From positions 558,001 through 622,000 of the forward strand of contig NZ_CP066796.1 in NCBI RefSeq assembly GCF_017161565.1: a stretch of DNA of 64,000 bases, in the 5' to 3' direction. The first letter of the stretch is position 1, and each line of letters begins with the position of its first letter. A program made the translations under genes and the position numbers. Below are positions 1-64,000 of this stretch, piece by piece. This stretch comes from Erwinia amylovora. GTDB taxonomy: Bacteria > Pseudomonadota > Gammaproteobacteria > Enterobacterales > Enterobacteriaceae. Below the pieces are notes generated by a model. It was given only the letters and a program-made list of their open reading frames with translations. It was not told where the DNA came from and made no database searches.

Positions 1-2137
1 TTATCGGGAAGTGCAGCAGATAGCCACTTTGCCGTTTGACCGCAAAGCGTTGCTCCACGCTGCTACTGGTCATATCGGCAGGCAGGTCGAGCGTATTAAT
101 TTCGTATTTTGCCGGATACCAGGCGCTGACGCGCGGCACCAGCAAATAACCTTGACTGTTGGTTTCACCCATCAGCTGATTTTCATAACTGACTTTGATA
201 TCCGGGTAATCGGTTTTGACCAGCACAAAGGCGTCGTTCACCTGGTTTGCGGCGAACAGGCTGTTGTCCATCAGGATCACCGAGCCGCTCAGATCCGCCC
301 AGCGCGTGTTGTAGCTGTCATCGCCATAGAAACCGGCCGATGCGTCCAGCTGGTTGTTGCGCCATTGCACCGAGGCTTGACGGTAATGGCCATTGATGCT
401 TTGGTTGGCCCATGCGGCATCGTAGGCCAGGCCACCATCAGATGGCATTGCTCGTGAAACCTCGACGCGCTGTGAGTTATTCCCCTGCGCATCGCGCTGC
501 ATCGTCATGCTGGCGTTGCTCAGGTTGCTGAACGGTATGACCAGCGAAAGCGCGCCTGACCAGTTGCCCGCCTGTTGGTCGCGAGTGGCGGAGAGATACA
601 GGCTGCTGTTTCCCCATAAGGTTTTACTCCACGACAGGTTCAACAGTCGGGTGCGGTCGCCGGTAGCGGGGGTAATATCTATTAACGCGGCGCCGAGGTT
701 GCCGAACCTGTCCAGCGCCAGGCTGGCACTGTATTGCGCGCTGCGGCGACTGAGCGTGGCGAAATTAAGGGTATTTGACGCCTGCTGCTCGCCATACAGG
801 GCAAGGTTAGCGAACCCGGCGGAACGGACGGTTTGTTGAAAACCCACACTGTAACGGCTGGCGCTGTACTGATAGCCCCAGTTGTACTGGTTGCCTCTCT
901 GCCCCTGCATCTGGCTTTGGCTGACAGCACCGTTGACTACCCCGAAAGATCCGATCCCCATCTGCACCCCGCCGCCGCCCAGAGCCAGCGATTTCGCTGC
1001 TTCTGCATGGCTTTCCAGCGTCAACCAGTCGTTTACGCCATAGCGGTAAGATCCGCTACTGGCCGCCTGGCCATAATCAAAGCTGTTTAATCCGTAGTTT
1101 TCACGCAGCGCACCGCCGGCAATCGAATAGTCAGAGAGGCCTTTTTTCAGCAGCGCGCTGGCCACATAAAACGGCAGGGTGGTACTGATGCGTCGCCCCA
1201 GCGCATCGGTGGTGACCACCACCGCCTCACCTGCACCGTTAACGAACGGCATATTGGTCAAGGAAAACGGTCCCGGCTGAACGCTGTTGCTGCTGTTTTT
1301 ATAACCATTAACAAACAGATCGACGGTCGAAGGCACCGCAGCCTGGCCGGCGAACGAGGGCAGGGGATAAGTGATTAAATCCGGCCGCACCGAGAAATCG
1401 CGTCCAAGCTGAATCCCGCCGAGACGTACGCTGCTGCTCCATGCCAGTGAGTCCGTGACCAGATCCCCGACGCGCAGAGTCTGGGCATTTTCTTCATTTT
1501 CGGCTGCCCACCAGGTGTCATAGCGCGTATAGCCATCCTGTTGATAGGCGGATGAACCGGAGAGCTGCTGCTGCCAGATACCGTTGCTGGCAAACTGACC
1601 GCTGCTGCCAAAAAGACGCAGCTCGTTCCAGGCGGACAGATGGGAACCACCGCCACGGTTCTGACTGGTATAGAAATCATAATTCAGCAACGCTCCGTTA
1701 CTGCTGCGCGCGGCGTAGTGCTCGCCATTGTGTGCCGCACCGCTGAATGTCTGCTCAGGTAACCAGTCGGGCGGTACGGTCAGCACGATACGCTGTCCCT
1801 GGCTGTCGTAATTCGCTTTCACCTGCTCCATAGCGGAAACATCTGTAATGGTGGAAGTGATGCGTGAACCAGGGAAGCCGACACGCAGCAGATCGCTGGC
1901 GCGGATCAGATAATGGTTGTTGTTAAACTGTACCGGGATCAGTTCGCCAGTATCGCGGCCGTTTATCGTCAGTGCCAGCGTCCAGGTTTGCTTCTCTCTT
2001 GTCGACGCAGCAGCAGGGGGCGGGGGCGGAAGCCCGTTGAAGGTTTCAGCGCAGACACCTGATGACGCCAGCCAGCTCAGTAGCCCTGTTATAGCCAGAG
2101 TACGGCGGTGTAATGTGGCAGCGCGGCGTCTCTGCAT
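1..2137 (-). CDS. csuD: Csu-type fimbrial outer-membrane usher, C-terminus beyond the window
   Basis: The reading frame starts at the ATG at 2137 and stays open to the left edge (about 712 codons), so the C-terminal part is missing. The protein has an N-terminal signal peptide followed by usher features: an early stretch reading LTINGRDTGELIPV, many aromatic/Asn-rich barrel strands, and the plug-region style PSTVDLFVNGYKNSS. The last visible residues (FAVKRQSGYLLHFPI) resemble the C-terminal region of PapC/FimD/CsuD ushers. Ushers form the outer-membrane pore through which chaperone-bound pilins are assembled. The gene lies 3 nt downstream of the chaperone gene and after two SCPU-domain subunits, which points to the archaic (Csu/sigma) class. 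A tip adhesin gene (csuE-like) would be expected just outside the window. High confidence for usher, moderate for subclass. Confidence 0.9.
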   Translation of the reverse strand, partial: MQRRRAATLHRRTLAITGLLSWLASSGVCAETFNGLPPPPPAAASTREKQTWTLALTINGRDTGELIPVQFNNNHYLIRASDLLRVGFPGSRITSTITDVSAMEQVKANYDSQGQRIVLTVPPDWLPEQTFSGAAHNGEHYAARSSNGALLNYDFYTSQNRGGGSHLSAWNELRLFGSSGQFASNGIWQQQLSGSSAYQQDGYTRYDTWWAAENEENAQTLRVGDLVTDSLAWSSSVRLGGIQLGRDFSVRPDLITYPLPSFAGQAAVPSTVDLFVNGYKNSSNSVQPGPFSLTNMPFVNGAGEAVVVTTDALGRRISTTLPFYVASALLKKGLSDYSIAGGALRENYGLNSFDYGQAASSGSYRYGVNDWLTLESHAEAAKSLALGGGGVQMGIGSFGVVNGAVSQSQMQGQRGNQYNWGYQYSASRYSVGFQQTVRSAGFANLALYGEQQASNTLNFATLSRRSAQYSASLALDRFGNLGAALIDITPATGDRTRLLNLSWSKTLWGNSSLYLSATRDQQAGNWSGALSLVIPFSNLSNASMTMQRDAQGNNSQRVEVSRAMPSDGGLAYDAAWANQSINGHYRQASVQWRNNQLDASAGFYGDDSYNTRWADLSGSVILMDNSLFAANQVNDAFVLVKTDYPDIKVSYENQLMGETNSQGYLLVPRVSAWYPAKYEINTLDLPADMTSSSVEQRFAVKRQSGYLLHFPI

Positions 2138-2140
2138 GGG

Positions 2141-2860
2141 TTACTGCACTGCGCTGCTGCGCCAGGTGATTTTAGTGCCCAGCTGTGCGCTCAGTTCCGC
2201 GCTGGCCGGTGCCTTAAACGGCAATGGGAAGGTGCGGCTGGCGTTGGCCAACACATAGCCCATCAGGCTGTCGGTGATGCTGCGACCGCCTAAAGCCACA
2301 TTGCTCAGGCGTGCATGCCCATTGCCACGATTGGTAATTTCGATCGCCTGCTGGTTCCCCTGATTCACCAGTCGCCAGCTCAGTTTTGGCTGAATGTCTT
2401 TAGCACGCAGCCCGGGGCCATAAACAAACAGCGGTACCGAGTAACGCATCTGTAGATTCAACCCGACATTATTCTCTTCCTGTGGCTGCGGAGTGGGGAT
2501 TTCATCCAGCAGCACCCGATAGGCGGCCTCTTGTCCGGCAGTGGGAGGGATCTGCTTGATTAGGCGTATCATCTGTCGCTTACCTGGCTCAATGCGTACC
2601 ATCGGCGGGCTGGCCATCACCTGTTGCTGGGTCTGGAACTGTTCCTGACCCTGGTTTTGCTGCCACTGAAAGACCCGAACCTGCATCAACGTTGTGCTGG
2701 TACCGCGATTTTCCAGCCACAGCTCGGCGGCTTTTTCATCGCTGTTGATCCTGGGATCGATAGGCCAAATCATCACCGAATTTGCTGCCCGTGTAACCTG
2801 TGAGAGCAGCATGCTCAGCGCAACCAATAACAGCCCGGGAATACGCAGTAATGCCATCAT
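2141..2860 (-). CDS. csuC: Periplasmic fimbrial chaperone (PapD/CsuC family)
   Basis: 239 residues with a signal peptide (about residues 1-25) followed by a two-domain PapD-like immunoglobulin fold. Family landmarks visible are the N-terminal SVMIWPIDPRINSDEKAAELWLENRG segment (first beta strands), the conserved RIEPGKRQMIRL motif and the VLLDEIP motif near residue 135. Chaperones of this family cap pilin subunits in the periplasm by donor-strand complementation and deliver them to the usher. It sits between the subunit genes and the usher in one minus-strand operon; the gap to the usher is 3 nt. The family is certain; the csu naming rests on the SCPU-type subunits next to it. Confidence 0.9.
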   Translation of the reverse strand: MMALLRIPGLLLVALSMLLSQVTRAANSVMIWPIDPRINSDEKAAELWLENRGTSTTLMQVRVFQWQQNQGQEQFQTQQQVMASPPMVRIEPGKRQMIRLIKQIPPTAGQEAAYRVLLDEIPTPQPQEENNVGLNLQMRYSVPLFVYGPGLRAKDIQPKLSWRLVNQGNQQAIEITNRGNGHARLSNVALGGRSITDSLMGYVLANASRTFPLPFKAPASAELSAQLGTKITWRSSAVQ

Positions 2861-2884
2861 CCTTTATTGCTCCTTGTAGCAAAA

Positions 2885-3412
2885 TCACCAGCTTAGCGTC
2901 ACCGTCAAGGTATCAGTATAACTACCGGCAGTATTGACCCCGGTCACCTGAAGATGACCGTAGACAGGTAAAATAATATTGTTCGCATTGCTGTAGCTAA
3001 GCGCCACGCTTTGGTTAACCGGAATAGCGGTCGTCAGACCGGCGTTGCTATACAGGCTGTATGCCACCCGATTAGTCCCGCCAGTCCGTTGCAGATTACG
3101 GCTGCCGCTGGCGTAGTGACTGCCACCGTTAATACTCATACTCAGCGCGGTGCCTGGGGTGCAGGCCAGCGTTATGGTGGCGTTCTGAACCAAACTGGCA
3201 TTGGCGCTGTAGGTACCAATGGCAGGCAGAGAGCCAAAATCCAGCGTGCCATATACCCCGGTATTGGTGCCGGATACCACGCAACCGTTGACGATAGCGG
3301 CGTTAACCGCAAAGGATTGGGTCGGTAACGTCCATCCGTTACTGCTGAACAGCAGCAGCAGTGGAATTAGCGGGCATATAACGCCCGCAAACGGATTAGC
3401 CCGATGTGGCAC
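2885..3412 (-). CDS. SCPU-domain (spore coat U) fimbrial subunit, CsuA/CsuB-like
   Basis: 175 residues. The start is a GTG at 3412 with a GGGGA ribosome site about 8 nt upstream. A hydrophobic signal segment covers roughly residues 10-30. The mature part has the SCPU pattern: a Cys in the first strand (NGCVVSGTN), YGTLDFGSLP, a second Cys (LACTPGTALSMSINGG), and a C-terminal YTDTLTVTLSW strand. These proteins are the minor or major pilins of Csu-type pili, secreted by the chaperone and usher encoded immediately downstream. Its exact place in the pilus (CsuA or CsuB equivalent) cannot be told from the sequence alone. Confidence 0.85.
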   Translation of the reverse strand: MPHRANPFAGVICPLIPLLLLFSSNGWTLPTQSFAVNAAIVNGCVVSGTNTGVYGTLDFGSLPAIGTYSANASLVQNATITLACTPGTALSMSINGGSHYASGSRNLQRTGGTNRVAYSLYSNAGLTTAIPVNQSVALSYSNANNIILPVYGHLQVTGVNTAGSYTDTLTVTLSW

Positions 3413-3434
3413 AATCAGTTCCCCGGGACAGTAA

Positions 3435-4001
3435 TCAGTAGTTCACGGCAACGTTAATCACATCCGTATATGTGCCTTCCGGAATCGCGGCATTGTTACC
3501 GCCACCGGTGATTTGACCGAAAATCTGGTAGTTCGATCCCAGTACCGGGTCAGAAGTCCCGTTTGCCGTCAAATTGGTATTGTTGGCAATCGGCGTGCTT
3601 GAGGAGGATGAGGGGTAAAGGGTATAGGCAATAGCCGTTGTGGAGCTGGTGGTGCTGATCAGATAGCGCGGGCTGGCGGTAACGGTACCGTATACCGTAG
3701 CAGGCGCGGTGTTACTGCCGGTAATCTGCACGTTGTAGGTGTCACCTGCACTGCAGTTAACGTAGATACCACTGCCCGCCGACCCGGACACCGAGGCGCT
3801 CAGGGTGGTGAACGTTGACGGGCTGGTACCGAAGTTCAGGCTACCAAAGTTAATACCGGTCGTCCCGACCTGTCCGTTGACCAGGCAGCTGTTAGTCAAA
3901 TTAAGGGTTGCGTTGATAGTGCCCGTGGCGGTATCAGCATAACCTGACGACATAACGCCGAGTCCAAGTCCACAGCCCAACAGGAAAAGCTTTATTTTCA
4001 T
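3435..4001 (-). CDS. SCPU-domain major pilin, CsuA/B-like
   Basis: First gene of the fimbrial operon. The ATG at 4001 is preferred over the in-frame ATG at 4007 because the AAGGA ribosome site lies 6 nt before 4001 but directly abuts 4007. The product has a signal peptide ending near SSGYA, then ATGTINATLNLTNSCLVNG (first strand with Cys), IYVNCSAGDTYNVQITGS (second Cys) and the C-terminal donor-type strand TYTDVINVAVNY. It is very rich in Ser, Thr, Gly and Asn, as expected for an exported pilin. As promoter-proximal subunit it is the likely main shaft pilin. It is followed 22 nt downstream by the second SCPU gene. Confidence 0.85.
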   Translation of the reverse strand: MKIKLFLLGCGLGLGVMSSGYADTATGTINATLNLTNSCLVNGQVGTTGINFGSLNFGTSPSTFTTLSASVSGSAGSGIYVNCSAGDTYNVQITGSNTAPATVYGTVTASPRYLISTTSSTTAIAYTLYPSSSSSTPIANNTNLTANGTSDPVLGSNYQIFGQITGGGNNAAIPEGTYTDVINVAVNY

Positions 4002-4007
4002 AATCAT

Positions 4008-4498
4008 TCCTTACCAATCAGAGTGAGAGAGTATTTTTTCCTGATGAAAACCTGTCTCTGCAATGCGCAGCAGAGCCGGTGATAAGGGCGACAATAGGAC
4101 TGGCCAAAACGTATGGTGAAGAAATCTCTGTAACCCCTGTTAACTAATTCGGCGTTATCTGAAACAAATATAGGGCTAAGAAATGATTTGTGTGAAGTGA
4201 ATTTTGGGCAAATCTCAAGCTATAAGATTATCGCTATGGATAAAAAAGTTAACCTGTTGTTTTGGAGGTTTTACTCATTTTATATCATTTTCTGATACGT
4301 CATAAAAAAGTACTCAAGATCTGTTTGAAGTTGTCAGGACAGTTTTATTTAGTTAGCTACGTTTATTAATTATAACGCTTTGTCATATTGAATGGCGGCG
4401 GTTTTTACTATTTATATTCTGACTTCAGGACCACCTGTAACTTGAAGAGCAAGAGTATATACTCTCCATCTCTCTTTATAGCAGCGAGTTACACAGTA
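4008..4498. other. Divergent intergenic region between fimbrial operon and ydcR-like gene
   Basis: An AT-rich region that must hold the fimbrial operon promoter (minus strand) and the promoter of the MocR-type regulator (plus strand). Apart from the palindrome listed at 4452-4465 I see no recognisable element. A codon-open extension of the downstream gene reaches back to 4388 but does not look like protein. Confidence 0.5.
4452..4465. promoter_or_regulatory. Perfect palindrome upstream of ydcR-like gene, candidate operator
   Basis: AGAGTATATACTCT is a perfect 14-bp palindrome ending 33 bp before the probable GTG start of the GntR/MocR regulator. MocR and GntR proteins usually bind short palindromes or repeats in their own control regions, so autoregulation is a reasonable inference. 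It has not been matched to any known site. Confidence 0.4.
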
Positions 4499-5911
4499 GT
4501 GGCAAAATATGAACAGCTGGTCGGGCAAATTCGTCAGCAAATTGAAAGCGAAATATGGTTGCCGGGGGAAAAGTTGCCCTCGCTGCGTGAACAGGTCAGG
4601 TTGAGTGGTATGAGCATGATGACGGTAATGCATGCTTATCAGGTGCTGGAAAGCCAGGGATTGATCCAGTCGCGCCCGCAGTCGGGCTATGTAGTTGCGC
4701 CTCATGCCGAATTCCTCAGCCAGCCGCTCAGTCATCAGAAGGTACAGCTGGCAGAATCAGTGGATATCAACGCTTTCATTTTCGACGTGTTGCAGGCCTG
4801 TCGCGATCCGCGCATCGTGCCGTTTGGCTCTGCGTTTCCCGACCCGGAGCTGTTTCCCCAGCGTCAGATGATGCGTGCGCTGACCACCGTTTCCCACAGT
4901 ATGAAAGCCGTTGATGCTCTGCTTAATTTGCCGCCAGGTAACGACGTTTTACGCAAAACGCTGGCACAGCGATATGCCTTGCAGGGCGTTCAGGTCGCGC
5001 CGGATGATATCGTTATCACCAATGGCGCGCTGGAGGCGCTTAACCTCTCTTTGCAGGCGCTAACCGAGCCGGGAGACTGGGTGGCGATTGAAAATCCCTC
5101 GTTTTACGGCGCGCTGCAGGCGATTGAACGGCTTAAACTGAAGTCCGTGGCGATTGCCACCGATCCGCAAACCGGTATCGATCTTGATGAGCTGGAGCGC
5201 GCGCTGGAGCGCTGGCCGATCAAAGCGCTATGGATGATGACCAATCAGCAGAACCCGGTGGGCTGTACGCTAAGCAGAGAGAAGAAGCAACGGCTGGTAG
5301 AGCTGCTGGCGCAGCGTGGCGTCTCGCTGATTGAAGATGATGTTTACAGTGAACTCTATTTCGGCAGTGAGAAGCCGTTGCCGGCAAAAGCGTTTGACTC
5401 AGGTGATACCGTTCTGCATTGCTCTTCATTTTCAAAAAATCTGGTGGCGGGATTCCGTGTCGGATGGGTAGCGGCGGGTAAACATGCCCAGCGTATTCAG
5501 CGGTTGCAATTGATGAGCACGCTGTCAACCAGTGCGCCGCTGCAGCAGGCGCTGGCAACCTATCTGAGTACGGGGAGCTACGACCGACATCTGCGGCGTT
5601 TGCGTCGGGTACTGGAACAGCGAAAGAATCTGGCGCGTCAGGCGCTGAAAAAATATCTGCCAGCCGGGGCGCGAATGAATGATTCGCACGGTGGCTACTT
5701 TTTGTGGATTGAACTGCCAAAGCAGATTAATACAACGGCGCTTTGCTACAGTGCGCTGCGCCATAATATCAGCATCGCACCGGGGAAAATGTTCTCCTCC
5801 AGCGAGCAGTACGCCAACTATTTCCGTTTTAACACCGCATGGTGGAGTGAGTCGCAGGAAACGGCGGTTGCCACGCTGGGCAGGTTGATCGCAGAGTGGC
5901 ACCAGGGTTGA
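4499..5911 (+). CDS. ydcR: MocR-type regulator (GntR helix-turn-helix fused to aminotransferase-like domain), YdcR-like
   Basis: 470 residues from the GTG at 4499. This start puts MAKYEQLVGQIRQQIESEIW at the N-terminus, matching the beginning of E. coli YdcR as I recall it, whereas the upstream ATG at 4388 adds unconserved residues. Residues 1-70 form the GntR winged helix (WLPGEKLPSLREQ, MTVMHAYQVLESQGLI). The rest is a fold-type I PLP domain, with ALEALNLSLQALTEPGDWVAIENP, the TNQQNPVG motif, IEDDVYSELYF and the PLP lysine in CSSFSKN. Such proteins are PLP-sensing transcription factors rather than enzymes in most cases. The natural target genes are not evident here. Confidence 0.85.
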   Translation: MAKYEQLVGQIRQQIESEIWLPGEKLPSLREQVRLSGMSMMTVMHAYQVLESQGLIQSRPQSGYVVAPHAEFLSQPLSHQKVQLAESVDINAFIFDVLQACRDPRIVPFGSAFPDPELFPQRQMMRALTTVSHSMKAVDALLNLPPGNDVLRKTLAQRYALQGVQVAPDDIVITNGALEALNLSLQALTEPGDWVAIENPSFYGALQAIERLKLKSVAIATDPQTGIDLDELERALERWPIKALWMMTNQQNPVGCTLSREKKQRLVELLAQRGVSLIEDDVYSELYFGSEKPLPAKAFDSGDTVLHCSSFSKNLVAGFRVGWVAAGKHAQRIQRLQLMSTLSTSAPLQQALATYLSTGSYDRHLRRLRRVLEQRKNLARQALKKYLPAGARMNDSHGGYFLWIELPKQINTTALCYSALRHNISIAPGKMFSSSEQYANYFRFNTAWWSESQETAVATLGRLIAEWHQG

Positions 5912-5965
5912 CGGTTAGCGACGGCCTTTGCTTTATTTGGCCGCCCGGCATGATAAAGCAACGCC

Positions 5966-6448
5966 TCAGACCGTGGCTGCGCGTTTCTGGCCCCAGGTCA
6001 GATGAAACACGTCGTAGAAATCCACTTCGCCCTTTAGTGACAACAGTTTATTAATGCCTTGCTTAACGTTGTCCGGCACATTGTCACTGGCAAGAATATC
6101 GGATACGGCCTGTTGAGACAGGGTACGTACGTAATACCATTCGCCATTGTAGCAAACGCGCAGGTCAAGGGTATCGATATCCTCGAAGCGATATTTGGGA
6201 TTGATATCCATCAGCATCAGTCCACTCATCAGCAGAACGAATAGGGTCGCGCCCCAGAATGCAGGCCAGCCAAGAAAGTCGGTGGTGAAAATCAGCGCAA
6301 CGGTTAACGCGTAGCAGCCATACATCGAGGCCCAGAGACCGGGATGGGTTTTAAGGAACTTAAAGCTGAAACGTGGTTTGTTGTCGCGCTGCTCCTCACG
6401 ATTTAACGTATCGATCTCGCGCAGCAGTATCTGTTTCACTTCTTCCAT
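5966..6448 (-). CDS. ylaC: YlaC family inner-membrane protein
   Basis: 160 residues closely resembling E. coli YlaC: the N-terminal NREEQRDNKPRFSFKFLKTHPGL block, two transmembrane segments (roughly residues 40-60 and 66-82), the PKYRFEDIDTLDLRVCYNGEWY block and the C-terminal KGEVDFYDVFHL motif. The function of YlaC is unknown. It ends convergently with the ydcR-like gene, with 54 nt between stops. The start has a plausible ribosome site (CCGGAGATATAC) just upstream. Identification is by recalled similarity along the whole length. Confidence 0.85.
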   Translation of the reverse strand: MEEVKQILLREIDTLNREEQRDNKPRFSFKFLKTHPGLWASMYGCYALTVALIFTTDFLGWPAFWGATLFVLLMSGLMLMDINPKYRFEDIDTLDLRVCYNGEWYYVRTLSQQAVSDILASDNVPDNVKQGINKLLSLKGEVDFYDVFHLTWGQKRAATV

Positions 6449-6644
6449 TGTATATCTCCGGTAGACATGTCGGGCAGAGTGCTATTAGACCCTGGTTTCA
6501 GTCATAACAGCAGACACAGTTTACGAGTATTAAGCTATAACAGTGACAATATGCGCCGGTGCGGCAGTAGTCAGGCTACCTCTCAGTGTGTAGACTCATC
6601 GCTTTATGCCGGAGCTGTGCGCATAAGCAACAGTGGGTGAATGA

Positions 6645-7637
6645 ATGACGTTGAACAAAATCTTGCCATTATTACTCCTCTCCTGGCTGACAGCCGCGGT
6701 TAATCCGGCCCTGGCTGTTGACTGTGGCCTGAACTTAAGCGTGGCGGAATATACCGTTTGTAACAACCCACAGTTGCTCTGGCTGGACAGACTATATAAT
6801 GATGTTTTCCATCAACGGGTCGCCGGGGACCCACAGCATGCTGCCAGGTTCGTGGCACCCCGTCAGGGATCGCCCTGGTGTACGAATACTCGCTGCCTTC
6901 GCGACGCTTATCTGAAGCAGATCGGTCAGTTATACGGTGCCGATCGTCCCTTTGACTGGGAAGGGACATGGTGGAATACCACCGCTCCCTCCGGTAACAG
7001 CGGTAACATCCTGATTAACGGCGATAACGGGCAGCTATTTCATATGGATGCCAGCGTAAGGGGCGGTGTCAACCGCGCGGTATTTGCTGGTGAAGTCCGG
7101 CGTTATGCCGGCGTTGGTTTTACCGATAAAATCATCTGGGGTGGAGACTGCGCCATCGTGCTGGTGCCATTGGCGGATGGCAGGTTGAAAGTGAGCAGTG
7201 ATAGCGCCGGCAGCTGCAGCCTGCTATTACCGGGCGAGATGGCGATCGATGGCATTTATGTCAAGAGTCAGTCCGACCCGCGACCGCCTGCAACGTTGCT
7301 AAGTATTGGCATTTTTCCCGATCGGGCGACTGACGACAAATTCCGCCAGCTGGTAGGTGCGGACTATCAGCAATATGTCGATACCGCCACGGATTTCGCC
7401 AGAGGAAAGGACCTCGACAATCTTGGAGCAACCGTGATGGTCCTGTGGGTTAAAGGTCTGGCAAATCGTAAAGCCGCGATGATCATGATCACCCCAGCGG
7501 GAAAAATCTGGGCGCTACGCCTGGAGCCAGCGCAGAAAGGCAAGGGGGTAAAGCTGCACTATGCGACAAGCGAAAGCGACAAAAAAACGCTGCCTAAAAC
7601 CCTCGCCAACTGGCAGGCGAGGTTTACCGATCGGTAA
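6645..7637 (+). CDS. Exported protein of unknown function with LprI/DUF1311-like N-terminus
   Basis: 330 residues with a clear signal peptide (residues 1-24, ending ALAVDC). Directly after it, DCGLNLSVAEYTVCNNPQLLWLDRLYNDVF resembles the Cys-pair helical hairpin of DUF1311/LprI-type lysozyme-inhibitor domains, and a further Cys pair occurs at WCTNTRCL. The remaining 250 residues are beta-rich and I do not recognise them. The likely location is the periplasm. It is convergent with the ToxS-like gene (7 nt between stops). No function can be assigned. Confidence 0.7.
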   Translation: MTLNKILPLLLLSWLTAAVNPALAVDCGLNLSVAEYTVCNNPQLLWLDRLYNDVFHQRVAGDPQHAARFVAPRQGSPWCTNTRCLRDAYLKQIGQLYGADRPFDWEGTWWNTTAPSGNSGNILINGDNGQLFHMDASVRGGVNRAVFAGEVRRYAGVGFTDKIIWGGDCAIVLVPLADGRLKVSSDSAGSCSLLLPGEMAIDGIYVKSQSDPRPPATLLSIGIFPDRATDDKFRQLVGADYQQYVDTATDFARGKDLDNLGATVMVLWVKGLANRKAAMIMITPAGKIWALRLEPAQKGKGVKLHYATSESDKKTLPKTLANWQARFTDR

Positions 7638-7644
7638 TTGCACA

Positions 7645-8103
7645 TTAATAGTAGCTATATATTTGCCCTGAGGGCGTAACGAGCAGGCGTTTGTCTTTAG
7701 AACGCACGGTGACAAAAGCGATGCCGTTACGCCCCGAATCACCGAGAATACTTTTGATCATGCGCGCCTGGTGACTTTCTGCAAAATAAACCAGTTGATA
7801 ATCAAAAGTAACGCCTCTGAAAGCCGAATTATGCTGCTGCAAATAAATTTTGAGCACAAAGCGGCTATCATTCGGGCTGGTCAGGGTCATAATCGAGGTT
7901 TTACCGTTTGAGTCAATACTGGTGTCATACACTTCTCGCTGGCGTGACAGCAGGTCGTAATAACCCAATTGCAGATCCTCCCCGGCAAATTGCGGGGTTA
8001 TCAGAGCTTCCTGCTGACCAGGCAGCTGTTTTATCAGGGCTGCCACCAGCAATGTCACCAGGGTTGCCAGCAGTAAACTAATTGACACAGTTTGCCATTT
8101 CAT
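7645..8103 (-). CDS. Small membrane-anchored periplasmic protein, ToxS/PsaF-like partner
   Basis: 152 residues with one N-terminal transmembrane segment (about residues 8-26) and a periplasmic domain of mixed beta strands. The gene overlaps the upstream ToxR-like regulator by 26 nt, so the two are translationally linked. Small membrane proteins encoded just after ToxR-type regulators (ToxS, TcpH, PsaF) stabilise or tune the regulator through the periplasm. Sequence alone does not identify a family for this one; the role is inferred from topology and gene arrangement. Confidence 0.6.
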   Translation of the reverse strand: MKWQTVSISLLLATLVTLLVAALIKQLPGQQEALITPQFAGEDLQLGYYDLLSRQREVYDTSIDSNGKTSIMTLTSPNDSRFVLKIYLQQHNSAFRGVTFDYQLVYFAESHQARMIKSILGDSGRNGIAFVTVRSKDKRLLVTPSGQIYSYY

Positions 8104-8983
8104 TCAGCTTTCTCTCACTTTCCCGGAAGATCAGAGCACTTAGCAGAGAACCGTTCATACGCCAGTTAACGATATTCATGGCCAGCTGCTTACTGTCGCA
8201 CTGGCTTTTAAGCGTCAGAGTATAATTGAGCGAAACCCCGGAGGAAAAAAAGAACACCTCCATGTGCACCTGCTGCTTTTTAAGCTTCTGGTTGAGAGAA
8301 TAAAAAGCGGGTTCCAGCTGTTTACTCAATTCAGTGGCGGCGGACGTCTTCTCGTTGCGACGATGTAATTCAAGCAGGCGAATGTTGCTGTATACCCCGG
8401 TATCCTGCTCGCGGATGTGCGTGCGGAAGAAGAGATCGTCGGGTAGCATTATCCAGATAAGCAGGGCAATTAAAACAGAGACTTGTAGGGGAACCAGCCA
8501 GTACCACAGCGGGTGAACGGATCGCCGCTGGCGATGTTCAGCTGGAGGAGCGGCAGCAGGATTGTGTGGAGCCAGCGCCACAGGCTCAGGCTCTGCATCC
8601 CTGAACGGCTCCTTCGGTGAATCGGCTTCTGCTAAATCTGTTTCTGCCTGCAGAGGGGGGACAAATTCGCAAAATTCAGCTTCAAGAATATAACCCTTCT
8701 TAGGCATGGTTCGGATAATTTTTTGCTGCTTACCATCATCCTCAAGCGCAATACGCAGCGCATGGATCGCGTTGGGCAGGCTGTTATTACCAATAACACG
8801 CCGCTCCCAGACCAGATGATTTAACTCTTCGCGCGAGACTATTTTCCCGGCATTTTCTGCCAGCACTCGTAGCAACTTAAGCTGGTACTCACCTAAACGA
8901 CGTTGTTCGCCGCTGCTTTGATGGAGCAAAGTACCGGAAGCGAAATCAACGCTCCAGTGATTAATAATACAATCTACAGTCAT
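8078..8983 (-). CDS. ToxR/CadC-like membrane-anchored winged-helix regulator
   Basis: 301 residues. Residues 1-105 form an OmpR/PhoB-type winged helix without a receiver domain (GEYQLKLLRVLAENAGKIVSREELNHLVWE, then NAIHALRIALEDDG and the IRTMPKKGYIL wing). A Pro/Glu-rich linker leads to one transmembrane helix (about residues 165-185) and a periplasmic domain of about 115 residues. This is the layout of ToxR, CadC and PsaE, which bind DNA while sitting in the inner membrane. The downstream overlapping gene is probably its partner. The target is unknown; the Csu-type pilus operon 4 kb away is one possibility only because similar pairs control fimbriae elsewhere. Confidence 0.8.
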   Translation of the reverse strand: MTVDCIINHWSVDFASGTLLHQSSGEQRRLGEYQLKLLRVLAENAGKIVSREELNHLVWERRVIGNNSLPNAIHALRIALEDDGKQQKIIRTMPKKGYILEAEFCEFVPPLQAETDLAEADSPKEPFRDAEPEPVALAPHNPAAAPPAEHRQRRSVHPLWYWLVPLQVSVLIALLIWIMLPDDLFFRTHIREQDTGVYSNIRLLELHRRNEKTSAATELSKQLEPAFYSLNQKLKKQQVHMEVFFFSSGVSLNYTLTLKSQCDSKQLAMNIVNWRMNGSLLSALIFRESERKLNEMANCVN

Positions 8984-9629
8984 AGTCGCCGTATATCATC
9001 TGATTTAGTGAGTTTTTCAAGGGGTTATCCTGATGCGTTATAATGGCAACAACGATATCTCATCAGAGCAGACATCTGTTTTAACTTAGTAGCAGATTTG
9101 CCAGTAACAGTCGGCATTATCTGCGCTGCGCGCACGCTAATTATAAACAGTTACCATTAAAAAATCTGATAATTAATTAGAGTTATAATGTTTTCTGTTT
9201 AAGCTAACAGCTTTAAAGCGAATGATTTATGTGATCTACGCCAGATAAAAGGATGACGGGTTAGCAAATAATGGCACAGTGTATTTAACGGTGTTGCAAA
9301 CCGCTGCCTGCTCTCAGGTAGTTAGCGGCTCCCGGCCTGATGATGTTGTCACGATTGGCCGGGCAGCCATGTCAAACCCTCACCGTCGTTAGCCGTGTGA
9401 ATTGCGATCCCGACTGATAATTTCTTACTGCTAAATTATGGCCTGAATGCATACCTTCAATTTGACGGACTGGCCTGGCGATAATCTTTCTGCGGATAGC
9501 CCGTGCTTAATCTTGAAAGCATACCAAACGGATCTGTTGCCGCATATGAATTGCCATCATTACGTCATCTTCCGCGCTTAGCCTGGCTATCGGCAAGGCT
9601 CCCTTAAATGATGATAAAAAGGATGATTG
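8984..9629. other. Long intergenic region, no gene recognised
   Basis: About 645 bases between the divergent ToxR-like gene and the PAP2 phosphatase gene. It is AT-rich near the regulator start (9050-9260) and more GC-rich with many short repeats of GGC/GCC from 9290. I see no convincing open frame, RNA gene or terminator. Confidence 0.5.
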
Positions 9630-10898
9630 ATGCGCTTCCTTATACCACTCCTGACAGCCGTGCTGCTGGTCAGCCCGCTCACCCAGGCCAAAAACGTCGC
9701 TGAACTGGCGCAGATCGCGGCGATAGCTAATGAAACCACGGCGGCTGGTAACAGCACGGCTGTTGCAGAGCTGGAAAAAAAGGTGCAAGGCTCGCTGATC
9801 GATACCTTAAAAGGAACAAGTGGCACGCTGACTCGCAGCCAGCTGGAGAAGGCGAAGCAGGGCCAGGCGCTGGCGGATAAGGTGTGGTTAACCGCCTCCG
9901 GTTACGACTTTGGCAGAAACCAGCAGCAGCAGCAGCAGGCGGATGTCGACCTGCTGGCTGCTTTTAGCCGTCTGCCGGCAACGACTTTACAGCAGAACCT
10001 CGCAACGGTGGAGGCTATCAATCTCAATGCAACCAGTGGGCTACGTCAACAGGCGCTGGTGGATGCCGAAGGGGAGAATTATCTCTTTTTCCTCGCCGAT
10101 GCGCTCGGGCCACGCCTTGGTCAGGCATTTATCCGCGCTTATAGTCAAGGTAAGTTAAACAAAGCCGCAGCGCTGATCAAGGCGAGTGAAGTCAGCACCC
10201 GCTACGCGAAACAGCACTTCGGCTACACGCGACCGTTCCTGATCCCTGCTAACACCATCCATCTGGTGCCGGACAGTGCGGTAGTGAAAGATAACCATCC
10301 GTACAGCGCCAACGGTGGCTCGTTCCCCAGCGGTCACACCAATACCGGCTATACCGATGCTCTGCTGATTGCCGTGATGGTGCCAGAACGCTTTGTGCCG
10401 TTGGTGGATCGCGCAGCACGCTACGGCTACTCGCGCATCGTGCTCGGCGTACACTACCCGCTGGATGTCATGGGTTCACGCATGATGGCGCAGCGTAATG
10501 TGGCGTATTACCTCAATGACCCGCAGTACCGCGCCCTGTTCGAAGCGGCGAAGCAGCAGCTACGTACGGCGTTGGAGAAAGAGTGCGGCACGTCGCTGTC
10601 CGTCTGCGCGCAGGCACCGCAAAAGGATGATCCCTACGCGGCAGCACCCATGCAGACCTTCTACCGTTTTACGCTGACCTACCATCTGCCGGGCAATCGG
10701 GTACAGCCTTCACCCGTGCTGGTGCCGCAAGGGGCTGAAGTGCTGCTGGAAGCCCCGTTACCCCATTTGAGCGCGGCGCAGCGCCGTCAGCTGATGGTGA
10801 AGACGGCGCTGGCGGGCGGCTACCCGCTGTCGGGTAATGCTGAACAGAGCTTCTGGCAGCGTCTTAACCTGCACGATGCGGTGGCCGCAGCACAGTAG
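9630..10898 (+). CDS. Exported PAP2-superfamily acid phosphatase
   Basis: 422 residues from the ATG at 9630, which is preferred to the in-frame TTG one codon earlier; AAAGGAT lies upstream. A signal peptide covers residues 1-21. The PAP2 catalytic signature is complete: KQHFGYTRP (K-x6-RP), GSFPSGHTN (PSGH) and SRIVLGVHYPLD (SR-x5-H-x3-D). These residues form the phospho-histidine site of vanadium-haloperoxidase-like phosphatases. The N-terminal 100 residues contain a short poly-Gln run, and a C-terminal extension of about 130 residues follows the catalytic core. A periplasmic non-specific phosphatase is the simplest reading. The gene stands alone. Confidence 0.88.
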   Translation: MRFLIPLLTAVLLVSPLTQAKNVAELAQIAAIANETTAAGNSTAVAELEKKVQGSLIDTLKGTSGTLTRSQLEKAKQGQALADKVWLTASGYDFGRNQQQQQQADVDLLAAFSRLPATTLQQNLATVEAINLNATSGLRQQALVDAEGENYLFFLADALGPRLGQAFIRAYSQGKLNKAAALIKASEVSTRYAKQHFGYTRPFLIPANTIHLVPDSAVVKDNHPYSANGGSFPSGHTNTGYTDALLIAVMVPERFVPLVDRAARYGYSRIVLGVHYPLDVMGSRMMAQRNVAYYLNDPQYRALFEAAKQQLRTALEKECGTSLSVCAQAPQKDDPYAAAPMQTFYRFTLTYHLPGNRVQPSPVLVPQGAEVLLEAPLPHLSAAQRRQLMVKTALAGGYPLSGNAEQSFWQRLNLHDAVAAAQ

Positions 10899-11052
10899 CC
10901 GTTCATCCTTAAGGGCGCACGCTGTCATGATCCGGCGGCGTCACTCTCTCTGCAACCCGGCACTTCCCGCCGATGGATACTTTAAGAAATTTTCTGACAC
11001 ATATTGTCATTGCTTTTTATTCGTCGTAGCATCCCCGTTCAAGCGTGAAACT

Positions 11053-11071
11053 GATAATAATAATCATTTTC
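11053..11071 (+). promoter_or_regulatory. Fur box upstream of siderophore-binding protein gene
   Basis: GATAATAATAATCATTTTC matches 17 of 19 positions of the classical Fur consensus and lies 17 bp before the start codon. This implies iron-repressed expression of the downstream gene. Confidence 0.85.
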
Positions 11072-11087
11072 TTTTGCGGGGTTAACG

Positions 11088-12218
11088 ATGACGTTCTGGG
11101 GTAAAGTATTGATTCTGGCTGGCGGTTTGCTGACGTCAGCCCCTTTGCTGGCAGCACCGTTTGTGGTGGAAGATGTCAGCGGACGTAAAGTCGAGATTAA
11201 ATCTGCGGTGCAGCGGGTGCTGCTTGGTGAAGGACGGCAGATCTACCTGCTGGCTGCGTTTGATACCGATGCGCCGTTCAAGCGCGTGGTCGGCTGGCGT
11301 GACGATTTGCCAAAGGCCGATTTTGACAGCTATCAGATTTATGCCAAGAAATACCCGTCTGTTGCCGCCCTGCCGACCTTTGGCGGAGCGAAGGATGGCA
11401 CATTTAACGTCGAACAGGCACTGACGCTGAAGCCCGACCTGGTGCTGATGAATCTTGAATCTAAAGCCGCCACCGATGAGTCCGGACTGACCGAAAAACT
11501 GAGCAAATTGGGCATTCCGGTGGTGTTTATCGACTTCCGTGAAAAACCCTTTGAAAACGCTGAAAAGAGTATTCGCATCATGGGGCAACTGGTGGGCAAA
11601 TCAGCGCGTGCTGAAGAGATCATCGCTTTCCGTCAACGGCAGATCGACATCGTCACCGACCGGTTGAAAAATTTCCAGGGCCAGCGGCCGAAAGTGATTC
11701 TGGATCGCGCGGGCGGCTATACGGAAGAGTGCTGCATGTCATTTGGTGATGAGAACTTTGGCCGTATGGTGGCAGTCGCCGGAGGTATTAACATCGCCAA
11801 AGGGCTGATTCCCGGCACTTTCGGTATGCTTAACCCGGAACAAATTATTGCCGCGCGCCCGGATGTGGTGGTGGTCACCGGCGCTAACTGGAAAAACTAC
11901 AATACCGCAGGCGGCTGGGTTGGCGTCGGGCCGGGGGCGGATTTAACAGTAGCCCGCCAGCGGTTAAGCGCGCTAATGAAGCGCCCGGCGTTCCGTACTC
12001 TGCCGGTTGCTACCAATGGTAATGCGCATGCCATCTGGCATCAGTTCTACGACAGCCCGTATCAGTTCGTCGCTATTCAGGCGTTGGCGAAATGGCTGCA
12101 TCCGGAGCTGTTTAAAGATATCGATCCGGATGCGACCTTCCGCGAGTTTTACCAGCGTTTTCTGCCGATTGACTATCAGCCAGGCTATTGGGTGACGCTG
12201 TCGCCGACGGCGGGGTAA
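11088..12218 (+). CDS. Periplasmic iron-siderophore ABC transporter binding protein (FecB/FepB-like)
   Basis: 376 residues with a signal peptide (residues 1-22, ending LLAAP) and the two-lobed helical-backbone fold of class III binding proteins: FVVEDVSGRKVEI at the start, NVEQALTLKPDLVLMN, then LGIPVVFIDF and the second-lobe block MLNPEQIIAARPDVVVVTG. An unusual TEECCMSFGDENFG segment lies in the linker region. A Fur box directly precedes it. No permease or ATPase gene follows; instead ferritin lies convergently, and only relics of FecCD/FecE-type genes remain at 13.7-14.0 kb. It could still serve another transporter. Family confident, substrate unknown. Confidence 0.88.
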   Translation: MTFWGKVLILAGGLLTSAPLLAAPFVVEDVSGRKVEIKSAVQRVLLGEGRQIYLLAAFDTDAPFKRVVGWRDDLPKADFDSYQIYAKKYPSVAALPTFGGAKDGTFNVEQALTLKPDLVLMNLESKAATDESGLTEKLSKLGIPVVFIDFREKPFENAEKSIRIMGQLVGKSARAEEIIAFRQRQIDIVTDRLKNFQGQRPKVILDRAGGYTEECCMSFGDENFGRMVAVAGGINIAKGLIPGTFGMLNPEQIIAARPDVVVVTGANWKNYNTAGGWVGVGPGADLTVARQRLSALMKRPAFRTLPVATNGNAHAIWHQFYDSPYQFVAIQALAKWLHPELFKDIDPDATFREFYQRFLPIDYQPGYWVTLSPTAG

Positions 12219-12235
12219 AGCTGACTGCATATTAA

Positions 12236-12268
12236 AGGGCGGCCGCTGAAACAGCGACCGCCCTTTTT
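12236..12268. terminator. Rho-independent terminator between convergent genes
   Basis: A stem with AGGGCGG...CCGCCCT arms and near-perfect inner pairing (GCTG/CAGC) is followed by five T. It lies between the stop codons of the convergent siderophore-binding gene and ftnA and ends the former; the preceding TTAAA gives weaker termination for the other strand. Confidence 0.85.
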
Positions 12269-12305
12269 CAGGTTTACGGGTGACAGGCTGACTGAACCTG
12301 AAGGG

Positions 12306-12821
12306 TTATGCCTGGTGAGAATGTGCGCCGGGTTCGCTCATTTTCTTCAAATCTTTATCAACGAAGAATAGCGCCTGACCGCTGTTACCCACCAGCGCCA
12401 GTTTATCCAGCACAGATTTAAACAGCTTCTCCTCTTCATGCTGCTCGGCGACATACCACTGCAGGAAGTTAAACGTTGAGTAATCCTGAGTGGTCATAGC
12501 GGAATGCGCCAGCTCATTGATTTTGAGAGTAATCAGCTGTTCATGCTGATATGCCTGCTCCAGCACTTCGTTCAAAGAATTAAAGGTAACCGGGGGGGCA
12601 TCAATGGTGCCCAGCACCGGCATCGCGCCGGTATCGCTCAGGTAGTTAAACAGACGCTGCATATGCTGCATCTCTTCTGCCGAGTGCTCGCGCAGAAAAG
12701 CGGCAGCGCCTTCAAAACCTTTGTCATTGCACCACGCACTCATCTGCAGGTACAGGTTGGCAGAATAGAACTCCAGATTCAGCTGATCGTTCAGCTGAGC
12801 GGTCATTTCGTAAGTCAGCAT
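12306..12821 (-). CDS. ftnA: Non-haem ferritin
   Basis: 171 residues from the ATG at 12821, chosen because AAAGGAG precedes it at good spacing; an in-frame ATG six codons earlier lacks this. The product shows the bacterial ferritin four-helix pattern, with [18 protein letters not shown], the ferroxidase residues E in [12 protein letters not shown], and E in [14 protein letters not shown] His-containing tail (GAHSHQA) ends the protein as in E. coli FtnA. It stores iron in the cytosol as a 24-mer. Its position opposite a Fur-regulated uptake protein makes an iron-handling pair. Confidence 0.93.
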
Positions 12822-13728
12822 GATGACTCCTTTACCCATATTGGGCGAGATTAAACAGGCGATTTCATTGCATTATGCACCTGTTCAGCTTAAATAAAAA
12901 CGCTTAATTATAGCTATGGCTAATTTAATATTCACGTCATGGCTATGTGTGGTAATTGATAATCATTCCATCATTAAAACTCTCTGATTCACGTTTTTAA
13001 ATAAGTTTGATAACCATTCTTATTCAGGGTGAGGCGGCAAAGGACGAAATGAGAATCAATGCGCTTTAACTGTATTTTCAGCCAGAATTATATTTCATCA
13101 GGGCGACTTCAGCTATCCATATTCTGCGGCCACACCGGCCGCAGCGCTGGCTTTCCCTGTCCTGTGGAACGCTGTTGCCTTACTGGCGGCTGGCACGCAG
13201 CAAAGAAGGAGGCGGCCTGACATGAATAATTGTAGTGAAGCAAATGCCAAAACGCATGATTAAATGCTTTCTCTTATTTCCAACGACTTGCAGGCATCGC
13301 ACTTGAAATATCAACTACCTCTTTGGTTATAATATTATTTTAATCATGCCGTTACCTCTGAAGGTTAAATTATCCCCCTGCTGGCATTAAAGGCAGAGCG
13401 TTTGGCTATTTCAGTCTGCCGGCAAGTTAAACCGGTACCGGCTGTGGTTAAAGAAAAAGGTGACTTGGACTGATAGGGCTATATATCAGCGAGATATCGG
13501 GTTGGCCGTGCTGTTTTAACGCGTCATTTCAGATAAGCCAGCATCAACCTGGCCCGGGCGGTTAGAAATTCATCTTTGGGTCAACCACACCTCACGCGCA
13601 TCGCCAGTCTGATTGGACAGGCTGTTGGCGGCGATTGACAAGATGTAATGCGTCTTGTCGATCGGGTTCTAGATATTAATCTGTAAGGGTAGCGTCTGCT
13701 GCAATTTATCTGATAAGCGGTAAACGCA

Positions 13729-13890
13729 TTTGAGCTGCGGAGTGAACTGCCGCAACGGCACGGTCGCACGGTCATGGTGGTGCTGCACGATCTGAGCTCC
13801 GCGCTGAACTATGCCGATAAGCTGGTGTTTCTCAAACAGGGGCGACAGGCAGGCATTGTCAGCGAGGCGAAAAACGGGCGTACGAAGTGA
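13729..13890 (+). pseudogene. Relic of siderophore ABC transporter ATPase (FecE/FhuC-like C-terminus)
   Basis: Read in frame, this stretch gives FELRSELPQRHGRT, then VMVVLHDLSSALNYADKLVF and LKQGRQAGIVSEAKNG before TGA. This is the H-loop (LHDL) and following segment of FecE/FhuC-type ATPases. Upstream the frame is closed by several stops, and no Walker A or signature motif was found. It is a non-functional 3' fragment, probably from the transporter that once worked with the intact binding protein at 11.1 kb. Confidence 0.65.
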
Positions 13891-13992
13891 ATGAAAAGCG
13901 TGTTGAACGTTGAGCTACAGACGCCAGTTCACCCGTTGATCGGCGCGCCCTTCTTTATGCCGCTGCGCCGGCGAGACGAGGGGCGGGGGATG
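13891..13992 (+). pseudogene. Relic of FecCD-type permease C-terminus
   Basis: The frame reads VLNVELQTPVHPLIGAPFFM followed by PLRRRDEGRG. FecCD permeases end with a conserved ELPVG-V-T-LIGAPFFL-LL block, and this fragment keeps the spacing and the LIGAPFF core but has lost the rest of the gene. It abuts the ATPase relic. Short, so identification is moderate. Confidence 0.5.
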
Positions 13993-14150
13993 AGTTTTCA
14001 AACCGTTGCGCTATGTCGTCGTCGCGGCACGCTGGTGAGCATTGCTCTCCTCGCGCGGGTGGCGGTGCCCTGAGCCACCTCGCTGACCATATCAGCATAA
14101 TAGGGTAATTCTGAATTTTTCGTTACACCCAATCTATTGTCCCCTCGCGA

Positions 14151-14178
14151 GGAACCACATGGTACTTTCAGCCACTCA
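14151..14178 (+). promoter_or_regulatory. Hrp box (HrpL promoter) before DUF5993-dsbB-PCS-GGT cluster
   Basis: GGAACC-N15-CCACTCA matches every fixed position of the HrpL consensus GGAACC-N15/16-CCACNNA, with the same 15-nt spacer as the boxes before hrpA and hrpJ in this window. It lies 127 nt before the first small gene of the cluster and points toward it. A HrpL-dependent promoter is inferred from the sequence match; no expression evidence is available. Confidence 0.75.
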
Positions 14179-14304
14179 CCGCCATTCCTCTGGTTCAGTG
14201 TGTCAATTGATAAGATTTGGGTGGGGTAACTGGTATTACCCGGCATTCTATCAGGGGAAGATGGCACTGTATCTGGATTACTATTCTCACTAATGGAGTC
14301 ATAC

Positions 14305-14463
14305 ATGTATATGTATTTACCCTTTTTACTAGGCGCAGGCATTGTTTTTAGTATGCTTGCGGGAAAACGAAAGCTGTCTTATCTGTTTTGGTTCGCAGAA
14401 CTGATTATTATCCTCGCGTGGTTGAAAGTTCATGCCACCACTGCGCTTCTCCTTTCGTTCTAG
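14305..14463 (+). CDS. Small inner-membrane protein, DUF5993-like
   Basis: A 52-residue protein starting MYMYLPFLLGAGIVFSMLAG, with two predicted membrane helices (about residues 4-18 and 27-42) and a C-terminal WLKVHATTALLLSF. The ATG at 14305 has GGAG 7 nt upstream; an in-frame ATG at 14293 overlaps the stop of a tiny 10-codon frame (14261-14293). It resembles the DUF5993 family, which I recall as short membrane proteins encoded next to DsbB-like genes. It is 8 nt upstream of the DsbB-like gene and so is probably co-transcribed from the Hrp box at 14151. Function unknown. Confidence 0.65.
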   Translation: MYMYLPFLLGAGIVFSMLAGKRKLSYLFWFAELIIILAWLKVHATTALLLSF

Positions 14464-14471
14464 AGGTCACT

Positions 14472-15023
14472 ATGCAATCGTCTGTTAAAAAAGATTTATC
14501 CCGCCCGCTGAATATGATCATGCTTATTCCGGTTATTGTCGCTTTACTTTGCGCATTTTATTTTCAGCTGAGGTATTACGATCTGCCATGCCCGCTTTGT
14601 CTGCTGCAACGTGCGGCTTTACTGCTGACAGGAGCGGGCCTGCTTTTTAACCTCTATTTTGGCAACAGAAAGCTGCATTATGGCATGGTCATTTTCGGTG
14701 CCTTAGCACTGGCCACCGTCGCCACCCGACATGTTTTCCTGCATATCATGCCCGGTGATACAGGCTATGGATTGCCGTTCCTTGGCATACATTTGTATAC
14801 ATGGAGTTTAATTCTGGCCGTGGCGTTAATCTTTGGCGTGGCAGTGACTTTAATGATCACCCCGGATGCCGCTACACCTTCTGTCGTTAATAAATCTATA
14901 ACGCAGAAAATTCTTATGATTATTTATGCCTTGATTGTGGTGGCCAATCTGTTGTCAACAGTGCTGCAATGTGGCGGCGGTCAGTGTGATGATAACCCAA
15001 CTTATTATCAGTTACTGAAATAG
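14472..15023 (+). CDS. DsbB-like disulfide bond formation protein
   Basis: 183 residues from the ATG at 14472 (AGAGG upstream). There are four or more membrane helices. The redox pair is CPLC at about residue 41 (YYDLPCPLCLLQRAALL), matching the C-x-x-C plus QR motif of DsbB, which binds quinone. A second Cys pair lies near the C-terminus (QCGGGQC). It would reoxidise a periplasmic thiol oxidase by passing electrons to quinone. It is shorter and more divergent than housekeeping DsbB and no DsbA partner is next to it. It is placed between the DUF5993-like gene and the phytochelatin-synthase-like gene. Confidence 0.8.
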   Translation: MQSSVKKDLSRPLNMIMLIPVIVALLCAFYFQLRYYDLPCPLCLLQRAALLLTGAGLLFNLYFGNRKLHYGMVIFGALALATVATRHVFLHIMPGDTGYGLPFLGIHLYTWSLILAVALIFGVAVTLMITPDAATPSVVNKSITQKILMIIYALIVVANLLSTVLQCGGGQCDDNPTYYQLLK

Positions 15024-15106
15024 TTTGTCACGGGTACAACCTGTTGTAAATATCCATCAGGCCGGGAGTTACGGCCTGCTTAATAAGTAATTTGAGAAAA
15101 TTAATA

Positions 15107-15882
15107 ATGAAAAAAATTTTTTTTGCCGCTCTGCTGGCAAGTTTTGTGATGCCCACCAGTGGTTTCAGTCAGATTGTTGACTGGGAAAGTTCCGAGGGAG
15201 TTCAGCGGTTATCGCAGGCCGCCGTTAAGCAGGATTTCTTTGCGCTGGCTCCGCAATTTGAAGGTCAAAGTAATAAAGTCTATTGCGGGGTTGCATCGGC
15301 AACTATCGTACTGAATGCGTTACGCCTGCATGAAAATAAGCCAATTCAACCTGACACCAGCTCTATAGCCACCGAGGACCGTGCCTGGTTCCCGAAAAAG
15401 AACGGCTGGCTTCCGTTCTGGAATCGCTATACCCAGAACAGCGTGGTTGCTTACAGCAGCAAACCGCGTATAGAAATTTTCGGCAAACCAGAGGCTGCCG
15501 GTGCGCAGTCTGATTACGGCCTGCATCTTGAAGATGAACGCCGGCTGCTGACTAATGCCGGACTCAAGGTTAATGCGGTGACTGTCGATGATATCGCGCA
15601 ACAGGATAAGATGAAGAATGAGATCATTGCCGCGCTTAAGCAGCCAGATTCTTTTGTCATCGTGAACTTTTTGCGTAGCGCCATCGGACAAAAGGCGACG
15701 GGCACTTTTCGCCTTTAGGGGCTTATGACGCTAAATCAGATTCATTCCTGATGATGGACGTATCGAACACGCAACATCCCTGGGTGTGGGTCGACAGCCA
15801 AACGCTATTCAAAGGAATGCATACGCTTGATGGCTCACAGTATCGTGGGTATCTGACGGTTGAAGAGTCTGAAAAACTGTAA
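15107..15882 (+). pseudogene. Phytochelatin-synthase-like cysteine peptidase, broken by one base
   Basis: Starts at the ATG at 15107 with a signal peptide (MKKIFFAALLASF...). The catalytic Cys is at about residue 60 (NKVYCGVASATIVLNALRL). In the starting frame the gene stops at 15718, but the +1 frame continues GDGHFSPLGAYDAKSDS, then MMDVSNTQHPWVWVD to a TAA at 15880-15882. That supplies the His (DGHFSP) and Asp (MMDVS) of the PCS triad. Restoring one base in the AAAA run at 15690-15693 gives a 258-residue protein of normal bacterial PCS length. Bacterial members cleave glutathione to gamma-glutamylcysteine. It may be a recent pseudogene or a sequencing error. Confidence 0.8.
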
Positions 15883-15952
15883 AAATATTATTTATCATGA
15901 GGTTATCGCATCATCGCTAACCTCATTGTGCAAAGTAAAGAGATATCATTTC

Positions 15953-17716
15953 ATGTCATGCAAGTTTGTTTTACGTTTTTTACTGGCGTACGGTGCCATT
16001 TCCACCTTTAACGCTCAGGCAGCTTCCGCTCCTGCCGTTGAGGCTCGCCACGGGATGGTTGTTAGCTCACAGGCAATTGCCTCACAGGTTGGGGTAGATA
16101 TTCTCAAGCAAGGCGGCAATGCCATCGATGCAGCCGTTGCCGTCGGCTATGCTCAGGCAGTGGTTAATCCCTGCTGCGGCAACATTGGCGGCGGAGGATT
16201 TATGCTTATCCACCTTGCCGGTGGCAAAGAGACTTTTATCAATTTCCGTGAAACAGCGCCTGCCGCTGCCCGGGCAGATATGTATCTGGATGCTAATAAA
16301 AATGTCCGTTCTGACGCCAGCCTGCATGGCTACTCCGCCGTGGCCGTTCCCGGCACGGTGATGGGGCTGGATTATGCACAGACGCATTACGGCAAGCTAA
16401 GCCGCCAACAGGTCATGGCCCCGGCAATAAAACTGGCGCAGAAGGGTTTTATATTAACGCGTGCGGATAGCGATATTCTCGATACCACCGTCAGCCGCTT
16501 TCGACTGGATGCACAGGCTGCGCGCTGGTTTTTGCGCCCCGATGGCTCGCCGCTCCAGCCCGGCGATCGCCTGAAACAACCTGAACTTGCGGTGACCTTA
16601 AGCCATATTTCTCAGTCAGGTACGGATTATTTCTATCAGTCGCCCATTCCCCAGCGTGTTGAGGCTGCCGCGGCTAAAGGTGGCGGCATTATCACCGCGA
16701 AGGACTTCGCTGATTACCGCGTCACCGAAAGCGCGCCGTTACGCTGTCAGTACAGAGGCTACGAATTTATCTCATCCCCGCCCCCCAGTTCAGGCGGCGT
16801 AGCGCTGTGTGAAATGATCAATATCCTGGCCGGTTATGATATGCGCGCCCTGGGTTTCAATTCTGCCGACTCTGTCCACGTGATGACGGAAGCGATGCGT
16901 ATCGCCTACTTCGACCGCAATAATTCGCTGGGCGATCCGGCATTTATCAACAATCCGCTGGATAAACTGTTGAGCACAAGCTATGCCGATCGGGCGCGGC
17001 GTACTATTCATCAAACGGATGCCACACCGTCTCAGCAGCCTGAAAATAAACAGGTCACAGGCGAACGCCCGGAGACGACCCACTATTCCGTAGTCGATGG
17101 ACAAGGTAATGCGGTTTCGACCACCTACACGGTCAATGGCCGATTCGGTGCCGTGGTCATGGCGCCCGACACCGGTTTTTTCCTCAATGACGAAATGGAC
17201 GACTTCACCACCAAAATCGGTGAAAAAAATATGTTTGGCCTGGTGCAGGGTGCCAGCAATGCCATCGCACCTGGAAAACGTCCGCTGTCTTCAATGTCGC
17301 CTACAATTGTTACGCGTAACAACCGCGTGTTTTTAGTTCTCGGGTCCCCTGGCGGCTCGCGTATTATTACCGCTTCGCTACAGGCTGCGCTGAATATTAT
17401 TGATTACGGCATGCTGCCGCAGGAAGCGGTCGATGCGCCAAGGATCCATCATCAGTGGCTACCGGATGAAGTCTATTATGAACAGGGTGGACTTTCGTTT
17501 GATACCTTGAAACTGCTGCGCCAGCGCGGCTATAAAATGACCGAGCAGACGCCGTGGGGAGCAACTGAACTGATTATGGTTGCCCCCACGCTGAATGTGA
17601 ATGAAAAAGCGGCCGACTCAGGCAATGATTCTGCCGTATCTGGCCAGTTGAGGCCCGGTTATCTGTATGGAGCAAATGACATGCGTCGACCAGCCGGTGC
17701 GGCAGTGGGCTTTTAA
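15953..17716 (+). CDS. ggt: Periplasmic gamma-glutamyltransferase
   Basis: 587 residues from the ATG at 15953, preceded by AAAGAGA; upstream codons to 15860 overlap the previous gene and look non-coding. A signal peptide covers about residues 1-28. The autoprocessing site is at about residue 375 (ETTHYSVVDGQGNAVSTTYT), where Thr becomes the N-terminal nucleophile of the small subunit. Substrate residues are present (FRETAPAAA, SSMSPTIV, GSPGGSRII). The enzyme hydrolyses or transfers the gamma-glutamyl group of glutathione and related compounds. It follows the PCS-like gene by 70 nt and ends with two hairpins, so it is likely the last gene of the Hrp-box operon. Confidence 0.9.
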   Translation: MSCKFVLRFLLAYGAISTFNAQAASAPAVEARHGMVVSSQAIASQVGVDILKQGGNAIDAAVAVGYAQAVVNPCCGNIGGGGFMLIHLAGGKETFINFRETAPAAARADMYLDANKNVRSDASLHGYSAVAVPGTVMGLDYAQTHYGKLSRQQVMAPAIKLAQKGFILTRADSDILDTTVSRFRLDAQAARWFLRPDGSPLQPGDRLKQPELAVTLSHISQSGTDYFYQSPIPQRVEAAAAKGGGIITAKDFADYRVTESAPLRCQYRGYEFISSPPPSSGGVALCEMINILAGYDMRALGFNSADSVHVMTEAMRIAYFDRNNSLGDPAFINNPLDKLLSTSYADRARRTIHQTDATPSQQPENKQVTGERPETTHYSVVDGQGNAVSTTYTVNGRFGAVVMAPDTGFFLNDEMDDFTTKIGEKNMFGLVQGASNAIAPGKRPLSSMSPTIVTRNNRVFLVLGSPGGSRIITASLQAALNIIDYGMLPQEAVDAPRIHHQWLPDEVYYEQGGLSFDTLKLLRQRGYKMTEQTPWGATELIMVAPTLNVNEKAADSGNDSAVSGQLRPGYLYGANDMRRPAGAAVGF

Positions 17717-17736
17717 AACCTGCTTGATCTTGCAAG

Positions 17737-17757
17737 ACGGGCAGTAAGGCTGCCCGT
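17737..17757 (+). terminator. Hairpin downstream of ggt
   Basis: ACGGGCAG-TAAGG-CTGCCCGT, an 8-bp perfect stem 20 nt after the ggt stop. The following TGTTAC is not a full T-run, so termination here may be partial. Confidence 0.5.
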
Positions 17758-17778
17758 TGTTACACAGATCGTTAAGGA

Positions 17779-17812
17779 GCATGAAGTGGTTATCGGCCAC
17801 TTCATGCTTTTT
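17779..17812 (+). terminator. Rho-independent terminator downstream of ggt
   Basis: GCATGAAGTGG and CCACTTCATGC form a perfect 11-bp stem with a 7-nt loop followed by five T. This is the strong terminator of the plus-strand operon. Confidence 0.85.
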
Positions 17813-17900
17813 GCACTATCAATCACCGCAGCGACTACCGCATAAATGTCACCGCATCTGGCGGGGACAATTTAGTCAATTGCACGTTTATCACAACGAA

Positions 17901-19355
<1,455 letters not shown>

Positions 19356-19401
19356 TTAACTGCGTCTTGATAAGCCGTGCCGCACCGGCACGGAGAGAAA
19401 A

Positions 19402-20829
19402 TTAATAATCAACCTGCTGGCTCAGTTGCGCGCCGTTGCTGCTGATAACGCGCTGATACCAGTGAAAACTCTTCTTACGATAGCGCGCCAGATCTTTCAG
19501 ATCCTGTTCGTCGCGGTTGACATAGATAAAGCCGTAACGCTTGCTGATCCCCTGATGAGTACTGACCAGATCGATCGCTGACCACGGGCAGTAACCGAAG
19601 ATCCGCACACCATCGCTGATGGCAAGCTGCAGCTGTGCCAGATGCTCGCTGAGATACTCAATACGGTAATCGTCGTAAATCTTGTTACCCTCCGCCAGCC
19701 GATCACAGGCTCCAAGGCCGTTTTCCGTGACCAGCAGCGGCAGCCGGTAGCGATCGTAGATTTCGCGGGCGGTAATACGAAAACCGACTGGATCGACGTA
19801 CCAGTTAAACGGGGTCTTCGGCAGATGCGGGTTATTGGTGCCGACATACACGCAGCGGTCGGTACCGGCCATTTGCTGATCGACTCTGTGTTCTGCTGCC
19901 TTTTGCTCGCTTGTTTCCGCGGCAACGGTGGCGGAGGCATAGTAATTAAAGGCAATAAAGTCAGGCTTCGCCTGCTTCAGCAGGCTCATATCAGTTGCGC
20001 GAATGTCAGGCAGCCAGCCCTTTTCCTCCAGGAAGCGCCAGGCGACCGTGTTGTATCGGCCATGGCAGGCGAGATCGAGATACAGCCAGTTACGGATCGC
20101 GGTGAAATTATTCGCTGCCAGCACGTCTTGCGGTTTACTGGTGGCCGGGTACACGCAGGAGATATTCGGTGCCGGGCCAATCTTAGCCGCCGGCAGCATC
20201 TGGTGGCAGGCAATCATCACCCGCGCCTGTGCCAGCATCATATGATGGTTTTGCTGATACAGCGTTTTATGCGGGTTTGGCGTTCCGGCGGGCAGTGTAC
20301 CGATAATATCCCCTTTGAGGATCATCATGTTCTGCTCATTAATGGTCAGCCAGTATTTCACCCGATCGCCGTAAAGCCCGAAGCAGGTGCGGGCAAAATG
20401 CTCAAATGCGTCGATGGTGGCCGGGTCAGACCAACCGCCTTTTTCCTGTAGCGCCCAGGGAAGATCGAAATGGTACAGCGTGACCAGTGGCTCAATGCCA
20501 TGTTCAGTCAGGGCATCGATCAGCCGCTGGTAGAAGTCCACGCCTTGCGCATTCCGCTCGCCAATGCCCTGAGGAAACAGGCGGCTCCACGAAATGGAAA
20601 AACGGTAGGTTTTCAGCCCCAGTTCAGCGAACAATGCCACATCCTCGGCAAAGCGGTGGTAGTGATCGCTGGTAACGCTGAAGTCACTGAGGCGCGGGTC
20701 AAACTGTGCCTTATCGATCACCGATGGCCCTTTGCCATCCCGATCTGCCGCGCCCTCAACCTGATAGGCCGAAGTGGATGCTCCCCATAAAAAATCGTCA
20801 GGGAAGGGTGTTAAACCAGGGTATTGCAT
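19402..20829 (-). CDS. GH1 6-phospho-beta-glucosidase, first copy in operon
   Basis: 475 residues of GH1: PDDFLWGASTSAYQVEGA near the start, acid/base Glu in YWLTINEQNMM, nucleophile Glu in LLVTENGLGACD, and C-terminal KRYGFIYVNRDEQDLKDLARYRKKSFHWY. It is a paralogue of the downstream gene, clearly diverged (TINEQN against TFNEIN). Two phospho-beta-glucosidases behind one PTS permease suggest complementary substrates, for example aryl-beta-glucosides such as arbutin and salicin from rosaceous plants, and cellobiose. That substrate idea is inference. It lies 49 nt downstream of the IIA gene. Confidence 0.9.
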   Translation of the reverse strand: MQYPGLTPFPDDFLWGASTSAYQVEGAADRDGKGPSVIDKAQFDPRLSDFSVTSDHYHRFAEDVALFAELGLKTYRFSISWSRLFPQGIGERNAQGVDFYQRLIDALTEHGIEPLVTLYHFDLPWALQEKGGWSDPATIDAFEHFARTCFGLYGDRVKYWLTINEQNMMILKGDIIGTLPAGTPNPHKTLYQQNHHMMLAQARVMIACHQMLPAAKIGPAPNISCVYPATSKPQDVLAANNFTAIRNWLYLDLACHGRYNTVAWRFLEEKGWLPDIRATDMSLLKQAKPDFIAFNYYASATVAAETSEQKAAEHRVDQQMAGTDRCVYVGTNNPHLPKTPFNWYVDPVGFRITAREIYDRYRLPLLVTENGLGACDRLAEGNKIYDDYRIEYLSEHLAQLQLAISDGVRIFGYCPWSAIDLVSTHQGISKRYGFIYVNRDEQDLKDLARYRKKSFHWYQRVISSNGAQLSQQVDY

Positions 20830-20878
20830 CCTTAACTCCTTGTTATCTGTTGCGGCACAGTTTCAGTGACCGACCAGG

Positions 20879-21205
20879 CTACTGCCTGGACTGTTTCAAT
20901 AACTGCACTTCGCGGTGAAGAATAATGATCTCTTCTGCCAGTTCGCGACACAGCATGGCGCTCATCAGGTGATCCTGGGCATGCACCAGGATCAGGTTGA
21001 CCGGCACCTTGCCGACCCCTTCGTCTGCCCCGATTAGCGCGGTTTGGATCTTGTGCGCGGCCCTGGCGGCGGTGGTTGCGGCCGCCAGCTGGCGATCCGC
21101 CTCTTGCCAGTCATAACTGCGTGCAGCACGCAATGCCTGCATCGCACAGGAGCGTGCTTCACCAGCCTGAATAATCAGCTCCATCACCGTTGTTTCCATA
21201 TCCAT
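20879..21205 (-). CDS. PTS lactose/cellobiose-family IIA component
   Basis: 108 residues of the trimeric all-helical IIA(Lac/Chb) family. Visible landmarks are MELIIQAGEARSCAMQALRAA, AAHKIQTALI and the phosphoryl-accepting His in LILVHAQDHLMSAML (about residue 78). It receives phosphate from HPr and passes it to the IIB component encoded two genes upstream. The gene begins 2 nt after the IIC stop, so all three PTS components form one transcription unit. Confidence 0.92.
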   Translation of the reverse strand: MDMETTVMELIIQAGEARSCAMQALRAARSYDWQEADRQLAAATTAARAAHKIQTALIGADEGVGKVPVNLILVHAQDHLMSAMLCRELAEEIIILHREVQLLKQSRQ

Positions 21206-21207
21206 GC

Positions 21208-22527
21208 TCAGTTCTCCACCGCGCTCAGTTTGTCTTCAGCCGCAGCGGGCTGTTCCTGTTGTAACAACTGGCGTTCATACATTTTGAAGAACGGATAATA
21301 GATCAGTGTCGAAATCACAATCAGCACGCCGATCAGAATCACGGCGCGATAGTCCCAGCCGGTGGACCACGCGGCACCGACAGGGCCGGGCGTGGTCCAG
21401 GGAGCAAGTGATACGACATGATTCACCATATCGGTGCGGGTGGCGATCCAGGCGATAATCGCATTCACCACAGGAGCGGTGATAAAGGGAATAAACAGCA
21501 GTGGGTTCATCACTATTGGAGAGCCGAAGATAATCGGCTCATTGATATTGAACATGCCCGGAACCAGGCCCAGTTTGGCAATAGAGCGCAAATGCGCCGA
21601 ACGGCTACGCAGGTAAAGGAACACCAGGCCCATGGTCGAACCGGAACCGCCAATGACGATAAAGAATTGCCAGAACGGCTCGATGAAGATCTGACTGATG
21701 GGTTCTGCGCTGTTCAATGCCTGCTGGTTAATCCCAAGGTTGGTGAGCCAGAATGCCTGCAAAATACCGCCGACGATCACCGCCCCGTGGATGCCTGCAA
21801 ACCAAAGCAGGTGGCAAAGCAGCACGGCAATCAGCACCGCTGGCAGGGAGTCAGACGCAGAGATGACCGGTTTGAACACGGCCATAATCGCCTGTGGCAG
21901 CAGCATGCCGAACTGATCCTGAATCAGTAGGTTGAGCGGAAACAGCGTCAGGAAAATGGCGAGGATCGGGATGAGCAAGTCAAAGGACTGACGTATTTTG
22001 GGCGGCACCTGTTCCGGCAACCTGATGCCAATATGGTGTTTTTGCAGTAAGTGCATTAGCTCGGTGGAATAAAGGCTGACCAGAATCGCAGTAAAAATAC
22101 CTTCTCCTCCCAGTGAGCCGACCGGCAAAGCGCTGTTGCTCTGCGGTGCGGCCACCACCAGGAATGACATTAACGCCAGGCACGCGGCCATAAAGCCGTT
22201 CATCTTGTAGCTGATGGCGAGGTTGTAGGCGATAGCGGCAGCGATATACACCGCCATAATGCCCATCGTCATGTTGTAGGGCATCATGATTTGCGCGATA
22301 TGACGATCCACCAGCCCCAGCCACCATTGGGCAAACGCCCACTGACTATCAGCAGCGAACGGCGGGTGAGCAAATAGCAGCATAAATGAGCCAACAATCA
22401 GGAATGGCATCGAGGAGATAAAGCCGTCTTTGATGGCCATAACGTGGCGCTGACTGGATAAACGTGCAGCAACAGGGCCGATGCGGTTTTCAATAACGGC
22501 AAACAGGCTCTCGCTGAGGCTGCTCAT
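21208..22527 (-). CDS. PTS lactose/cellobiose-family IIC permease
   Basis: 439 residues, about ten membrane helices. Family markers are AIKDGFISSMPFLIVGSFML near the N-terminus, LCHLLWFAGIHGAVIVGGI and GMFNINEPIIFGSPIVMNPLLFIPF, the last being the conserved substrate-site region of IIC(Cel). It carries the sugar across the inner membrane during phosphorylation. The start overlaps the IIB stop by 4 nt (ATGA), showing translational coupling. Confidence 0.92.
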   Translation of the reverse strand: MSSLSESLFAVIENRIGPVAARLSSQRHVMAIKDGFISSMPFLIVGSFMLLFAHPPFAADSQWAFAQWWLGLVDRHIAQIMMPYNMTMGIMAVYIAAAIAYNLAISYKMNGFMAACLALMSFLVVAAPQSNSALPVGSLGGEGIFTAILVSLYSTELMHLLQKHHIGIRLPEQVPPKIRQSFDLLIPILAIFLTLFPLNLLIQDQFGMLLPQAIMAVFKPVISASDSLPAVLIAVLLCHLLWFAGIHGAVIVGGILQAFWLTNLGINQQALNSAEPISQIFIEPFWQFFIVIGGSGSTMGLVFLYLRSRSAHLRSIAKLGLVPGMFNINEPIIFGSPIVMNPLLFIPFITAPVVNAIIAWIATRTDMVNHVVSLAPWTTPGPVGAAWSTGWDYRAVILIGVLIVISTLIYYPFFKMYERQLLQQEQPAAAEDKLSAVEN

Positions 22528-22847
22528 TGGGCAACCCTGGCATTTTCAATCATCGACAGTGCTTCAGCCAGAATCTTCTCGCCGTTCATGGTGCCGTAAT
22601 CCATGGTGTTGATAACAGCGATGGGTTTATTCAGCTCCCCGGCCAGCGGGGCAAAGTCTGCCAGTTTATATTTGATCTGTGGGCCAAGCAGACAGCAGTC
22701 GCACCCGCTAATCTGCTCGTTAAATTCGTCAAGACCCACCGCGTTAATGTCGACCGCGATGTTTTTTTCCTTTGCCGCTTTTTCCATGCGTTGTACTACC
22801 ATGCTGGTGGACATACCTGCGGCACAACAGAGTAATATTTTATTCAT
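22524..22847 (-). CDS. PTS lactose/cellobiose-family IIB component
   Basis: 107 residues from the ATG at 22847, preceded by GGAGACC. It starts MNKILLCCAAGMSTSMVVQRM; the phosphorylated Cys is the second of the CC pair in the P-loop CAAGMSTS. Further landmarks are CDCCLLGPQIKY and the C-terminal INTMDYGTMNGEKIL. It is the first gene of the beta-glucoside operon and transfers phosphate from IIA to the sugar bound by IIC. Confidence 0.92.
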   Translation of the reverse strand: MNKILLCCAAGMSTSMVVQRMEKAAKEKNIAVDINAVGLDEFNEQISGCDCCLLGPQIKYKLADFAPLAGELNKPIAVINTMDYGTMNGEKILAEALSMIENARVAQ

Positions 22848-22898
22848 GGCGGGTCTCCAGTCTGTTTTATATATAAATAGCCGAAGAAGCTCCGTTTC

Positions 22899-22912
22899 TG
22901 CAACCGGTTTCA
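22899..22912. promoter_or_regulatory. LacI/AscG-type operator
   Basis: TGCAACCGGTTTCA differs at one position from the palindrome TGAAACCGGTTTCA that I recall for E. coli AscG. It lies 52 bp before the IIB start, where a repressor would block the PTS operon. Confidence 0.65.
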
Positions 22913-22929
22913 TATTATTTGATTTGTTC

Positions 22930-22945
22930 TGTGATCGCGATCTCA
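22930..22945. promoter_or_regulatory. Candidate CRP site
   Basis: TGTGATCGCGATCTCA resembles TGTGA-N6-TCACA with one mismatch in the right half. It sits upstream of the operator with respect to the PTS operon, in line with catabolite control. Moderate match only. Confidence 0.45.
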
Positions 22946-23195
22946 ATTGATCGGGATCCTCCACGGGAAAAGGTTAAACTTTACGCTCCATCGCTATATC
23001 AAATTTGATGTTAATTATATAACCCCGGGATGAATTAAATATATAAACCGACGGTAAACTTGTCGATTTTTTGCGCATCGTCATGCGTCTGGACGAAAAT
23101 AATGTTATTTATTTCAATGTCTTATTTTATTAAGTTGGGCGGTAAAGCGAAACAGGCTATTATGGCAGCCATGATTTAGCTTTAAGGATGAGATG

Positions 23196-24218
23196 ATGAT
23201 TACTATGCTGGACGTTGCAAAAAAAGCAGGCGTTTCTAAAGCGACCGTTTCCAGGGTATTAGCAGGAAATAATTATGTCAGTAAAACCACTCAGGAACGG
23301 GTATTTAAAGCGATTAAAGAGACCGGATATCGGCCTAATTTACTGGCGCGTAATTTGGCAACCAGCAAATCACAAAATATTGGGTTGGTAGTGACCAATA
23401 CCCTGTATAACGGCCCCTACTTTAGTGAATTGTTATTCCAGGCTGCGACCATGACCGAACAGCACGGTCGCCAGCTGCTCCTTGCCGATGGCAAGCATGA
23501 TGCACGTCAGGAGCGGCAGGCTATCGAGTTTCTTCTCGATTTGCGCTGCGACGCGATTATTATTTATCCACGCTTCCTCAATACTGCCGAGCTGGATGAC
23601 ATTATTGCGCGAACCAGCAAGCCGATCATTGTGGTCAATCGGCAGCTGGAAAAACATCCCGCGCACTGCGTCATCGCCGCTCATGAGAAAAACAGTTTTG
23701 AGGCGGTTAATCACCTGGTGGCTCAGGGGCACCGTGACATCGCTTTTATCCGTGGTGCATCCGGCTCGCCAACCGGGCTTAGCCGCTTTAACGGTTATCT
23801 TAAGGCATTACGGGCGCATCACATTGTCCCGGATGAGCAGCGGGTAACAAAGGGGGAATGGACACTGCAAAGCGGCTATGCAGCGGCGCAGGAGCTGCTG
23901 GCGCGCGGCGCGCAATTTACCGCCCTGGTTGCGAGCAACGACGATATGGCGATCGGCGCTGCGCGTGCGCTGCACCGTGCCGGAAAGCGCATCCCACAGG
24001 ATGTCTCGCTGCTCAGCTTTGATGATATCCCGATGGCGTCGTTCTTTGAGCCACCGCTCACCACGGTGCATGTACCGGTCGGTGAGATGATCCAGCATAC
24101 CCTGGATAAGCTGGTTCTGATGCTGGACGGGCAGTCCAGCGAACCGCTGTCAGCCATCGAAGGCCGCCTTATGATTCGCGATTCTGTGGCCCCCGGCCCC
24201 TGGCGGGACCGTGAATAA
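23196..24218 (+). CDS. LacI-family repressor, AscG-like
   Basis: 340 residues from the ATG at 23196 (AAGGA 7 nt upstream; the adjacent ATG at 23193 is too close). The N-terminal helix-turn-helix reads MLDVAKKAGVSKATVSRVLAGN, followed by the hinge helix (RPNLLARNLATSKSQNIGLV) and a periplasmic-binding-protein-like core (YFSELLFQAATMTEQHGRQLLLADG, LSFDDIPMASFFEPPLTTV). The whole resembles E. coli AscG. It is divergent from the PTS/phospho-beta-glucosidase operon, and an AscG-like operator lies between, so local repression relieved by a phosphorylated or free beta-glucoside is likely. Confidence 0.9.
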   Translation: MITMLDVAKKAGVSKATVSRVLAGNNYVSKTTQERVFKAIKETGYRPNLLARNLATSKSQNIGLVVTNTLYNGPYFSELLFQAATMTEQHGRQLLLADGKHDARQERQAIEFLLDLRCDAIIIYPRFLNTAELDDIIARTSKPIIVVNRQLEKHPAHCVIAAHEKNSFEAVNHLVAQGHRDIAFIRGASGSPTGLSRFNGYLKALRAHHIVPDEQRVTKGEWTLQSGYAAAQELLARGAQFTALVASNDDMAIGAARALHRAGKRIPQDVSLLSFDDIPMASFFEPPLTTVHVPVGEMIQHTLDKLVLMLDGQSSEPLSAIEGRLMIRDSVAPGPWRDRE

Positions 24219-24287
24219 TTTTTCTTCTCGCTGGGAGGGTTGTGAAGCATTTCTTCCCGACTTTTGCCCGGCGCGCACGGCCGGTGA

Positions 24288-25583
24288 TCAAACGACGGCG
24301 GCAACTACCCGGTTGCGCAACGCCAACGTCAGCAGATAATAGATGATGCATGAGACCAGCAGCGAGTTTAGCGTTGGAACACCCCAGTCGATGATTATCC
24401 CCACCGCACTGCCGATGAGGGTGGCGATAATAGCCACCCAGCCAATCCCCGGCGTTTGGTCATCGTCGGGCAGCTTGCCTTGCGTGCGGCTGCTATCCAG
24501 CGCTGCGCGATGAGTGCGTAACAACAGATAGTCGACCAGCATAATACCGAGAATCGGTGGAAACACGACGCCGAGAAAAGTCAGGAAATCTACGAAGTGG
24601 TCAAGAATTCCAAGCACCGACAGCAGAGTGCCTGCCAGACCGATCGCCAGCGTGGTATATTGGTATTGCAGCTTTTTGCCAAATATTCCTTCTACGGCGT
24701 TGATCACCCCAAGTGAAGAGGAATAAAGGTTCAAATCGTTAACGCGCAGAGTAGAAAGGATAACCACCAGCAGTCCTGTCCCGCCCGCTGCTTGTGACAT
24801 TATGCTCACCACATCGGCAGTTTGCAGGGTGCGCGCGATCATAATTGCCAGTCCGTTTACGATAAATTCGCCGGCAATAATCGTCGTCAGCGTTATCGCC
24901 GCCACCTGTTTTGCCGAACGGGAATAGCGTGTCAGGTCCGGCGTCATCAGGCTGGCAACGGTTGCCCCGCCGACCACCATAGTGATGGCGGCGCTAAGGG
25001 TAAGCGGGCTACCGCTGGGGGTCAACTCACTGATCTGCTGCAGGCTGTGCCCGGACAGAGTACGGAATGAGATAAAACCAACCAGGCAGATAAACAGCGG
25101 CACCGCAATGCGTGCCGTGAACCGCAGCGCCTTAAAGCCAAAAGTAACCACAATGGTCAGCAGCAAGCCAGTCAGGCTGGCCGCCAGCGGAAAGCCCAGC
25201 GCGTCACCGAGGGCGAAATTCAGCGATTTGGCAAATATGGCATTTTGAATGCCAAACCAGCCCAGCAGGCTGACTGCCACAACCAGGCCGATTAACACCG
25301 ATCCAAAACGACCAAAACCGCACCAGCGTGCCAGCAGGCTACCGGCGATGCCTTCTTGCATTCCGGCGTAGCCAAGACCAAAGGTGACGATGCCAAAAAT
25401 CACGCTACCGGCTAAAATAGCCAGGAACGCCGAGCCTAAACTCATCGAATCACCCAGGATGGCGGCGAGCATAAATTGATCCAGCGCGGTTAGCATTCCC
25501 ATATGGACAACCGCAACGCTTAAAAAAGAGACGCGCTTATTTTCAGGCACGCGACTGAGTGGATAATCTTCAATACGGATCAC
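24288..25583 (-). CDS. NCS1-family nucleobase permease, CodB-like
   Basis: 431 residues with about twelve hydrophobic segments. Features are the N-terminal IEDYPLSRVPENKRVSFLSVAVVHMGMLTALDQFMLAA, the helix-1 to helix-3 region GYAGMQEGIAGSLLARWCGFGRFGS, LLGWFGIQNAIFAKSL, and TPDLTRYSRSAKQVA in mid-protein, which resembles the conserved TADYSRYAR-like motif of cytosine permease. It probably imports a nucleobase or related compound with a cation. No catabolic gene is adjacent; a LuxR-type regulator lies 21 nt upstream in the same direction. Confidence 0.82.
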   Translation of the reverse strand: MIRIEDYPLSRVPENKRVSFLSVAVVHMGMLTALDQFMLAAILGDSMSLGSAFLAILAGSVIFGIVTFGLGYAGMQEGIAGSLLARWCGFGRFGSVLIGLVVAVSLLGWFGIQNAIFAKSLNFALGDALGFPLAASLTGLLLTIVVTFGFKALRFTARIAVPLFICLVGFISFRTLSGHSLQQISELTPSGSPLTLSAAITMVVGGATVASLMTPDLTRYSRSAKQVAAITLTTIIAGEFIVNGLAIMIARTLQTADVVSIMSQAAGGTGLLVVILSTLRVNDLNLYSSSLGVINAVEGIFGKKLQYQYTTLAIGLAGTLLSVLGILDHFVDFLTFLGVVFPPILGIMLVDYLLLRTHRAALDSSRTQGKLPDDDQTPGIGWVAIIATLIGSAVGIIIDWGVPTLNSLLVSCIIYYLLTLALRNRVVAAVV

Positions 25584-25604
25584 TCTGAGTTTCCTTGTGT
25601 ACGA

Positions 25605-26285
25605 TTAAATAAACTGGATGCCCTTTTTGATCAGACTATCCGGAATAAAGTGATCCAGCCCGGCCTGGTGGCAAAACTCTTCAAACTGGCACAGCGTATG
25701 TACCCCGGCCTTTTGATAAAGAGTATAAATACGGTTTTCTACCGTGCGTTGGCTGAGTTTACAAAGTCGGGCTATTTCTTTAGCTGTTAAGCGTTGCAGT
25801 AGTAAAAATAACGTATCAAGTTCGGCGCGGGTAAACAGATCGCTGTTGGCTTCGGTGGTCAGTACGCCGGGTTTTTGTTGAGCGATATATTTCAGCGGCG
25901 ACATGGTGTCGAGCAGTCTGGCATTCCACGCGACGCCAATAAAAGTGCCATTTTTGTCATACAGCGGCAGTTTCTCACTGATGTAGGGCGACAAGGTTTT
26001 CTGCCCGAACCAGTAATGGGTTTCAATGACGGCCACACGACCATTGTGTGCCTGGGTACGGCGGTCGTGCTCGATCATTTCAGCTTCGTACTCGGCCCAG
26101 GCTGCCGGGAATTCACCGTCGAACCGACCCTCTATTTGAAAATTTTGCGGCGTATTGGTGTAGAGATATGCCGCCTTATTCATATAAAGATGACGTGATC
26201 CCGCGTCTTTGATGCCCCAGGGCTCGGACAAATGCTCCATCATGTTAATCAGGGCGCTGAAGTTGGCATGTTGCGCTATTTCCAT
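25605..26285 (-). CDS. LuxR-type regulator with N-terminal PAS-like domain
   Basis: 226 residues from the ATG at 26285, which has GGAGGGA directly upstream. The N-terminal 130 residues look PAS-like (EHLSEPWGIKDAGSRHLYMNKAAYLY, then PLYDKNGTFIGVAWNARLL). The C-terminus is a LuxR/GerE helix-turn-helix (LQRLTAKEIARLCKLSQRTVENRIYTLYQKAGV). This arrangement occurs in a family of enterobacterial regulators of uncertain targets. It lies immediately upstream of the NCS1 permease gene and may control it; the same direction and 21-nt gap suggest co-transcription. Confidence 0.8.
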   Translation of the reverse strand: MEIAQHANFSALINMMEHLSEPWGIKDAGSRHLYMNKAAYLYTNTPQNFQIEGRFDGEFPAAWAEYEAEMIEHDRRTQAHNGRVAVIETHYWFGQKTLSPYISEKLPLYDKNGTFIGVAWNARLLDTMSPLKYIAQQKPGVLTTEANSDLFTRAELDTLFLLLQRLTAKEIARLCKLSQRTVENRIYTLYQKAGVHTLCQFEEFCHQAGLDHFIPDSLIKKGIQFI

Positions 26286-26389
26286 ATTCCCTCCGTGGAC
26301 TATTTCTGTCATAACGTTTTCGCCAGGTAGTGACAGTTATGCTGAAAGGCATACCTGCCAGGCTCGCCACAGGTGAAAAACCTGACTTT

Positions 26390-26718
26390 TAGTAGAATTT
26401 TTGGTACTGACAGTCAACTGTACCGACACAGGCTATATGGCAATCGCGCTGCTTCGTTTCCTGTCAGGCCATTTGCATCAGGTCTCGCGCCATGCCTTGA
26501 CCAGACCTGCTTTCGCCTACCCATAGATACTGAATATCCAGAGCGCCCTGCCAGGCCTTTGCGACCAGACCGGCGGAAATGTAATTATGTTCATCACTCA
26601 GTGGTCGTGTTAGCGGATGGATATCGACCGGTGTGCTTTTTGCCTTAAGCCACCACGGGCTATCGGCAACGAATGTCTCGTCGGCAGAAGCATGGCTATC
26701 ACTTACGGTGATGTTCAT
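26390..26718 (-). pseudogene. GNAT acetyltransferase with premature stop
   Basis: The frame opens at the ATG at 26718 (MNITVSDSHASADETF...). It reads GNAT-like sequence, SAGLVAKAWQGALDIQYLWV then GESRSGQGMARDLMQMA, and hits TGA at 26464. In the same frame it then continues RDCHIACVGTVDCQYQKFY before TAA at 26390, matching the RGC-ACVDTF-FQA-FY block expected next in this family. The acetyl-CoA loop is altered (SRSGQGMA), and the C-terminal strand is missing. It is a decayed relative of the intact GNAT gene at 46521-46940. Confidence 0.65.
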
Positions 26719-27360
26719 TGATAGGGCACTCTCATTTTTAGCCGTAAATTGAACAGGATGATTTATATAGTACCGGATGTAATTATCATCTTTCCTTCAT
26801 GAATATCAAGAGTGTTTTCTCCCCCTTTCCCCAACGGATAAAAATCCCTATGGTGTGGACAGGGACGATGCCAATTTAGCACTATGCTGATACCATGCCG
26901 TCCTCGCCGTCTGCCACAAAACAGAATCAAGCCTCACCAGGGAAGGTTTGTCAGATAAGATCTTGCATCATTTAATAACAAAAATTTATCGTTTTACGAT
27001 AAGGGCCGCAGATTGTGCGGCCCCTTTTTCATTGTCGCAGCAGCGACTGGCCGGGAGTGGACTCGCTGCCAGTCAAAAGATAAGTTTAACGACGTAACAT
27101 GAAGGTTTGCTTACATCTGCCGCCTGAAAAAACTTTCTCCCTTGCAATAAGAAATCGGTCATTCGGTGAATGACCGCAATCATTTCATCGTTTTGCTGGT
27201 AAGGATGAGGAGCAGGCTGATTTGCAGAAGCTTTTACGCGCGTGGGGTTGCTGGCAAAGTGCTGCATGCCAGCCGGATGACGGGTTGGTCACTGCTGGTA
27301 CGGGAGGTAGCGGAGATGAATAACCGGTAATTTGTGCTGTTCCGCTTAGCCGGAGTAACG
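26719..27360. other. Intergenic region with an orphan terminator
   Basis: 640 bases without a convincing gene. A strong plus-strand terminator at 27002-27030 has no plus-strand coding gene before it, which raises the possibility of a small RNA transcribed from about 26.75-26.9 kb. A 64-codon minus-strand frame at 27073-27267 shows no protein-like features. Confidence 0.45.
27002..27030 (+). terminator. Orphan rho-independent terminator
   Basis: GGGCCGCA-GAT-TGCGGCCC forms an 8-bp GC-rich stem followed by CTTTTTC. The nearest plus-strand gene ends far upstream, so it either closes an unannotated small RNA or is left over from a lost gene. Confidence 0.7.
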
Positions 27361-27693
27361 CTATTGTGCCTGCATCGCGCTTATACAGCTGTCAATGTTT
27401 TTAGCCGACTTCTCTTTCTGCCCGTCACTGAGAGTTTGATATCGCGCTATCGATCGCTGGCCCAGCCGATCGTCCCAGGCCACCTGTTTTAGCGACCATG
27501 AGTTGTTTTCGCTGACGATCACCGTACGCAGTTTATCGGTAAAATCCTGCGGGCTGGTCGGGGGGCCAAGAACCACTACTGCCGCACAGGTGGCGGCATC
27601 GTAATGTGCATCATGCGCTGGCGTACGCAACGTGAACCACCCCAGTAACAGGACGGTAACGGCAAGGATTAACAGCAGGAAGTGCTTTTTCAT
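27361..27693 (-). CDS. Small membrane-anchored or exported protein of unknown function
   Basis: 110 residues starting MKKHFLLLILAVTVLLLGWF, a signal or anchor helix, followed by a polar domain with two Cys (AATCAAVVV and NIDSCISAM) that could pair in the periplasm. The ribosome site is weak and the reading frame is not recognised as any family. It lies between an orphan terminator and the Lrp-type gene. The protein-like N-terminus and codon pattern make a real gene more likely than not. Confidence 0.55.
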   Translation of the reverse strand: MKKHFLLLILAVTVLLLGWFTLRTPAHDAHYDAATCAAVVVLGPPTSPQDFTDKLRTVIVSENNSWSLKQVAWDDRLGQRSIARYQTLSDGQKEKSAKNIDSCISAMQAQ

Positions 27694-27789
27694 CTCGGTT
27701 TATCCGTGCGCGATAACAGGAAGGGCATTATACGAATAATCCGACAGGATAAAGTGTCAATGATGCGCTTTACGGCACAAACCCTCATG

Positions 27790-28275
27790 CTAGGGGATTG
27801 CATTGCAAATCGTTGCTTTAATCGGGTAGCTGGTAAGCGGCTTAATTTCCGTCATAACAAACATGCTCTGCATCGCTTTGATCCCTGTCAGGCGGCGTAG
27901 TACCGTCATAGAAAAATCGGCATAGGCATCAAGATCCCCGGCTACCACCTGTAACAAAAAGTCGGCATCACCGCCGATGCTGTAACAGGCTATCACCGAC
28001 TCCAGCGCCATGACCTCCTGCTCGAATTTGCGCGCCTGCGCTTCGCTATGGCTATCGATCGCTACACGCACAAACACCATAACACCGAGGCCAATTTTCT
28101 TACGATTCAGTACAGCGCGATACCCCTGAATGACCTTATCGTCTTCCAGTTTGCGCACTTTGCGCCAGCACGGTGATGCTGACATACCAATCTCGTCGGC
28201 CAGCGTCTGATTAGTGATACGCGCATCTTTTTGCAACAGAGCAAGAATCTTCATTTCTGGCAGGCTTAAGGTCAT
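27790..28275 (-). CDS. Lrp/AsnC-family transcriptional regulator
   Basis: 161 residues. The N-terminal helix-turn-helix reads ILALLQKDARITNQTLADEIGMSASPCWRKVRKLEDDKVI, the canonical Lrp motif with the SxSPCWRRVRxLE signature. The RAM ligand-binding domain follows (ESVIACYSIGGDADFLLQVVAGDLDAYADF). Lrp-type proteins sense amino acids as octamers or dimers. The neighbour 259 nt upstream on the same strand is the yddG-type aromatic amino-acid exporter, so control of amino-acid export is a fair inference. Confidence 0.9.
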   Translation of the reverse strand: MTLSLPEMKILALLQKDARITNQTLADEIGMSASPCWRKVRKLEDDKVIQGYRAVLNRKKIGLGVMVFVRVAIDSHSEAQARKFEQEVMALESVIACYSIGGDADFLLQVVAGDLDAYADFSMTVLRRLTGIKAMQSMFVMTEIKPLTSYPIKATICNAIP

Positions 28276-28534
28276 AATGAAAGGTATCTTCTTTAAATTG
28301 GTGATTTTGCGGTTAATTCTGCCTTTTTCTGCATATTTATCAAGCTATACGGTTAACCTTTTCCTGTCAGGTACACAGGTCATTATTGCCTGAATTTTCA
28401 GCCCTCAAGCGTGATTGTGATGAATGTTAAAGCTGTCCACCCGCATTGTGCCAACAGGTTGTGAATCGAGGGGGAGAAGGGGGGAATGTTACCAGCAGGA
28501 TCCTGCTGGCGTAGCCCATCCCATGCGAAGGCGT

Positions 28535-29431
28535 TTAAGCTGCTGCCTGTGTTTTACCGCGAGTAGACCACCAGCACAGTAGCGATCCAATACTGATCAT
28601 GCCAGCACCCTGCCAGAAGTTAACCGACAGGCTGGAGTTGAGTAAAAAAGCCGCCAGCAGCGCTGAAATCACCGGAATAAAGTAGGACGCAGTCGCCAGT
28701 ACGGTGACGTTGCCGTGCAGGATACCGGTGTTCCACGCGGCGTAGCCGAAGGCCATCGCCATTGCGGCCAGGCTGAGTTTGACCAGTACCGGCACGCTGA
28801 AAGCCATTTCCGGCTGCGGTGCGCAGCAGTATTTCATCCACAGCACCAGCGCGGTCAATATAAAAAACAGCGTGATTCCGTTACTGCCCCGGGCTATTTT
28901 TTGCGTCAGTACGCAGTACACCGCCCAGATAAGCGCACCGGCCAACGCCAGCCCGTAACTGAGCGGCTCAGAGGCAACGTTATTAGCGATTTCAGCCAGC
29001 GACAGGGTGCGATCGCCTGCCAGCACCAGGCAGATGCCGGTCAGTGAGATGAGTATTCCCGGAATGATCAGCAGGCTGAATTTTTGCCGGGTGATGAGCA
29101 CGCTGAGCAGCGCGGTCAGGCTGGGCCAGAGATAATTCACCATGCCGACTTCGATGGCCTGGTTGTCGCTGCGGGCATAGCCGAGCGACAGCGACAGACA
29201 GAGTTCATAGCTGACGAACAGCAGGCTGCCGACGAACAGATAGCAGCGTGGGAAGGTTTTGATCCTGGGGAAGCCGACCGTTAGCACCAATAACAGGGCG
29301 CTAAGCGTATAAATCATCGCTGCCCCGCCTGTGGCTCCTAATCCTTCGCTAACGCTGCGAATCAGCCCTACAATAGCGCTCCATAACAGAATGGCGATTA
29401 GCCCGATTAGCGTGGCGTTTTTTTGTCTCAT
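28535..29431 (-). CDS. yddG: Aromatic amino-acid exporter YddG (EamA/DMT family)
   Basis: 298 residues, ten predicted membrane helices in two EamA repeats. The sequence follows E. coli YddG closely: LIGLIAILLWSAIVGLIRSVSEGLG, GSLLFVSYELCLSLSLGYA, IEVGMVNYLWPSLTALL, PLSYGLALAGALIWAVYC and AAWNTGILHGNVTVLATASYF. YddG exports Phe, Tyr, Trp and methyl viologen across the inner membrane. It is transcribed alone, downstream of mdtJI and upstream of the Lrp-type gene. Confidence 0.92.
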   Translation of the reverse strand: MRQKNATLIGLIAILLWSAIVGLIRSVSEGLGATGGAAMIYTLSALLLVLTVGFPRIKTFPRCYLFVGSLLFVSYELCLSLSLGYARSDNQAIEVGMVNYLWPSLTALLSVLITRQKFSLLIIPGILISLTGICLVLAGDRTLSLAEIANNVASEPLSYGLALAGALIWAVYCVLTQKIARGSNGITLFFILTALVLWMKYCCAPQPEMAFSVPVLVKLSLAAMAMAFGYAAWNTGILHGNVTVLATASYFIPVISALLAAFLLNSSLSVNFWQGAGMISIGSLLCWWSTRGKTQAAA

Positions 29432-29536
29432 GGCTGGCGTCCCGGCAGTGGTGATTTGTCCCTGCCACGACTTTACAGGTTAGCTAAACGTGGTGCACCT
29501 GAATAAACTGTCGCTGCCAGAGCAAATGACGCGGCT

Positions 29537-29866
29537 TCAGGCGATTTTAACCATCGCCATACCGATCAGCAGTAGCAGTACGCCAGCCCAGCCTTTACGG
29601 TTCAGCCGCTGGCCGAACAGCATCCAGCCCGCGCCGATGGTGGCAACAATGCCGAAACCGCCCCACAGCGCGTAGGCGACGGAAAGATCGATACCTTCCA
29701 CCGCCTGCGACAGCGCACTAAAGGCGGCAAGCACCGCCAGCAATGACAACATGCCGTAAACCTTGCGCTGAAAGCCGTCAGAGAATTTAAGAAAGATATT
29801 GGCGACAATTTCCAGCACCACCGCCGCCCCCAGCCATGCACCGTGGATCCATTCAAACGCTGACAT
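29537..29866 (-). CDS. mdtI: Spermidine export SMR protein MdtI
   Basis: 109 residues and four membrane helices of the small multidrug resistance family. It matches E. coli MdtI nearly throughout: [32 protein letters not shown] (with the conserved Glu in helix 1), [25 protein letters not shown] and [11 protein letters not shown]. It pairs with MdtJ as a heterodimer that exports spermidine. Its start overlaps the end of mdtJ by 14 nt. Confidence 0.95.
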
Positions 29867-30197
29867 GTTTCCCTCTGCAGTGCGTCCCGGATTTGATCAG
29901 GGCTATCCCCGCTACCAGCGTGACCAGACCGGCCATTTTGACCAGCGAAAATGATTCTTCAAACAGCATTACGCTGAACAGCGTAATAAACAGCAGCCCC
30001 ACCCCTTCCCACATGGCATAGGCAACGCCCATGGCAATTTTTTTAATCGCCACCGAAAGGGCTAAATAGGACAGTGCGATCGCCAACGACATAACCGCAT
30101 ATCCCAGCGGATCACCGCTAATGCTTGACCACTTCATAAACAGGGTGCCGGTGATTTCAAGCGCAATCGCCACTGCCAGTAACAACCAGTAAATCAT
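29853..30197 (-). CDS. mdtJ: Spermidine export SMR protein MdtJ
   Basis: 114 residues, four membrane helices, first gene of the mdtJI pair. It matches Mdt[26 protein letters not shown] with the helix-1 Glu, [24 protein letters not shown] and [13 protein letters not shown]. The C-terminal tail is hydrophilic. Both subunits are needed for spermidine export in E. coli. Confidence 0.95.
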
Positions 30198-30756
30198 AAT
30201 TTATCTTCCGCGAGATAACGTAATAACGCGCCGTGCCAGGAAAAGACCAGCAGGCAGCCTGAGTAACATTAAGTAACAGCCGGAAGCGTGACTAAAGCGC
30301 GTTGCGCCAGTGTTGTTCAGCGGAAGGATTAAATGCGAAAGAGAACAGAGAGAGGGAACGTTTTTGCCAGGTCTTGCTCTTATTGTCCATAATTTTTACA
30401 ACTTATCCGCATTGTTGCTTCTCATCGGTGCGGAAAGGAAATTGTCCTCGATAGTTAAACACCCCGCTCTTGTACCATGTAAAGCGATGGCGCAGAAATC
30501 TTTTTCAATTCTTTACCCGGTGTTTTTGGCTTTTTATAGTTAATTATTCTTTATAATGATTTTTTTTATCTATTAAACCGCAAAGTTCTGCCCTGGCTGC
30601 GCTCCGTCATGGCCTCGAATGAACGCCGGATAGCGATGCAGTCAGGCGGTTTGGTTGATAAGTTATCGTACCAGCTCGCATTTCGTTGACTATTGGAAAG
30701 CAGGATCGCCGCTGTCAGGGTATGTTGCCTGCTTCAGGGAATAAGAGTCGCAGACA
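30198..30756. other. Divergent intergenic region, mdtJ to btsS
   Basis: About 560 bases holding the promoters of mdtJ (minus) and btsS (plus). A very AT-rich stretch at 30490-30580 is the best candidate for promoter elements. No recognisable operator or RNA gene was found, and a 77-codon frame at 30310-30543 shows no protein-like pattern. Confidence 0.5.
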
Positions 30757-32451
30757 ATGTACGAATTGAACTCAATTTTACTGCTGTTACAGCAGATGTG
30801 TGTGTTTCTGGTTATCGCCTGGCTGATGAGCAAAACAGGCCTGTTTATCCCATTGATGCAGGTGACGGTGCGGCTGCCGCATAAGCTGATGTGCTATATC
30901 ACTTTCTCAATTTTTTGCGTTATGGGCACCTGTTTTGGCCTGCATATTGAGGATCCCGTCGCAAACACGCGGGCGATGGGTGCGGTAATGGGGGGGCTGC
31001 TCGGTGGGCCGCTGGTTGGTGGGCTGGTTGGCCTGACCGGCGGGCTGCATCGTTACTCGCTTGGCGGTATGACCGCGTTCAGCTGTACGATCTCAACCAT
31101 CGTCGAAGGACTGCTGGCTGGGCTTGTACATGCCATACTGATTAAACGCGGGCGCAGCGATAAGGTCTTCAGTCCGCTGACGGCCGGCGCGATCACCTTT
31201 ATTGCCGAACTGCTGCAAATGGTGATGATTATGCTCATTTCCCGCCCGTTCAATGATGCCGTGCACCTGGTGCAAAACACGGCTGCGCCAATGTTGATCG
31301 CTAACACCTTTGGCGCGGCGATGTTTATGCGTATTCTGCTGGATAAACGCGCAATGTTCGAGAAACATACCACGGCGTTTTCCGCCACCGCTCTGAAATT
31401 AGCGGGCTGTACCGAAGGCATTTTGCGCCAGGGGTTTAACTCGCAGAACAGCATGAAGGTGGCACAGGTGCTTTACCAGGAGCTGGATATCGGCGCGGTG
31501 GCGATCACCGATTGCGACAAACTGCTGGCATTTACCGGCATCGGCGATGACCATCATTTGCCGGGAAAGCCGATCTCTTCATCCCTGACACGGAAAGCAA
31601 TCGATACTGGAGAAGTGGTTTACGCCGACGGGAACGCAGTCCCCTGTCGCTGTTCACTACTGGCTGGCTGCAAGCTGGGTTCCACTTTAGTTATCCCACT
31701 GCGTGGAGAAAATCAACGCGTGATAGGCACCATTAAACTGTATGAGCCGCGCAATCGGCTGTTCAGCTCGATTAACCGTACGTTGGGGGAGGGGATTGCA
31801 CAGCTGCTGTCAGCACAGATCCTTACCGGGCAGTATGAGCGGCAGAAAGCACTGCTGGCGCAGTCAGAGATCAAGCTGCTGCATGCACAGGTCAACCCGC
31901 ACTTTTTGTTTAATGCGCTTAATACTCTGTTGGCGGTGATCCGTCAGGATAGCGATAAGGCAGGTCAGCTGGTGCAATACCTGTCCACCTTTTTACGTAA
32001 TAATCTCAAGCGTCCGTCGGAAATCGTCACGCTGGCTAATGAGATTGAACATGTGAATGCCTATCTGCAAATCGAACAGGCGCGCTTTCAGTCACGCCTG
32101 CGGGTTCAGCTGCGGGTGCCGTCGGAGCTGGGCCACTATCAGATGCCCGCTTTTATCCTGCAACCTATTATAGAAAATGCCATTAAGCACGGCACCTCAC
32201 AGCTGATCGGCTGCGGTGAAATCACGCTGCAGGCCAGCCGTGAAGGTCAGTATCTGCTGCTGGACATCGAGGATAATGCCGGCCTTTATCTGCCGGAACA
32301 GCATGGCGGTGGGCTGGGTATAAGCCTGGTCGATAAACGACTGCGCGTGCGTTTTGGCGATGATTATGGCATTCACGTTGCCTGTGAACCCAATCATTTT
32401 ACCCGCATTACTCTGCGTCTGCCGCTGGAGCCAGTATGTTCAGCGTATTGA
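30757..32451 (+). CDS. btsS: Sensor histidine kinase BtsS (YehU), LytS family
   Basis: 564 residues. Residues 1-200 form a 5TM-LytS (5TMR_LYT) membrane domain ([37 protein letters not shown]). A GAF-like domain follows, then the His_kinase region with the phospho-His in [19 protein letters not shown] and the ATPase N-box [10 protein letters not shown] and GGLGISL. BtsS is the high-affinity pyruvate sensor of E. coli. The gene overlaps btsR by 16 nt. The pyruvate transporter gene btsT and yjiX lie just downstream on the other strand, which strongly supports the assignment. Confidence 0.93.
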
Positions 32452-33155
32452 TTGTCGATGACGAGCCGCTGGCCCGCGACAATCTGCGGATCCTGTTGCA
32501 GGATCAAAGCGACATCAGGATTGTTGGCGAGTGCGCCAATGCCATTGAGGCGACAGGCGCGGTACATCGGCTGCGCCCTGACGTGCTCTTCCTTGATATC
32601 CAGATGCCGCGCATCAGCGGTCTGGAGATGGTCAGCATGCTGGACCCGGCACATCGGCCGTGGATTGTGTTTCTCACCGCGTTCGATGAATTTGCCGTGC
32701 AGGCCTTTGAAGAGCACGCATTTGACTATCTGCTTAAGCCGGTGGAGCCGTCACGGCTGGCAAAAACGCTGGCTCGTTTGCGCGCAGACCGGCATGGGCA
32801 GAATGTTCCGGTGCTGCCGGACAGCCAGCGGCCGCTGCGGTTAATACCCTGTAGCGGCCACCGCCGCATCATCCTGTTATCCCTTGAGGAGGTGGCGTTT
32901 GTCAGCAGCCGTTTGAGCGGGGTTTACGCCACCAGCCTGGATGGTACAGAGCGCTTCACCGAACTGACCTTACGTACCCTGGAAAGCCGCACGTCGCTGC
33001 TGCGCTGCCATCGTCAGTTTCTGGTGAATATGGCGCATGTGCGGGAGATACGTCTGGATGAGAGCGGTCAGAGGGCGCTGTTACTGCGCGGCGGCCACAC
33101 CGTGCCGGTGAGCCGTCGCTACCTGAAAAGCCTGAAGGAGGCCATCGGGCTATAA
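32436..33155 (+). CDS. btsR: LytTR response regulator BtsR (YehT)
   Basis: 239 residues: receiver domain ([18 protein letters not shown], phospho-Asp in [10 protein letters not shown], Lys in [14 protein letters not shown]) and a C-terminal LytTR DNA-binding domain ([41 protein letters not shown]). It is co-transcribed with btsS. Its E. coli counterpart binds direct repeats in the btsT promoter; matching repeats occur here at 35851-35878. Confidence 0.94.
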
Positions 33156-33346
33156 TTGCGGGCGTTACGCGCCCTCATGGCGCGCGCATGCTACGCGGAT
33201 TTGTTCCTCATGCGGCTGGATCCGGCAAAGGCCAGCGCAGCCGGGCCGGCCGCCACCCCAGGCTCTTACCGTAGCAAAACACCGCCAGCAAAGGGTAGCG
33301 CCAGAACGATGTCAGCGTTAAACGCCTGGCGGATCGGCGTATGCTG

Positions 33347-33550
33347 TTAACAACAGCGCATCCCACCTTTGCCATCCCCGCCATAGCGCGCCTGCTGGCG
33401 GTCGCGGAAGAACTCCTGATAGGTCATGACTGCCTGGTCAGGGTGATGAGTCTGCATATGAAGCACATAAGTATCATAATCGGGGATGCCGACCAGCATC
33501 CTCGCCATCTGGCCAAAATATTTTTTCGCTGCCCCTGGATGATCAAACAT
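33347..33550 (-). CDS. yjiX: YjiX/YbdD family small protein
   Basis: 67 residues. [32 protein letters not shown] and the C-terminal [24 protein letters not shown] are near-identical to E. coli YjiX as I recall it. It always accompanies CstA-family transporters. It lies 45 nt downstream of btsT with a small CCCCGCC/GGCGGGG hairpin (33566-33581) between them, which may lower its expression relative to btsT. Function unknown. Confidence 0.93.
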
Positions 33551-33595
33551 GATGTTTTCCTGTAGCCCCGCCGTGGCGGGGTGGTTGAGCGGTTT

Positions 33596-35749
33596 TCAGT
33601 GGCCAGAAGAGAGTTCTACCCCTTCTTCGGGCACCGCGACACAGGCTGTTTCAGTATCTGTCCGCTGGTCAATCTGGCGTGCGCGCAGCCAGGCTTTGAT
33701 GCCGTAAAAGAGAATGCTGTACACCACGACCAGAAACAGAATACTCAGCCCGGCATTGGTGTAGTTGTTAACCACGATATGATGCATATCGGCAATCTCG
33801 CGGGCGCTATGATTTGCGCCGCCAGCGGCCACTTTTGCCCGGTACTCGCCCGCCATGTAGAAGAAGCCTTCCATCTGTGGATTCTGGCTGAACAGCTTCA
33901 GCCCCAGCGCCCAGGTGGTGCAGATAAGTAGCCAGACGGCAGGGATCACGGTTACCCAAATGTAACGCATGCGCTTCATTTTAATCAGCACGACGGTAGC
34001 CAGCACCAGCGCCACGGCGGCCAGCATCTGGTTCGAAATGCCGAACAGTGGCCACAGGCTTTTCACACCGCCCAGCGGATCGACCACGCCCTGATACAAC
34101 AGGTAACCCCAAAGCCCCACGCAGCCAGCCGTGCTGACGACGCCCGCCAGCAGCGAGTCGGTTTTTTTCAGGAACGGCAGAAAATGACCCAGCAGATCCT
34201 GCAGCATAAAGCGGCCGGAGCGCGTACCGGCATCCAGCGCGGTAAGGATAAACAGGGCTTCAAACAAAATGCCGAAGTGATACCAGAACCCCATATCGGC
34301 GATCGGCATCATTTTGTCAAAAACGTAAGCAATGCCGACCGCCAGCGTTGGTGCTCCCCCGGCACGGTTAAGCACCGAAGGCTCCCCGATGTCTTTAGCG
34401 GTTTGCATGATCTGTTCAGGACTGATGACAAAGCCCCAGGAACTGACGGTCGCCGCAGCCTGGGCGGTGACCTGCTGGAGCTGCGCCATAATCAGCGGTG
34501 CACCAGCCCCACCCAACTGGTGCAGGTTCGGCATGGTAATTCCCAACCCGGCGGGAGGCGTGTTCATGGCAAAGTAAAGCCCTGGCTCGATAATCGAAGC
34601 GGCCACCAGCGCCATTACCGCGACGAAGGATTCCATCAGCATGGCACCGTAGCCGATAAAGCGCGCATCGCTTTCACAAGCCAGCAGCTTCGGCGTGGTG
34701 CCGGAGGCAATCAGGGCGTGGAAACCGGAGACCGCGCCGCAGGCGATAGTGATAAACAGGAACGGGAACAGCGCGCCTTTCCATAGCGGCCCTGACCCAT
34801 CGATAAAAGGAGTCAGCGCTGGCATCTTCAGCTGCGGATTCAGGATGATGATGCCGACCGCCAGGCCGACGATAACGCCAATTTTCAGGAAAGTCGCCAG
34901 ATAGTCACGCGGGGCGAGGATTAACCACACCGGCAGCAGTGCAGAAACAAACGCGTAGCCGATCAGGGTGAAGGTAATCGTGGTGTCTTTAAAGGTCAGC
35001 GCCGGTCCCCAGTAAGCATCTTGCGCAATCACGCCGCCAAACCAGATGCTGGCGATCAGCAGTAACACGCCAATCAGTGCAATTTCGCCCACGCGTCCGG
35101 GGCGGATAAAGCGCATATAAATGCCCATAAACAGGGCTATCGGCAGCGTTGAGCACACGGTAAATACGCCCCACGGACTTTCCGCCAACGCCTTCACGAC
35201 AATCAGCGCCAGCACCGCGAGGATAATAATCATGATCAGGAAGCAGCCGAACAGCGCGACACTACCGGGTATGGCGCCCATCTCATTTTTGATTATCTCG
35301 CCGAGCGATGCGCCATTGCGGCGAGAAGAGATAAACAGCACCATAAAATCCTGTACTGCCCCGGCCAGCACCACGCCAGCCAGCAGCCACAGTACGCCGG
35401 GCAGGTAACCCATCTGTGCCGCCAGTACCGGGCCAACCAGCGGCCCCGCCCCGGCAATCGCCGCAAAGTGGTGACCAAACAATACGTTGCGGTGCGTGGG
35501 TACGTAGTTCAGCCCGTCGTTGTTGACCACGGCAGGCGTGGCACGGCTCGCATCCAGTTTCATGACCCTTTGCGCGATAAACAGGCTGTAGTAGCGATAT
35601 GCCACCAGATAGACCGAGACGGATGCCACAACGATCCACAGCGCACTGATATGCTCACCACGCCGCAGGGCAACCACGGCCAGGCAGCAGGCAGCGATGA
35701 TCCCGACGATCATCCAGGGAATATGTTTAAGAATTTTATTTTTATGCAT
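33596..35749 (-). CDS. btsT: Pyruvate/H+ symporter BtsT (CstA family)
   Basis: 717 residues from the ATG at 35749 (MHKNKILKHIPWMIVGIIAACCL), the usual CstA/BtsT start; 20 extra codons upstream are not conserved. It has about 17-18 membrane helices. Family blocks include YVPTHRNVLFGHHFAAIAGAGPLVGPVLAAQMGYLPG and GAVQDFMVLFISSRRNGASLGEI. CstA and BtsT are paralogous; the adjacent btsSR genes, yjiX and the LytTR-type direct repeats in the promoter favour BtsT, which imports pyruvate under nutrient limitation. Confidence 0.9.
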   Translation of the reverse strand: MHKNKILKHIPWMIVGIIAACCLAVVALRRGEHISALWIVVASVSVYLVAYRYYSLFIAQRVMKLDASRATPAVVNNDGLNYVPTHRNVLFGHHFAAIAGAGPLVGPVLAAQMGYLPGVLWLLAGVVLAGAVQDFMVLFISSRRNGASLGEIIKNEMGAIPGSVALFGCFLIMIIILAVLALIVVKALAESPWGVFTVCSTLPIALFMGIYMRFIRPGRVGEIALIGVLLLIASIWFGGVIAQDAYWGPALTFKDTTITFTLIGYAFVSALLPVWLILAPRDYLATFLKIGVIVGLAVGIIILNPQLKMPALTPFIDGSGPLWKGALFPFLFITIACGAVSGFHALIASGTTPKLLACESDARFIGYGAMLMESFVAVMALVAASIIEPGLYFAMNTPPAGLGITMPNLHQLGGAGAPLIMAQLQQVTAQAAATVSSWGFVISPEQIMQTAKDIGEPSVLNRAGGAPTLAVGIAYVFDKMMPIADMGFWYHFGILFEALFILTALDAGTRSGRFMLQDLLGHFLPFLKKTDSLLAGVVSTAGCVGLWGYLLYQGVVDPLGGVKSLWPLFGISNQMLAAVALVLATVVLIKMKRMRYIWVTVIPAVWLLICTTWALGLKLFSQNPQMEGFFYMAGEYRAKVAAGGANHSAREIADMHHIVVNNYTNAGLSILFLVVVYSILFYGIKAWLRARQIDQRTDTETACVAVPEEGVELSSGH

Positions 35750-36052
35750 AGTGAACCCGGTTTTATGCAGGAAAAAGTCAAGCGAGCAATGCATGCTGAT
35801 AGCAGGCATATGTTGGCAAACATCATTAGCCAGCGGGGGGAATAATTGATTAAGCGGTGAAATACCACGATAAGCGGTTAAAAATCGGGCTGGGCGGCTC
35901 TGCCCGCGGGTTTTTCACCTGAAAGTTGTGATGAAGATCTCACGCCTGAACAGAGATTCATTACGCCAAATAACGGCCACCCTGCCTGATGGTTCAGGCG
36001 GCCAACTCACGCTGGGCGCTCAGGCAGAAATCGGATGGTAAACTGACGTCTG
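35750..36052. other. Control region of btsT
   Basis: About 300 bases between btsT and the end of ampR. It holds the BtsR-type repeats at 35851-35878; otherwise no element recognised. Confidence 0.55.
35851..35878 (-). promoter_or_regulatory. Direct repeat, candidate BtsR binding site for btsT
   Basis: On the minus strand ACCGCTTA occurs twice, separated by 12 nt, about 100 bp before the btsT start. E. coli BtsR (YehT) is reported, as I recall, to bind ACC(G/A)CT(C/T)A direct repeats with a spacer of about 13 nt in the btsT promoter. The identity of both half-sites supports the link. Confidence 0.75.
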
Positions 36053-36946
36053 TCAGCCCGGCAGTCGCGCCGCTTCAGCATTCAGGATTGCCAGCAGCCA
36101 CGCACGAAAATCACGCATGGCGGCGGTTTCTGTGCGCGATTGCAGGCGGGTTAGCCAGTACCCGCCCAGGCTGATGCTCAGGCTGAAGGGCTGCACGATG
36201 CGCCCGCTGTTCAGCAGGTGGCTGAACATTGTCGGCGGTGCCAGCGCAATCCCCGCACCCGCCTGTGCCGCCTCCAGCATGGTCAGCGACGAGTCGAACA
36301 TCATGATGTGTTGAGAGGGGGAGGGGAGACGTTCACCGGCTGCAGAAAACCAGGTTGACCACTCATCGCGGCGGTAAGATCGCAGCAGGGTAAAGCTATG
36401 CAGATTGCCCGGAGCGTGCAGCTGTGCGCCCAGCGCCGGGCAGCACAGTGGGGAGAGCGGCGCATCGCACAGAAAGTGCGATTCGGTACCGTGCCAGGCA
36501 CCATTACCATAGCGAATGGCGTAATCCAGGCCTTCGGCCAGGCTATCAACGTGGTTATTGTGCGTTGACAGCAGCAGGTCGATATGCGGATGCAGGCGGC
36601 GAAAATCCTGCAGATGCGCCAGCAGCCAGCCAATGGCGAACGTGCCGACCACGCCAATTTTCATCTTTTCCCGCATCTGACCGTCGGCAAAACGATCCAG
36701 CGTATTGGCAATGCGATCGAAGGATTCGTTAAGGATCGGCAGCAGGCTTTCTCCTTCAGCGGTCAGCATCAGGCCGCGCGAGATACGAATAAACAGCTGA
36801 CATTTCAGGTGTTGTTCCAGCGCCTTAACCTGCTGACTGATGGCGGCATGTGTCACGTTCAATTCTCTGGAAGCCTTAGTAAAACTTAATAATCTGGCAG
36901 CTGCTTCAAAGGCTCGCAGCGAATTTAGCGGGATATATGAACGCAT
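36053..36946 (-). CDS. ampR: LysR-type regulator AmpR
   Basis: 297 residues from the ATG at 36946 (MRSYIPLNSLRAFEAAARLLSFTKASRELNVTHAAISQQVKALE), which is the canonical AmpR N-terminal helix-turn-helix. The effector domain follows (VVGTFAIGWLLAHLQDF, HIDLLLSTHNN). AmpR senses peptidoglycan fragments (anhydro-muropeptides and UDP-muramyl pentapeptide) and controls the divergent ampC. The 128-bp intergenic region is the expected site of the shared LysR operator, although I did not pin down the exact binding sequence. Confidence 0.93.
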   Translation of the reverse strand: MRSYIPLNSLRAFEAAARLLSFTKASRELNVTHAAISQQVKALEQHLKCQLFIRISRGLMLTAEGESLLPILNESFDRIANTLDRFADGQMREKMKIGVVGTFAIGWLLAHLQDFRRLHPHIDLLLSTHNNHVDSLAEGLDYAIRYGNGAWHGTESHFLCDAPLSPLCCPALGAQLHAPGNLHSFTLLRSYRRDEWSTWFSAAGERLPSPSQHIMMFDSSLTMLEAAQAGAGIALAPPTMFSHLLNSGRIVQPFSLSISLGGYWLTRLQSRTETAAMRDFRAWLLAILNAEAARLPG

Positions 36947-37074
36947 TATGACCACACATGTAAGTTTTTCTATTACCTGATGCTAAATATAATCGTTTGT
37001 CACTGTGGGTCAACCCGTTCACACTTCGCGGAAAAAAGGAACCTCCTTACTCTTACCCAATGGAAGATCACCCG

Positions 37075-38292
37075 ATGAAGAAAAAAACGCGCACTACGCT
37101 TCTGCTGTGCACCGCGCTTGCCGTAACCCCCTGGTTTAGCGCCGTTGCTGCCCCAATGACGCAGCAGCAGGTAACCAGGCTGGTGGATGACACCATCAAA
37201 CCCCTGCTGGAAAAGCAGCACATTCCCGGCATGGCGGTGGCGGTGTTGTATCAGGGGCAGCCGCAGTTTTTTAACTACGGCGTGGCGGAAACTGAGCATC
37301 AGCGGGCGGTAACGCAACATACCCTGTTTGAACTGGGTTCGGTGAGCAAAACCTTCACCGGGGTGGCGGCCGGCGTTGCCATACAAACCGGACTGATTAA
37401 TCTCAATGACAGGGTGGCGCTGCACTGTCCTGAACTTAATGGCGCGCAGTGGCAGAAGATAACCCTGCTTAATCTGGCGACTTACACCGCAGGCGGCCTG
37501 CCGCTGCAGCTGCCGGATGAGGTTACCGATACAGCCTCTCTGCAACACTATTTTCAGCAGTGGCAGCCGCAGTGGCCGGCAGGCACCATGCGTAATTATT
37601 CCAATGCCAGTATTGGCCTGTTTGGCGCACTGGCGGTGAAGAACAGCGGATTAAGCTTTGCTGACTACCTGAATACATCGGTGTTTCAGCCGCTAAAGTT
37701 AACCCGGACTTTTATCACAGTTCCGCCATCGGCGCAGGCCGACTACGCGTGGGGCTATAAGGACGGGCAGCCGGTGCGCGTCACGCCGGGGATGTTGGCA
37801 GCTGAAGCCTATGGGGTGAAATCCAGCACCGGGGATCTGGTGAAATATATGCAGGCAAACATCAATCCGGCGAGCTTATCCTCTGACAACAAGGAATTAG
37901 CAAAGGCGATTGTCAGCGCACAAACGCGTTATTACCGCGTCGGCAACATGTACCAGGGGCTGGGATGGGAAATGGTTAACTGGCCGATCTCGCCTGACGA
38001 GGTGATTGCCGGCAGCGGAAATGATATCGCCCTGCACGCCTGGCCTGCTACCGCGTTGAAAGCCCCTCAATCTGCCGTTGCTTCCTCCTGGGTACATAAA
38101 ACCGGTAGTACTAACGGCTTTGGGGCCTATATCGCTTTTATTCCCGAGAAGCAGTTGGGCATTGTGATGCTGGCTAACAAGAATTACCCTAATCCACAAC
38201 GCGTAGCAGCCGCCTGGCAGATCCTGCAGGCGCTGGACGAGTCGAAGCAGGAAGACGCGGGTGACAAAACGGCATTCTGTCACCCGCATTAA
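37075..38292 (+). CDS. ampC: Class C beta-lactamase AmpC
   Basis: 405 residues from the ATG at 37075 (MKKKTRTTLLLCTALAVTPWFSAVAAP), with a signal peptide. All class C motifs are present: SVSK (nucleophile Ser, FELGSVSKTF), YSN (NYSNASIGLFG) and KTG (HKTGSTNGFGAY). AmpC is slightly longer than the usual 380 residues because of a C-terminal tail ending TAFCHPH. It is divergent from ampR, so it is probably inducible. Its stop codon is 4 nt from the end of the convergent ivy gene. Confidence 0.94.
   Translation: MKKKTRTTLLLCTALAVTPWFSAVAAPMTQQQVTRLVDDTIKPLLEKQHIPGMAVAVLYQGQPQFFNYGVAETEHQRAVTQHTLFELGSVSKTFTGVAAGVAIQTGLINLNDRVALHCPELNGAQWQKITLLNLATYTAGGLPLQLPDEVTDTASLQHYFQQWQPQWPAGTMRNYSNASIGLFGALAVKNSGLSFADYLNTSVFQPLKLTRTFITVPPSAQADYAWGYKDGQPVRVTPGMLAAEAYGVKSSTGDLVKYMQANINPASLSSDNKELAKAIVSAQTRYYRVGNMYQGLGWEMVNWPISPDEVIAGSGNDIALHAWPATALKAPQSAVASSWVHKTGSTNGFGAYIAFIPEKQLGIVMLANKNYPNPQRVAAAWQILQALDESKQEDAGDKTAFCHPH
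38257..38287. terminator. Hairpin at the convergent ends of ampC and ivy
   Basis: GCGGGTGACA and TGTCACCCGC form a 10-bp perfect stem overlapping the last ampC codons. The T-run is absent on both strands, so it is a weak or bidirectional termination signal, or an mRNA 3'-end stabiliser. Confidence 0.45.
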
Positions 38293-38296
38293 AGGA

Positions 38297-38743
38297 TCAT
38301 TTAAAGTTGAACTGGTCCGGGTGGTTTTCAAGACTCCCCGTCAAAGCAGCAAAGAGCACCGTCTTGCCATCAATGGACAGGTCGTCATCAATATTCAGCC
38401 AAAGCAGCGTTTGGCTGAATTCTTTCTCATCGCGGGTAGAAAACACGCCGGCCATTTTTTTTGCTTCAGCAGAGTAAAGCACGGCAATATTCTGCGCCGC
38501 GCAGTCATGCGGCTTGCAGGCGTTCAACACCAGGAAATGCTTACCGTCAATATCAACCTGCCGGTTCGGCGAGCTGGTGCCGCCCTCTGTTACCCACCCG
38601 GGCAACGGATGTTTTCCAACCATCTTTTTGAACGCGGCTTTTGTATCGTTATGGGTTGCCAGATCGCTGACCGTAAGGTCGCTTTGTGCGTAAGCGGACA
38701 GCGTTGAGACAGAAAGGAATAGTGCAATAAGTGTCTTTTTCAT
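38297..38743 (-). CDS. ivy: Ivy, periplasmic inhibitor of C-type lysozyme
   Basis: 148 residues from the ATG at 38743, which has AAGGAGC upstream. A signal peptide covers residues 1-19. The mature protein carries the Ivy signature ACKPHDCAAQNIAVLYS with the CKPHDC loop that enters the lysozyme active site, and ends WLNIDDDLSIDGKTVLFAALTGSLENHPD, matching E. coli Ivy. Ivy blocks vertebrate-type lysozymes and restrains lytic transglycosylases. A Hrp-box-like promoter lies 110 nt upstream on the same strand. Confidence 0.95.
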   Translation of the reverse strand: MKKTLIALFLSVSTLSAYAQSDLTVSDLATHNDTKAAFKKMVGKHPLPGWVTEGGTSSPNRQVDIDGKHFLVLNACKPHDCAAQNIAVLYSAEAKKMAGVFSTRDEKEFSQTLLWLNIDDDLSIDGKTVLFAALTGSLENHPDQFNFK

Positions 38744-39101
38744 CACCGAAGCTCCTTGCAGTGGATTGATTGACATCCAGTCTAAGGTAGCAGGTTTTTT
38801 ATGTCGCCGGGCGGCGATCAATGCAACAGCATTTTCTTCGCCTCGGGCATATTGAGTGGTGACAGGCAGAGAAAAGTTCCACAAAGAAAGGCTAATGCCA
38901 TAAATAAAATTAAACCCGATATAAAACGGCGCCTGACGCGAAAAATTGGATGACCTGATGCTGGCGTGGGCACATTTTTTGATTATTTATCGAAGGTTTA
39001 CCCCATCAAATGGGGATATTGCATCGATACCTGTTTCAGGCTAGTTTTAGGATCGCATGGGTTACTGAAGATGCTATTCACTTTACTGGAGCTTATATTT
39101 T
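38744..39101. other. Divergent intergenic region between ivy and virK
   Basis: About 357 bases with the ivy Hrp-box-like site (38853-38880, minus). On the virK side the region is AT-rich with TTTTTTGATTATTTATC, but I recognised no operator and no plus-strand Hrp box. Confidence 0.5.
38853..38880 (-). promoter_or_regulatory. Hrp-box-like promoter upstream of ivy
   Basis: On the minus strand: GGAACT-N15-CCACTCA. It fits the broader HrpL consensus KGGARCY-N15/16-CCACNNA at all fixed positions (T precedes GGAACT) and keeps the 15-nt spacer seen in the other boxes here. It lies 110 nt before the ivy start and points at it. Confidence 0.6.
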
Positions 39102-39563
39102 ATGATCAAAAAAACACTTCTTGCCGCTATGTTCGCGGGTACATGCAGTACGGCTCTCGCCGCATTACCCACCCCGCTTAATGACTATCAGGCGGTCAAA
39201 TCAGCCCTGAGCACTGGCAAAACGGTCACGCTGGTGACGACATTTGACCGTTGTGAAGGCCAGCGCGATGGCAAACCGCGCAGCCTTAAAATGATTGGCG
39301 GGCTACAGATCGCCAGCTTCCTTATTCCTGATGATAAATACATCGTCTTTTCTGACTATCATCAGCGGCTGAGCGATAAAGAAGGCGCACCGCAAGTGGA
39401 ATTTACCCGTTACAAAATTATGCCGGATAACCATCTGCTTATCGACACCAAAAGATATCCAGCCACGGCCTCATTCCCCGGCGAGCAGCAGGAAAAGGTC
39501 TTTTCCCCCGTCAGCTGGAACTGCAAAATCGGCAGCGGCGCGCAATTTTACACCGCGCCATAA
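39102..39563 (+). CDS. virK: VirK family periplasmic protein
   Basis: 153 residues with a signal peptide (MIKKTLLAAMFAGTCSTALAA). The mature part has the VirK pattern: LNDYQAVKSALSTGKTVTLVTTFDRCEGQ with Cys, IASFLIPDDKYIVFSDYHQ, and a second Cys in SPVSWNCKIGSGAQFY. This corresponds to the VirK proteins found in Agrobacterium and other plant-associated bacteria. The function is not established. It lies divergent from ivy and just left of hrpK. Confidence 0.82.
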   Translation: MIKKTLLAAMFAGTCSTALAALPTPLNDYQAVKSALSTGKTVTLVTTFDRCEGQRDGKPRSLKMIGGLQIASFLIPDDKYIVFSDYHQRLSDKEGAPQVEFTRYKIMPDNHLLIDTKRYPATASFPGEQQEKVFSPVSWNCKIGSGAQFYTAP

Positions 39564-39656
39564 GCCCCATTGTTTGACTGCCAGCCCCTTGCTGGCAGTC
39601 GATGGTTTGCATGTTGCATGCTGATACGGTGTGCTGGTCATCATCTCAAAACTCCT

Positions 39657-39684
39657 GGAACTCAAAACTCCTTCACACGACATA
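39657..39684 (+). promoter_or_regulatory. Degenerate Hrp box upstream of hrpK
   Basis: GGAACT-N15-CGACATA, one mismatch in the -10-like part (CGAC for CCAC) and the Y variant at the -35-like part. It lies 60 nt before the hrpK start. A 12-bp direct repeat (CTCAAAACTCCT) overlaps its start. Confidence 0.5.
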
Positions 39685-39744
39685 ATATCCGGAAAAAAAA
39701 TTGTCGTCGTGACAGGCCAGATGGCCTTTTTTGGGGAAACCAGT

Positions 39745-42033
39745 ATGCGCATTTCGTCTCCATCGTCTTTTTACCGCCACAGCACAGCAATACCGCCGGA
39801 GATAGCAGCGCCGCAGGCTGCGGCAAAAAACCCTTCGGGGCAGAATATCCAGTTTGGTGCCGCGCCCGGTCAACAACAGGATGCGGTGGTGACCGCGACC
39901 TTAACCGGGTTGATCAAAGCCATCCTGCAAGCGGCCAGCGCCCAACGGGGGGAGGCCGCGAAGCCCTCCGCTGGCGTAAAAGCGCCGCCACAGGCAAACA
40001 GCCCGGCGGTGGCAACATCATCCGGCCCGTCGGCCAGCGCAGAAAATTCGGCCGATTTTCTTGATAATTCATCCCTGTCATCGCCTGACAAATTGGTCAA
40101 ATGGCAGCCGATGGTGGCTAACCTCGCGCCCGGGCAGCGCCTGCAGGCGGAAAAAGAACTTAACCGCCCGCTGGCTGCGGCGCAGATGGTGCTGGACGGC
40201 GGGCCAGATGCTCAACGCGCCCGGGCCTATATTGACGCCAATCCGGCGCTGAAAAATGCCATTGATGCAGGTCAGCACGGCGATAATCCGGACGGAAAAG
40301 TGACGCGCGCCGATTACCAGGGCTTTATCAGGCGGATGAGCAAGGCGCGTGATGCGGCAGATCGCGACATCAATGATTTCCTGAAAAAACACCCGGATGC
40401 CGATGAAGGCTCGCGGCAGATGGTGATGGAGGCGGCAACCCTACGCGCCAACGAGCCGCTGGTGCGGGTCGCCGCGCTGGAAAACGGCAAGGCGGGCAGG
40501 GATATGAGCGGGAACGATCTGCAAAATCTTGTCGGTCAAAATCCCGGCCTGGCCGGTTCACTGCGTCAGGCGGCGCGCAGTTTCGCCTCACCTGGCCTGT
40601 CAGCGCAGCTTGACCAGGGAGGCGTCAGCGGTAAAAAGCTGGCCCGGCACGGGCCAGATAACCGCTTCAACGCGAAAAATATCGATAACTGGATCAAGAA
40701 ACAGGCCCCGACCAACGGTGCCGCCTTTGCCGGGCTGATAAACCAGGTATCGCTGGTCAATGCCACCGCCGGGGTGGATATCAAATCTCTGGATAAGGAT
40801 ATCTTCACCCATGCGGAAAACTACAGCGCTGCGCAAAAAGCGGCGGTCATGGTGAAGCTGCAACATACCCTGGCAACGGTACAGGCCGGGCGCGGGCTGC
40901 ATAATACGCAAAAAACCGAACAGGCACTGAACGAGAAAATTGCCCAATTGCAAAACGATCCGGCCGTGAACGACTGGCTGGAAAAGGCCGTAGCGGCGCA
41001 GAGCCGGGCGTTGGTGAACGGCGACCCGGGCCTGCACCGGGCGCTCGACAAACGTTATGCTCAGATCGTCTCGGGTAAGACGCTGAGCGACGATATGCAG
41101 CGCCTGCAGGCCGGGCAGAAAGACAAAAAGACGCCGGCGGATTACAGTGATGCGCTGCTGCGGCTGGATGATGAACTGAGCTTACAGCAGGCGCTGCGTG
41201 GGGATAGCGTTCCCACGGCGAAAGAGATTGTCGCCAGACAGCCAGCGCTGGGTCAGCAGTTGACGGATGCCTGGCAGCAACAAATAGCCCAGGGGGGCTG
41301 GGTCAAGGATCACATTAAAGACAAGCATGCCGATCCGCTGCAGCTGCTGGCGCAGTGCGATGTAAAAAAGAGCGCTTATGAGGCGGTATTGCCACAGCGG
41401 GTCACCTCTCTGAAGGAGGACGGCTATACCGAAGCGGTGCTCGACGCGCTGAAGGTCGGCAAGAAGGGGATGGGTATGCTGAAAACCTTGAAGGATGCAG
41501 GGTTGCTCTCCGGGAATGTGAAGAAAATGAGCGGTAAAGAGTTCCTTGATGCCCTGAATAAAACCGATACGCCGCTCACCGGGATGAAGGGGCTGATGAA
41601 AACCGGAATGGGCAGCGCCGCAGGCGTTGCCGGACTGTTTTCGGTGGCGGGGATGTTAGCGGACGGCGACAAGGCCGGTGCGGCTAAAGCAATTTACGAC
41701 GGCGTGCGCGGCAGCGGAGAGCTGGCCAAACTGGGGGTAGATACCGCATTGAAAAGCGCCGGAAGGGGCGTCACTGCCAGCTTCGGGCGCATGGCAGGCA
41801 TGGCGGCGGGACGAGCGGTGGGGATGGTAGCCGGAGAAGCCAGCGGCATGGCGGCGGCCAGCGCCATCGGGGCGGCAGCAGGGCCGCTGGGCTGGGTTGT
41901 CGACGGCGCGCTGGCGCTGGGTTTCGGCATCAGTTCCATCGTCGGTGCGGTGAATAAGCATAAAGAGCAGAAGCGTTTTGACCATAATGTCGATCCGACA
42001 CTGGATCGGTTCGGCATCCCCCGCGCGCACTGA
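39745..42033 (+). CDS. hrpK: HrpK, putative type III translocator
   Basis: 762 residues from the ATG at 39745 (GGGGA 7 nt upstream); an earlier in-frame ATG at 39631 lies before the Hrp box and is unlikely. The N-terminus is polar and Ser/Pro/Ala-rich, as in secreted Hrp proteins. The middle is helical and charged, with an EF-hand-like DNPDGKVTRADYQGF stretch. Near the C-terminus an Ala/Gly/Met-rich membrane-active segment (GMAAGRAVGMVAGEASGMAA and following) resembles HrpK of Pseudomonas syringae. HrpK proteins are secreted harpin-like or translocator accessory proteins. Its position beside the hsv genes matches the Erwinia hrp island. Confidence 0.85.
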   Translation: MRISSPSSFYRHSTAIPPEIAAPQAAAKNPSGQNIQFGAAPGQQQDAVVTATLTGLIKAILQAASAQRGEAAKPSAGVKAPPQANSPAVATSSGPSASAENSADFLDNSSLSSPDKLVKWQPMVANLAPGQRLQAEKELNRPLAAAQMVLDGGPDAQRARAYIDANPALKNAIDAGQHGDNPDGKVTRADYQGFIRRMSKARDAADRDINDFLKKHPDADEGSRQMVMEAATLRANEPLVRVAALENGKAGRDMSGNDLQNLVGQNPGLAGSLRQAARSFASPGLSAQLDQGGVSGKKLARHGPDNRFNAKNIDNWIKKQAPTNGAAFAGLINQVSLVNATAGVDIKSLDKDIFTHAENYSAAQKAAVMVKLQHTLATVQAGRGLHNTQKTEQALNEKIAQLQNDPAVNDWLEKAVAAQSRALVNGDPGLHRALDKRYAQIVSGKTLSDDMQRLQAGQKDKKTPADYSDALLRLDDELSLQQALRGDSVPTAKEIVARQPALGQQLTDAWQQQIAQGGWVKDHIKDKHADPLQLLAQCDVKKSAYEAVLPQRVTSLKEDGYTEAVLDALKVGKKGMGMLKTLKDAGLLSGNVKKMSGKEFLDALNKTDTPLTGMKGLMKTGMGSAAGVAGLFSVAGMLADGDKAGAAKAIYDGVRGSGELAKLGVDTALKSAGRGVTASFGRMAGMAAGRAVGMVAGEASGMAAASAIGAAAGPLGWVVDGALALGFGISSIVGAVNKHKEQKRFDHNVDPTLDRFGIPRAH

Positions 42034-42121
42034 CGCGCCGACAGCCCAGGGAAGGGCATCCGTATGGCAAGGCTGGCGATTATCTCTGCTGTCTGGATAT
42101 TTCCTAAAAAAAACTCACTTC

Positions 42122-42149
42122 GGAACCCGACTTCGTTTAAGCACACACA
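42122..42149 (+). promoter_or_regulatory. Hrp box upstream of hsvA
   Basis: GGAACC-N15-ACACACA. The first part is perfect and the second has one mismatch (ACAC for CCAC). It lies about 98 nt before hsvA. hsvABC belong to the Hrp regulon in E. amylovora, as I recall, so this is the expected promoter. Confidence 0.65.
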
Positions 42150-42247
42150 GATGAGGCTTAACAGCCCGTTTGCTTAAATTCCACAACGCCAGATTGCCGG
42201 GTTATTCGGTGATAAGTTCGAATAAATCAATAAATTCAAGGTAGAAA

Positions 42248-43348
42248 ATGCATTATCAAAAAGAAGAGCCATCTTATTTTTCACATAGTCCAAGCCCTGT
42301 TGAAGTCTATACAGAATGGGACCCGCTGGAAGAAGTCATCGTCGGGATCATGGATGATATTCGCGTACCTGACTGGGACAAAAGCTTAAAAGCCATCATT
42401 CCTGAAGAGAACCATGATTTTTTTCAGACCTACTCCGGTAAACGCTTCCCGGAAGAACTGCTGATCAAAGCCCGGCAAGAAGTTGAGACCCTGGCTCAAA
42501 TCCTGCAAGCCGAAGGCATCCGGGTAAAAAGGCCTAATGAGTCAAATCACCACCAGCCGATCATGACGCCGCATTTCACCACCGGGGGCACTTTTTATTC
42601 AGCCATGCCAAGGGACTGTCTTTTTGCCATCGGCAAGAAAATCATTGAAGTCCCGATGTCATGGCGCAGCCGCTATTTCGAGACCTTCGCCTTTCGCGAC
42701 ATACTGAACGACTATTTCACGCGTGGCGCCGAGTGGATCGCTGCTCCCAAGCCGATGCTGTCGGACGATGTGTGGGAGAAGGATTTTGATTTCGAACAAG
42801 AATTTCCGTTCCGTTCGATCATCACCGAAGTTGAGCCGCTTTTCGACGCGGCCGACTTTATGAAGATGGGCCGGGATATTATCGGGCAGCGTAGCCACGC
42901 GACCAACAAGAAGGGGATTGAATGGTTGCGCAGAACCCTGGGGCCGGATTATCACATCCATATCTACGAGTTTGATGAGCCGGCTCCGATGCACATCGAT
43001 ACGACGATCCTGCCGCTGGCACCGGGGCGCGTATTGATCAACAAAGGCTGGGTGCCGCAGATCCCGGATATTTTCAAAGACTGGGAAATCCTGAATCCGC
43101 CAGCCTCTAATCTGCCGGACGATCACCCCTTATACATGTCGTCCAACTGGATCCACACCAATGTATTGATGCTGGATGAGAAGACCGTCATCGTCGAGGA
43201 AGATGAAGAAGCGTTGATTTCCGCTTTCCGTCAGTGGGGTTTCAAAACCATCCTCTGCCCGTTCAAACATTTTCAGACCTTCGGCGGGTCATTCCACTGC
43301 GCCACGCTGGATGTCAAACGTAGCGGAAGCCTGAAAAGCTATATCTGA
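42248..43348 (+). CDS. hsvA: HsvA, amidinotransferase-like systemic virulence protein
   Basis: 366 residues of the glycine/inosamine amidinotransferase family. Catalytic landmarks are visible: MTPHFTTGGTFYSAMPRDC, the Asp/His pair in YEFDEPAPMHIDTTILPLAPGRVLINKGW, and the nucleophilic Cys near residue 350 (FGGSFHCATLDVKRSG). Such enzymes move an amidino group from arginine to an amine acceptor. Followed by two ATP-grasp genes, it suggests synthesis of a guanidino-bearing small molecule. In E. amylovora hsvA is reported to aid systemic spread in apple. Acceptor and product cannot be read from the sequence. Confidence 0.9.
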   Translation: MHYQKEEPSYFSHSPSPVEVYTEWDPLEEVIVGIMDDIRVPDWDKSLKAIIPEENHDFFQTYSGKRFPEELLIKARQEVETLAQILQAEGIRVKRPNESNHHQPIMTPHFTTGGTFYSAMPRDCLFAIGKKIIEVPMSWRSRYFETFAFRDILNDYFTRGAEWIAAPKPMLSDDVWEKDFDFEQEFPFRSIITEVEPLFDAADFMKMGRDIIGQRSHATNKKGIEWLRRTLGPDYHIHIYEFDEPAPMHIDTTILPLAPGRVLINKGWVPQIPDIFKDWEILNPPASNLPDDHPLYMSSNWIHTNVLMLDEKTVIVEEDEEALISAFRQWGFKTILCPFKHFQTFGGSFHCATLDVKRSGSLKSYI

Positions 43349-43366
43349 GACGTTGATGCGGCATCT

Positions 43367-43387
43367 CCGTCAGCCCCGGGCTGACGG
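43367..43387. repeat. Hairpin 1 between hsvA and hsvB
   Basis: CCGTCAGCC-CCG-GGCTGACGG, a 9-bp perfect stem starting 18 nt after the hsvA stop. No T-run follows. Confidence 0.6.
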
Positions 43388-43402
43388 TAAAGCGCATGGG
43401 GT

Positions 43403-43432
43403 ATCCGGCAGGGCCGTGCGGCCCTGCCGGAT
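43403..43432. repeat. Hairpin 2 between hsvA and hsvB
   Basis: ATCCGGCAGGGCC and GGCCCTGCCGGAT form a perfect 13-bp stem with a 4-nt loop. GAAAGCTTTTATC follows, not a classical T-run. Together with hairpin 1 it may stabilise the hsvA mRNA or attenuate read-through to hsvB. Confidence 0.65.
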
Positions 43433-43474
43433 GAAAGCTTTTATCGCCATCTGATACGCACCAAAGGCCTCGAA

Positions 43475-44722
43475 ATGCAACCCACTAAAACAGTACTAAT
43501 CGTCTCTTCCGAACTGAATGCTGCGCATACGGTTGACACCGTCAAAGCAGCATACGGCCTGGAGGGGTGGCATTTTATCTATCTGACAGAAGATTATCTG
43601 GGCGTGGCCCGGGATGAATTAAAGTGCCCTGAAAATTTCATCGTGCGCGATTTTTCCGCGGCGTCGGATATTGAGGCGACGCTGGATAATATCGCCCGCC
43701 AGCATGCGGTCTCAATGGTTATTCCCTGCGATGAATTCTCCGTATATCCCGCCGCTTTAGCCAACGATCTCTGGGCGCTGCCTGGCCTGACCCGTGAGGT
43801 AGCGCGCAAGTTTCGTGATAAGAAGCGCATGAAAGAGATTGCTCAGCAGGCCGGTATTAAGACGGCGCGGGAAATCACCTTAGACGACATTGAAAACGGC
43901 CGTGTGCAGTACCCGGTTGTTGTCAAACCGCGTTCTATGGCTGGCTCAATTGGCATCAGGATCATCACTGAAGCGGAGCAGCTTTATGCGATGGACGTCA
44001 ACTGGCTGGCCGAGTACCGCGATATGGATGAAAAACAGTGCTTTATTGAAGAGTACAACCCCGGTGCCATTTACCATATTGACTGCGTGGTCCTCAACGG
44101 TGAGCTGGCGTTTATTTCCGTCGGCGAATATTGGGGCACGCCGCTTGGCTTCCTGCATGAAAAACCGGTTGGTTTACTATCGACAGGCGATAGGGCTATT
44201 GAAGAAACCTGGCGGGCCTTCACTGAAAGCGTGTTAACCGCCTTCGATGCGCCCGATGGGGTTTTTCATATAGAAGCCTTCGCTGATTCGGGTTCAGGCC
44301 CGGAGCTGCTGGAAATCGCCTGGCGTCCGGGAGGTGCAGGCCTCGTCGAAATGATCGACATGGTATTTGGGCTGGATCTGAGGTTTATCCATCTTGCTGC
44401 GCAGCTGGGGCTGATTGATGCGATCGCCGTCCAGCGTAAAGAAGAGGCATTTGGTTTTATGACCTTCCCTAAAAAGCACCTGGCGACTGAGGCGCTGTAT
44501 GTCACCGGGGTTGCTCTGCCCCCGCTCGAAAACATGCCCACCCTGAGGATCCATCAGGTACCCGCCATCGGCGATGTCGCATCAGGGGAATTTCACTGCT
44601 ACACGGATTCGCTGGGGGGTTTTATGTTTTGTGGTGACCGCGATCGGGTGGCGCAGGATGTGACATACATCAAGGCCCATTATGAGGTACAGGTTGCGGC
44701 GGAAAAACCGACCGCCTGTTAA
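43475..44722 (+). CDS. hsvB: HsvB, ATP-grasp protein
   Basis: 415 residues. The N-terminal Rossmann-like part starts TKTVLIVSSELNAAHTVDTV. The ATP-grasp core follows: REVARKFRDKKRMKEIAQQAGIKTARE, then YPVVVKPRSMAGSIGIRIITEAEQL (ATP-binding Lys and Ser/Gly loop), FIEEYNPGAIYHIDCVVLNGE, and the metal-binding FHIEAFADSGSGPELLEIAWRPGG. ATP-grasp ligases join a carboxylate to an amine or thiol. It is a clear paralogue of HsvC. Substrates are unknown. Confidence 0.9.
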   Translation: MQPTKTVLIVSSELNAAHTVDTVKAAYGLEGWHFIYLTEDYLGVARDELKCPENFIVRDFSAASDIEATLDNIARQHAVSMVIPCDEFSVYPAALANDLWALPGLTREVARKFRDKKRMKEIAQQAGIKTAREITLDDIENGRVQYPVVVKPRSMAGSIGIRIITEAEQLYAMDVNWLAEYRDMDEKQCFIEEYNPGAIYHIDCVVLNGELAFISVGEYWGTPLGFLHEKPVGLLSTGDRAIEETWRAFTESVLTAFDAPDGVFHIEAFADSGSGPELLEIAWRPGGAGLVEMIDMVFGLDLRFIHLAAQLGLIDAIAVQRKEEAFGFMTFPKKHLATEALYVTGVALPPLENMPTLRIHQVPAIGDVASGEFHCYTDSLGGFMFCGDRDRVAQDVTYIKAHYEVQVAAEKPTAC

Positions 44723-44762
44723 GGGCTGTCATTCATTTTGCATCAGGAAACGGTGACAGGAC

Positions 44763-46007
44763 ATGGACACAAAACAATCACATACCATTTTGATCGTCTC
44801 TTCCGAACTGGATGTGGCTCAGGCGGTGAGCAGGATCCAACAGCGTTACCCGATCGCCAACTGGCAGTTTATCTGGCTGCTGGAGGATCTGCAGGGTCAG
44901 GCCGGAGAAGATCTGCAGCGCGAGGGAACCTTTGTCATCAAAGACTTCGCCGTGCACAGCGAAGTCGAAGAGGCTTTCAACCAAATTGCACAGGCGTATA
45001 GCGTCACGGCGGTCATTCCCAATGACGAGTTTGCGGTTTACATCGCTGCATGGGCTAACGAGCGCTGGCAGCTGCCGGGGCTGACGTTCGATGTGGCGAC
45101 CCGTTTTCGTGACAAAAAACGTATGAAGCAGATTGCTCAACGGGCGGGCATTGCTACGGCGCGAGAAATCAGCATGGATGAGATCCACCAGGGAAAGGCG
45201 ACGTTTCCGCTTATTCTGAAACCGCGTTCTCTGGCGGGTTCGGTCGGGGTGAGGATCATCAGCGATGCCAGCCAGCTGGCCGCAGTCACTATCGCTGACG
45301 TTGATGAATATCGCGACATGGATGAGCAGCAATACTTTATTGAAAGTTACAATCCGCAGCCCATCTATCAGATAGATGCCATCGTGCTGCAAGGACGCCT
45401 GGCGTTTCTGTCGGTAGGAGAATATATCGGAAAACCCATCGACTACCTTAACGAATGCCCGCTGGGGTTTCTCTCCGTAACCGATGACGATCTCCAGTGC
45501 ATCTGGCGTCCTTTTACCGAGCGGGTATTGTCGGCTTTCGATGGCCCCGATGGCGTTTACCATATAGAAGCTTTTGGCGATGCGGGCGAAGGCGCCGAGC
45601 TACTTGAGATTGCTTTTCGGCCCGGCAGTGGCTCAACCATTGAGATGGTACAATTTGCCTGGGGGCTTAACCTGGATCTGGGCCTGGTACACCTGGCGGC
45701 ACAGCTGGGGCTGGTCGGCGATCTTCATTTTGGGCGCCAGGCGCAAGCTTATGGCTATATGATGTTTCCTAAAAGACATTGCGCCGAAGAGACGCTTTAT
45801 GTGACCGAGGTTGCGCTGCCGGGCATCGACCGCGTGCCAACCTTGAAGATGCACAAAACCCTGCATCGCGGCGATATCGCCTCCGGTGAATTCTACTGCC
45901 ACAAGGACAGTATGGGCGTTTTTGTCTTCAGCGGTGACCGAAGCGGAGTGGCGCGAGATCTGAAACGGATAGTGGAGGAGTACCGGGTTTACGCCGAGCC
46001 GCGCTAA
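44763..46007 (+). CDS. hsvC: HsvC, ATP-grasp protein, paralogue of HsvB
   Basis: 414 residues with the same order of motifs as HsvB: HTILIVSSELDVAQAV at the start, FDVATRFRDKKRMKQIAQRAGIATARE, FPLILKPRSLAGSVGVRIISDASQL, FIESYNPQPIYQIDAIVLQG and YHIEAFGDAGEGAELLEIAFRPGSG. The pair probably arose by tandem duplication. It begins 40 nt after hsvB. Two ligases plus an amidinotransferase fit a short assembly line for a peptide-like guanidino compound; that is inference. Confidence 0.9.
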   Translation: MDTKQSHTILIVSSELDVAQAVSRIQQRYPIANWQFIWLLEDLQGQAGEDLQREGTFVIKDFAVHSEVEEAFNQIAQAYSVTAVIPNDEFAVYIAAWANERWQLPGLTFDVATRFRDKKRMKQIAQRAGIATAREISMDEIHQGKATFPLILKPRSLAGSVGVRIISDASQLAAVTIADVDEYRDMDEQQYFIESYNPQPIYQIDAIVLQGRLAFLSVGEYIGKPIDYLNECPLGFLSVTDDDLQCIWRPFTERVLSAFDGPDGVYHIEAFGDAGEGAELLEIAFRPGSGSTIEMVQFAWGLNLDLGLVHLAAQLGLVGDLHFGRQAQAYGYMMFPKRHCAEETLYVTEVALPGIDRVPTLKMHKTLHRGDIASGEFYCHKDSMGVFVFSGDRSGVARDLKRIVEEYRVYAEPR

Positions 46008-46080
46008 TAAATGTCAGGTTTACCGTTCCCCGGCGCGCGATGCAGCGGCCGGGGATGCCGTCAGTCAGTGCAGATCTGGC

Positions 46081-46465
46081 TTATTCAATGATTTCAGCCA
46101 GGCTGGCGGGCACACCGGGGCGGCCGTTGATCAAACAGGTGGCGGTAAATAACGCCTCCGCGTAAACCACGTTGTTGACCAGGATTTGTTGAGCAAAAAT
46201 TCACCCGGCTACGTTTTTCATTCTTCAGCGGCTGGCAGGTGACCTCTACCTTATCCCCGGCTTTCAGGCTTTTCTTAAATTTGAGGGTATATTCCAGCAG
46301 CATATGAATACGTCCCTGCTTAAACTCCTCTTCGAGATCCAGCCCCAGCGCTTCTGCCATGTAAGCATGACGCGCCCATTCAAAATAAAACGGATAGTAA
46401 AGGCCATCGACCACGCCCTGGAAATCGACATGGTTCGGGTCAACGTCATAGTGTTTGCAAAACAT
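46081..46465 (-). pseudogene. Hotdog-fold acyl-CoA thioesterase, broken by one base
   Basis: Starts at the ATG at 46465 (MFCKHYDVDPNHVDFQGVVDG), with the 4HBT active-site pattern (HVDFQGVVDGLYYPFYFEWARHAYM). After EKRSRVNF the frame goes out of register, but the adjacent frame continues QQILVNNVVYAEALFTATCL and INGRPGVPASLAEIIE to a TAA at 46081. Removing one T from the TTTTT run (46195-46199 on the plus strand) restores a 127-residue protein of normal length. Recent pseudogene or homopolymer sequencing error. Confidence 0.75.
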
Positions 46466-46520
46466 GTTTGTTCCTTAATTGCTTCATTCAGAACAGGTTA
46501 ACAAGAGTAAGGCATCGCGT

Positions 46521-46940
46521 CTAACCGCTAAGCTGCTTAATCAGATAATGCTGACGATGATGAACCGGCATCTGTTCCAGCGTCATTTGCAGCCGGTAGC
46601 CCTGCTTTTCATAAAACTCCCGCGCCTGGAAGCTGAAGGTGTCCACGCACGCGCGCTGACAGCCGCGTACGGTGGCTTCAAGCTCTGCTGCCTGTAGCAA
46701 CCTGGCTCCGTGGCCGCTGCCGCGTAGCGCCTCTTCCACCCATAAAAAATGAATATGCATCCAGTTTCCCCAGGTGGTGGCGAGCAGCCCGGCTATTTTG
46801 TTGCCGCTGTCATCATCGATAAAGACGGCAAGGTCTCTGACCTGGTTGACATCGACGTACTGTGCGTTAAACGCCATCAGCTTCTGGCGGATATGGTTAA
46901 CATCGTCATGATGTGGCGTGGCAGTCACTAACATATTCAT
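46521..46940 (-). CDS. GNAT family N-acetyltransferase
   Basis: 139 residues with the GNAT fold: LAVFIDDDSGNKIAGLLATTW (strand 4), MHIHFLWVEEALRGSGHGARLLQAAELEA with the acetyl-CoA loop (RGSGHG), and RGCQRACVDTFSFQAREFYEKQGY (strand 6 and helix). The substrate is unknown. It lies between the broken thioesterase and hrcU, 61 nt after the hrcU stop, on the same strand. Confidence 0.85.
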   Translation of the reverse strand: MNMLVTATPHHDDVNHIRQKLMAFNAQYVDVNQVRDLAVFIDDDSGNKIAGLLATTWGNWMHIHFLWVEEALRGSGHGARLLQAAELEATVRGCQRACVDTFSFQAREFYEKQGYRLQMTLEQMPVHHRQHYLIKQLSG

Positions 46941-47001
46941 CGGCCGGTTTCCTCGCGCATTATTCCGGGAATAGGTGGCGAACGGCAGGTAATAGTTCCG
47001 T

Positions 47002-48084
47002 TTATTCGGCTTCCAGTTCGATCACCTCATCGGTTATCTGGTCTTCCAGCTGACGCAGCACGCGGTAAACCTGGGCTACCGCCTGCAACGTATGGCGTGG
47101 GATCAGCTGCCCCTCCTGGGAGCGGTAAAGCGTGCGCGCCAGCCAGATAAAGCGGATAACCGGGATATTGGCCTGCTGCGCGCGGGCAATCAGCTCTTTA
47201 GCCTGCTGATCCTCCCCCTTACAAATAATACGCGGCAGCGGGGTCAGCTCCGGGCGATAATAGAGCGCAACCGCATAGTGCGTGGGATTGACCAGCAGCA
47301 GGTCGGCTTCTTCTACCGGCTTGCTCTTGACCGCCGTCGCCGGCTGATTAAGCAGCTCATGCGCCAGCGCATGACGGTGGCCTTTCATATGCGGATCGCC
47401 TTCGGACTGTTTGTGTTCATCGCGAATGTCCTGATGGCTCATGCGCTGCTGTTTGATGAAAAAGTATTTTTGCAGGCCGAAGTCCAGCAGCGTCAGTACC
47501 AGCAATGTCAGCAGCGTCTGGCGAGAAACGTGGATCAACAGCGTTTCTACGGCGGGCCAGAAGCTGTCGAGATCGCCATAAGCCAGACGGGACAGTGATT
47601 CGAGGTCCGGCGTCAGCACCAGATAAAAAATGGTGCAGATGGCCACGGCCTTCACGATGCTGTTAAGCATTTCACTGAGTTTTTTTACGGAAAACATTTG
47701 CTTGAACTGATTGATCGGGTTCAGGCGGTTGAAATCCGGCTGCAGCGCCTCCGGGGCAAACAGCGGGCCGTACTGGATCCAGCCACCGATGATGCGCAGC
47801 AGCGCCGCTATCGCCACCGTCAGGCCGCAGAAAGTCGCCACCAGTATTATGGCGCTGCTCACCACCTCGCTTAACGCCAGTTCAAAGGGCTGACCAATCC
47901 GCGCCAGCGGCAGCATCATCAGCGCCTGAAGCTTTTGCATACCGACATCGTCCAGCGCCAGCACGGTTTCCACCACCCCGGCGCAAATCAGCAGCTTCGG
48001 CACATCCTGGCTTTGCGGGACCTGACCTTTGCGGCGCGCATCCTGTAGCTTTTTCGCCGTGGGTTTTTCCGTTTTTTCTGCCAA
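47002..48084 (-). CDS. hrcU: HrcU, type III export gate switch protein
   Basis: 360 residues of the FlhB/YscU family. It starts MAEKTEKPTAKKLQDARRKGQV, which is the family signature, followed by four membrane helices. The cytoplasmic domain carries the autocleavage motif NPTH (LLLVNPTHYAVALYY) near residue 260. Cleavage there switches secretion specificity together with HrpP. It is the last gene of the minus-strand hrc operon, 1 nt after hrcT. Confidence 0.96.
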   Translation of the reverse strand: MAEKTEKPTAKKLQDARRKGQVPQSQDVPKLLICAGVVETVLALDDVGMQKLQALMMLPLARIGQPFELALSEVVSSAIILVATFCGLTVAIAALLRIIGGWIQYGPLFAPEALQPDFNRLNPINQFKQMFSVKKLSEMLNSIVKAVAICTIFYLVLTPDLESLSRLAYGDLDSFWPAVETLLIHVSRQTLLTLLVLTLLDFGLQKYFFIKQQRMSHQDIRDEHKQSEGDPHMKGHRHALAHELLNQPATAVKSKPVEEADLLLVNPTHYAVALYYRPELTPLPRIICKGEDQQAKELIARAQQANIPVIRFIWLARTLYRSQEGQLIPRHTLQAVAQVYRVLRQLEDQITDEVIELEAE

Positions 48085-48085
48085 G

Positions 48086-48883
48086 CTAGTGTCCCCCGAG
48101 TATTAACGGCAACAGCTTACTGAGATCGCGCAGTTGCAGTATGCGGTCTTCGCCCAGCGCGTTCAGCGTGGGAATGTAAAGCACAAAGAACAGCAGGCCG
48201 ACCAGGCACTTGGCCGGTACGGACAGTACAAAAACCTGCAGCTGCGGGCTGTAAAGACTGAGGATGGCAATGCTGAAATCCAGCAGCAGCAGCAGGGCAA
48301 CCAGCGGACCGGCATAAATAATGATATGCGTGAAGGTATCCGCCAGCAGCGCAAGATACTGTTTAAATCCCTCTTCATGCGGCAACGGCAGCCATTGCAG
48401 CACCGGCCAGATGCGGTAACTGTCCCAGATAATCTGCGTGATGCCGCTTAACCCGATGCCGAGTATCAGTAGCAGGATCAGCGTCTGTTGCAGCAACAGG
48501 CCAAGCGGGGTGACGTCACTGCCCAGCGCCGGGTTAAGCTGGCCGCCGATCAGCGCGCCACGCTGGTTATCAAACAGCGCTCCTGCTGACTGAAACAGCC
48601 AAAACGGCATGCCGAGCAGCAATCCCAGCAGGATGCCGATGGTCACTTCTTTCAGTATCAGGCCAATCAGCTGCGGCCAGTCGGGCATCTGTACCGCCAG
48701 CTGCGCCTGCAGGCCGATGGCGGGCATCAGCGACAATGCCAGCACCACGCCGGTACGTACCATGCCTTTGAGGATATTGAAGGAAAAGACCGGCATCAGG
48801 ATCAGGCAAGGGTAAATACGTGCGGCCCCCAGCGTCAGCGCGAAGAGAAATTGATACACCGTATGGATGGCATCGCTGCTCAT
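48086..48883 (-). CDS. hrcT: HrcT, export apparatus membrane protein
   Basis: 265 residues of the FliR/YscT family, with about six membrane helices. Landmarks are RIYPCLILMPVFSFNILKGMVRTGVVLALSL, ILLGLLLGMPFWLFQSAGALFDNQRG and KCLVGLLFFVLYIPTLN. It is a core component of the export gate with HrcR and HrcS. It starts 1 nt after the hrcS stop. Confidence 0.96.
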   Translation of the reverse strand: MSSDAIHTVYQFLFALTLGAARIYPCLILMPVFSFNILKGMVRTGVVLALSLMPAIGLQAQLAVQMPDWPQLIGLILKEVTIGILLGLLLGMPFWLFQSAGALFDNQRGALIGGQLNPALGSDVTPLGLLLQQTLILLLILGIGLSGITQIIWDSYRIWPVLQWLPLPHEEGFKQYLALLADTFTHIIIYAGPLVALLLLLDFSIAILSLYSPQLQVFVLSVPAKCLVGLLFFVLYIPTLNALGEDRILQLRDLSKLLPLILGGH

Positions 48884-48884
48884 A

Positions 48885-49145
48885 CTATGCCCTGGTCTGC
48901 GGGATCATGGTAAAGGCCTGCTGCGCCAGCTCAAGCAGCTCCACGCCGATCCAACGGCCGCTAAGCGCCAGCGCAATGCCCACCGCCACCAGCTTAATGG
49001 CGAACGGCAGGGTTTGATCCTGCAACTGCATCACCGCCTGGAGCAGCGAAACCAGTACGCCGACGATCACCGCCACCAGCAGCGGCGGTGCGGAAAGCAA
49101 GACCACCAGCAGCATCGCCTGCTTGAACAGATTCAGTATGTCCAT
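48885..49145 (-). CDS. hrcS: HrcS, export apparatus membrane protein
   Basis: 86 residues from the ATG at 49145 (MDILNLFKQAMLLVVLLSAPPLLVAV), the standard FliQ/YscS start; the frame extends upstream into hrcR but that part is not conserved. Two membrane helices flank LVSLLQAVMQLQDQTLPFAIKL, the conserved Q-rich loop. Part of the HrcRST gate complex. Confidence 0.95.
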   Translation of the reverse strand: MDILNLFKQAMLLVVLLSAPPLLVAVIVGVLVSLLQAVMQLQDQTLPFAIKLVAVGIALALSGRWIGVELLELAQQAFTMIPQTRA

Positions 49146-49152
49146 TCTTACC

Positions 49153-49806
49153 TCACAGGTAGCTGTAAAACAGGCCGTCGAGCAGGCGGGTCCAGCCATT
49201 GATTAGCACAAACAGCAGCATTTTCAGCGGCAATGACAGGGTCATTGGGGCCACCATCTGCATGCCCAGCGCCAGCAGCACGTTTGAGACAATTAAATCG
49301 ATAACGATAAACGGGATATAAATCAAAAAACCGATCTTAAAACCGGCCTGCAATTCGGACAGCACAAAGGCGGGGATCACCAGCAGCAGGTTGTCTTTAT
49401 TGACGCTGTCCGACATCTCCTTTGGCCACATGCGTACGCTGTTTTCCTGCAGGTGGATCAGGATGTCGGGATCGGTATTGTGGGTCATGAATTTTTGTAA
49501 TGGTGCAACCCCATTAGTGACGCTGGTTTTCAGGTTGTCCATGCTGGATAAATCGGCGGGAACCTGGCTAAACTGCTGCTGCATCTGGTTGAATACCGGG
49601 GCCATGACGAACAGCGTGGCCGCCAGGGCTATGCCGTACAGCGCCATATTGGGCGGCACCTGCTGCACCCCGATGGCATTGCGTGTGATCAACAGCACCA
49701 TGGAGATTTTCAAAAAACAGGTACAGACGATCATTAACATCGGGATCAAGGACAGCGCCCCAAGGAACAGGGCGAAAGTCATCGGATCGAATTGCTCGGT
49801 GTTCAT
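49153..49806 (-). CDS. hrcR: HrcR, export apparatus membrane protein
   Basis: 217 residues of the FliP/YscR family: [46 protein letters not shown], and [45 protein letters not shown]. Four membrane helices. The start overlaps the hrcQ stop by 4 nt (ATGA). Confidence 0.97.
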
Positions 49807-50819
49807 CCAACCTCCTGGCAGGATGTCAGCAGCAGCTGGGTTAGCTGTAATCCCAGATGTCCTTCCACATCCACCAGTTCACCGCGCGCAATCAGGGTGT
49901 CGCCGTGGTACAAACCGGCTTCCCCCGGCGTGACGTTGTCCAGCGTCACCACGCTGCCCGCCTGCAACCGTTGCAGTTCGCCCAGCGTCAGTGCGGTACG
50001 GCCACAGCGTACTTCCAGCGACAGCGGCAGAGATGCCAGCTGCGGGTTATCTTCGCAGCCGGTGTATTCAGGCAGTGAACCTTCGGTTAGTGCATCGTCG
50101 TCGGCGCTGTTCAAGGCGGTACTCTCCAAATGGTTAAGCAAAAAATGGTGGGGCAACTGCAATTCACCGTATAACCGCTGTCCGGCAACGGTCAGGCTGC
50201 CCTGGCCGTCCGGGGTAAAATAGCTGACGGGGGGGATCAGCAGGTCGCCGGCGGTTAACGCTTGCAGCTGTTCCGTGCACAGCGTGATGCGCCCTAGCAC
50301 CAGCGGCTGGCTGTAGGTGATTGCGCCTGCAAGCTTTGTCCGGCTGGATTGCCAACCCGGCTGGCTCAGCCAGTGCGCCAGCTGCGCGTGGCCGAACCGT
50401 AGCGGGCATTCAGCGTGACGGTCGCCCAGCCTGACGTGCAGTCTGGCGTTTACCTCGCCGTCTTGCGCTGGCTCATCCGGCTGAAGTTCGCCAAGCAGCA
50501 GGGCCAGCTCCGGGCTTAAATACTGGTTGAACAGCGCCCATTGCCAGTCGCTGTCCGGCGGGTTCGCGCCCGGTGCTGGCAAAGGACACTGCGACAGCAG
50601 GTTGAGCAACGGCGCAGCATTGGCGAGAGAAAAAGCCCCCAGCGCGCAGCGCCAGTGGCTCAGTTCAACAGACTGCTGCGGTGTGCCGGGCAGTATATAA
50701 AGCGCGCCCGACTCATCGCCGAGGGTAAACGGGTAATGGTGAGCGCCAGCAAGGCGGTTTTGCGAGCGCACCCCGGCGCGGGTTAAGCGCGGCAAATTTA
50801 GCGGAGTTGCCTCGCTCAT
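49803..50819 (-). CDS. hrcQ: HrcQ, cytoplasmic sorting-platform (C-ring) protein
   Basis: 338 residues from the ATG at 50819 ([16 protein letters not shown]), chosen because it overlaps the hrpP stop by ATGA; the longer frame to 50888 is not supported. The C-terminal SPOA/SpoA-like domain is visible ([35 protein letters not shown] and [10 protein letters not shown]). HrcQ is a single protein here, as in E. amylovora, unlike the split HrcQa/Qb of P. syringae. It sorts substrates beneath the injectisome base. Confidence 0.93.
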
Positions 50820-51292
50820 GGCGCTTCTCCTTGCTCTATCGACAACCGTACCGGGCCGTTGAGCGACTGGCTCAACAGGCGGCGGCACTGGATTTCCCGG
50901 CGCTGCCAGTGACGCCAGACCTGTGGCGGAAAACGCAGGGCTATCTCCCAGCCGACGGGCTGGCGCGCGGCAAGGGTGACATCGACTTCGCCCGCCTCAG
51001 GTAGCAACAGGGTAAAGGCACAATCTGATGCGGCGCCCCCGCCGATGCGCTCACGCAGTTCATGGTGCAGCATCTGCCAGTCGGGCGACGGCGCTTCTTC
51101 CTGGAGGGGGTCGTTTTCAGGCATGAATTCACTGACGCAGGCAAAAAACATCGAGCCTGGCGCAGTCGGGCCGGCCTCTTTGCCATCATGCTGACGCTGT
51201 CTGGACGGCGGCAGGCGTTCGCGGCAGCGCTCATCCGCCTGGGTTTGGCGCGGGGAGGGCGGCAGCCGGTCAGAATAACCCGATGTATTCAT
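50816..51292 (-). CDS. hrpP: HrpP, needle/pilus-length and substrate-switch protein
   Basis: 158 residues. The ATG at 51292 forms a TGATG overlap with the hrpO stop; a GTG one codon upstream is also in frame. It is Pro/Arg-rich in the first 60 residues. The C-terminal half (WQMLHHELRERIGG, then LPEAGEVDVTLAARQPVGWEIALRFPPQVW) resembles the T3S4-type domain of YscP/FliK proteins, which controls length and switches HrcU specificity. Weakly conserved family; the assignment rests mainly on position between hrpO and hrcQ. Confidence 0.85.
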   Translation of the reverse strand: MNTSGYSDRLPPSPRQTQADERCRERLPPSRQRQHDGKEAGPTAPGSMFFACVSEFMPENDPLQEEAPSPDWQMLHHELRERIGGGAASDCAFTLLLPEAGEVDVTLAARQPVGWEIALRFPPQVWRHWQRREIQCRRLLSQSLNGPVRLSIEQGEAP

Positions 51293-51738
51293 CACGCCTC
51301 CTCCAGGTGTTCAGACAAATATTCCAGTTTTTCCACCGCCTTCTGCTGTTGGCGCGCGCGCTGCGCGGCCTGCTCCAGCTCTGATGCGGCTTCCTCGCAG
51401 GCCTGCTGCGCCTGCTGGCATTGCTGCTGCTGCAGCCCCACCGCCTGTAGCGCTTGCTGTTCACTGGCCAGCCGCTGCGTCAGTTTTTCCCGTGATGGCT
51501 GGCGCTGCTGGAATTGGTCACGCTGTTGCTGATAGTCCTGTTGATACTGCGTCAGCTGCTGTTGCTGTGCCAGCTGATGCTGCCGCGCCTGCTCCACCTG
51601 CATCTGCTGCTGACGCAGCTGGCGCTGGGCGCGATTCATACGCTGACGACGGATCGGCATCAGCACGTTTAACGCCTGTTGCAGGTTTTGGCGCTGAACA
51701 TCCGGCTGGTGGTCAAGTTCATGGTCAATCAGGGGCAT
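51292..51738 (-). CDS. hrpO: HrpO, YscO-like stalk protein
   Basis: 148 residues from the ATG at 51738 (MPLIDHELDHQPDVQRQNLQ). It is almost entirely helical and very rich in Gln (LAQQQQLTQYQQDYQQQRDQ), a long coiled coil as in FliJ/YscO/HrpO proteins. These act as the central stalk of the HrcN ATPase. It overlaps the end of hrcN by 14 nt. Confidence 0.9.
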   Translation of the reverse strand: MPLIDHELDHQPDVQRQNLQQALNVLMPIRRQRMNRAQRQLRQQQMQVEQARQHQLAQQQQLTQYQQDYQQQRDQFQQRQPSREKLTQRLASEQQALQAVGLQQQQCQQAQQACEEAASELEQAAQRARQQQKAVEKLEYLSEHLEEA

Positions 51739-53083
51739 GGGCGCTGACCTCCGCAAGTTGATACTGGGTTTGTTCAAAAGGATCGGGGGCGCGCATCGAC
51801 TGGCGCAGGAACCGGTTGATAATGTCATTGGCGTTGACGGCGGCATCGGTCAGGCTGTCATTTCCGGGTTGGTATTCACCCAGGCGGATCAGCATTTCAA
51901 CCTGCTGATACGCTGCCATCAGGCTGCGCAGCCGCCCGGCCTGCATCATGTGGCCGGGTTCGACCACGTTGCTCATGGTACGGCTCAGGCTGGCTAAAAC
52001 ATCGATGGCTGGATAGTGGTTGCGTTCGGCCAGGCGGCGGCTTAGTACGATGTGACCGTCGATCAGGGAACGCACTTCATCGGCCACCGGATCGTTCATC
52101 GAATCCTGCTCGATCAGCACTGAATACAGGGCGGTAATCGCCCCCTGTTGGGTTTGTCCGGCCCGTTCAACCAGTCTTGGCAGCAGGGTGTAAACCGATG
52201 GTGGCAGCCCGCCACGACCGGGCGGTTCGCCAAGCGCCAGGCCAATCTCACGCTGTGCGCGGGCAAAGCGGGTGAGTGAATCGACGATCAGCAGCACGCT
52301 TTTGCCCTCGGCGCGAAACGCCTCGGCGATGGCGGTGGCGGTAAATGCGGCGCGGGCGCGCTCCATACTGCTGCGGTCCGAAGTGGCGCACAGCAGCACC
52401 GTGCGGCTGCGTAATTCATCATCCAGCTCGTGGTCAAGAAACTCGCGCAGTTCACGACCACGCTCGCCGATCAGGCCAAAGACGATGGCATCGCACGGGG
52501 TGTTGCGCGCCAGCTCCGCCAGCAGCGTAGTTTTGCCGCAGCCTGCTCCGGCAAAGATACCCACGCGCTGGCCGTTACCGATGGTCAGCAGGCCGTCAAT
52601 CGCCCGCAGTCCGGTGGGCAGCGGGGTCGTGATACGCGGGCGCTCGGTCGGGGGCGGCGCATCGTTCAGCACCGGTACGGCGCGTACCTGGGTGCCCGGT
52701 TCGGCGAAAGCGCTGTGCCCGCCAGGCTCCAGCGCGCGGCCGAAACCATCCAGCACGCTGCCCAGCAGTTGCTCACTGACGCAAATACTGTGCGGCAGAT
52801 AAAGCGGGACGATAGTGGCTCCCTGTGAAATACCGTCCAGCGCGCCCAGCGCCGACAGCAGGATTTTCTCCGGGCTGAAGCCCACGATCTCTGACAGCAC
52901 GCTGCCGCCGTCACTGCGTTGGATACGGCATAAATCGCCGATGCGCGCGCCCGGCAGGATGCATTCGATCAGAATGCCGCTGATACCCGTCACACGGCCG
53001 TAACGGCTAACGGGCGCGTAGCGCTCCAGGCGGCGCTGATGCTGCTGCGCCCACTGCGTCAGACGCTGCTGTAGCGCGCTCAT
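51725..53083 (-). CDS. hrcN: HrcN, type III secretion ATPase
   Basis: 452 residues from the ATG at 53083; an in-frame ATG at 53089 adds two codons, but AGGG is better spaced for 53083. F1-type ATPase features are the Walker A GIFAGAGCGKTTLLAEL, RGRELREFL, Walker B VLLIVDSLTRFARAQREIGLALGEPPGRGGLPPSV, and the GHIVLSRRLAERNHYPAIDV motif. It unfolds and releases substrates from chaperones at the base of the injectisome. Start overlaps the hrpQ stop. Confidence 0.97.
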   Translation of the reverse strand: MSALQQRLTQWAQQHQRRLERYAPVSRYGRVTGISGILIECILPGARIGDLCRIQRSDGGSVLSEIVGFSPEKILLSALGALDGISQGATIVPLYLPHSICVSEQLLGSVLDGFGRALEPGGHSAFAEPGTQVRAVPVLNDAPPPTERPRITTPLPTGLRAIDGLLTIGNGQRVGIFAGAGCGKTTLLAELARNTPCDAIVFGLIGERGRELREFLDHELDDELRSRTVLLCATSDRSSMERARAAFTATAIAEAFRAEGKSVLLIVDSLTRFARAQREIGLALGEPPGRGGLPPSVYTLLPRLVERAGQTQQGAITALYSVLIEQDSMNDPVADEVRSLIDGHIVLSRRLAERNHYPAIDVLASLSRTMSNVVEPGHMMQAGRLRSLMAAYQQVEMLIRLGEYQPGNDSLTDAAVNANDIINRFLRQSMRAPDPFEQTQYQLAEVSAHAPD

Positions 53084-54015
53084 CACCATTTCACCCTGAT
53101 GTTTTCCCGCCCGGCAAACTCAAGGCTGTCGGCGTTAATCGCCACCAGCCGCAGCCGATCGATTTCGTCGCCGATAAATATGCGCTGTCCGTCTGCGGTG
53201 ACGATATTCGCATGCGGGCCGCTGCTGATTTGCACAATAGTAAACGGCAGACGCATGCTGACCGTGGTTGCCCGGTTATGAATCGGCAGCTTGACGTCAA
53301 AATGCTGATACAGGTTGGCCAGCATACGCTCCAGTCGTTGATTGTCCTCGCTGTTGATACTGCCCGACAGCGTCAGGCTGTTGCTGTCAGATGACAGCGT
53401 CACGCTTCTGTCCAGCCCCCGGTCGAGCAGCATGCTGGTGACCACCTGGCGGGTACGCTCCACGCTCGATAACAGCGGTTTACCCGGCGCGGGCGGAGCA
53501 GAAGGGGAGGCAATGCTGTCCTGCAACAGCCAGCCGCCGAGCATCATCACCAGCAGCAGGCTCAGTAACAGATAGACCGCTTTTGCCCAAAGCGGCAGCG
53601 GGCGTTTTTCCAGCGTCGCCGCCACCGCAGCCGGTTTATCATCCGTGGCAACCGCGACCGCCGCAGCGCCAGCAAGCGGTATCTCTTCTTCCTGCATCGG
53701 TTCATCGTTTTCTTCCGGCCAGGGCATCGAGGCGCTGACAATACTGAGCCAGATATGCCCCAGTGCAAATGCGGTGCCGGGTTGCAGGTCAGTCAGTTGC
53801 TCACAGCGCTGCCCTTCGTTGTCGTTCAGCGGTCCTTCCAGCGCCGTGACTTCCCAGCCGAGGTCGGTTTTGCTCAACCGGCAGTGGCGGTCTTTGATAC
53901 CGGGATCGAAAAGTGCCAGATCGGCATCCTGTGCGGCACCAATCCACCACTGCTGGCCACTCAGCGGCAGCGCCGCGCCGCGATGTAACCCGGTCAGTAC
54001 GCGTAATTCATGCAT
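53083..54015 (-). CDS. hrpQ: HrpQ, YscD-family inner-membrane ring protein
   Basis: 310 residues. An N-terminal FHA-like domain (MHELRVLTGLHRGAALPLSGQQWWIGAAQDADLAL) precedes one membrane helix near residues 145-165 (AVYLLLSLLLVMMLGGWLL), and a periplasmic ring-building region follows (LTLSGSINSEDNQRLERML). It forms the outer ring of the inner-membrane base. It overlaps hrcV by 22 nt. Confidence 0.9.
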   Translation of the reverse strand: MHELRVLTGLHRGAALPLSGQQWWIGAAQDADLALFDPGIKDRHCRLSKTDLGWEVTALEGPLNDNEGQRCEQLTDLQPGTAFALGHIWLSIVSASMPWPEENDEPMQEEEIPLAGAAAVAVATDDKPAAVAATLEKRPLPLWAKAVYLLLSLLLVMMLGGWLLQDSIASPSAPPAPGKPLLSSVERTRQVVTSMLLDRGLDRSVTLSSDSNSLTLSGSINSEDNQRLERMLANLYQHFDVKLPIHNRATTVSMRLPFTIVQISSGPHANIVTADGQRIFIGDEIDRLRLVAINADSLEFAGRENIRVKW

Positions 54016-56141
54016 GGGTCATTTTCCTGAAGTTCTGGCGGTGACTGCTGTAAATCGAGCCGTCCCAGCACATTGATGGCGACGTTACTGGTTAATTCAG
54101 CAAAGGACAGCACCGGTACAGCATGAAACTCGTCTTTCAACAGGGCGCGCAGCGGGCTGCGTAAATCCTGGGCCACGAGGATCAGCGCGTGGTGGTTGTC
54201 ATAAGGCGGGAAGGCGCTGCGCATTTGATTCAGCAGGTTGATGCCGTATTCCTGGGCCAGCGAGAAGAAGGTTTCGCTCTGGGCCTGACGCAGCGAATCG
54301 CGCAGCAGTTCTTCGGTTTCCGGCGTCAGCAGCCAGACATTCAGCCCGTTGGGCTGCTGATACTGGTGGCAGATATGTTCTTTCAGCGCGATACGCACAA
54401 AGTCGGTCAGGGCAGCGCTGTCGCGCTCATGCTGGCCGTGCTCAATCAGCGTTTCGGCAATGGTACGTACCGAGCGCAGCGGAATACGTTCCGAGGCCAG
54501 ACGTTGCAGTACCGCAGCAAAACGGGAAAGCGGCATGATGCGCTGAAGCTCTTGCGCCAGCTCTGGCTGTTCGCTCTCCAGCCAGTTGAGGATCGATTTA
54601 CTCTCCTGCAAACCGATAAACTGCGCACCGCTTTGGTGGATAGCCTGTTCCATCCGTAGCATGATCAGCTGTTGTGCGTTCCAGCAGCGCCGATCTTCCT
54701 GTTGCAGCAACGGATGCTGCGGGGGAAGCCAGCACCAGTGATGTTCATCGCGTTCGGCCTGGCCGGGCTGGATCTGGCCGTCACTTTCGCCATCGGCAAG
54801 ATGTATTTCAATGCTGCTTGTTCTGACCGCCAGCTGCTCGACGGCGAAGGTGGCGGTCACCAGGGGAATTTCATATACGCAGAAGCGGAATTCGTCAGCG
54901 GCCAACGCCGGTGAGAATTCGATATCAAAACTGGGCAGGGTAAATCCAAAGTGATAAACCAGCCGGTTGCGCAGTCGGCGGATGTGCTGAATCAGTGATT
55001 CAGCGGCTTCGCTATTGAGATGTTCCTGGCTGAATTGCAGCAGATAGGCGCGCGTCGGGTTGAAGCGGCGCAGATCCTGATAGCCGTTATCTTCTGGCGC
55101 CAGCTGCTGCGCGTGCAGCTCGTCGGCCTGCTGCTGGCTATCCTGCTGTTTGATGCGCCACAGCTGGAACAGCCCACTGCCAAGCGCGATGGCGCTGATA
55201 ATGACAAATACCGCCGTTGGCATGCCGGGCAGCAGCGCGAAGCCCAGCATTCCCGCTGCCGACATGATCCAGGCCTTGGGCTGGCTGGTGAGCTGTTCGG
55301 CGATTTCGCGGCCGATATTCGCATCAACCTGCTGACCGTCGGCGGAGACGCGGGTGATGATCATCCCGGCGGTCAGTGAGATCAGCAGCGCGGGGATCTG
55401 GGCGATCAGGCCGTCACCGATGGTCAGCACCGAATAGATATGCATTGCGGCACCGGCCTCCATGCCGTTTTGCAGTACGCCGATAGCAAAACCGCCAATC
55501 ATATTGATAAAGACAATCACCAGTCCGGCAATCGCGTCGCCTTTAACAAACTTCATTGCGCCATCCATTGCGCCGAACAGCTGGCTCTCTTTCGCCAGGT
55601 TTTCGCGGCGCTGGCGCGCCTGATGCGCTTCAATCAGCCCCGCACGCAGGTCGCTGTCTATCGACATCTGCTTGCCCGGCATGGCGTCAAGGGTAAAGCG
55701 CGCAGCGACTTCAGCCACGCGTTCAGAGCCTTTGGTGATCACCAGGAAGTTCACCACCGTCAGGATCAGGAAGATCACCAGGCCGACCGCCAGATTACCG
55801 CCGACGACGAAGTTACCGAAGGCTTCAACGATGTGCCCGGCATCCTGTTGCAGCAGGATCTGGCGGGTCGTGGAGATCGAAAGCGCCAGCCTGAACATGG
55901 TGGTCAACAGCAGGACTGAGGGAAACGTCGAGAAGGCCAGCGGCTTTGGCAAATACATCGCCAGCACGATCAGCAGTGATGAAATGCAGATATTGAGCGC
56001 AATCAGCACGTCGATCAGGCCGGTGGGCAGCGGAATGATCATCATGAAAACGATCGACATGACAATCGCAGCGCCCACCACTTCCGAGCGCTGCATCGCA
56101 CTGATGGCGAGGCGATTTAGCCAGACAAACAGAGAACTCAT
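53994..56141 (-). CDS. hrcV: HrcV, major export gate protein
   Basis: 715 residues of the FlhA/YscV family: eight membrane helices in the first 330 residues, with MIIPLPTGLIDVLIALNI, FSTFPSVLLLTTMFRLALSISTTRQIL, the cytoplasmic loop (RFTLDAMPGKQMSIDSDLRAG) and KFVKGDAIAGLVIVFINMIGGFAIGVLQNGM. The C-terminal cytoplasmic half forms the nonameric ring that docks substrates. It starts exactly after the hrpJ stop. Confidence 0.97.
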   Translation of the reverse strand: MSSLFVWLNRLAISAMQRSEVVGAAIVMSIVFMMIIPLPTGLIDVLIALNICISSLLIVLAMYLPKPLAFSTFPSVLLLTTMFRLALSISTTRQILLQQDAGHIVEAFGNFVVGGNLAVGLVIFLILTVVNFLVITKGSERVAEVAARFTLDAMPGKQMSIDSDLRAGLIEAHQARQRRENLAKESQLFGAMDGAMKFVKGDAIAGLVIVFINMIGGFAIGVLQNGMEAGAAMHIYSVLTIGDGLIAQIPALLISLTAGMIITRVSADGQQVDANIGREIAEQLTSQPKAWIMSAAGMLGFALLPGMPTAVFVIISAIALGSGLFQLWRIKQQDSQQQADELHAQQLAPEDNGYQDLRRFNPTRAYLLQFSQEHLNSEAAESLIQHIRRLRNRLVYHFGFTLPSFDIEFSPALAADEFRFCVYEIPLVTATFAVEQLAVRTSSIEIHLADGESDGQIQPGQAERDEHHWCWLPPQHPLLQQEDRRCWNAQQLIMLRMEQAIHQSGAQFIGLQESKSILNWLESEQPELAQELQRIMPLSRFAAVLQRLASERIPLRSVRTIAETLIEHGQHERDSAALTDFVRIALKEHICHQYQQPNGLNVWLLTPETEELLRDSLRQAQSETFFSLAQEYGINLLNQMRSAFPPYDNHHALILVAQDLRSPLRALLKDEFHAVPVLSFAELTSNVAINVLGRLDLQQSPPELQENDPCMNYAY

Positions 56142-57308
56142 TTACAGCGCCGTCCTGGGTTGTGTCAGGCTGGCGCGCGGTTCCTGCCCGGCGTAATCAC
56201 TGATCACCTTGCGCAGCAGATTCAGCGCCATTTGACGGTTTTTACTTTTATCATCGCGCCATAACCCCAGCGGCAAGTGATAAACCAGCGGGACCAGGCC
56301 ACTGAGGAACAGCACCTGATGGTGCGGATGCTGGCCGGCCACGTCACGCGAGAGGTTTTGCAAATCGCGCAGGTACGCCCCGTTGCCGCTCAGGTTTAGC
56401 AGACGGCGGGTTAGCTCTAACGAGGTGAAATTAATCGTGGGCAGCTTGCCCGCCAGGCGCGTGAGCAGGGTTTTACTGGCGGTCAGCGTCTGGCTGATGT
56501 TACTGGCATCCTGCAGGCTGCTGAGGATTTTTTGCAGCGCACGCCTGGGGATGGAAGAGCTGCGTGACGCAATATCATCCGCCAGCGCACGCTGCAGGGT
56601 GCGTAAACCCTGATTGAAATGCGCACTACCGAAGCTGTTCAACAGGGCGTCAAGCATTGCATTGCCCGATTGCAGGTGAACAATCGTCTGGTAATAAAGC
56701 TGACGCATAACCTGTTTTTGCGTGGGATCGGTACTGAAACTGGCAATGGCGCTGGCGGTATTCAGTCCGGCGCTGACTTCAGCCCCTTTTTCCTTGTGCA
56801 GCAGTTCAAGACTTTGCGCCGCCTTAGTGGCCAGTTCGCTGTTTTGCGTGCGTTGCGCCTGTAACAGCGTATGGCGCAGCAGCACGTCACAGCGCGCCGG
56901 GTCGCCGCCAGCCGCATGCAGTAGCTCATCCATCCCCGGTGATGCGGAATGTTGCAGCAGGGTTTGCATTTTCTGGTTTTGCGTTTCTAAACGCGCATGC
57001 TGCGGATGTTCTAACAGCTTAAGCAATTCGTCTAATTTTTCAATGCGCTCAATATGTTGCTGCGCTCGGCCGCCCGGCTGTGCAACTACCCGCCGCTGAT
57101 TCAGCGCTTTACTTTTACGCTCCACATGTTCGGCAAAGGTCATGGAGACTTCCTCCATTGAGTCCTCCAGCGGTGATACAGGCATGCGCGCCGACGCACT
57201 GGCTGCTGCTGATGGTGCCACGCTGGTTGGGGCAGGGGCTTCATCAGCCGCATTTATCGCGACGGGATGTGGCGGTTGAATGCCGGGTAAAACGGGAGCA
57301 ATTTTCAT
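56142..57308 (-). CDS. hrpJ: HrpJ, YopN/InvE-like gatekeeper
   Basis: 388 residues, first gene of the minus-strand hrpJ operon. The N-terminal 60 residues are Ala/Pro-rich, as for a secreted protein. The HrpJ/InvE domain follows (RKSKALNQRRVV, EKLDELLKLLEHPQHARLETQNQKMQTLLQ, MDELLHAAGGDPARCDVLLRHTLLQAQ). Gatekeepers set the order of translocator and effector export. A Hrp box precedes it at 57344-57371. Confidence 0.92.
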   Translation of the reverse strand: MKIAPVLPGIQPPHPVAINAADEAPAPTSVAPSAAASASARMPVSPLEDSMEEVSMTFAEHVERKSKALNQRRVVAQPGGRAQQHIERIEKLDELLKLLEHPQHARLETQNQKMQTLLQHSASPGMDELLHAAGGDPARCDVLLRHTLLQAQRTQNSELATKAAQSLELLHKEKGAEVSAGLNTASAIASFSTDPTQKQVMRQLYYQTIVHLQSGNAMLDALLNSFGSAHFNQGLRTLQRALADDIASRSSSIPRRALQKILSSLQDASNISQTLTASKTLLTRLAGKLPTINFTSLELTRRLLNLSGNGAYLRDLQNLSRDVAGQHPHHQVLFLSGLVPLVYHLPLGLWRDDKSKNRQMALNLLRKVISDYAGQEPRASLTQPRTAL

Positions 57309-57343
57309 CCTGGCGAACCTTCAATGATGAGAGCAGTTGTCAT

Positions 57344-57371
57344 TGTGTGGTGCGATTGACGCATCGGTTCC
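57344..57371 (-). promoter_or_regulatory. Hrp box of the hrpJ operon
   Basis: On the minus strand: GGAACC-N15-CCACACA, a full match to the HrpL consensus, ending 36 nt before the hrpJ start. It drives the eleven-gene operon hrpJ to hrcU. Confidence 0.93.
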
Positions 57372-57410
57372 CTGGCCATGCCGCTGTTAAATAAAGTCGC
57401 CAGCGACATA

Positions 57411-57424
57411 TGCAACTTATTGCA
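57411..57424. promoter_or_regulatory. HrpS binding dyad of the hrpL promoter
   Basis: TGCAA-CTTA-TTGCA. It matches the TGCAA-N4-TTGCA dyad that I recall as the reported HrpS site in the E. amylovora hrpL promoter. It lies about 108 bp before the sigma-54 -24 element, a usual enhancer distance. Confidence 0.8.
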
Positions 57425-57480
57425 AATTTTGGCGGTTTATCCTGGCAACAAGTTGCCAGAAATTGCGACAATTTAAATTA

Positions 57481-57506
57481 ATAACACACTGTTATCAGTG
57501 TGTTAT
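57481..57506. repeat. Perfect inverted repeat in the hrpL promoter
   Basis: Two 10-bp arms, ATAACACACT and AGTGTGTTAT, separated by GTTATC. It lies between the HrpS dyad and the sigma-54 promoter. It may be an additional regulator site or shape the DNA for enhancer looping. I do not recognise the sequence. Confidence 0.7.
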
Positions 57507-57531
57507 GTGATTATTTTTGTTTGGCACAAGC

Positions 57532-57546
57532 CTTGCTAAACAGATG
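57532..57546 (+). promoter_or_regulatory. Sigma-54 promoter of hrpL
   Basis: TGGCAC-N5-TTGC fits the RpoN -24/-12 consensus, 41 nt before the hrpL start. HrpS is the expected activator. Confidence 0.92.
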
Positions 57547-57587
57547 TTGCCGCTAAGGCATCACCTGATTTAGTAACGGAGCAAGCC

Positions 57588-58136
57588 ATGACAGAAATTC
57601 ACCTGCAAACAACTGAATCAACATCGGTCAACGATGGGCTACCGCTTAATATTGATTGGGAAGGCATATTCCGTGAGCATGGGCGACGCGTGCATCATTT
57701 TATTCGCAAGCGCGTATCCCATCGCGAGGATGCCGAAGATCTGGAGCAAATGACCTGGCTGGAGGTTTTGCGCAACCGTGACAAATTCGCTGGCGCGTCA
57801 CGGCCAGAAACCTGGGTGTTTGGCATTGCCTTAAATTTAGTGCGCAACCATTTTCGCCTGCAGTCCGGACGACCGCGTTGTGATGAACTGGAAGACGATA
57901 TCATCCTGACTCAGGGCGACGATCCCAGCCATATCACCGAATATCAGCGTCTGCTTAATTCGACGCTTAATTCCATTGCCAACTTGCCGGAAGATACGCG
58001 CCGTCTGTTGAACATGCTGGTCGAGAAAGACGGCAGTTATCAGGCTATTGCAGCACATTTGAATATCCCGATTGGCACCGTGCGTTCACGTCTGTCGCGT
58101 GCGCGCGTCACGCTGAAACAGTCAGTATTTTCTTAA
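57588..58136 (+). CDS. hrpL: HrpL, ECF sigma factor of the Hrp regulon
   Basis: 182 residues. Region 2 reads IFREHGRRVHHFIRKRVSHREDAEDLEQMTWLEVLRNRDKF, and region 4 NLPEDTRRLLNMLVEKDGSYQAIAAHLNIPIGTVRSRLSRARVTLKQ. HrpL recognises Hrp boxes. Expression is expected from the sigma-54 promoter upstream. Confidence 0.97.
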   Translation: MTEIHLQTTESTSVNDGLPLNIDWEGIFREHGRRVHHFIRKRVSHREDAEDLEQMTWLEVLRNRDKFAGASRPETWVFGIALNLVRNHFRLQSGRPRCDELEDDIILTQGDDPSHITEYQRLLNSTLNSIANLPEDTRRLLNMLVEKDGSYQAIAAHLNIPIGTVRSRLSRARVTLKQSVFS

Positions 58137-58179
58137 GTTGGATAGACGGATAATGCGCTTAATCGTAAAGTGATGTGCA

Positions 58180-58208
58180 CAGTGTCCTGTCTTGCCGTCT
58201 GGACACTG
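58180..58208. repeat. Inverted repeat downstream of hrpL
   Basis: CAGTGTCC and GGACACTG separated by 13 nt. No T-run follows, so it is not a clear terminator. Confidence 0.4.
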
Positions 58209-58222
58209 CCTCAATGCGACTT

Positions 58223-58234
58223 TGCAAAATTGCA
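58223..58234. promoter_or_regulatory. TGCAA-like palindrome upstream of hrpX
   Basis: TGCAAAATTGCA is a perfect palindrome with the same half-sites as the HrpS dyad before hrpL but a 2-nt spacer instead of 4. It lies 47 bp before hrpX. Confidence 0.45.
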
Positions 58235-58252
58235 GATGTGCAGCCTAATCAG

Positions 58253-58267
58253 GTAAACAATGTTTAC
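58253..58267. promoter_or_regulatory. Palindrome at the hrpX translation start region
   Basis: GTAAACAATGTTTAC, 6-bp perfect arms around AAT, immediately before the AAAGGAG ribosome site of hrpX. Candidate operator, possibly for autoregulation by HrpY. Confidence 0.45.
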
Positions 58268-58281
58268 AGAAAGGAGATGAG

Positions 58282-59766
58282 ATGCAATTTTCCGAGCGAC
58301 AGGTGAGCGCGAGCAGTGAGCCGCTCAAATTGCTCGAGTTTGCGTTGAATACGGTGAAAGACGCCGTCTATCTGGTTGACAGCCAAACCCGTTTTTTTTA
58401 CGTCAATAACGAGTCGTGCCGCATGTTGGGCTATCGCAATGATGAGTTGTTGAACATGTGCGTGTCGGACATCGACCCTGCATGGAGTAAAGAGGATATT
58501 TATGCCATGTGGGAGCGGATAGGTGAGGGCGGCAACAATAAGATGTTTACCCTCGAAACCCATCACAAAACCAAACAGGGCATGCTGATACCTGTCGAGG
58601 TCAGTTCAAATCCTTTCGTCTATGAAGAGGGCAAATACAGTATGTGCGTAGTAAGGGATATGCGAGAACGTAAGCATCTGGAACAGATGTCTTATGCGAG
58701 AGAACAGGAATTCCAGGTATTAGTCGAGAACTCACCGGATATGGTGGTGCGTTTTGATACCAGTCTGAATTGCCAGTATGCCAACCCCGCCGCATTACGC
58801 CACCTGTGCGTATCGGCCGAACAGCTCAGAGGGAGACGGATCCGCGAACTGCTGGGCGATCTGACGTGCGTTAAGCATATCGACCGTCTGGTGAGCGAGG
58901 TGGTGCACAGCCAACTGGAGGCCGAAGGTGAACTGGTGGAGTCTGACAACAAGACAGCAGCCGGGACGGTCATTAACCATATTCGCTGCGTACCCGAATT
59001 TGATCGGCATGGCACCCTGATTTCCGTGATGTTGGTTGGGCGCGATATTACCGCCATCCATTATGCGGAAAGGAAGCTGGAAGACTCACATATGCGCCTG
59101 AGGCTGCTGGCGCGGCAGCGTGAGGTTTCGCGGGAAGAAGAGCGTAAGCGTATCGCGCGGGAGATCCACGATGAGCTGGGGCAGCATTTAACCTCGCTAA
59201 GAATGGGTATTTCAATGCTGCGTATCCAGTTCAGCAAGGATAATCCGCTGCTACATGAACGCGTTGTGCATCTGATGGGCCTGACGGACAAAACCATTCA
59301 GGTGGTGCGTAATGTGGCTACCCGGCTGCGCCCTAACGTATTAGATATGGGGTTGACGCCCGCGCTGGAATGGTTGCGGGATGAATTTATCAGCCGCCAT
59401 ATTGGCTGTTGCTGTCGCTTAATTACCCCCGAGCATGAAGTCAGGCTGAATGATGAACAGGCTACGGCGGCTTTCCGCGTGGCACAGGAATCACTCACCA
59501 ATATCTCGCGCCATGCTCAGGCCTCCGAAGTGATTATTTTACTCGTTCGCCACGCTAATTCGGTGGTCCTTACCGTGCGCGACAATGGCAAAGGTTTTGA
59601 CTGCCAGAGCAGTAAAGACAACGCTTTTGGCCTGATGAGCATGAGAGAGCGTGGGCGTATGCTGGGGGGTAATGTAGAAATTGAGAGTAAACTGAGCATT
59701 GGTACACGCATATCGTTAACCATTCCTATTGTACAAGCTTATGAAAATAAGCAGATTATGGAATAA
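58282..59766 (+). CDS. hrpX: HrpX, cytoplasmic PAS-domain sensor kinase
   Basis: 494 residues without membrane helices. Two PAS domains (KLLEFALNTVKDAVYLVDSQTRFFYVNNES; QVLVENSPDMVVRFDTSLNCQYANPAALRH) lead to a HisKA_3 domain with the phospho-His in EEERKRIAREIHDELGQHLTSLRMG and a HATPase end (RVAQESLTNISRHAQASEV, GLMSMRERGRMLGGN). A soluble NarL-type kinase that senses an internal signal. Co-transcribed with hrpY (3 nt apart). Confidence 0.95.
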   Translation: MQFSERQVSASSEPLKLLEFALNTVKDAVYLVDSQTRFFYVNNESCRMLGYRNDELLNMCVSDIDPAWSKEDIYAMWERIGEGGNNKMFTLETHHKTKQGMLIPVEVSSNPFVYEEGKYSMCVVRDMRERKHLEQMSYAREQEFQVLVENSPDMVVRFDTSLNCQYANPAALRHLCVSAEQLRGRRIRELLGDLTCVKHIDRLVSEVVHSQLEAEGELVESDNKTAAGTVINHIRCVPEFDRHGTLISVMLVGRDITAIHYAERKLEDSHMRLRLLARQREVSREEERKRIAREIHDELGQHLTSLRMGISMLRIQFSKDNPLLHERVVHLMGLTDKTIQVVRNVATRLRPNVLDMGLTPALEWLRDEFISRHIGCCCRLITPEHEVRLNDEQATAAFRVAQESLTNISRHAQASEVIILLVRHANSVVLTVRDNGKGFDCQSSKDNAFGLMSMRERGRMLGGNVEIESKLSIGTRISLTIPIVQAYENKQIME

Positions 59767-59769
59767 TAA

Positions 59770-60411
59770 ATGGATAAAAATATTCGCCTGATGGTAGCGG
59801 ACGACCATGTCATCATGCGTGAGGGACTGAAGCAGATATTTTCGCTGGATGAACGTTTGGTGGTGGTGGCCGAGGCCGGGAATGGCACCCAGGTGATGGA
59901 AGGGCTGCGCGTTGAGCCGGTTGATTTATTGTTGCTGGATATGAGCATGCCGGGAGTTTGTGGCGAGGATCTGGTGACCCGCATCCATTTACAATACCCC
60001 AAGCTACCAATACTGATACTCACTATGTACAGCGAGCCGCAGATTGCGCGGCGCGTGCTGAAATGTGGTGCGCTGGGCTACATCACTAAAGACAACGACC
60101 CGGAGACGTTGCTGGCTGCGATCCACCGCGTGGCGCGTGGTCAACGCTTTATCGACCACGTACTGGCTGAACAGATTGTCTTTGCCGAGTACACGCAGGC
60201 AGGGGAAGCGATGCATGAACGCCTGACGGCGCGGGAAATGCAAATTATGCTGATGTTAGCGCGTGGCAGAGGGGTTAATCACATTGCTGAAGCGCTGGCT
60301 ATCAGTAATAAAACTGTCAGTACCCATAAAGCACGCTTAATGGAAAAAATGATGTTCACCACCAATGCGGACATCGTGAAATACGCCATTAGTCATTGCC
60401 TGATAACTTAG
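59770..60411 (+). CDS. hrpY: HrpY, NarL-type response regulator
   Basis: 213 residues: receiver (LMVADDHVIMREGLKQIF, phospho-Asp in DLLLLDMSMPG, Lys in ALGYITKDNDPETLL) and LuxR-type helix-turn-helix (RLTAREMQIMLMLARGRGVNHIAEALAISNKTVSTHKARLM). Activates hrpS in Erwinia and Pantoea models. Partner of HrpX. Confidence 0.95.
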   Translation: MDKNIRLMVADDHVIMREGLKQIFSLDERLVVVAEAGNGTQVMEGLRVEPVDLLLLDMSMPGVCGEDLVTRIHLQYPKLPILILTMYSEPQIARRVLKCGALGYITKDNDPETLLAAIHRVARGQRFIDHVLAEQIVFAEYTQAGEAMHERLTAREMQIMLMLARGRGVNHIAEALAISNKTVSTHKARLMEKMMFTTNADIVKYAISHCLIT

Positions 60412-60499
60412 GAATGCTCTTATATTTGTCTCTCGCCCTTCCCTCCTTGAGCAGATATTTATTATCACGCCAGATTTAAAAACACCATTAAAAACAATT

Positions 60500-60540
60500 G
60501 GATAAAATGGTTGTGGAGTGTAACCGCTTCCATTTTATCC
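60500..60540. repeat. Inverted repeat downstream of hrpY
   Basis: GGATAAAATGG and CCATTTTATCC, 11-bp perfect arms with a 19-nt loop. No T-run; could be a transcript 3' structure or a regulator site. Confidence 0.6.
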
Positions 60541-60544
60541 CCCG

Positions 60545-60566
60545 AATGTAGGGTAATCCCTACATT
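60545..60566. repeat. Second inverted repeat between hrpY and hrpS
   Basis: AATGTAGGG-TAAT-CCCTACATT, a perfect 9-bp stem 4 bp after the previous repeat. Confidence 0.6.
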
Positions 60567-60772
60567 GCCCCCTGAAGATTCCTTACTTAATGTTCAGCAT
60601 AAGACGATGGTTTCTGGACGTTAGTATGGGTATTTCTTAGTGGCAGCGTAAACTCAGAGTAAATATTACAGGCATAATTGTAAATAGTTGTGTCTTGTAT
60701 AACGGCTGTAACATGACTGTGCAAGTGAAGCAATGTTAAAAAAAATAATGGATAGGGCAGGGGTAATTTTTT

Positions 60773-61747
60773 ATGAACATCAGGAATAGTGAACACTCGT
60801 CCCGGCCATGGCCGGGACGGAGAGAGCACATCTCTTTGACAGAAGAACAACCCATCGATATCCACGACACATTGGCTGAGATGATCAAAACAGTTGCACC
60901 TTTGAAAATTGATTTGGTACTGGAGGGGGAGACCGGAACCGGAAAAGACACGCTGGCACGAAAAATTCACCAACTTTCCGGCTGCCGGGGAAAATTGGTC
61001 GCGGTTAACTGCGCGGCGATCCCCGAAACGCTGGCGGAAAGCGAACTGTTTGGCATTAATAATGGTGCTTATACCGGTGCCGGGCAGGCGCGCGCCGGCT
61101 ATGTCGAAGCAGCGGATAACGGCATTTTGTTTTTGGACGAGATTGACAGCATGCCACTTTCACTGCAGGCCAAAATGCTACGCGTGCTGGAAAACAGGGG
61201 CGTTGAACGTCTTGGCGGAACCCGCTTTACCCCGGTCAATATGCGTGTCATTGTCGCAACGCAAACGCCATTGTTAACCCTGGTGGAGCGCGGCAGTTTC
61301 CGGCGCGATCTCTATTTCCGCCTAAATACGGTCAGTATTCAACTGCAACCTTTACGGGCGCGCATTGAGGTGATCATCCCGATGTTTCGTTCTTTTATTC
61401 AGAAGGCGGCAAGCACGCTGCAATGCGCACCACGCGAAATCACTCAGGAACACTATGAATGTCTGTTGAGCTATAGCTGGCCGGGGAATATCCGCGAGCT
61501 GAAAGCCGCCGCTGAACGTTTCGTACTGGGCCTACCGCCACTCGACCTTCCCTGTCATTGCGGACAGGAGCGGCCACAACTGAAAGAGTTGATGCGACGC
61601 ATTGAGAAGAACGTGATCTATGATTGCCTGGTGCGTCACGGTCACAGCATTGATGATGCGGCGCAGGAGTTGGGTATTCCTTTGCGTACGCTATATCACC
61701 GCATCAAATTATTGAACGTGAACACCGGTCGGGTTATTGCTCAGTAG
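60773..61747 (+). CDS. hrpS: HrpS, sigma-54 enhancer-binding activator
   Basis: 324 residues with a AAA+ domain and no receiver: Walker A LEGETGTGKDTLARKIHQL, the sigma-54 contact motif as GAYTGA (NNGAYTGAGQARAGYVEAADNGILFLDEID, a Tyr variant of GAFTGA), SFRRDLYFRLNTVSIQLQPL and WPGNIREL. A C-terminal Fis-type helix-turn-helix follows (IDDAAQELGIPLRTLYHRIKLL). It activates hrpL with RpoN. Confidence 0.96.
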   Translation: MNIRNSEHSSRPWPGRREHISLTEEQPIDIHDTLAEMIKTVAPLKIDLVLEGETGTGKDTLARKIHQLSGCRGKLVAVNCAAIPETLAESELFGINNGAYTGAGQARAGYVEAADNGILFLDEIDSMPLSLQAKMLRVLENRGVERLGGTRFTPVNMRVIVATQTPLLTLVERGSFRRDLYFRLNTVSIQLQPLRARIEVIIPMFRSFIQKAASTLQCAPREITQEHYECLLSYSWPGNIRELKAAAERFVLGLPPLDLPCHCGQERPQLKELMRRIEKNVIYDCLVRHGHSIDDAAQELGIPLRTLYHRIKLLNVNTGRVIAQ

Positions 61748-61991
61748 ATTTAACGGGGTAACAACCAGGGATTGGCGCTCAGTCTGTATTCATAGCGGCG
61801 ACAGCCTGAATGTGCTGTCGCCGGTTATCACCCGGTCAAGTGACTCTGCGCCGTCATCATCATCCATCATATCGCCTGCTTTTAAGCCGTTCCCGAATGC
61901 ACTGTGGTGAGCGGTGCTGCGAGCGGTAGAAACCTGTACAAAGGTTATGCCGGGATCCGGCAGGGCGCCGCGTTTCTGCCTTTTTAATTAA
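61748..61991. other. Junction region after hrpS, no gene recognised
   Basis: About 240 bases between hrpS and the hsdR relic. Stops in all frames and no conserved segment that I recognise; it probably includes the left junction of the inserted relic. Confidence 0.4.
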
Positions 61992-62210
61992 AAACAATAT
62001 CTTACAGACGAGCGCATTCAAATTAAAAGGCGTACGGGCAGCTACGGCAAGCCTTCGGTTAATCCCCAGAATATGGAAGCCGATATCAGAAAAAAACTGC
62101 TGCCGATGATGTTCAAAAAGTGCAAAGCCATCGGTGGTGGGATGGAGCAGGCGAAGAGGATCGTCGAGACGATGGTACAAATTACCCGCGTTGGATTAAA
62201 CGGAGTTTAA
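61992..62210 (+). pseudogene. hsdR: Relic of type I restriction enzyme HsdR (3' end)
   Basis: After a stop at 61989, the frame reads LTDERIQIKRRTGSYGKPS, VNPQNMEADIRKKLLPMMF, then a decayed linker and AKRIVETMVQITRVGLNGV before TAA. This matches the C-terminal block of HsdR subunits (LEADIRKRLLP, then K...Q-V-ITRVGL). The rest of hsdR and the hsdM and hsdS genes are absent. It sits in the hrp cluster between hrpS and hrpA, three bases before a YgjP-like gene, the arrangement seen downstream of complete hsdR genes. Confidence 0.65.
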
Positions 62211-62213
62211 TCT

Positions 62214-62965
62214 ATGCCATGCCTACTGCGATCCCGCCCCGGGTATTTTATCTATGGAGATGAGCGCATCAGCTTTGATCGTCAGCCTCGTAGCGGGGCA
62301 ACAAACCGCGTGTTGATTAAAGTCCATCCTGATTGCCGGGTAGTTGTCTTTGCTCCTGAAGAGGCTGATGACCAGAGCGTGCTGGGCGCGGTGAAAAAGC
62401 GCGGGCGCTGGATCTGGCAGCAGCTACGGGAGTTCCGTAATCAGCGTGAATATATCACCCCGCGCCAGTATATCAGCGGCGAAAGCCACTACTATCTGGG
62501 CAAACAATATTTGCTTAAAGTGCTGGCAGAACCCGGGCAAATCCAGCGGGTAAAAATGCTGCGCGGCAGGCTGGATGTGACCGTCCGACAAAAAGAGCCT
62601 GAAAACGTCAGGCAGCTACTCTCTGACTGGTACAGATCGCGTGCCAGAGACGTTTTCCGCAGAAGGCTGGAGGCCATGCTGGAGCAGGCCCTGTGGGTGG
62701 ATGTTCCCCCGCCGCTGCATATTCTCACCATGCAAACTCAGTGGGGGAGCTGTTCTCCCGCTGGCAGACTCACGCTCAACCCCAACCTGGTGAAGGCGCA
62801 CCGGGATGCATCGACTATGTGATTTTGCACGAGCTGTGCCATCTGGCGGAACATAACCACAGTGAGCGGTTCTACCGGCTGATGGCGCAGGTGATGCCGC
62901 AATGGCGAACCATCAAAGTCAGACTGGATGAAATGGCAAATTTGCTTATTGAAGGGGATGGTTGA
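62214..62965 (+). pseudogene. YgjP-like (DUF45) zinc metallopeptidase, broken by one base
   Basis: Starts at the ATG at 62214 and reads a DUF45/YgjP protein (YLGKQYLLKV, TMQTQWGSCSPAGRLTLNPNLVKAHRD). It then falls out of frame and stops at 62822. The next frame continues CIDYVILHELCHLAEHNHSE and RFYRLMAQVMPQWRT to TGA at 62965, with the zinc motif HELCH. A missing base at about 62806/62807 explains both; repaired, the protein is 250 residues, normal for the family. These genes often accompany type I restriction loci. Not a Hrp component. Confidence 0.8.
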
Positions 62966-63286
62966 CCCCGTAGGAACGCCGCGGTTGTGCAGGCCCCGGT
63001 TCGATGCGGCTCCACGCCCCTTATCTTGCGTTATCAGTTAGCCCTGCTACCCGGCGCAAGGGGGACATTCTTGTGTTGTTATTTACCCCGCTCATAAACA
63101 GTCGCGACAGGCGGATGCATGCATCGATAAAGAGCAGCGTAGCGCCCGAATGCGGGGTCAAGCTACGTTCGCTGATGTAAGAAAAAAAACGCGCCGCGTG
63201 GGAACCGATCGAAACTGCCCGCCACTTAATTAACGAACATTGTGTGATGTTCCTGGAACACAACCTCAATAATTGGAGAGATTAAT
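62966..63286. other. hrpA promoter region
   Basis: 320 bases without a gene before hrpA. The Hrp box lies at 63201-63228. The 5' half probably includes the right junction of the hsdR/ygjP relic. Confidence 0.6.
63201..63228 (+). promoter_or_regulatory. Hrp box of hrpA operon
   Basis: GGAACC-N15-CCACTTA, full match to the HrpL consensus, 58 nt before the hrpA start. Confidence 0.95.
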
Positions 63287-63514
63287 ATGAGCGGCATTAT
63301 TACAGGTATGGCAGGCAGTTCACTTACAAGCGCAAGCACTTCAGCATCCAAGACGCTGGAATCAGCAATGGGTCAGTCACTGACCGAGTCTGCCAATGCT
63401 CAGGCGTCTAAAATGAAGATGGATACGCAGAACTCGATCCTGGATGGCAAAATGGACTCCGCTTCTAAGTCCATAAACTCTGGCCACAACGCGGCTAAAG
63501 CTATTCAGTTCTGA
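63287..63514 (+). CDS. hrpA: HrpA, Hrp pilus subunit
   Basis: 75 residues, Ser/Ala/Met-rich, no Cys. Starts MSGIITGMAGSSLTSASTSA and ends in an amphipathic helix (MDSASKSINSGHNAAKAIQF). Size, composition and position behind a Hrp box, before hrpB and hrcJ, fit the major subunit of the type III pilus. GGAGAG ribosome site upstream. HrpA proteins vary widely in sequence, so position weighs heavily. Confidence 0.93.
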   Translation: MSGIITGMAGSSLTSASTSASKTLESAMGQSLTESANAQASKMKMDTQNSILDGKMDSASKSINSGHNAAKAIQF

Positions 63515-63582
63515 TGAGTAACCGGGCGCCAGGTGATTAACCTCCGCCCGGATTTTTTTGTCGCTGCCGATGAGGATGAGCT

Positions 63583-63945
63583 ATGAAAATCAATGCCGGA
63601 AACGCCCAGTCTCTCTCCGTCAGCGCGGGGAATAATGAGGTCAGTTCTGCCGCCAGCAACACGGCGGATGCTTCCTGGTTCAGCGCGGCGCTGCAATCAC
63701 CTGCTAAACCGGCAAGTAGTGACAATCAATCCTGGATAAACAAAGTCACCAGCCTGTCTGAAACTGCCAGTGGCCATGCCAACCAGGCAGACAGGGCGCT
63801 GGCTAAGGTCTCGCGCAGTCTTGATTCGCAAAGCGTGATGGCCGCTAACCGCACCTTATCCTCCTATTATCTGGAGAGCCTGCTCAACGCAAAGCTGGTG
63901 GGTAAAGGCGTACAGAGTCTGGAAAAACTGACCAACTTGCAGTAA
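63583..63945 (+). CDS. hrpB: HrpB, inner-rod protein
   Basis: 120 residues. Polar N-terminus rich in Ser and Asn, then two helical parts (ADRALAKVSRSLDSQSVMAANRTLSSYYLESLLNAKLVGKGVQSLEKLTNLQ), as in YscI/HrpB rod proteins. Lies between hrpA and hrcJ, 6 nt before hrcJ. Confidence 0.9.
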   Translation: MKINAGNAQSLSVSAGNNEVSSAASNTADASWFSAALQSPAKPASSDNQSWINKVTSLSETASGHANQADRALAKVSRSLDSQSVMAANRTLSSYYLESLLNAKLVGKGVQSLEKLTNLQ

Positions 63946-63951
63946 CCCCCT

Positions 63952-64000
63952 ATGGCTAAATTATCTCTTAAGATGCTGCTCTTGCTGCCGGTATTGCTGT
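63952..64000 (+). CDS. hrcJ: HrcJ, inner-membrane ring lipoprotein, 5' end only
   Basis: Only the first 16 codons are in the window (MAKLSLKMLLLLPVLL), a lipoprotein-type signal peptide. Identity is from position after hrpAB in the conserved hrpA-hrpB-hrcJ order. Confidence 0.8.
   Translation, partial: MAKLSLKMLLLLPVLL

What the first reader, a model, noticed from the sequence alone, without database searches (positions are those of the whole stretch)
14151..17716. Candidate HrpL-controlled glutathione-processing operon outside the hrp cluster
A Hrp box matching all fixed positions (GGAACC-N15-CCACTCA) with the same 15-nt spacer as the hrpA and hrpJ boxes precedes four co-directional genes: a DUF5993-like membrane protein, a DsbB-like protein, a phytochelatin-synthase-like peptidase with a signal peptide, and a periplasmic gamma-glutamyltransferase, closed by strong hairpins. 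PCS-like enzymes and GGT both act on glutathione, and DsbB on thiols. If HrpL turns this on, the bacterium would process glutathione or cysteine-containing peptides in the periplasm or plant apoplast at the moment the type III system is deployed. I do not know of a described system of this make-up.
Basis: partly seen in the sequence, partly recalled or inferred. Interest (0 to 1): 0.88.

Follow-up and report, generated by a model that had tools for sequence, protein, structure and literature searches.

The report
HrpL-box operon of thiol-handling genes
Near the infection machinery of a fire-blight bacterium lies a four-gene set for handling sulfur-containing peptides; it carries the machinery's own type of on-switch, related plant pathogens mostly keep that switch, and one of the four genes is broken in this genome.

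Summary
The Hrp box (14151-14178) and four co-directional genes are real. GGAACY-N15-CCACTYA sits upstream of the same gene set in 6 of 7 lineages found to carry it (this genome, E. pyrifoliae, E. psidii, two unnamed Erwinia, Pantoea stewartii-type plasmids); E. tracheiphila lacks the -35 half. All 7 encode a close HrpL-type sigma factor. The complete set was found in 6 of 37 Erwinia genomes and on two of three P. stewartii-type plasmids (GGT split in the third), nowhere else I looked. HrpL control and a virulence role of the first gene are very probably already in print (EAM_2938; I saw only passages of a citing paper). DUF5993-DsbB is a widespread pair (15 of 15 other gammaproteobacterial DUF5993 loci), laid out like Campylobacter Dba-DsbI. 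Most likely: a HrpL-driven periplasmic thiol module, which in intact relatives can cut glutathione-type peptides at both bonds, and here is reduced to membrane thiol oxidase plus GGT. One-message transcription, substrate and function are untested.

The parts
14151..14178 (+). Hrp box (HrpL-type promoter) GGAACC-N15-CCACTCA
   Evidence: position kept in relatives
14293..14463 (+). DUF5993 small membrane protein (56 aa from the first ATG, 52 aa from 14305; the 159-nt form fits EAM_2938)
   Evidence: PF19455; only match in the genome; EAM_2938 length
14472..15023 (+). DsbB-family membrane thiol oxidoreductase, variant with CPLC and a C-terminal Cys pair, 183 aa
   Evidence: five-helix model
15107..15718 (+). 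PCS-like gene, first part: signal-peptide-like start and catalytic Cys, then premature stop
   Evidence: PF05023 profile 9-160
15751..15882 (+). PCS-like gene, last part, in another reading frame (matched from 15688)
   Evidence: PF05023 profile 175-210
15953..17716 (+). gamma-glutamyltransferase, second type in this genome, 587 aa, signal-peptide-like start, processing Thr375
17736..17758 (+). hairpin after the GGT
17778..17813 (+). strong 14-pair hairpin followed by T run: probable terminator
   Evidence: z -7.3; not listed by the consensus scan

Best explanation
A HrpL-transcribed accessory operon of the type III secretion regulon. Shown by comparison: box, gene order and close spacing are kept across Erwinia and Pantoea stewartii-type bacteria that encode HrpL. 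Inferred: HrpL starts one message about 120 nt before DUF5993; DUF5993 acts as a Dba-like helper of the DsbB-like protein, and the two form an inner-membrane thiol oxidase with both Cys pairs facing the periplasm; PCS-like enzyme and GGT are exported and, in relatives where both are intact, cut glutathione or related gamma-glutamyl thiols at the Cys-Gly and gamma-Glu-Cys bonds, while the oxidase re-oxidises the freed thiols or exported proteins. In this genome the PCS-like step is lost, leaving oxidase plus GGT.
For: Box at -131 to -144 before the first ATG in 5 of 6 Erwinia with the set (exact GGAACC in 4, GGAACT in E. psidii) and at -142 in two Pantoea plasmids, -324 in DC283 behind an insertion, while spacer letters diverge and synonymous sites between the two Erwinia groups are near saturation (dS 1.09-1.44 for this genome against G010). 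Strict pattern 36 versus 3 controls. Set in 6 of the 8 Erwinia with close HrpL and in 0 of the other 29. Same gaps in 7 lineages: 8 nt DUF5993-DsbB, 74-83 nt DsbB-PCS. dN/dS 0.03-0.13 for all four genes in the three most distant pairs compared. DUF5993 followed by DsbB in 15 of 15 other loci. PCS relatives match Nostoc Alr0975 with aligned Cys, His, Asp; GGT complete. EAM_2938 reported up-regulated by hrpL and up in planta (passages).
Against: No transcript data of my own; the link of this gene to EAM_2938 rests on length, place and uniqueness. Consensus scans show only chance-level sites, and two weak sigma-70-like sites lie before PCS and GGT, so internal starts are not excluded. The box is lost in E. 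tracheiphila, PCS is broken here, and GGT is split in P. stewartii DC283: parts are dispensable in some lineages. Two Erwinia with close HrpL, and 14 with a 47-58% identical sigma factor, lack the set. The DUF5993 gene is induced by copper in strain EaR2 while hrpA falls (passages), so other control exists. In the closest pair DUF5993 has dN/dS 0.49 (7 against 4 changes). No substrate evidence.
Confidence: 0.55

Rival explanations
1. The DUF5993-DsbB pair is the functional core: a second disulfide-forming system switched on by HrpL to oxidise secretion-system parts or other exported proteins. PCS-like enzyme and GGT are passengers with a nutritional role.
For: The pair occurs alone elsewhere; PCS is broken here and GGT split in DC283 while DUF5993 and DsbB are intact in all carriers seen; the reported virulence gene EAM_2938 is the DUF5993 gene if my mapping holds.
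Against: PCS and GGT are under strong constraint in the distant pairs and stay in order in every carrier; the operon GGT is one clade travelling with the set.
Confidence: 0.25
2. A metal or envelope-stress module: PCS-like enzyme makes or trims metal-binding thiol peptides, GGT and the oxidase manage periplasmic thiols; HrpL is one of several inputs.
For: PCS family name and biology (recalled); DUF5993 gene up log2 3.35 and 4.83 in EaR2 grown with copper, together with spy and rprA (PMC12542790 passages).
Against: No change in strain Ea273 (-0.64, 0.23); no metal transporter or regulator in the four genes; box conserved and carriers all have HrpL. The column order of that table I inferred from spy values.
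Confidence: 0.12
3. The box is a chance match and the operon is run from another promoter.
For: Loose pattern 7 hits against 4 controls in this genome.
Against: Position-conserved in 6 of 7 lineages; strict pattern 36 against 3; a rough neutral estimate gives 3e-5 to 2e-6 for keeping 12 fixed letters in one distant pair; EAM_2938 report.
Confidence: 0.04

Closest known systems
EAM_2938, HrpL-dependent gene of E. amylovora (McNally et al. 2012; not seen, known to me through passages of PMC5683332)
   Same: 159 nt, putative membrane protein, place in the genome within about 3 kb of this one; very probably the DUF5993 gene itself
   Different: The passages name one gene only, not an operon with DsbB, PCS and GGT; coordinates are printed in descending order and I could not read that genome
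Dba-DsbI of Campylobacter jejuni (PMC3167755, passages)
   Same: Small inner-membrane protein gene 11 nt before a DsbB-family gene (8 nt here); helper needed for the oxidase there
   Different: DsbI is 498 positions long in its model with an extra domain; here 183 aa, 42 bits against a cut-off of 800; different regulator; DUF5993 was not compared with Dba by sequence
Nostoc Alr0975, a bacterial phytochelatin-synthase-like enzyme (PDB 2btw, 2bu3, 6th5, 6tho, 6tjl)
   Same: Whole catalytic domain with aligned Cys, His and Asp in the intact Erwinia and Pantoea proteins; Alr0975 cleaves glutathione (recalled)
   Different: The gene in this window has lost the frame before His and Asp; operon partners differ
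E. coli GGT (PDB 2e0w, 2dbu)
   Same: Aligned over 519 residues, small chain starting at Thr375
   Different: Second GGT type, 47% identical to this genome's own canonical GGT, own clade
HrpL-regulated non-effector genes of Pseudomonas syringae (PMC3879358, search listing only)
   Same: Genes other than injected effectors under HrpL
   Different: Gene content not compared

Membership tests
HrpL-regulated operon | Hrp box upstream of the first gene | tested here: met
   14151-14178
HrpL-regulated operon | Box conserved with the gene set | tested here: met
   6 of 7 lineages; -35 half lost in E. tracheiphila
HrpL-regulated operon | HrpL encoded in the same genome | tested here: met
   7 of 7 lineages, 75.7-100% identical; named HrpL by recall and place beside the hrpJ-type gene, one search gives only ECF sigma factor
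HrpL-regulated operon | HrpL-dependent transcript covering all four genes | not testable with these tools
   Published for the first gene if it is EAM_2938 (passages)
DUF5993-DsbB pair (Dba-DsbI-like) | DUF5993 over cut-off directly before a DsbB-family gene | tested here: met
   15 of 15 other loci
DUF5993-DsbB pair (Dba-DsbI-like) | NCBIfam Campylobacter DsbI model over cut-off | tested here: not met
   42.4 bits against 800
DUF5993-DsbB pair (Dba-DsbI-like) | DUF5993 homologous to Dba | not tested
   No Dba sequence was fetched
DsbB family | CxxC in first periplasmic loop plus a second Cys pair | tested here: met
   CPLC and CGxxxC in 26 of 26 and all 49; second pair at the C-terminus, unlike E. 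coli DsbB (recalled)
Phytochelatin-synthase-like enzymes | Pfam PF05023 over cut-off | tested here: met
   75 bits against 24.9 for the first part; last part 22.3, below cut-off alone
Phytochelatin-synthase-like enzymes | Cys-His-Asp in one reading frame in this genome | tested here: not met
   met in relatives' proteins
Gamma-glutamyltransferase | Family model over cut-off and processing Thr | tested here: met
   TIGR00066 542.5 bits against 357.85; Thr375 at small-chain start
Glutathione-processing pathway | Activity on glutathione | not testable with these tools
   none

The most novel reading that the evidence does not exclude
HrpL-bearing Erwinia and P. stewartii deploy, together with their type III system, a two-cut periplasmic line that dismantles glutathione (PCS-like enzyme at Cys-Gly, GGT at gamma-Glu-Cys), wired to a variant membrane thiol oxidase that passes electrons from the freed thiols to the respiratory chain, so depleting the host's apoplastic or xylem thiol pool; this E. 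amylovora genome has since lost the PCS step.
Probability: 0.3. Interest if true: 0.72.

Novelty: new variant of a known kind. Interest (0 to 1): 0.52.

Why it matters
If right, it ties the sigma factor of a plant pathogen's secretion system to thiol and glutathione chemistry outside the cytoplasm, gives a little-understood HrpL-dependent gene (EAM_2938) its partners and a testable role, and shows a gene set that is shared, with its promoter, by Hrp-type pathogens of two genera, on a plasmid in one. It also warns that the model species may be a poor place to look for the PCS step.

Tried and rejected
Chance box: rejected on conservation, not on the single-genome count. Intact PCS in this genome: rejected on the reading frame. 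Is the break shared by E. amylovora? Not settled: the protein search (11 proteins) clusters at 90%, so E. amylovora and E. pyrifoliae cannot be told apart; P0004, an unnamed protein on a 1186-base contig, ends like the broken frame here but has other frame slips, so it is weak support. GGT neighbours elsewhere: 0 of 80 GGT loci kept from genome contigs (the best 80 of 590 or more relatives) had a tblastn match to DUF5993, DsbB or the PCS parts in the fetched DNA. PCS loci in a class sample: 16 of 369 genomes match (15 over cut-off); no DsbB or GGT match beside any locus but the window's own (flanks about 1.5 kb, some shorter). PCS in an evenly drawn Erwiniaceae sample: 1 of 295, this genome only (it held few Erwinia and evidently no carrier Pantoea). 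PCS on Arsenophonus plasmids (53%): two of seven records looked at, no DsbB, DUF5993 or GGT annotated beside it. E. coli DsbB structures match the DsbB-like protein only weakly (E 0.24). A fold comparison of the DsbB-like model was not obtained. The McNally 2012 paper is not held; two reviews citing it gave passages without EAM_ numbers or glutathione, and only shows that its promoters were used for a profile.
Full report
WHAT IS THERE. The box GGAACC-N15-CCACTCA lies at 14151-14178. It precedes DUF5993 (first ATG 14293, second 14305, stop 14463), a DsbB-family gene (14472-15023), a phytochelatin-synthase-like gene starting at 15107, and a gamma-glutamyltransferase (15953-17716); Pfam. Two hairpins follow, the second with a T run (z -7.3; the consensus scan did not list it). 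The HrpL-type sigma factor gene is at 57588-58136 and the hrpJ-type gatekeeper gene at 56142-57308 (one search names an ECF sigma factor and SctW/TyeA; 'HrpL' and 'HrpJ' are recalled names that fit), so the set lies about 40 kb from hrpL. The genome has 3.84 Mb in 2 contigs. It is very probably Erwinia amylovora: its DsbB-like protein is 97% identical to a cluster named after E. amylovora Ea644.

The PCS-like gene is broken. Its first frame ends at 15718; the end of the domain lies in another frame. The distance between the two matched parts is one base off a whole number of codons; in five other Erwinia it is a whole number and the gene is one open frame. The residues aligned with Nostoc Alr0975 as His200 and Asp218 of the E. 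pyrifoliae protein (catalytic roles recalled) lie beyond the break. The stretch before the break has dN/dS 0.11 to E. pyrifoliae and 0.25 to G015, so the loss may be recent. Whether all E. amylovora strains share it, or whether it is an assembly error, I could not test.

THE PROMOTER. One box in a genome is weak evidence: the loose pattern has 7 hits against 4 for its reversed control. The weight comes from comparison. Among 37 Erwinia genomes, 6 carry the set: close GGT in 6 (87-100%; more distant GGTs in all 37), DUF5993 in those 6 plus a lone 48% relative in G005, PCS in the same 6, DsbB beside them in all 6 (DsbB was not sought in the other genomes). Three Pantoea stewartii-type plasmids carry it too, complete in two; in DC283 the GGT is in two pieces. 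The box is GGAACC in this genome, G018, G015 and G010 and GGAACT in E. psidii and the plasmids. It starts 131-144 nt before the first ATG, except in DC283, where an insertion puts it at -324. In E. tracheiphila the CCACTTA half is left and the -35 half is not (the relaxed pattern finds no box in its 16-kb stretch). Spacer letters differ freely. The strict pattern has 36 hits against 3 controls in eight genomes. All carriers encode close HrpL (84-100% in Erwinia; 75.7% on the same plasmid in Pantoea). Two Erwinia with close HrpL, G031 and G032, lack the set, as do 14 with a 47-58% identical sigma factor. Six of 8 against 0 of 29 has a hypergeometric chance of 1.2e-5, but the genomes are related, so this is not a true probability. 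In G032 the beta-glucosidase gene that flanks the set here is present, the set is not, and other DNA lies beside it. In the plasmid collection, HrpL at 76-80% also occurs on Pantoea vagans, P. agglomerans and one further P. stewartii record that did not come up for PCS.

ALREADY IN PRINT. PMC5683332 (passages) says that EAM_2938, a putative membrane protein gene at 569,413...569,255 of CFBP 1430, was found by McNally et al. to be up-regulated by hrpL, is up in planta, and is known to contribute to virulence. That is 159 nt. The ORF 14305-14463 is 159 nt, lies at 572,305-572,463 of this genome, and is its only DUF5993 match. The coordinates are printed in descending order and I could not read that genome, so identity is very likely, not proven. 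I did not see the McNally paper. Full-text searches for PCS with GGT and HrpL and for PCS with Erwinia and hrp found 0 papers; a broader one listed 2, not opened, whose titles are on other subjects. The library lacks most subscription journals, so this is not proof that the operon is undescribed.

THE MEMBRANE PAIR. DUF5993 occurs in 16 of 369 sampled gammaproteobacterial genomes; at all 15 loci other than the window's a DsbB-family ORF follows at once. Three Serratia and Pantoea plasmid loci opened, of nine such records without the set, show the pair without PCS or GGT. The DsbB-like proteins share CPLC and a CGxxxC pair at the C-terminus in 26 of 26 sequences, and the four Cys are invariant in the 49. 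The model (mean pLDDT 80, pTM 0.77; the C-terminal tail is at pLDDT 41-69) has five helices, with CPLC before helix 2 and the second pair after helix 5, which by the usual DsbB topology puts both on the periplasmic side. The layout resembles C. jejuni Dba-DsbI, where Dba is needed for DsbI (PMC3167755, passages), but the DsbI model's cut-off is not met and Dba was not compared.

THE ENZYMES. The intact PCS-like protein matches Alr0975 structures from residue 23 to 255 (E 3.4e-32). The GGT is complete, with the small chain starting at Thr375. The eight operon GGTs form one clade (support 100), apart from the 14 canonical Erwinia GGTs included; the Pantoea copies sit beside G010 (quick tree), which suggests transfer. 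None of 80 GGT relatives from other genera had the partners in the fetched DNA.

HOW IT PROBABLY WORKS. Shown: gene content, conserved box, HrpL presence, broken PCS. Inferred: HrpL transcription of the set as one message (short, constant gaps; weak sigma-70-like sites before PCS and GGT at chance level); export of PCS-like enzyme and GGT (from the look of their starts, no predictor run); cleavage of gamma-glutamyl thiols; re-oxidation by the membrane pair. Here only the pair and GGT remain, so a virulence effect of EAM_2938, if it is this gene, is not due to PCS. Against a simple story: the DUF5993 gene rises in strain EaR2 grown with copper (log2 3.35 and 4.83) but not in Ea273 (-0.64, 0.23), while hrpA falls in both at the lower dose (PMC12542790, passages; strain order of that table inferred from spy values), so there is another input.

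VERDICT. Real and largely well read; the first gene's HrpL control is very probably known; the operon, its conservation with HrpL, and the broken PCS were not found in the papers I could search. New variant of a known kind.

Noticed in passing
window 38853-38880 (-) and 38297-38743 (-): A GGAACT-N15-CCACTCA Hrp-like box 110 nt upstream of an Ivy-family lysozyme inhibitor gene (PF08816, E 1.4e-27). No equivalent was evident in the E. pyrifoliae hit list.
   Followed up: partly
window 13730-13995: Stretch upstream of the operon with about 79% DNA match in G032 and G015 but no long ORF here; looks like decayed coding sequence.
   Followed up: no
L120 (P. stewartii DC283 pDSJ10): An insertion with inverted-repeat ends lies between Hrp box and DUF5993, and the GGT is in two pieces, whereas two other P. 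stewartii-type plasmids are intact there.
   Followed up: partly
window 14185-14310: The presumed leader holds an inverted repeat around GGGTAA...TTACCC, folding no better than shuffles (z -0.78), and short ATG-stop stretches overlapping the DUF5993 start (TAATG) in several relatives.
   Followed up: no
G000:C1:730459-730486 (-), locus L195: A strict Hrp-box match with no obvious long gene just downstream in the fetched 3 kb.
   Followed up: partly
L123, L124 (Arsenophonus nasoniae plasmids): A 53% PCS relative sits next to the plasmid replication gene, on 7 records.
   Followed up: partly
L112 (G005:C1:1243928-1244089): A lone DUF5993 relative (48%) in an Erwinia without the PCS gene.
   Followed up: no
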